Source: a virus
Direction: 5' to 3' (one strand)
Length of the DNA stretch: 21,280 bases
IMG/VR virus record: IMGVR_UViG_3300002223_000026
Span: 1-21,280 of that record
Shown here: positions 1-21,280 of the stretch, one piece after another
Layout of the letters: every line of letters begins with the position of its first letter
How positions within the stretch are numbered: the stretch's first letter is position 1
Notes under the pieces: model-generated
Databases searched by the model: none
Told to the model about the DNA's origin: nothing
Seen by the model: only the letters and a program-made list of their open reading frames with translations
Position numbers and translations under genes: made by a program

Positions 1-74
1 TAAAAGCACTCGATAGAAGTATTGAGGGGCTTCGCAGCCTTTTATCATACGATAAGGCAATGACTAAAATATAA
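1..74 (+). CDS. 3' end of an upstream gene (partial)
   Basis: The frame whose first complete codon begins at base 3 is open from the window edge and stops at TAA 72-74, giving about 23 residues rich in Leu, Ser and Lys. Its composition is protein-like, but the piece is too short to assign to a family. It could equally be chance read-through of non-coding DNA, since the start lies outside the window. No function is suggested. Confidence 0.3.
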   Translation, partial: KALDRSIEGLRSLLSYDKAMTKI

Positions 75-186
75 CGAGCCGAGGGCTTACGAAGGCAGGG
101 GATTAGAAGTAGAAATTTGCAAATGTTAGCGGTAGTATTTTTAACCTTTTTGAGCGAAGGAATTGAAACAACTAAATATAAAGACA

Positions 187-396
187 ATGTTTAAAATAGG
201 ACAAAAAGTGATTTGCGTGGAAACTGCCTACGAAGGTTCAACCGTAAAAGGCAAAACTTATATCATTGATGGGATAGTAGAGTGCTGTGAGGTGCGACTT
301 ATTCTAAAAGGAGTAAATCACGGAATTGGGAGGTGCGGATGCTGTAGACATACATCAAAGAATTTACAAAGAAACATTGGAAGCAAGGTTCATTAA
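187..396 (+). CDS. Small Cys-rich phage protein, unknown function
   Basis: This is a 69-residue protein if translation starts at ATG 187. A TTG at 163 would add eight residues, but it lies only two bases after a GAAGG stretch, too close for normal spacing. The N-terminal half has the alternating hydrophobic and basic pattern of a small beta-barrel (FKIGQKVICV, then KGKTYIIDGIVECC). A Cys pair near residue 33 and a CGCC cluster near residue 51 could bind a metal such as zinc. It resembles small accessory proteins often found in early or middle regions of Bacteroidota phages, but I cannot name a family. The last ~50 bases overlap an open stretch in another frame that leads into the next gene. 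Confidence 0.5.
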   Translation: MFKIGQKVICVETAYEGSTVKGKTYIIDGIVECCEVRLILKGVNHGIGRCGCCRHTSKNLQRNIGSKVH

Positions 397-422
397 ATGA
401 ATTTGAAAAAGACCTTACGGAA

Positions 423-623
423 TTGGCAACGGAAGCAAAAAATATTTCTTCCAATGCTGTGTTAAGTGCTGTTAAACTTTTGCTTGATGAATGGGGCAAT
501 AAAAGATATATGCTCGAAAAATTAGCAGGAGAATATACCAAAGACGAGAAGAAAGGAACTTCCTATAATTCAACCATAAGGTATTTACTGCTTGAAAAAA
601 TAAAAATAAAAACCCCCTTCTAA
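423..623 (+). CDS. Small alpha-helical hypothetical protein
   Basis: This is a 66-residue, mostly helical protein with no recognisable family. No ATG or GTG is available, so TTG 423 is the first usable start. The same frame is open back to base 348 with protein-like composition, overlapping the end of the preceding gene. Either the protein starts at TTG, or an earlier start has been lost. Charged and hydrophobic residues alternate through the middle (for example SAVKLLLDEWGNKRYMLEKL), which suggests a short helical bundle or a DNA- or protein-binding accessory. It ends 58 bases before the DUF1064-like gene. Confidence 0.45.
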   Translation: MATEAKNISSNAVLSAVKLLLDEWGNKRYMLEKLAGEYTKDEKKGTSYNSTIRYLLLEKIKIKTPF

Positions 624-681
624 TGAACGCCCGCTTTTCAAGAGTAGCAAGCTCCCTAAACGGTCCCAAAGTAACTAACCA

Positions 682-1014
682 ATGGCACAAAAAAACAAAT
701 ATAGTAATGTCCGACAAACGCATAATGGGCACAACTATGATAGCAAAATGGAGGCAGTGGTCGCCCACAAGTTAGATATGATGAAAAAAGCAATAGGTAA
801 AGACCGCGTAAAATCATGGGAGAGGCAATATAAAATAAGTCTTGATGTTAATAGCGTTCACATAGCTAACTACTTCATAGACTTTATGGTTGAGTTTAGG
901 GATGGAAGAAAGGAATTTTGGGAAGTTAAGGGAATGGAAACCGATTTGTGGAAACTTAAATGGAAACTAACCAAAGCCCTCTATCCGGATTTTAATTTGG
1001 TTCTTATTAAATAA
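682..1014 (+). CDS. DUF1064-family protein, predicted PD-(D/E)XK-type nuclease
   Basis: The 110-residue product has the layout of DUF1064, a small phage family thought to adopt a restriction-endonuclease-like fold. Visible family marks are the N-terminal K-Y-x-N segment, SKMEA at 21-25, the strand around D67 (YFIDFMVEFRDG), E81-V-K83-G, and the C-terminal T87..WKLKWKL block. D67 with E81-x-K83 gives a plausible PD-(D/E)XK catalytic set. In phages such proteins sit in early or recombination regions and may act as Holliday-junction or structure-specific nucleases, but that function is predicted, not shown here. The start at ATG 682 is preceded by AACCA rather than a Shine-Dalgarno motif. Length is normal for the family, so the gene appears intact. 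Confidence 0.8.
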   Translation: MAQKNKYSNVRQTHNGHNYDSKMEAVVAHKLDMMKKAIGKDRVKSWERQYKISLDVNSVHIANYFIDFMVEFRDGRKEFWEVKGMETDLWKLKWKLTKALYPDFNLVLIK

Positions 1015-1035
1015 TTCCTTAAATATAAGTGTTGA

Positions 1036-1068
1036 TAAAATAAATATTTCTTATCAATATTTATTTTA
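1036..1068. repeat. AT-only perfect 13-bp inverted repeat
   Basis: Bases 1036-1048 and 1056-1068 are exact reverse complements (13 bp, all A/T) separated by a 7-base spacer. The element sits in the only sizeable gap between the DUF1064-like gene and the sigma-like/glycosyltransferase gene, 17 bases before that gene's ATG. It could be a protein-binding operator or a weak hairpin separating two transcription units. With no G-C pairs, a stable intrinsic terminator is less likely. Confidence 0.6.
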
Positions 1069-1085
1069 CTTTTATTGTTGAATGA

Positions 1086-2735
1086 ATGACAAAGGAAGAA
1101 TTTATAGCACAGGTTTCCACATCCCCACGATACATCGCAATATGCCGGAAACTACTTCGCGGCAATTCCCTTTACAAAGACTTATTTCAGGATTTACTTG
1201 TAGAACTTCTCGAATCAAAAGAGGATCGGTTTACGGAGATACTATGCCCGGATTGTTTTATTTACAGGATGTTATCGAACATGGTAAACTCAAAGACAAG
1301 CAGGTTCCACTACAAGTACCGGGATCGGCTAGACAAGAAAGAGCTTTTGAGAATTACCGACTCAGAACACTACGACCATTCTTTGGACATAGATGCAAAA
1401 CGGGCAAACAGGGTAATAGAATCCCTTCCGTGGCATGACAAACAACTATTCAGGGAGTGGACGGATGGAAAATATAAAACCAAAATAGCAAGAGAAAAAA
1501 ATATTCCTATTTATTTTGTAAGGTCAAAAGTAGAAGCCATCAAAAGAAAGGTTCAAGCAGAGATAATAATTAAGAACATGGAACAGCCGATGAAGATACT
1601 ACTTGTGGTTCAAAAGGAAACGACTGCTCTTCAGTATCACCGCCAATATATCCCACACGAAAGATTAAATAAGACACACAACAATGAATTTAAAATAGAG
1701 TTTACTCACGGCAGCGGAGAAGACGCAAATATTGATGGTATGACCGATGAACAGATATTAGAATATCAGGCAATATATTTTCTTCGGCAAATAAGTTTCA
1801 ACAAGGAGCGAACAGACAGAACAATCGAAAGACTTAAAAGGTTAGGACGCAAAATAATTCTTGACATTGATGACTATTGGATGCTCCCCGATGACCACCA
1901 TTGGTACGAAAGATATAACAAGGAGAATGTGGCACATAGGATAATAGATACTCTAAAGAGGGTTGACCACGTAATAACTACCACACCAACATTCGCACAT
2001 AGGATAAGATCATACAATACCAATGTAACCGTACTCCCTAACTGCATATCCCCGGATGCAAAGCAGTTTACAATAAGGGAAATTCAATCATCGCGTCTTC
2101 GATTTGGTTGGATAGGCGGTATATTTCACAAGCCGGACATAGCGATAATGAAATCTACATTTCCGAAAATATCAAAAAACATATACAACGATATTCAGGT
2201 ATGTGTTGGCGGCTTTTCATGTAACTATGAATACAAAGAGATTGAAAAGACATTCACATCTAATTATTCGTTCAAGAATTCAGACGCAACATATTATAAT
2301 TATCTTCGGCAGTGCACTCCAAATATGGAACACATATCTTACAATAAACAATATCGAAGATTATGGGGAAGATCCATAGAGACATACGGCGATCTTTACA
2401 ACGAGATAGACGTAGCACTCGTTCCGCTAAAAGAAAATGGGTTTAATAAATGCAAATCAGAACTAAAGATTGTAGAAGCCGGATGGATGAAGAAGGCAGT
2501 TATCTGTTCTGATATGAGCCCTTATAGAGAATGGATACGTCATGGCATTAACGGATTTTTAGTACCTCATTCGCGTAATAACATAGACTGGTGTGTATAC
2601 ATAAGAAAACTCACACTCAATCCATCAATGGCGCGGGATATGGGTCTTGCTCTTCACGAAACAATAACTAAGAATTTCGACCTCGACACCCATAATAGGA
2701 CGAGGGCGGATTTATATAAATCATTATTGCTATGA
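1086..2735 (+). CDS. Sigma-70-like domain fused to GT-B (GT4-like) glycosyltransferase
   Basis: One uninterrupted 549-codon frame joins two unrelated modules. Residues 1-160 resemble a small phage or ECF-type sigma factor. A region-2-like helix (DLFQDLLVELLE) lies at about 32-43, followed by CFIYRMLSNMVNS. A region-4-like helix-turn-helix spans about 111-158 (ESLPWHDKQLFREW, then KIAREKNIPIYFVRSKV). Residues 169-549 look like a GT-B glycosyltransferase. They begin MKILLVV, contain the strand KIILDIDDYW, and end in a GT4-like donor site with EAGWMKKAVICSD near 486 and GINGFLVP. Translation could also begin inside, at ATG 1578 (M165) or 1590 (M169), freeing the transferase. The end overlaps the next start as ATGA. 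The sigma assignment is by pattern only. The fusion is unusual and may mark where the glycan cassette joined the phage backbone. Confidence 0.75.
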   Translation: MTKEEFIAQVSTSPRYIAICRKLLRGNSLYKDLFQDLLVELLESKEDRFTEILCPDCFIYRMLSNMVNSKTSRFHYKYRDRLDKKELLRITDSEHYDHSLDIDAKRANRVIESLPWHDKQLFREWTDGKYKTKIAREKNIPIYFVRSKVEAIKRKVQAEIIIKNMEQPMKILLVVQKETTALQYHRQYIPHERLNKTHNNEFKIEFTHGSGEDANIDGMTDEQILEYQAIYFLRQISFNKERTDRTIERLKRLGRKIILDIDDYWMLPDDHHWYERYNKENVAHRIIDTLKRVDHVITTTPTFAHRIRSYNTNVTVLPNCISPDAKQFTIREIQSSRLRFGWIGGIFHKPDIAIMKSTFPKISKNIYNDIQVCVGGFSCNYEYKEIEKTFTSNYSFKNSDATYYNYLRQCTPNMEHISYNKQYRRLWGRSIETYGDLYNEIDVALVPLKENGFNKCKSELKIVEAGWMKKAVICSDMSPYREWIRHGINGFLVPHSRNNIDWCVYIRKLTLNPSMARDMGLALHETITKNFDLDTHNRTRADLYKSLLL

Positions 2736-3409
2736 AAATCGGCATAGGGGTAACAACATATAAAAGGCCGGAACATTTGGAAGTATGGAGGCAACAGATA
2801 GATATATTACGCCCTCCCGATTCTGTTATTTATACTGCGTATGATGCTCCGGAAAGAAAAGGAATAGCGTATAGAAAAAATGAATGTCTCCGCACCTTGA
2901 AAGATTGCGACTATATATTCCTTTTCGATGATGACTGTTTTCCTATTAAGAACGGCTGGGCAGAGTTTTTCATTGAGTCAAGTAAAATAACCAAGCAACA
3001 GCATTATTTATATCTAAAGGAAACCCCGACAATTAAGAAGATTAAGTGGGATTATGATTATTCAATACTTGGAGAGTATAATAATTGTTCCGGCTGTTTT
3101 ATGTTCTTGACAAAAGAGGCTATTGAGAAGGTAGGGGCTTACAATCCGGCTTATGGATACTACGGATTCGAGCACGCTGGATATTCAAATCGCATTCACG
3201 CTGCCGGACTAACCCCGCGCGGTAAGTACACTTGTCCTGCCGGAGCCGGAGACTACATCTACGCAATGGATTTTGACTATCACCTGCCATTCAATAAGCA
3301 AGTAAAACACGATCCGAGCTTAAAGGACGAACTACATTTACTTGAATCATATCTGAAGAAGAACAAAGAGATATATGATAATGACACCAAAATATACCAA
3401 CCTCTATAA
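2732..3409 (+). CDS. GT-A (GT2-like) glycosyltransferase
   Basis: The 225-residue protein has a GT-A layout. It opens with the strand MKIGIGVTTYKRP typical of GT2 enzymes, followed by RKGIAYRKNECL at about 42-53. An acidic DDD metal/nucleotide-sugar motif lies at 66-68 (FLFDDDCFP), a GCFMFLT strand at 121-127, and an acceptor-side G-x-E-H at 145-148. It should transfer a sugar from a nucleotide donor in the cytoplasm; neither sugar nor acceptor can be read from sequence. No membrane segment is evident. The start overlaps the end of the upstream fusion gene (ATGA), so the two are probably translationally coupled. It is short for a GT2 enzyme but shows no sign of truncation. Confidence 0.8.
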   Translation: MKIGIGVTTYKRPEHLEVWRQQIDILRPPDSVIYTAYDAPERKGIAYRKNECLRTLKDCDYIFLFDDDCFPIKNGWAEFFIESSKITKQQHYLYLKETPTIKKIKWDYDYSILGEYNNCSGCFMFLTKEAIEKVGAYNPAYGYYGFEHAGYSNRIHAAGLTPRGKYTCPAGAGDYIYAMDFDYHLPFNKQVKHDPSLKDELHLLESYLKKNKEIYDNDTKIYQPL

Positions 3410-3420
3410 ATAGTTTACTA

Positions 3421-4101
3421 ATGACCATCCTTTACAAATTCGCTTCCCGATCCCGTCCTGAAAAGTTTATAACCTGCGTAGAGAATATCTATATAAACTC
3501 AAGAAACAAGGAATTTACTATTTTAGCTTCTCTTGATCTTGACGATAAGACAATGAACAATGAAGCCATGATAGAAAAGATGAAACGATATGAAGGAAAA
3601 CTATACCCGGTATTTGGCGTAAGCAAAAATAAAGTGGCTGCCATAAACAGGGATATGGATAAGGCTCCTAAATTTGATGTTTTAATAAATATGTCTGATG
3701 ATATGATGTTTATTGCCGAGGGGTATGACAGAACCATAGAGGAAGATATTGCCAGGTGGTATCCTGATGGGGATTGCCTGCTACATTACCCAGATCAGAA
3801 TCAAGGCTCTAACTGCATGACAATGAGTATTATGGATAAAAAATATTATGACCGCTTCGGATATATCTATAACCCTGACTATGAATCTCTTGAATGTGAC
3901 CTAGAGGCGCAGGAGGTTGGAAAGAGACTTGGCAGATATAAATTCATAAACAAAAGACTGTTCAACCATTACCATCCATCATTCGGACAAACCCCTTATG
4001 ATAATCAGTATGATAAGACAGAGGGCAGATACGATGTGGCTATAAGGAATAGGGATAAGGATACTTATATCAGAAGAGAGAGTAAGAATTTTTATTTATG
4101 A
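3421..4101 (+). CDS. Putative GT-A glycosyltransferase
   Basis: This 226-residue soluble protein probably belongs to the GT-A superfamily. It starts with an ILYKFASRSRP strand, has SKNKVAAINRDM at 68-79 (the position where GT2 enzymes contact the donor), and an acidic SDDM motif at 92-95 in place of a standard DxD. A C-terminal HYHP lies at 183-186, where a metal-binding His is often found. It is less GT2-like than its neighbours, so the assignment is moderate. The donor and acceptor are unknown. It follows the previous gene after 11 A/T-rich bases and overlaps the next start as ATGA. Confidence 0.65.
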   Translation: MTILYKFASRSRPEKFITCVENIYINSRNKEFTILASLDLDDKTMNNEAMIEKMKRYEGKLYPVFGVSKNKVAAINRDMDKAPKFDVLINMSDDMMFIAEGYDRTIEEDIARWYPDGDCLLHYPDQNQGSNCMTMSIMDKKYYDRFGYIYNPDYESLECDLEAQEVGKRLGRYKFINKRLFNHYHPSFGQTPYDNQYDKTEGRYDVAIRNRDKDTYIRRESKNFYL

Positions 4102-4670
4102 AACTATCCATCCTCATACCTTCTCTTGAATCCAGGGCTGCACAGCTTATCTGTTTGAAAGAAGAATTATTTGCACAGATAGTTCAATGTAAAGCAGTTG
4201 ATGATGTGGAAATTATTACAAGCGTGGATAGAGGAGAAGCAACAATCGGGAGCAAGAGAAACCTACTTCTTTCAAAAGCAACAGGGAGCTATATTTGTTT
4301 CTTTGATGATGATGACACTCCCTCTACTACATACGTTCAAAAGATACTTGATTGTATTGAAACGGCCTGTGACAACTGTTCCATGATTGGTAGAATAACT
4401 TTCGATGGCTCAACGCCGGAAATATTTGAGCATTCGATTAAATACAAAGAGTACCGCACCAATGAAACCGTCCCGGTTAAATATGAACGCTATCCTAATC
4501 ATCTTAATGTTATTAGGGCTGAGATAGCAAAGAAATTTAGCTTCCCAGAAATAAATCACGGGGAGGACACTGATTGGGCGACACAAATTTTTAAATCAGG
4601 ACTACTGAAGAACGAGACTAAAATAGAAGGGGTCCTGTACCACTATGATTATAAAACAAAAAATGACTAA
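4098..4670 (+). CDS. GT2-family glycosyltransferase
   Basis: The 190-residue protein shows a compact GT2 core: MKLSILIPSLESR at the N-terminus, GSKRNLLLSKATGSY at 51-65, a run of four Asp at 70-73 forming the DxD metal site (FFDDDDTP), and GEDTDW at 155-160, matching the family's ED catalytic-base region. It likely transfers a sugar with inversion onto a growing glycan in the cytoplasm. There are no transmembrane helices, unlike many polysaccharide GT2 enzymes. The start lies in an ATGA overlap with the previous gene. It is at the short end for GT2 but contains all expected core motifs. Confidence 0.85.
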   Translation: MKLSILIPSLESRAAQLICLKEELFAQIVQCKAVDDVEIITSVDRGEATIGSKRNLLLSKATGSYICFFDDDDTPSTTYVQKILDCIETACDNCSMIGRITFDGSTPEIFEHSIKYKEYRTNETVPVKYERYPNHLNVIRAEIAKKFSFPEINHGEDTDWATQIFKSGLLKNETKIEGVLYHYDYKTKND

Positions 4671-5523
4671 AGCCATATCATATAGTTTATTTGGATATGA
4701 GAGAGAAAGGGCAGACTCCTGCTTTGATTTTGCAAGTTACCTTCGAGGATTAATGCTATGTCTTCGGTTTAACAGACTGATATATCCTGACTGGTTTACC
4801 ATACTCGAAACAGATCACGCCACCTATAACGGCTTCGCTTCACTTTTTAAAGCATTGGAGGATAGAAACATTATTCGCATTGAAAAGAATAAGAACGGCA
4901 CCCCGATTTGTGAAGCAATGCTTTGGAGAATGAAACCTGTTTTTTGGAAGGACACATTTAACAAGTGGGAATTTTCTCATGTCCTCTGTCGAGATCTGGA
5001 CTCTCCGGCAACTTACCGGGAGGCACAAGCCGTGCAAGTTTGGATCAATCACGACAAGGCCATGCACGCCATCACGGACTCAGTTAGCCACGACGTACCG
5101 CTGCTTGGGGGGATGATCGGGGTTAATCCGGCATATTTTTCTGAGCGTATGAAAGTTAACTCACATGATGACCTAATGAAATTATGTAGCCATAGTCTTG
5201 GGAACAAGGGCAGCGATCAGGTTTTTTTAAATCAAACTATATACCCCGAATTCGCGCAAAAGGGACGAGACAGCATCACACAACATTATGTATTAGGACA
5301 TGGGCAGACGTGGCTCGGGGACTGGCATAATACTATCGAAGATATACCATTGGGAATACCCGAAGAACTGAAGGAGACGAATATTATCTGTGGGCATATT
5401 GGCGCGGCTGGATGGTACGAACCCCCTACTATGAAACTCATCTATAAATACAAACATAAATTTACTGATCTTATAGAAATCGAAAGGCAATATCCAAAAA
5501 CATTCACATGGAACCAGGACTAA
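4663..5523 (+). CDS. Putative glycosyltransferase (GT-A type)
   Basis: I place the start at ATG 4663, giving 286 residues that begin MTKAISYSLFGY and overlap the previous stop by 8 bases. An ATG at 4645 would add six residues and a longer overlap. The sequence has a fold cue CLRFNRLIYPDW at 33-44, RMKPVFW at 89-95, and a D-L-D motif at 111-113 inside VLCRDLDSPATYRE. This DLDS-P-R-E arrangement resembles GT-A proteins that bind metal and nucleotide sugar. HDVPLLGGMIGV at 143-154 is a likely acceptor-side loop. No membrane segments are visible. The exact family and sugar are unknown. Confidence 0.65.
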   Translation: MTKAISYSLFGYERERADSCFDFASYLRGLMLCLRFNRLIYPDWFTILETDHATYNGFASLFKALEDRNIIRIEKNKNGTPICEAMLWRMKPVFWKDTFNKWEFSHVLCRDLDSPATYREAQAVQVWINHDKAMHAITDSVSHDVPLLGGMIGVNPAYFSERMKVNSHDDLMKLCSHSLGNKGSDQVFLNQTIYPEFAQKGRDSITQHYVLGHGQTWLGDWHNTIEDIPLGIPEELKETNIICGHIGAAGWYEPPTMKLIYKYKHKFTDLIEIERQYPKTFTWNQD

Positions 5524-5693
5524 AAAAAATATACACAGACAACGATATTAAGTTGTTTGAAAAAAGTGTGGATTTAGTAGATTCAACGGATGAGTATCGT
5601 ACAATAATACTAAAGATAGGAGAAATGTTATTCGGATTTGAATTTGCTTTCAATAAACTAATACATACATGGCAGAAAAAAGAAGAACAGTAG
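5508..5693 (+). CDS. Small hypothetical protein in the glycan cassette
   Basis: This 61-residue protein starts at ATG 5508 inside the end of the previous gene and runs 25 bases into the next one. The tight nesting on both sides supports a real, coupled gene. The sequence is helical and charged, with an aromatic stretch (LFGFEFAF) near residues 42-49 and a basic/acidic tail. There is no signal peptide, metal site or recognisable domain. It might be a small partner of a neighbouring transferase, but nothing in the sequence proves that. Confidence 0.5.
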   Translation: MEPGLKKIYTDNDIKLFEKSVDLVDSTDEYRTIILKIGEMLFGFEFAFNKLIHTWQKKEEQ

Positions 5694-6415
5694 TAGTCAG
5701 CACAAATAATAACCCGGATTATTATTTTTATACACCCTATATCGAAAGGGCATGGAACATACTAGGATGGGATCTGGCCATCCTGATTACACAGGACGTT
5801 GATACAAAGGAGTTATTAATTAATAATCCCGATACGATGCTGATGCGAATCCCGGAAATTAAGGGATTGCGTTCCGAAACGCTAGCTCAGGGGGGGAGGC
5901 TTTACGCGGCAAATTATATGTCGAAAGACACATTCATAATGACTAGCGACATGGATATGCTTCCACTATCTGATTACTGCAAGCCGAAATATGAGGACAT
6001 AACCATTCATGGGCATGACTTGACTGATTATACTTATTACCCAATGGGTTATGCCGCAATGAACGGGCACAAGTGGAAGGAAGTAATGAACCTCACAGGA
6101 CTCACAGAGAACGACTTTGAGAGGGACGCAAAAGCCCAGCCGATATGCTACGCGCCGGACTGGGAAACATGGTGGAACTGGGATTGGAGAGTGCTTACTG
6201 ACAAGCTGGCCCCGTACAAGAAGCAGATTAAATTTGTTCCCAGAGGAAGACGTGAAGGAGAACCGTTTGCCTTCGGACGCATCGACAGGGGGGATAGCAT
6301 GAAGATAATACCGGGGCCGTGGATTGATGCCCACTGTGAGAATAATAACGTCCGTCACGAATCAAAGCTACTTAGGTTTTTGGAGATATTTGAGGCTACT
6401 TACGGAAAGCTATGA
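5669..6415 (+). CDS. Putative GT-A glycosyltransferase with DMD motif
   Basis: The 248-residue protein begins with a basic stretch and a beta strand (RRTVVVST). It carries AQGGRLYAA at 73-81 and a D-M-D motif at 94-96 in TSDMDMLPLSD, the form expected of a GT-A metal/donor site. Its C-terminal part has IDAHCEN at 219-225, where a His could complete the metal shell, and a Trp-rich loop at about 165-173. It probably transfers a sugar in the cytoplasm; specificity cannot be read. A run of seven G at 5890-5896 lies inside the gene and encodes the Gly-Gly of the AQGGRL segment. The last four bases overlap the next start (ATGA). Confidence 0.65.
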   Translation: MAEKRRTVVVSTNNNPDYYFYTPYIERAWNILGWDLAILITQDVDTKELLINNPDTMLMRIPEIKGLRSETLAQGGRLYAANYMSKDTFIMTSDMDMLPLSDYCKPKYEDITIHGHDLTDYTYYPMGYAAMNGHKWKEVMNLTGLTENDFERDAKAQPICYAPDWETWWNWDWRVLTDKLAPYKKQIKFVPRGRREGEPFAFGRIDRGDSMKIIPGPWIDAHCENNNVRHESKLLRFLEIFEATYGKL

Positions 6416-7101
6416 ATCACCTGTTTATAAAGGCATACGACAAGGACGACTATATTGCCAGACTCTGTTATGAAAGCTGGATGTTGGCCGGGTACGAGGG
6501 GACTGTTACATTTTACTGTCAGCGTAAATGCCCTCACCCTACCTATGATAGAAAATATGTCCCAAACTGGATAGTCGAATGCGGCAGAATAATCTTCCAT
6601 GATAATCTCGTCTCTAATTTCGGAGGCACGGATGGTGTTAATGCCCTTCTGGAAGGACTCAAACAATTAAAATTTGATGACGAAGACTATGTAATAACCT
6701 GTGATACAGATGTGATTATTAAAGAGAATCCATTGAATAAGTTTAAAGGATTAATAGATGGTTATGTTATAGATTTTTCCGGGACAGGAGATAATATCAA
6801 ATCTGCCAACCCTAACCAACCCCCTATCGCACATATCAGCGGACAATTACAAATTATAAGGGGGGGAATCCTTCGGGAAATACTTAAAGCTAAAAAAGAC
6901 GATGCTGACCGAACCGGCAATGCAATGATAAAAATGGGATTGGGTATATGCGATGACACCTTCATGAGTTACCGTGTATGGGAACTTAGGGGGAACGTAA
7001 AAATACTGAAGGGGATGTGGGGCCATACCAAATGCTATGACTATGAGCCGAGGACGGATTGGAAAAATATTATTAATGAAATAAAAATCAGCGATGAGTA
7101 A
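6412..7101 (+). CDS. Putative GT-A glycosyltransferase with DTD motif
   Basis: This 229-residue protein has a short strand at the N-terminus (HLFIKAYDKDDY), a D-T-D motif at 98-100 (YVITCDTDVII), a HISGQLQIIRGG strand and loop at 141-152, and an acidic pair at 181-182 in GICDDTFMSYR. A C-terminal MWGHTKC near 202-208 could supply the last metal ligand. The order DxD, then mid-domain strand, then acidic residues, then C-terminal His is typical of GT-A transferases. Donor and acceptor are unknown. A G7 run at 6860-6866 lies in the gene. It overlaps the previous gene by 4 bases and the next by 8. Confidence 0.65.
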   Translation: MNHLFIKAYDKDDYIARLCYESWMLAGYEGTVTFYCQRKCPHPTYDRKYVPNWIVECGRIIFHDNLVSNFGGTDGVNALLEGLKQLKFDDEDYVITCDTDVIIKENPLNKFKGLIDGYVIDFSGTGDNIKSANPNQPPIAHISGQLQIIRGGILREILKAKKDDADRTGNAMIKMGLGICDDTFMSYRVWELRGNVKILKGMWGHTKCYDYEPRTDWKNIINEIKISDE

Positions 7102-7846
7102 CGGAACAGCTACCTGCAACTATATGGGACGTACCGGAAACCGCCTATTTCAAATGGCGGCTACGATTGGATATGCACTAGACCATAACAAGCAATTCGT
7201 ATTTCCTAAATGGGAATGGCAAAAATATATGCCCGTTAAGGAGGGAGAGATAAAAGGGACATTAGTAGTGGAGGAAAGTTTACGATATACAAGATTTCCA
7301 TTTGTTGAGGGAGACGTTACAATACACGGACACCTTCTTTCAACAAAGTATTTCAACCACCACAAGAAGTATATAGTGGAATATTTTAAATTAACTCCTG
7401 AGTGGGAGGAATACATAGAAAAAAAATATGAAAGACTTTTTCTTGCAAATACTTGTTCTATTCATATCCGTAGAGGAGACTTTATGCTCCCGGAACAAAT
7501 GGCCTGCCAAGGATTAATGCCTTTAGAATATTACAATGAAGCAATTGGTAAAATATGGGATACTCCATATAATGAATGGCTTTTTATTGTTTGCTCTGAT
7601 GATATACCTTGGTGTAAAGAAAACTTTAAAGGAGAACATTTTTATTTTATCGAGAATGAACCGGCCATTATAGACTTGTTCATTATGAGTATGTGCAACG
7701 ACAATATAATTTCTAACAGCTCCTTCGGTTGGTGGGCGGCCTACCTCAATCAAAGTCCCAACAAGCGGGTAGTTGCGCCAAGACAATGGTTTAAGGATAC
7801 TGAAGGATGGGATGATCTTTATGAAAAAAATTGGATTAAGATATGA
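7094..7846 (+). CDS. GT11-family alpha-1,2-fucosyltransferase-like protein
   Basis: This is the most clearly identified enzyme of the cassette. The 250-residue protein has the GT11 signature blocks in order: GRTGNRLFQMAA at 12-23, HIRRGDF at 124-130 (the GDP-fucose-contacting HxRRGD motif), VCSDDIPWCK at 166-175, and SNSSFGWWAAYL at 207-218. GT11 enzymes transfer L-fucose from GDP-fucose, usually in alpha-1,2 linkage to galactose. Closely related members can use other acceptors. It is somewhat shorter than typical bacterial members (about 280-300 residues) but all core motifs are present. No GDP-fucose synthesis genes are visible, so the donor would have to come from the host. It overlaps its neighbours at both ends. 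Confidence 0.92.
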   Translation: MSNGTATCNYMGRTGNRLFQMAATIGYALDHNKQFVFPKWEWQKYMPVKEGEIKGTLVVEESLRYTRFPFVEGDVTIHGHLLSTKYFNHHKKYIVEYFKLTPEWEEYIEKKYERLFLANTCSIHIRRGDFMLPEQMACQGLMPLEYYNEAIGKIWDTPYNEWLFIVCSDDIPWCKENFKGEHFYFIENEPAIIDLFIMSMCNDNIISNSSFGWWAAYLNQSPNKRVVAPRQWFKDTEGWDDLYEKNWIKI

Positions 7847-8424
7847 AAACTATTGACGGACATACGATTGACGAAACACTTCTGACCGGAGGCGTAGTCA
7901 TTGATATTGGATGTAGAGGGTTTGCCTTTGAAAAAGAGTTTGAAAAATGCCAAGTATACTCTATTGATGCTGATGAATCAGCTGTTCCATATAAATATCG
8001 CTATAATCTACAAACAAGAAAAGCGATATTTAATTTAGCCATAACACCAAATGACGGCACTACAACATATTATAAATTGGGCGAATCGGGATATACAAAA
8101 GACATAAAAGAATTCACGCCGGAAGAAGGTATCATAGTTGAGAGTATGAAACTTAATACCTTTTATGAAATAAATATATTGCCATTCGAAGAAGTAGATA
8201 TACTCAAACTAGACATAGAGGGAGGGGAGTATTCCATCCTTGCAGATCCGAATTTTCGCCCACTCCCCAAACAAATAACCGTAGAATTCCACGATCACGT
8301 CTTCCCAGAATTGCATAAAGAAATGTATCCTAAAGTTCTGAGTAACTTAAAGGACTTAGGATACGACCTTGTTTACCAACGTCCCGATGCCCCATTAATG
8401 GATTGTTTATTTATAAGAAGATGA
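7843..8424 (+). CDS. FkbM-like SAM-dependent methyltransferase
   Basis: The 193-residue protein has a class I methyltransferase fold. VIDIGCRGF at 19-27 is the SAM-binding motif I, YSIDADE at 39-45 is the acidic end of strand 2, and KLDIEGGEYSIL at 122-133 with VEFHDH at 147-152 is the C-terminal block typical of FkbM-type enzymes. FkbM proteins O-methylate small molecules and sugars, which fits a location between a fucosyltransferase and another transferase. The GCRG replaces the more common G-x-N-x-G/G-x-G loop and is shared with the gene at 9085. It starts in an ATGA overlap and ends in another one. Confidence 0.8.
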   Translation: MKTIDGHTIDETLLTGGVVIDIGCRGFAFEKEFEKCQVYSIDADESAVPYKYRYNLQTRKAIFNLAITPNDGTTTYYKLGESGYTKDIKEFTPEEGIIVESMKLNTFYEINILPFEEVDILKLDIEGGEYSILADPNFRPLPKQITVEFHDHVFPELHKEMYPKVLSNLKDLGYDLVYQRPDAPLMDCLFIRR

Positions 8425-9095
8425 AAGACTTTTGTTTTGTAAACGTCAGCTTCCGCGAGCCGTATGTCAGTACGCAGAACCGCTTACGTAAATCCATCCT
8501 CTCTATCTATTCTGATGTAACACTTTTCTTTTGGACAGATGAGATGCCTCCTAATGCTAAACTCTTTCATGAAAGCCTATACGGGTTCAAGGTTCACGCC
8601 ATCGAATACGCAAGACAGAAAGGATTTAACAAGGTGATATGGATTGATACGTGTTGTGTGCTGAAAAAAGAAATTGAACGATTATTTGAAGCACTTCCTC
8701 ATTACGGAGTTTACGCGATAAAAGACGATCAGTGCGAGGTTTACAGATATTGTAGTAAGGCGATAAAAGAAAACTTTTCTATACCCAATGACTTATTCTT
8801 AGTGGGGGGTAGTCTTTATATTTTTGACTTCGGCATAAAACTCAGCGAAAAGATATTTAACAAATGGAAAGAAATGGAACAGACGGGGTTTTTCGGCACA
8901 CAGGAAATGATTACCAATGAAAAAAATAATGGCATTGATATTTGTGGCCATAGGATGGATGAAACCTGCCTGTCCATAGCAATAGACCAAAATGGAGTGA
9001 GACCATTATTGCGTCATCTGTGGATGTATGACCAAGTGATAGAAAAAAAACACTTCCTAAAAGAAGGTGAGAAATGGTACAACGATGAAAATTGA
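8421..9095 (+). CDS. Putative glycosyltransferase (GT-A-like)
   Basis: Start ATG 8421 overlaps the previous stop as ATGA, giving 224 residues. A TTG at 8403 in frame is less likely. The protein has a strand FCFVNVSFREPY at the N-terminus, a central WIDTCCVL at 74-81 where a DxD would be expected (here D76-T-C), LFLVGGSLYIF at 125-135, and GHRMDE at 176-181. This order matches small GT-A proteins that move along a glycan, but the metal site is degenerate (Asp-Thr-Cys). The protein may use another residue or be impaired. It is flanked by two related FkbM-like methyltransferases. Confidence 0.55.
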   Translation: MKDFCFVNVSFREPYVSTQNRLRKSILSIYSDVTLFFWTDEMPPNAKLFHESLYGFKVHAIEYARQKGFNKVIWIDTCCVLKKEIERLFEALPHYGVYAIKDDQCEVYRYCSKAIKENFSIPNDLFLVGGSLYIFDFGIKLSEKIFNKWKEMEQTGFFGTQEMITNEKNNGIDICGHRMDETCLSIAIDQNGVRPLLRHLWMYDQVIEKKHFLKEGEKWYNDEN

Positions 9096-9624
9096 AATAG
9101 TAGGAGAACACTCCATTATTCCGAGACTGCTTCCGGTTCGCCATGCAAACATACTCGACCTGGGTTGTCGGGGCTTTGAATTCCGCACTCAGTTTGGTGA
9201 TAGGCATAACGTCTACTGCGTGGACATCGCTGAGCTTGATGACGAGAACTATTACCCGGTAGCCATATCCGATTCGGGTGGATGGTGCGGGGTACACAAT
9301 GACGGGCAGGCAACGCATATAAAAGAGGGCAACGAAATCAAGAAGATGACACTACATTCATTCTCAGAATTTGTGGGTGTAAACCGCTGGGATCTTATAA
9401 AGATGGACATTGAGGGAGAGGAACTCGGAATACTTAAATCATCCATTCATCCCATCGCCAAACAAGTAAGTGTCGAGTTTCACGCACACTGCGGGCAGAC
9501 AAAAGAGGAGATCAATACCCTGTTAGACTGGCTGAGCAAATACTATACTATCCATAACCGGGTATGGGAGCAAAGACACTGTGCCGGATATAATTATTGG
9601 GACGTTTTACTAATAGCTAAATAA
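9085..9624 (+). CDS. FkbM-like SAM-dependent methyltransferase (second copy)
   Basis: I choose ATG 9085, with AAGGTGAG about 11-12 bases upstream, rather than GTG 9067, giving 179 residues. It carries ILDLGCRGFEF at 23-33, VYCVDIAE at 43-50, IKMDIEGEELGIL at 105-117 and VEFHAH at 130-135. These are the same motif set, including the unusual GCRG loop, as the protein encoded at 7843. The two look like distant paralogues separated by one transferase gene, which would allow methylation of two different sugars or positions. It overlaps the previous gene by 11 bases and is followed after 7 bases by the SDR-like gene. Confidence 0.8.
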   Translation: MKIEIVGEHSIIPRLLPVRHANILDLGCRGFEFRTQFGDRHNVYCVDIAELDDENYYPVAISDSGGWCGVHNDGQATHIKEGNEIKKMTLHSFSEFVGVNRWDLIKMDIEGEELGILKSSIHPIAKQVSVEFHAHCGQTKEEINTLLDWLSKYYTIHNRVWEQRHCAGYNYWDVLLIAK

Positions 9625-9631
9625 CTAAATA

Positions 9632-10135
9632 ATGGCAATCATAGGTAAAGGGGATATTGCAAGTGCATTAACCGATCAGGTTGACAAGATATTCTTCGCC
9701 TCGGGCGTGAGTAACTCGTCATGCACGGACTGGCACCAGTACCAAAGGGAAAAGGATTTACTATTAAAGCAGAGTAAGTTTTCCCACCTCGTATATTTCA
9801 GTACCTTGTCGATCTACTATACCGACACCCCATACACAAGGCACAAGAAAATCATGGAGCATTTGGTAAAGGATAATTTTGCGGTAAGCACGATAGTAAG
9901 GATAGGGAATATTACTTGGGGCAGAAATCCTAATACCCTGATAAATTTCTTAAAGGCGAAGATAGAAAATGGCGAACCCCGTGAAGTACAAGACGTTTTC
10001 AGATATATAATAAATAAAGGAGAATTCCTTCACTGGATCAGTCTTATCCCTGATTGGACAACTGAAATGAATCTAACCGGCAAACAATTAAAGGTAAGCG
10101 AGATAGTTAAATTAATACTTCACGATGCAATATGA
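9632..10135 (+). CDS. Short SDR/epimerase-like NAD(P)-binding protein
   Basis: The 167-residue protein looks like a shortened extended-SDR (nucleotide-sugar epimerase/reductase type). It has a glycine-rich start GKGDIA at 5-10, FASGVSNSS at 22-30, a YFSTLSIYY strand with a possible catalytic Ser/Thr near 57-60, and YTRHK at 68-72, a Y-x-x-x-K pair. RIGNITWG at 90-97 matches the strand after the catalytic helix. Normal family members are about 300 residues, so helices between the glycine loop and the active site, and much of the substrate domain, are missing. It may be a minimal reductase or a decayed gene. It ends in an ATGA overlap. Confidence 0.6.
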   Translation: MAIIGKGDIASALTDQVDKIFFASGVSNSSCTDWHQYQREKDLLLKQSKFSHLVYFSTLSIYYTDTPYTRHKKIMEHLVKDNFAVSTIVRIGNITWGRNPNTLINFLKAKIENGEPREVQDVFRYIINKGEFLHWISLIPDWTTEMNLTGKQLKVSEIVKLILHDAI

Positions 10136-10704
10136 AAAACAAATTCATCCCAACCAATAACGACCTATCCTACTATCCCCTCCTCTATAAAGCATTGGAA
10201 GACACCGTTGGAGATATAATTGAAATGGGGACCGGGCACGGGTCAACTCCTCTGTTACATGAATACTGCACATCAAGGAGACGGAAATTACATAGTTACG
10301 AAACAGACAAAAAATGGTTAGCAAAGTTCGAGCAAACCGCAAACGAATACCATAGTTTTACACTCATAGACAGGGGAGCGTGGGATGCCTGCTCGGATCA
10401 AAACCCCAATCCATCGGTAGTATTTATAGATCACGCACCAGGGGAACGCCGAAAAGACGACCTTATCCGGTTTAAAGACTCCGCTGAAATTATCGTAATT
10501 CACGACACCGAGCCGACAGGAGCCGGAGACTACAGGGTAAGACCCTTGTTCAAGCAGTTCAAATATGTGGTAGAGGTAATGAGCAACGCCCCTAATCCAC
10601 ATCAGGCCGGAGCATGGGCAACCGCATTAAGCAATACGGTTGATATAACAAAATGGATTGGCCAAGAATTCGGTAATTATAAAATTGTACAATGGCAGAA
10701 ATGA
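10132..10704 (+). CDS. Class I SAM-dependent methyltransferase-like protein
   Basis: This 190-residue protein has a Rossmann-type methyltransferase pattern: IIEMGTGHGSTP at 29-40 (motif I), HSYETDKKW at 54-62 (acidic strand 2 end), VVFIDHAPGERR at 96-107, and IVIHDTEP at 121-128. The FIDH..R..D..R plus HDTE arrangement resembles small sugar or polysaccharide methyltransferases that use an acidic/His metal-binding site, but substrate and reaction are inferred. It is unlike the two FkbM-type genes. It starts in an ATGA overlap and is the last gene of the glycan cassette, with a 9-base gap to the next gene. Confidence 0.7.
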   Translation: MKNKFIPTNNDLSYYPLLYKALEDTVGDIIEMGTGHGSTPLLHEYCTSRRRKLHSYETDKKWLAKFEQTANEYHSFTLIDRGAWDACSDQNPNPSVVFIDHAPGERRKDDLIRFKDSAEIIVIHDTEPTGAGDYRVRPLFKQFKYVVEVMSNAPNPHQAGAWATALSNTVDITKWIGQEFGNYKIVQWQK

Positions 10705-10713
10705 TTTGAATAA

Positions 10714-10980
10714 ATGGAAAAGGTAATAACAATTCTTGCCCTCGGCTGGCTTGCCTGTCTCTTTGTTCAGATATGGACCTCCTCTTTATGGAAGACAAAG
10801 TACTTGAAAACCCTAAAGCCATTCTCCTGCCAACCCTGTATGGGCTTTTGGATAGGGGTACTTTTCTTCATCAAATACCCATTACCTGAAATTTTTATAC
10901 ATAGTAGTATGACCAGTCTTGCGGCCTTTATGCTTTACAACATCTCTAATATCATCGCAAAACACAATACAGGGATATGA
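10714..10980 (+). CDS. Small membrane protein with C-x-x-C-x-x-F-W motif
   Basis: This 88-residue protein has two to three hydrophobic segments: residues 5-22, 44-55 and 66-81. Between the first two is CQPCMGFWIG at 39-48, resembling the C-x-x-C-x-x-F-W-x-G motif of DUF1360-type small membrane proteins. It should sit in the inner membrane. I recall similar small proteins from Bacteroidota phages, but their role is unknown. A holin-like role cannot be excluded, though nothing supports it. It follows the glycan cassette and overlaps the next gene as ATGA. Confidence 0.55.
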   Translation: MEKVITILALGWLACLFVQIWTSSLWKTKYLKTLKPFSCQPCMGFWIGVLFFIKYPLPEIFIHSSMTSLAAFMLYNISNIIAKHNTGI

Positions 10981-11207
10981 TTACAGAATCCGAATACAAC
11001 GAAATAAAGCCCCACAGGGATAACATTGTCCTTTTCCACACAAATGGTCAATACAAGGGGGGGGAGGCCCTACACGTAGCCAATAAGCTCATACAGAGGT
11101 ATTCTATGGGGTCCCCTGTAAACTTCGGATGTGATGGTTGCAAAATAGCAGCAATGAATGACCTCTATAACCTAATGATCGAATACGAAACAGCAAATGG
11201 AATCTAA
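10977..11207 (+). CDS. Small CxxC protein upstream of terminase, unknown function
   Basis: The 76-residue soluble protein starts in an ATGA overlap and ends 11 bases inside terS. It contains a NFGCDGCK segment with a Cys pair at 52 and 55, which alone would not complete a zinc site. The rest is helical and rich in charged residues. Its tight coupling to the terminase genes suggests a packaging- or regulation-related role, but the sequence gives no family. A run of eight G at 11057-11064 lies inside it. Confidence 0.6.
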   Translation: MITESEYNEIKPHRDNIVLFHTNGQYKGGEALHVANKLIQRYSMGSPVNFGCDGCKIAAMNDLYNLMIEYETANGI

Positions 11208-11601
11208 ATCAGAGAAATACGGCCTTAATTTACAGCAGATAAAGTTTTGTGAATTTTATGTTACAGCAGACTTCTTTGGTAATGGTGTGGTAGCTTATGC
11301 CGAGGCATACAACATTGATGTGAGTAAGCCAGGACAGCACGCAGTGGCAAGAACTGGAGCATGGAGGCTATTGACGAACGCTGACATTTTAAAATACATC
11401 AATGTTATGCTTGATTCTGAGGGCTTTAACGATGCGTTTGTTGATAAGCAACTATTGCTTGCCATTACACAGAACGCTGACTTAGGGGCAAAGGTGGCAG
11501 CTATACGCGAGTTTAATAAGCTAAAAAAACGTATTGAAGATAAACTAACCATAACGGTTACTAAATTTGATGTAAAATTCAATGACGGAGATAACCTTTA
11601 A
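11197..11601 (+). CDS. terS: Terminase small subunit
   Basis: The 134-residue protein resembles small terminases of the Terminase_2 type. An N-terminal LNLQQIKFCEFYV helix and AYAEAY segment form the DNA-binding helical region. The central WRLLTNADILKYIN (about 56-69) and the C-terminal AIREFNKLKKRI complete the usual helical layout before oligomerisation. It recognises the packaging site and regulates the large subunit. Its position directly upstream of terL with a 20-base overlap supports the call. The start at ATG 11197 overlaps the previous gene by 11 bases. Confidence 0.85.
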   Translation: MESKSEKYGLNLQQIKFCEFYVTADFFGNGVVAYAEAYNIDVSKPGQHAVARTGAWRLLTNADILKYINVMLDSEGFNDAFVDKQLLLAITQNADLGAKVAAIREFNKLKKRIEDKLTITVTKFDVKFNDGDNL

Positions 11602-12790
11602 CAAAGCTGACTTTAATGAAGTATACTTTAGCCATCTTGACAATCCCACGCGGTTTCTGGTATTCTACGGTGGTGCCGGTTCGGGCAAGTCAGTATTCAT
11701 CGCTCAACGTTACATTTATCGCTGCCTCAAAGAGCCATACTTTCGTCTTGTCTACTGCCGTAAAGTAGCAAACACCATAAGAAATTCCCAGTTTCAGTTA
11801 TTTAAAGACCTTATTGCCAGGTCTGGCCTTGGACAGTTCTTTCGCATCAAGGAAGGAAATATGGAGATCGAATGCAATAACGGGAATAAAATGGTTGCCT
11901 TTGGTCTTGACAACAGAGAGAAAATTAAATCCATTCAGGAGCCTACCGATGTATGGGCAGAGGAGATGAATGAATTTGAAGAGGATGACATTAGCCAGTT
12001 ACTTCTTCGGCTTCGTACCAAAAAAGCTATGTTCAATCAGCTTGTAGGTTCATTTAACCCTATAAGTACAGAGCATTGGATATACGATGCCCTTGTTATC
12101 AAGAAAAGATTTGACTGTGAGATGGTTAAGACAACTTATATGGAAAACAGATTTTTACCAGAGAGCTATAAGACCTACTTGGAATCGCTTCGTGATACTA
12201 ACGAAAACTTTTATAAGATATACTGCCTCGGTGAGTGGGGAGGTCAGATCAAAGGGCTTATTTATGAGCACTGGAAACTAACAGACCAAACCCCACAATT
12301 TGCAGATTATATTTACGGGTTGGATTTTGGCTTTAATCACCCTACAGCACTCGTAAAGGTTGGTATAGTGGAGAATAAAACCGTATATGTTAAACAACTT
12401 ATTTATGGATCAGGTCTTACAACGGGAGATTTGATTAACGGCATGAAGAAACTTAATTTGGGAAGCTCCGTGATATACGCAGACTGCGCGCGCCCGGATG
12501 CCATAGAAGAGATATACAGGGCCGGATTCAACATTAAGCCCGCTGACAAATCAAAGGATAGTGTTGTTAATGGAATATTGCAAATCAAAGCCATGAATCT
12601 GCACATCCTTGATGATAGTCCAGACCTGATAAAAGAGATACGAAATTACAGGTGGATGGAGGATAAGAACGGAAAGATAGTGGAGGACGAGCCTGTAAAG
12701 TTCCTTGATGATGGCATGGATGCGATGAGATACGCTATCTATACGCATAATTCGGCCCCAAAAGGAATATACAGAATAGGGTTTGCATAG
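11582..12790 (+). CDS. terL: Terminase large subunit
   Basis: The 402-residue protein is a packaging ATPase-nuclease of the Terminase_3/PBSX kind. Walker A is at 30-37 (GGAGSGKS). A Walker-B-like strand with an acidic pair lies at 122-128 (TDVWAEE), and the coupling motif is near GSFNP at 156-160. The nuclease domain begins at YGLDFGFNHPTALV (D248), with IYADCARPD (D301) and a final acidic cluster FLDDGMDAMRYAI at 375-386. It cuts concatemers and pumps DNA into the prohead. Length is typical for the family and all core motifs are present, so it should be functional. It is the best anchor for classifying the phage. Confidence 0.97.
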   Translation: MTEITFNKADFNEVYFSHLDNPTRFLVFYGGAGSGKSVFIAQRYIYRCLKEPYFRLVYCRKVANTIRNSQFQLFKDLIARSGLGQFFRIKEGNMEIECNNGNKMVAFGLDNREKIKSIQEPTDVWAEEMNEFEEDDISQLLLRLRTKKAMFNQLVGSFNPISTEHWIYDALVIKKRFDCEMVKTTYMENRFLPESYKTYLESLRDTNENFYKIYCLGEWGGQIKGLIYEHWKLTDQTPQFADYIYGLDFGFNHPTALVKVGIVENKTVYVKQLIYGSGLTTGDLINGMKKLNLGSSVIYADCARPDAIEEIYRAGFNIKPADKSKDSVVNGILQIKAMNLHILDDSPDLIKEIRNYRWMEDKNGKIVEDEPVKFLDDGMDAMRYAIYTHNSAPKGIYRIGFA

Positions 12791-12816
12791 GTACGCCCAT
12801 CCGTTTATTTATACTC

Positions 12817-13482
12817 ATGGGTATGAGACTCCCAAAATCATGGTCAGAAATCAGCATAGGCCAATATCAGCAAATCATAACCATACTCTCTGTATACAAA
12901 GACCCGATTGAGAGGGAGGTAAAATTGATAGCGTTTCTGTCCGGCAAGACAGAAGCAGAGATAGAAGGGCTAACCGTCAAACAGATAACTGATAAGGCCC
13001 GTTCTTTGGGTTTTTTATACGGCCAGCCTCCACAAGGCAAGGTACATACCCATTTTAAATGTAAGGGAAGGAAGTATCAAGCGGTAATACTAACAGAGGG
13101 TATGACTGCTGGCCAGTTCATTGATTTCAATAACGCCGGCAAGGGAGCCTCTGAAGAGGAACTACCCTACCATATGCACGAACTGATAGCCTGTATGTGC
13201 AAGACGAGGAAATTGTTCTGGCAGAAGTGGGAATATATACCATATGACAAGACCTGTGATGACCTGCTTAGTCTTCCAATGACCATAGCCCATCCTTACT
13301 TTGTTTTTTTTTGTCAAGTATTGATAAACTTACAGGAGCCTATTCAGGATTATTTCCACGAAAAGATAAAAATGTCGGAGAAGAAACTAATGAAGATGAC
13401 AAAGAAATTAAAGTCGGTAAAGGATTCTCAGAACACTGGGGATGGTACTGTGTCCTCGACTCGCTCAGTAATAACGACATAA
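12817..13482 (+). CDS. Putative tail-assembly chaperone (zero-frame product)
   Basis: The 221-residue product has a helical N-terminal domain (LPKSWSEISIGQYQQI, then EREVKLIAFLSG) resembling tail-assembly chaperone-like proteins in Bacteroidota phages. Position after the terminases and before the tail genes fits. Within codons 162-166 a run of nine T (13304-13312) forms an ideal T TTT TTT slip site. A second open frame, shifted by -1, runs from there to 13598. Slippage would give a 260-residue protein (165 shared residues plus 95), as in the lambda G/GT pair. The zero frame continues plausibly to 13482 (for example INLQEPIQDYF), so the exact switch point is not proven. Which homologues have a single frame would settle it. 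ATG 12823 is an alternative start. Confidence 0.6.
   Translation: MGMRLPKSWSEISIGQYQQIITILSVYKDPIEREVKLIAFLSGKTEAEIEGLTVKQITDKARSLGFLYGQPPQGKVHTHFKCKGRKYQAVILTEGMTAGQFIDFNNAGKGASEEELPYHMHELIACMCKTRKLFWQKWEYIPYDKTCDDLLSLPMTIAHPYFVFFCQVLINLQEPIQDYFHEKIKMSEKKLMKMTKKLKSVKDSQNTGDGTVSSTRSVITT
13305..13311 (+). promoter_or_regulatory. Candidate -1 ribosomal frameshift site (T TTT TTT)
   Basis: The nine-T run 13304-13312 contains the heptamer T TTT TTT in the correct phase of the chaperone frame (third base of GTT, then two TTT codons). Both frames are open for at least 55 codons beyond it, and the -1 frame ends neatly near the start of the next gene. A downstream stimulatory stem is not evident by eye. 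The same layout could come from one missing T in the assembly, so this stays a candidate. Confidence 0.5.
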
Positions 13483-13598
13483 CCAAGTGGGAAAAGATAA
13501 CAGATATGCCGGTGGTATTCTTTTTAAACTCACTTGCTTTTTACAAGGACAAACAGGATTACCAGAACGAACAAATTAAAGCAAATGGCTCAAGGTAG
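13311..13598 (+). CDS. -1 frame extension of the putative tail chaperone
   Basis: This 95-codon frame has no good start of its own (first usable codon TTG at 13311, directly at the slip site) and is best read as the second half of a frameshifted product. It begins with an acidic/basic linker, then has a more ordered part with GWYCVLDSLSNNDI (from about residue 44) and a helical tail FLNSLAFYKDKQDY. This composition is clearly protein-like. It overlaps the zero-frame product over 172 bases and the next gene over 14. Whether it is made by frameshifting or by an assembly indel cannot be decided here. Confidence 0.55.
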   Translation: MSSIDKLTGAYSGLFPRKDKNVGEETNEDDKEIKVGKGFSEHWGWYCVLDSLSNNDITKWEKITDMPVVFFLNSLAFYKDKQDYQNEQIKANGSR

Positions 13599-14166
13599 TT
13601 TCCCATCCGTCCGTACCTACCTGAAAGAATGGTCAGAACTGCTTATTTCCAAGCTCAGAGAGAGTGCCGTGCTTGAGATGAATCTTAATAAGAGTTCGGC
13701 TAAGTTCCCCTCAGTAGGAGACCCACAGGCATCACCGCTCGTTGCCGGTATACGTCCCGTGTTTAGCCTTTTAGGTAAAAGAGTTGAGGCACAGATTATT
13801 ATGCCTCAGTCGTGGTATTGGCTGGAGCACGGTAGGGCTCCTGGTAAATTCCCTCCAGAAGAGCCTATTGTTAGGTGGCTCGTTCAAAGAGGGGTACAGG
13901 TAAAACTTGGATCGAGAACAAGGAAGAGACTAACAACAACCTTTGGTAATAGATCATATAAAAGGCTGATTAAACAAGCCTCTATGGATAAGAAGCGCAA
14001 ACAACTCGCATGGCTTATACGAAGACATATAGCTGATTTCGGGACAAGGGATACACACTTCTATTCTAATGTAGTAACTGATAAGTTAATAACCGACTTA
14101 AAGACCACGATGAAAGAAAGGTTCAAAAAAGACATACAGATAGATTTACTAACAATAGCACAATGA
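13585..14166 (+). CDS. HK97-gp10-like head-tail connector / tail completion protein
   Basis: I set the start at ATG 13585 (193 residues), which follows the -1 frame end closely. An ATG-less upstream extension to 13534 is not needed. The segment YWLEHGRAPGKFPPEEPI at 78-95 and the later RRHIADFGTRDTHFYSNV match the layout of gp10-like proteins that link head and tail (E-H-G-R-x-P-G then F-x-x-x-I). These are structural proteins of long-tailed phages. Placing it next to the chaperone and before the tail genes fits. The assignment is by motif, not by full-length comparison. Confidence 0.6.
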   Translation: MAQGSFPSVRTYLKEWSELLISKLRESAVLEMNLNKSSAKFPSVGDPQASPLVAGIRPVFSLLGKRVEAQIIMPQSWYWLEHGRAPGKFPPEEPIVRWLVQRGVQVKLGSRTRKRLTTTFGNRSYKRLIKQASMDKKRKQLAWLIRRHIADFGTRDTHFYSNVVTDKLITDLKTTMKERFKKDIQIDLLTIAQ

Positions 14167-15431
14167 GTTATTCTATAAGTGCCCTAGAAGATTTCCAACC
14201 AGCCTATAATCATATATGGTGGGTAGCAAATTCCTCCAATACAGCACAAGCGAATTTTGAGTACATCGCCGATGTATCAATCACCGGACAAACTTTTGCC
14301 GGTGGGGCGACATTCATCAGAATGAAAACCCCTGCTGATCCTACCTACGGAAGAGGTGTATTTGATATAGCACCTATTCTTCAGCGGTATCTATCATCAG
14401 ACATAGGAAATACGATTTACGGATTTCAGCAATGCCCCAATTCTATACTTGATTATACTGTAAACTTTGGGGAGATGTATGGGCCATCTTCAGGGGTGAC
14501 GGTATATACAAATATGATTACAGCTTCTGGAAGTACGGCCTTTAACGGAAGCCTTAGTACTTTGGAATATAAGGATTATTCGCCGGGTAACTATGCCTCC
14601 GCTGGCCCCCCAGATCAAATAAATATTTTGAGCAATGCCCCATCAAGCGGTACTATACGCGGAGCATTAACAGAAGAAGATCAGTGGGTTTATGTGATGA
14701 GCCAAACATCAGGGGCTATTAAGTTCGCAAACATAAACACCTATACAGGCGTGGGATCAAGCAAGGTATACGCAGCTTCTTACAGGGTTATTAACCATCA
14801 GTATCACAATACAGGGACGGCGGCTAACCGGATGTTACGATTCCCATCTGGCGGTCAGTTAAATAGTATAACTGATTCAGATATTTATACCACCGATACC
14901 TTGCCGATAATAAAGCAACTAATAACAGCATGGGAAATATATTTTACTAATACAGCCCATGACAGGGTATCAGAATCATATTGGACGATAGTAGACAGCT
15001 CTTGTACAAACCATGATGTGTATAGGGTACATTTTAAAAATAAATATGGGGCTTACGATTCCTTTTCTTTCACTAAGTCGCATCAAGTAAACACTGATAT
15101 AAAAAGGGTGCAATATGAGAAGCCATTAGGAGAATTCAAATCAGGATCTTCTTATACATATAATAAAACGGACAGGTTTCGGACGAGCTATCACACCGAG
15201 TACCGCCCTACTATAAAGCTGAATTCTGACTGGATAACAGAGAGTCAATCCATATGGCTGGAAGAATTACTAACCTCTCCTGAAATCTATTTGGATGACG
15301 CAACGCATGGATTAATACCTATCAATATCATTGATACAAAGTACACTCAAAGGCAACATAAAACCGATAAGGTATTCAATCTTGTTATTGATTTTCAATA
15401 TTCCTTTAATGAAAGAAGGCAACGGGCATGA
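14163..15431 (+). CDS. Tail/baseplate-associated structural protein
   Basis: This 422-residue protein is rich in Ser, Thr, Asn and aromatic residues in short strands, as in beta-structured virion proteins. It lacks signal peptide and membrane segments. The C-terminal third contains KNKYGAYDSFSFTK and SIWLEELLTSPEIYL, with a final basic SFNERRQRA. I recognise the type from tail regions of Bacteroidota phages but cannot name a family. It starts in an ATGA overlap with the gp10-like gene and ends in one with the next gene, so it belongs to the tail operon. Confidence 0.5.
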   Translation: MSYSISALEDFQPAYNHIWWVANSSNTAQANFEYIADVSITGQTFAGGATFIRMKTPADPTYGRGVFDIAPILQRYLSSDIGNTIYGFQQCPNSILDYTVNFGEMYGPSSGVTVYTNMITASGSTAFNGSLSTLEYKDYSPGNYASAGPPDQINILSNAPSSGTIRGALTEEDQWVYVMSQTSGAIKFANINTYTGVGSSKVYAASYRVINHQYHNTGTAANRMLRFPSGGQLNSITDSDIYTTDTLPIIKQLITAWEIYFTNTAHDRVSESYWTIVDSSCTNHDVYRVHFKNKYGAYDSFSFTKSHQVNTDIKRVQYEKPLGEFKSGSSYTYNKTDRFRTSYHTEYRPTIKLNSDWITESQSIWLEELLTSPEIYLDDATHGLIPINIIDTKYTQRQHKTDKVFNLVIDFQYSFNERRQRA

Positions 15432-17647
15432 ACACTGAGTTAAAAATATATCAAACATCCGGTACTGTGTTTATGACATCAGGTACGATCGATTTGCATG
15501 ATGATATACCTATCTCACTCAATTATTCTATTGCAGACATAAAGGAACCTCAGAAAAGAAACAGCGATTACTCAAAGACCGTCACTGTTCCTGGAACAAA
15601 CAATAACAACAAGCTCTTCGCACACATCTATGAAATAGGTGTGGATAGATTGTATAATCCTAACCACAAGGTCGAGGCCCGTGTCTTTTATGGGAATCAG
15701 GTCTTCAAGGGGTTTATGCGTCTTGCCAAGATCAAAACTTTAAAAAATCAGAAGATAGAATATTACCTTGAATTAAAGGGCAGGCTCGATGATCTTTTTA
15801 CTACGCTTGTTGATAAGAGATTGACCGATCTTACGTGGACGGATTTAAACCACGTCTATAACCGGGCAAATCAAATAGCATCATGGAGCACTCCGGTTGG
15901 GTCTAATTATGTTTATCCCTTCATTGATTATGGCTATTCTATAAACAAAATAGATTATGATGTTAATCACTTCTTCCCAGCGGTTTACATCAAGGAGGTG
16001 TGGGACAGGATTTTTAGTTATGCCGGGTTTCAGTATTCGAGTTCTTTTCTGACAGGGACCTTCTTTAAAAGTCTTATAATGCCGTTTGTCTCTGATAAGA
16101 TGAGACTTTCCAATGCACAGATAACGGCAAGGAATTTTAGGGCAAGCAGGCTAACGACAGATCAAACAGATACTGTTACGGCTTTATGGGCTAACGCATG
16201 GGATTACGATACTGTAATTTTTAATAACGACAGCACCGCACCGAGCGAAGACGGAGGGGGTAATTATAATACAGGAACGGGCATTTATACAGTACCGGCA
16301 AACGGATATTACAATTTTGTTACGAGTATAGCCCTTTACGGCTCGGCTACTCCGAATGTGGCGAATCAGAACGTTAATAAAAATATTTACTGTTATCCGA
16401 GATTTGTAGTTAATAACGTAGCAACTACATACGGCACTCCACCTGTAATGAATCTCTCAACAGGATGCAGTACTTTGGTGTCCACTCCTCAAACATCTCC
16501 TACCTACACGCAACAGGTATCGTGGTCTGGCTTTTTGCAAGCCGGGGATACAGTGTATGTTCAGTTGCAGTCCCAACTATTCAGTACTTGTACCTCAGCT
16601 ATTGATGATGTGACCTATGCGGTGAATGTAGATACAGGGTCATATTTTTATGCAAAGGTCGACCCTGAATTAAAAGACGGAGACACGGTGACATTTTCAA
16701 ATACTCTGCCGCAGGAAATGAAGGCTACTGAATTTCTTATGTGGATAATGAAGATGTTTAATTTATACTTCGAGTATGATAAGGACACGCCTAACAAAAT
16801 ACATATAGCACCGAGAAATGATTTTTATAATACAACTGTTCAGGACTGGAGCGAAAAACAGGATGTAGAAAAGGAACCTGAGATAATCCCTATGGGAGCT
16901 TTAAATGCCAAAAGATACAGGTTCACGTACAAGAAGGACGGGGATGTGCTGAATAAAACCTATGAAAACACTTATGGAGAAGTTTATGGGGAGAGATACA
17001 AGGATGTGGACAATGATTTTTTGAAGAATACAGAAACGATGGAAATAGGCTTTAGTCCTACACCTTCCTATTCTTCTACTGCAAGCGACAGAATATATCC
17101 GGCAATACTTAATGTAGATTCGTCCATGCAGGTGGTTCATAACAAATCAATGAATCCACGCATACTTTACTACGGCGGTCTGAAGACGTGTCAAGCATGG
17201 AATTTCATATCAAAGACCGCTGGCACATCGCAAACCCAGTACCCGTACTGCGGACATTTGGATGATCCCACCACGCCGACTATTGATTTGAATTTTGGTG
17301 TCCCCTATGAAGTCTATTACATACCGCCTTGGCAGGGGGCGTATACGAATAACAATATTTATAACGTCTATTGGAGACAGTTCATTGAGGAGATAACTGA
17401 CTATAATAGTTCGATTGTAACGGCTTGGTTTTGGCTTACACCTGTGGATATTTTAGAGGTTGATTTCAGGCACATATACAGATTCATGAATCAAAATTTC
17501 AGGCTTAATAAGATTTACGATTATAATCCATCTGCTCTTTCGCTTACTAAATGCGAGTTCATAAAAGTAAAAGCGGGAGTCCCTTTTGTGCCGCAGAATA
17601 AATACATCATCGGAGCAAACGATGATACTTTTAATTCTACCCTATAA
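15428..17647 (+). CDS. Large tail/baseplate protein with C1q-like insert
   Basis: The 739-residue protein has an N-terminal conserved block with KRNSDYSKTVTVPGT at 43-57 and FNPN-like YNPNHKVEARVFYGN, probably a baseplate or distal-tail fold. Residues from about 265 to 415 contain a glycine-rich, aromatic segment (GGGNYNTGTGIYTVP, then GYYNFVTSI) resembling the C1q/TNF-like jelly-roll used by phages to bind surfaces. This insert is an inference from pattern. The rest is beta-rich with tryptophan and tyrosine. It overlaps the previous gene as ATGA and its stop shares one base with the next start (TAATG). Confidence 0.55.
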   Translation: MNTELKIYQTSGTVFMTSGTIDLHDDIPISLNYSIADIKEPQKRNSDYSKTVTVPGTNNNNKLFAHIYEIGVDRLYNPNHKVEARVFYGNQVFKGFMRLAKIKTLKNQKIEYYLELKGRLDDLFTTLVDKRLTDLTWTDLNHVYNRANQIASWSTPVGSNYVYPFIDYGYSINKIDYDVNHFFPAVYIKEVWDRIFSYAGFQYSSSFLTGTFFKSLIMPFVSDKMRLSNAQITARNFRASRLTTDQTDTVTALWANAWDYDTVIFNNDSTAPSEDGGGNYNTGTGIYTVPANGYYNFVTSIALYGSATPNVANQNVNKNIYCYPRFVVNNVATTYGTPPVMNLSTGCSTLVSTPQTSPTYTQQVSWSGFLQAGDTVYVQLQSQLFSTCTSAIDDVTYAVNVDTGSYFYAKVDPELKDGDTVTFSNTLPQEMKATEFLMWIMKMFNLYFEYDKDTPNKIHIAPRNDFYNTTVQDWSEKQDVEKEPEIIPMGALNAKRYRFTYKKDGDVLNKTYENTYGEVYGERYKDVDNDFLKNTETMEIGFSPTPSYSSTASDRIYPAILNVDSSMQVVHNKSMNPRILYYGGLKTCQAWNFISKTAGTSQTQYPYCGHLDDPTTPTIDLNFGVPYEVYYIPPWQGAYTNNNIYNVYWRQFIEEITDYNSSIVTAWFWLTPVDILEVDFRHIYRFMNQNFRLNKIYDYNPSALSLTKCEFIKVKAGVPFVPQNKYIIGANDDTFNSTL

Positions 17648-18309
17648 TGAACGAGCGAGTACCAAGAACGCCAACCTCTACCAGTCAAGGGAATAACCTT
17701 GCTGCTTTAATGGGCAATAACCAACAGCAGGTATATGGAATAAATAATTATGTGGCCTCAAGTGCGGAGAGGGTGGTAATTGTCGGTAATAATAATACAG
17801 TTGGGGAGCGGGCTCAGAACATAACTATTTTGAATAGTTCCGGTTGCATTGTAGCAGGGGGAGTTGTGAATGTGAGTATAATGAACTCTTCAGGCGTTAC
17901 AGTAGTAGAGAGTAATGTTACCTATCAGAATAATGTACAGACATCGAGTTCACTGAATCCGATTTCTGGTGTCTATACACCAACGGTCAGCTTGCCGGTT
18001 AATTTAGACTCAATGCCCGTAGCGCAAGAAGGGCAATGGATGAGGGTCGGAAATGTATGTACGGTATCGGGATCAGTATCTGTTAATCCGACATCGACTG
18101 CAACATATACTTCTTTCGATCTGTCCACTCCCATCCCATCTGCTTTTACAAAGCCTTCAGAATGTGGAGGAGTTGCCTTTGCGGATGATATAGCCAGCAT
18201 GGGCGCGGCTATTGCTGCCGATGTAGCAGATAGGGTACTGTTTGGATGGGTGTCTACCGATACGACGACAAAAACCATGCGATATTCATTTACGTTTAAA
18301 ATAGTCTAA
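17647..18309 (+). CDS. Tail fibre-like protein with beta-helix and C-terminal domain
   Basis: The 220-residue product has an N-terminal low-complexity region rich in Asn, Gln, Ser and Thr, then short repeating valine/isoleucine turns with N/S/G (VVIVGNNNTVGE, then NITILNSSGCIV and VSIMNSSGVTVV at about 59-87), typical of a small beta-helix. From about 106 a distinct domain begins (ISGVYTPTVSLPVNL, then WMRVGNVCTVSGSVSV) that I recognise as a C-terminal domain of Bacteroidota phage fibres. It is probably part of host recognition or the tail tip. It starts in a TAATG overlap and ends in another one. Confidence 0.6.
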   Translation: MNERVPRTPTSTSQGNNLAALMGNNQQQVYGINNYVASSAERVVIVGNNNTVGERAQNITILNSSGCIVAGGVVNVSIMNSSGVTVVESNVTYQNNVQTSSSLNPISGVYTPTVSLPVNLDSMPVAQEGQWMRVGNVCTVSGSVSVNPTSTATYTSFDLSTPIPSAFTKPSECGGVAFADDIASMGAAIAADVADRVLFGWVSTDTTTKTMRYSFTFKIV

Positions 18310-20108
18310 TGCCCGACGATATAGTATTAAAAGTAGTCCTCGAATCAGACCTCGCCGATAAGTCGGTAGGGGATTTAAAGCGTGATTTCAAAGACCTTAC
18401 ACGGCAGATAAACGAGACGAAGATAGGGACGGCTGAATATAAATCAACCCTTGCTTCTTTGGGCATTGTTAAAGGGGGTCTTGAAGACCTGAAACAACAG
18501 ATAAAAGCCCTCAATCCTGAGAGGCAGTTCGCGGCATTTGCAAAGGTTGGGTCAACGGTAGCTTCGGGTTTCGCGGCGGCACAGGCAGCAACAGCACTCT
18601 TTGGAAAGGAAAATGAGGATTTGATGAAGGTACTTGTCCGGGTGCAGGCGGCAACGGCACTGGCAAGCGGCCTTCAGGGGCTAGCCGGATTCGGAAAGGC
18701 ACTACAAACGGCAGGCATGGCACTCAAAGCCTTTGCTCTTACAAATCCATTTACAGCCATTGCGGTAGGGATAGTAGCTGTCATTGCGTTAATAGCCAAG
18801 TTCACAGACGGATTGTGGGGGGCTAGTAAATCGTATCAGGCCAATGTAGATGCTGCAAATAAACAGCTTGGGATCGAGCAGAAGAAACTTGAATCAATAA
18901 CGCTTCAGGAAAATATATTAAGGCTTCAGGGTAAAAGTGAAAAAGAAATTCTTGAAGCTAAAATTAAGCAGACAGATGAGGTGATCCGCGCAAGCGAAGC
19001 ATCTCTTATCTCCACAAAAGAACAGATCAATGCGCAGATAGAAGTGGCAAAAAGGAACAGAGATGTTCTTGAGGGATACATAAAACTTGTTTCCGCTCCG
19101 CTAACTTTACTTTTAAAGGGGATCGACCTTGCAGGGGAAGCACTTGGAAAACAATTTGGTCTTGTAGATAAGTTTGCCGGTGGATTGGCTGAAATGGTAT
19201 TCGACCCCAAAGCAATGGAGGATGAAGGGTTAAAGACTATTGAAGCGGCGGAAAAGAGTTTAGCCGAACTCAAAGACCAGCGCGCTGGATTTCAGATAGC
19301 GATTAATAAGATTGACCAAGAGGCAACAAAAAAAACTGAGGATGAAGCCACGAAAAAACTAAAAGAGATAAAGGAATTCTTGGACGAGAAGAAAAAGATT
19401 GAACAGGAAAATATAAACGAAAAGTATGCCTTTGAAAAAAAGGCGGAAGAGGATGCCATTAATGAAAAACTATCTAATGAAAAACTATCAAGGAATTTAG
19501 CAGGACTTCAACAAGCTCAAGCAGATGCGGATGTAGACGCAGAAAAGACCAAGAGAAGGGAAGCCATGATAAAGGAGTTTAAAGAAATGGTTGCCTCCCA
19601 GTCTTTTAAAGCGATAGGTGAGTTAGCTTTAGCATTTGCTGGCAAATCAGAAGCAAGTCAAAGACACGCATTTGCAATAAATAAAGCCGCCGGTATCGCA
19701 TCTACTACAATAGATACCTTTATCGCTGCACAAAAGGCATATGCTTCTCAAGTACTTCCCGGTGATCCTTCCTCAGTAATAAGAGGTTATGTCGCGGCAG
19801 CGCTAGTAACCGCGCAGGGGCTTGCCCGAGTAGCGATAATAGCAAAGACTCAGTTCGGGGGAACATCAGGCGGCAATGGCCCCTCTCCTGGATCCGGTGG
19901 CGGTGGTGCTCCATCCATCTCATCACTACAGGCACAGGAGAATACCTTCCAGAAAACGCAATCAACACAAACACAAACCAACGAGCAGGGAGATTTTACG
20001 GGGTTTCAAGGTGCGGGTGCGAGACCCATCAGAGCATACGTGGTTGAAACAGAAATATCAGCAGTTCAGTCTAATGTAAGGAATATAGAAGAAAGAAGTA
20101 AATATTAA
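18309..20108 (+). CDS. Tail tape measure protein
   Basis: This is a 599-residue protein with the features of a short tape measure. An alanine/glycine-rich helical N-terminus precedes a hydrophobic segment (TAIAVGIVAVIALIAKF at 149-165). A long charged coiled-coil region follows at about 185-425. A second Ala-rich hydrophobic part lies at 436-512, then a Gly/Pro/Ser linker and a C-terminal AYVVETEISAVQSN block. Tape measure proteins set tail length at roughly 0.15 nm per residue, so about 90 nm here if unprocessed. Its presence shows a long-tailed phage (siphovirus or myovirus type). Confidence 0.85.
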   Translation: MPDDIVLKVVLESDLADKSVGDLKRDFKDLTRQINETKIGTAEYKSTLASLGIVKGGLEDLKQQIKALNPERQFAAFAKVGSTVASGFAAAQAATALFGKENEDLMKVLVRVQAATALASGLQGLAGFGKALQTAGMALKAFALTNPFTAIAVGIVAVIALIAKFTDGLWGASKSYQANVDAANKQLGIEQKKLESITLQENILRLQGKSEKEILEAKIKQTDEVIRASEASLISTKEQINAQIEVAKRNRDVLEGYIKLVSAPLTLLLKGIDLAGEALGKQFGLVDKFAGGLAEMVFDPKAMEDEGLKTIEAAEKSLAELKDQRAGFQIAINKIDQEATKKTEDEATKKLKEIKEFLDEKKKIEQENINEKYAFEKKAEEDAINEKLSNEKLSRNLAGLQQAQADADVDAEKTKRREAMIKEFKEMVASQSFKAIGELALAFAGKSEASQRHAFAINKAAGIASTTIDTFIAAQKAYASQVLPGDPSSVIRGYVAAALVTAQGLARVAIIAKTQFGGTSGGNGPSPGSGGGGAPSISSLQAQENTFQKTQSTQTQTNEQGDFTGFQGAGARPIRAYVVETEISAVQSNVRNIEERSKY

Positions 20109-20118
20109 ACCAAATACA

Positions 20119-20703
20119 ATGAAAAAAATACCAGTTTACAAACTCAAGATCAACGAAAGAGATGATACTCCAATGGGAGTCAATTACATAGCCCTTGTCG
20201 ATGATCCGGCAATACAGCTCAACTGGATAAAATTCGATAAGCAGATTAAATTCTCTGCCGATACAGACAGGCGGTTGATAACCGGAGCTTTCATGGTAGC
20301 CAATATGCCCATATACAGAAGGGATGAAATACGGGGGGAGTATTATGTAGTCTTTGATAAGGAGACTATTTATCAAATTGTGCAGAAATTCTTTATAAAT
20401 GGCTTTGTATCAAACTTCAACATAATGCACGATGATGGAAGGAAAGCGGAAGGGGTATACCTGATTGAATCGTTTATGGTAGATGATACTCGCGGGGTTT
20501 TGCCTCCAAAGGCGTTTGATGGTATTTCTCAGGGGTCATGGCTTGCTACAGTGAAAGTGGATAACGATGAGATATGGAATGATTATGTAAAGACAGGCAA
20601 GCTCATGGGATTCTCTGTTGAGGGTATGTTTGCAATGGGGGATATGGTAAAAACAGATGAAGAAATACTAAGGGAAATACAGGATATTGTTAGGGGGTAT
20701 TGA
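20119..20703 (+). CDS. XkdF-like prohead serine protease
   Basis: The 194-residue protein matches the PBSX XkdF type of phage protease. Conserved parts are GAFMVANMPIYRRDE at 56-70, EYYVVFDKETIY, NIMHDDG with candidate catalytic H104, ESFMVDD around 117-123, and GKLMGFSVEG with candidate S166. These enzymes cleave scaffold and capsid proteins during head maturation and are normally next to scaffold and capsid genes, as here. ATG 20119 follows a 10-base A-rich gap. The stop lies inside a strong hairpin. The call is confident by motif; activity is inferred. Confidence 0.85.
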   Translation: MKKIPVYKLKINERDDTPMGVNYIALVDDPAIQLNWIKFDKQIKFSADTDRRLITGAFMVANMPIYRRDEIRGEYYVVFDKETIYQIVQKFFINGFVSNFNIMHDDGRKAEGVYLIESFMVDDTRGVLPPKAFDGISQGSWLATVKVDNDEIWNDYVKTGKLMGFSVEGMFAMGDMVKTDEEILREIQDIVRGY

Positions 20704-20710
20704 TACCCCC
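20693..20710 (+). terminator. G/C-rich stem-loop at the end of the protease gene
   Basis: Bases 20693-20700 and 20703-20710 are perfect 8-base reverse complements around TG (in practice a 7-bp stem with a TTGA loop). The stem covers the stop codon of the protease gene. There is no T-run after it, so it is a weak candidate for intrinsic termination. It may instead stabilise mRNA 3' ends or separate expression of protease and scaffold. Confidence 0.4.
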
Positions 20711-20730
20711 CTCAAACGACTTGCCCCGGA

Positions 20731-20750
20731 CTTATACTTAGGTGTATAAG
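20731..20750 (+). promoter_or_regulatory. Short palindrome upstream of the scaffold-like gene
   Basis: CTTATAC at 20731-20737 and GTATAAG at 20744-20750 form a perfect 7-bp inverted repeat around TTAGGT. It lies in the 70-base gap between protease and scaffold-like genes, 24 bases before the latter's ATG. It could act as an operator or an RNA hairpin. No matching promoter consensus was found nearby. Confidence 0.35.
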
Positions 20751-20773
20751 CACGAACCAAATCTATTTATTCA

Positions 20774-21280
20774 ATGTCATTAGAAAAAGCCATCAAAGAA
20801 GACCTTCCTGAACTGTTAAAATTTCTGAAGGCAAAATTCTCAACGTCAAAAACATTTAAATCCGATAACGGGGAACTCATCCATGATGGGGAGCTTGTAG
20901 TTGGTTCCGATGTGTTTTTAATGGAGGCGGATAAAAAGGTTCCTGCACCGGAGAAGACCTACAAACACGAAGACGGAACTGAAGTAACTGTCAAAGAAGG
21001 AAAGGTGATTGATATTAAAGCCGCTTCCGCCAAAACAGAAATGAATGCGAAGGAAATAGCCGAGGAGATTTTCAAGACATTCCCCAAAACAGATTTATCG
21101 GCTATTGAAGTTGCGCTTGGTGAACTCAAAACTACGCTTGCAGAAATTTCAAAACAGAAAAACGAACTGAAGGCAAAGGTGGATAAGTTCGAGGGATTTA
21201 AAGATGAAGTTATCGGAATTCTTGATAAATTTTCAAAGACTGCTTCAGTGACCCCTGCGGCACCAAAGAAAACCGATTCC
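20774..21280 (+). CDS. Scaffold-like protein, start of gene (partial)
   Basis: From ATG 20774 the frame is open through the window end, giving 169 residues with no stop. The N-terminus is helical (SLEKAIKEDLPELLKFLKAK), followed by a beta-rich stretch (GELVVGSDVFLMEAD at about 39-53, then EDGTEVTVKEGKVIDI at 66-81). A long charged helix likely to form a coiled coil covers about 110-155, and a Pro/Ala/Lys-rich region starts at the edge. Position directly after the XkdF-like protease and this composition suggest a head scaffolding protein. The major capsid gene is expected downstream. Confidence 0.65.
   Translation, partial: MSLEKAIKEDLPELLKFLKAKFSTSKTFKSDNGELIHDGELVVGSDVFLMEADKKVPAPEKTYKHEDGTEVTVKEGKVIDIKAASAKTEMNAKEIAEEIFKTFPKTDLSAIEVALGELKTTLAEISKQKNELKAKVDKFEGFKDEVIGILDKFSKTASVTPAAPKKTDS

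Follow-up and report, generated by a model that had tools for sequence, protein, structure and literature searches.

A T9 tract joining two reading frames of a putative phage tail-assembly chaperone gene, a probable site of RNA polymerase slippage

The locus and its two reading frames

The DNA analyzed here (the window) comprises 21,280 nt of the viral record IMGVR_UViG_3300002223_000026, the full length of which is 25,058 bases. The gene for the terminase large subunit (TerL; positions 11582-12790, plus strand; Pfam Terminase_3) is followed directly by an ORF of 221 aa (12817-13482, plus strand), the G-like form, which is documented by the ORF list and by the relatives A6, A7 and A9 and is referred to as the zero frame. 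A run of nine T's (T9; 13304-13312, plus strand), the only run of eight or more T's in the window, lies within this ORF, and the run-length comparison across relatives marks it as the putative slip tract. The zero-frame codons over the run are GTT TTT TTT TGT, which bears out the claim of an earlier note on this DNA that a T TTT TTT heptamer (T_TTT_TTT) is found there in the right phase. A second domain, of 95 codons plus a stop, is encoded in the −1 frame (13311-13598, plus strand). It can be reached only via a frame switch, it is conserved in all the relatives, and 3′ of the run its product reads LSSIDKLTGAYSGLF...EHWGWYCVLDSLSNN...FLNSLAFYKDKQ. The 95-codon length given in the earlier note was confirmed, but its placing of the start of the −1 frame exactly at the run needs correction: this frame is open from position 13272, i.e., 32 nt upstream of the run, to the stop at 13598, and the only part of the domain inside the run is its first codon, TTG (13311).

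The products predicted by in-silico translation depend on the number of U's in the mRNA. Nine U's give the 221-aa protein, ten U's (one extra U) a fusion of 260 aa (12817-13598, plus strand) and seven U's one of 259 aa, and with eight or eleven U's a product of 168-169 aa is obtained. About 60 codons 3′ of T9 (13313-13482, plus strand) are read in two frames in the window, as indicated by the codon-position pattern in relatives and by the predicted helices of the zero-frame tail.

Conservation of the run and of the −1 relation

With either half of the gene as query, 150 further viral loci were found in IMG/VR, and two cultured Nonlabens phages were added via a structure match. The first relative (L002), which was reached through the terminase, carries T11 at the same place and a −1 domain 47% identical to that of the window. 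A search with the −1 domain alone returned 29 loci, and in all of them the ORF upstream can be joined to it only by a −1 shift; the joint is T9 in these loci except for the T11 of L005, which is a contig of L002, so that the T11 case is one and the same. In seven of these 29 first relatives (L013, L022, L026, L027, L029, L032 and L033) a −1-frame stop abuts the run. At least 392 relatives came from the search with the zero-frame protein, a query that presupposes neither the run nor the −1 domain; among 68 new zero-frame loci examined, T9 was found in 66, T10 in one and T7 in one. Searching around the one T7 case (L132) added 53 loci, all with T9, among them L151, a neighbour 78% identical to L132.

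The pooled set consists of 153 loci, 111 of them distinct, and the run is exactly T9 in 108 of the 111 (the others have 11, 10 and 7 T's). After clustering at 70% identity, 61 of the 64 clusters were entirely T9. A −1 shift at the run is needed in all the distinct members, the T10 and T11 relatives included, and in those with an unusual run length the flanks are compensated in such a way that the −1 relation is preserved. The presence of the T run at the junction is not due to chance, since a run of nine or more T's was observed there in 76 of the first 77 distinct relatives and only one other such coding-strand run was found in 547 kb of the same loci. The comparison of homologues, which had been suggested as a means of locating the join, placed the meeting point of the two halves at the T run, with the −1 relation, in the relatives. 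No relative with either half was detected in GTDB genomes (one peptide pattern per search), and among GenBank phages neither the window zero frame nor the L013 −1 domain had a relative. In addition, A9 or A10 runs were noticed about 600-800 nt 3′ of the T9 in L008 (5668), L011 (5596), L028 (3888), L103 (3379), L112 (2892) and L118 (1642); they lie in a small lysine-rich HTH-like ORF, with no evident frame switch.

The two cultured phages, P12024S and P12024L of Nonlabens (Flavobacteriia), carry T9 in the gene directly behind TerL, which is of the PBSX type, and the −1 domain follows. This domain is annotated as a separate hypothetical gene (P12024S_38/39 and P12024L_40/41), and the zero frame ends 24 codons past the run, in contrast to about 60 in the window. 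Profile comparison, at 97.5% (zero frame) and 92.4% (−1 domain), supports placing both phages in the family; it was only the structure search that led to P12024S. The other cultured Bacteroidota phages scanned (RAP44, Harreka_1, P12002L, B124-14 and 6H) showed no comparable −1 junction at a T run. A host among the Bacteroidota is suggested only by the two Nonlabens isolates and by a weak connection to Flavobacterium phage 6H. In 6H (L142) a distant zero-frame relative (10044-10939, minus strand; hhalign 77.7%, 58 columns) lacks T9, and its C-terminal part seems to be in another frame. Flavobacterium phage 11b (L146, NC_006356; 17864-18520) has an A9 at 18173, near the end of PHG11b_38, and the −1 frame is open for 114 codons past it, to the probable tape measure gene; this could be an independent poly-A frame switch in a tail chaperone that is now annotated as two ORFs.

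We then compared codon positions among relatives (119 pairs; 104 upstream). The differences peaked at zero-frame third positions 5′ of the run (0.27/0.18/0.43) and at −1 third positions 3′ of the zero-frame stop (0.21/0.17/0.37). The first 30 codons of the overlap gave a flat pattern (0.32/0.27/0.32), which is that expected when both frames are constrained, and in the first eight −1 codons the second position already changes little (0.12). The zero-frame protein of L078 is predicted (pLDDT 83) to form a helix through the run (residues 175-199) and another at 205-231, and for the −1 domain of the window the model is all-helical, at a modest pLDDT of 69; in these models both tails look like real protein. 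At the sequence level, the −1 junction at T9 is conserved and both frames after T9 are constrained. Since both tails are also protein-like, the switch is assigned to T9 and not to a point further 3′. The codon-position constraint and the predicted helices agree with the earlier impression that the zero frame stays convincing after the run, whereas the suggestion that the actual switch lies further downstream found no support, because the −1 frame is constrained from the first codons after the run.

Homopolymer runs are error-prone, and with one more T the locus would encode a single ORF of 260 aa, so that an assembly or sequencing error in one ordinary 260-residue gene had been put forward as the competing explanation. 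This is untenable, because T9 and the −1 relation recur across distinct relatives: the exact T9 with the same −1 relation is shared by 108 of 111 distinct sequences, which stem from many metagenomes and two isolated phages, the T10 and T11 relatives still require the shift, and 3′ of the run the zero frame is under constraint, too, with a predicted fold. These data refute the error explanation, to which we assign virtually no probability. Long homopolymers also mutate readily, and DNA replication slippage in the tract might toggle the forms of the gene within a phage population. Such phase variation appears very improbable, given a length fixed at nine in 61 of 64 clusters and, where the length departs from nine, compensated flanks that preserve the −1 relation.

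Gene neighbourhood and putative chaperone role

The gene order in the window is TerS-TerL-[T9 gene]-tail genes-tape measure-protease, with the tape measure gene (18309-20108; phrog_9483, E 1e-10) about 5 kb downstream of the T9 gene on the same (plus) strand. The same order from TerL onward was observed in the relatives L078 and L009, in which the tape-measure-like proteins were judged by eye. In L138 (record positions 21000-25058), capsid-like and portal-like ORFs, named by their appearance, come after the tape measure and protease genes, so that in this cluster the tail genes precede the head genes. Upstream of the terminase (1086-10704), the window carries about 10 consecutive ORFs whose translations suggest glycosyltransferases, FkbM-like methyltransferases and further sugar-related enzymes, an unusually large cargo of this kind for a phage of such size.

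By analogy, the most likely function of the T9 gene is that of a tail assembly chaperone of the lambda G/GT type, because its two-form architecture and its place upstream of the tape measure gene fit such a role. If the analogy holds, coating of the tape measure protein would fall to the short form and recruitment of the tail tube protein to the fusion. The G/GT-like layout described in the earlier note, with its two protein halves linked through a programmed −1 switch at the run of T's, was upheld: the two predicted proteins have a common N-terminal domain, and the longer one would be made by a −1 switch. However, the gene lies directly behind TerL and not in the slot between the major tail protein gene and the tape measure gene; hence formal membership of lambda G/GT is not claimed, only that the gene may work like lambda G/GT. 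A match to Phage_TAC_18 (E 0.014; 15.9 bits, cut-off 27) and one to phrog_4963 (E 0.016) were weak and each was seen in one member, and fold searches against the PDB gave nothing significant and no match to a solved or named chaperone. This weakness of the chaperone profile matches, together with the position directly behind the terminase large subunit gene and some 5 kb from the tape measure gene, would also suit a recoded gene of other function, e.g., a head or neck assembly factor. We consider this unlikely, as a tail chaperone is usually recognized by just this combination, two forms with a common N-terminal domain produced by a −1 switch in a gene that precedes the tape measure gene, and no other candidate was noticed in a casual look at the window.

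Slippage by the polymerase or by the ribosome

The gene is probably a two-product tail-assembly chaperone that works like lambda G/GT by means of RNA polymerase slippage at T9. In this mechanism, the RNA polymerase would slip at T9, adding or dropping U's. Most mRNAs would keep nine U's and yield the 221-aa protein, whereas those with one extra U (260 aa) or two fewer (259 aa) would yield a fusion in which the −1 frame supplies the final 95 residues, and those with one fewer or two extra U's would meet a near-immediate stop and give the product of 168-169 aa. How often the polymerase slips would then fix the proportion of short form and fusion. Slippage at runs of A or T has been described before (PMC1088944, PMC4256274, PMC5009743, PMC6260861), nine A or T is the usual slippage run length in bacteria (PMC1088944), and poly(T) is preferred by the E. 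coli polymerase for slippage (PMC6260861).

The earlier note had attributed the switch to a ribosomal slip at the heptamer. The programmed −1 switch stands, but polymerase slippage is its more likely agent, because nine T's are kept in all codon phases and no downstream RNA structure was found. Among distinct sequences the T9 falls in the three codon phases 100, 8 and 3 times, so that what is kept is the length of the run and not one heptamer position; the surplus T's are found 3′ of the heptamer, on both its sides, or 5′ of it. In the alignment, variation amounts to 1.1-1.2 bits in the columns adjoining the run and reaches 1.9 bits a few bases further out. The columns of the run itself show none in that set, but only by construction; the meaningful figure is that no more than 3 of 111 sequences fall outside the set. 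Against a selection on length, the Phe codons of both proteins constrain part of the run. Folding of 77 sequences (without pseudoknots) revealed no RNA structure down- or upstream of the run (mean z about 0), and the upstream Shine-Dalgarno-like AGGNG varies at its key base (T in 45% at position −9). The third frame is entered by transcriptional slippage and not by a −1 ribosomal slip. Of the 64 representatives, 50% have a stop at the very start of this +1 frame and 75% have one within three codons, versus 41% in control stretches, a signal confounded by equally high values at offsets −7 and +7. Since other offsets give similar peaks, the early stop is no proof and is only suggestive of transcriptional slippage. 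Each of these points, i.e., the phases, the missing structure and the closure of the third frame, has a partial alternative reading; taken together, they tip the balance towards transcription and away from translation.

A possible but less probable explanation is that the ribosome shifts to the −1 frame at U_UUU_UUU, in a programmed manner as in lambda G/GT and unaided by RNA stimulators, with the full nine T's as a by-product of protein constraint. The window has the heptamer in phase, the T9 relatives offer it in any codon phase, it is itself shift-prone (U_UUU_UUU is among the heptamers with more than 0.10% shifting without a stimulator in E. coli; PMC4066793), and L132 makes do with T7, so that the ribosome may contribute a share. 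Seven T's would suffice for such a shift, yet nine are kept in three phases; the nearest relative of L132 has T9; no downstream structure is present; and the Gly codon base needed for AGGAG is not kept. Hence, we favour the RNA polymerase over the ribosome as the slipping machine.

As in lambda gpG/gpGT, overlapping ORFs that precede the tape measure gene on the same strand would here give rise to a short form and a −1 fusion. Lambda, however, slips at a ribosomal heptamer near the end of G, beside the tape measure gene (PMC5009743 and general knowledge), whereas in the window the slip is at T9 and falls within a helix predicted for the first protein, the zero frame continues for about 60 codons, and the gene sits behind the terminase. 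An A or T run in a coding region likewise leads to two length forms in tssM1 (A11, Citrobacter rodentium) and in Shigella mxiE, spa13, spa33 and mxiA, with a reported slippage of 15-55% (PMC4256274, PMC5009743), but these are bacterial secretion genes and not phage tail genes; tssM1 was itself likened to lambda G/GT (PMC4256274). In Thermus thermophilus dnaX nine identical bases also serve as a programmed polymerase slip site, but these are A9 and not T9, and slippage there yields the shorter product (PMC1088944). A literature search that covered few subscription journals returned no description of transcriptional slippage in a phage tail chaperone. The gene would thus be of a known kind, the family is apparently undescribed, and the slippage mechanism is probably new for tail chaperones.

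Tail-chaperone frameshifting is a textbook case of ribosomal recoding. On balance, we lean to the view that in this large, mostly uncultured phage family the ratio of the tail-chaperone forms is set by RNA polymerase slippage on a nearly invariant T9, with three products (221, 260 and about 168 aa in the window), as a transcriptional counterpart of lambda G/GT. A T9 in the gene behind the terminase is a sequence mark that joins ORFs now annotated as separate hypotheticals, and the cultured phages are available as test systems for the switch. If true, a two-protein ratio reached by polymerase slippage would suggest that selection keeps the ratio and not the machinery.
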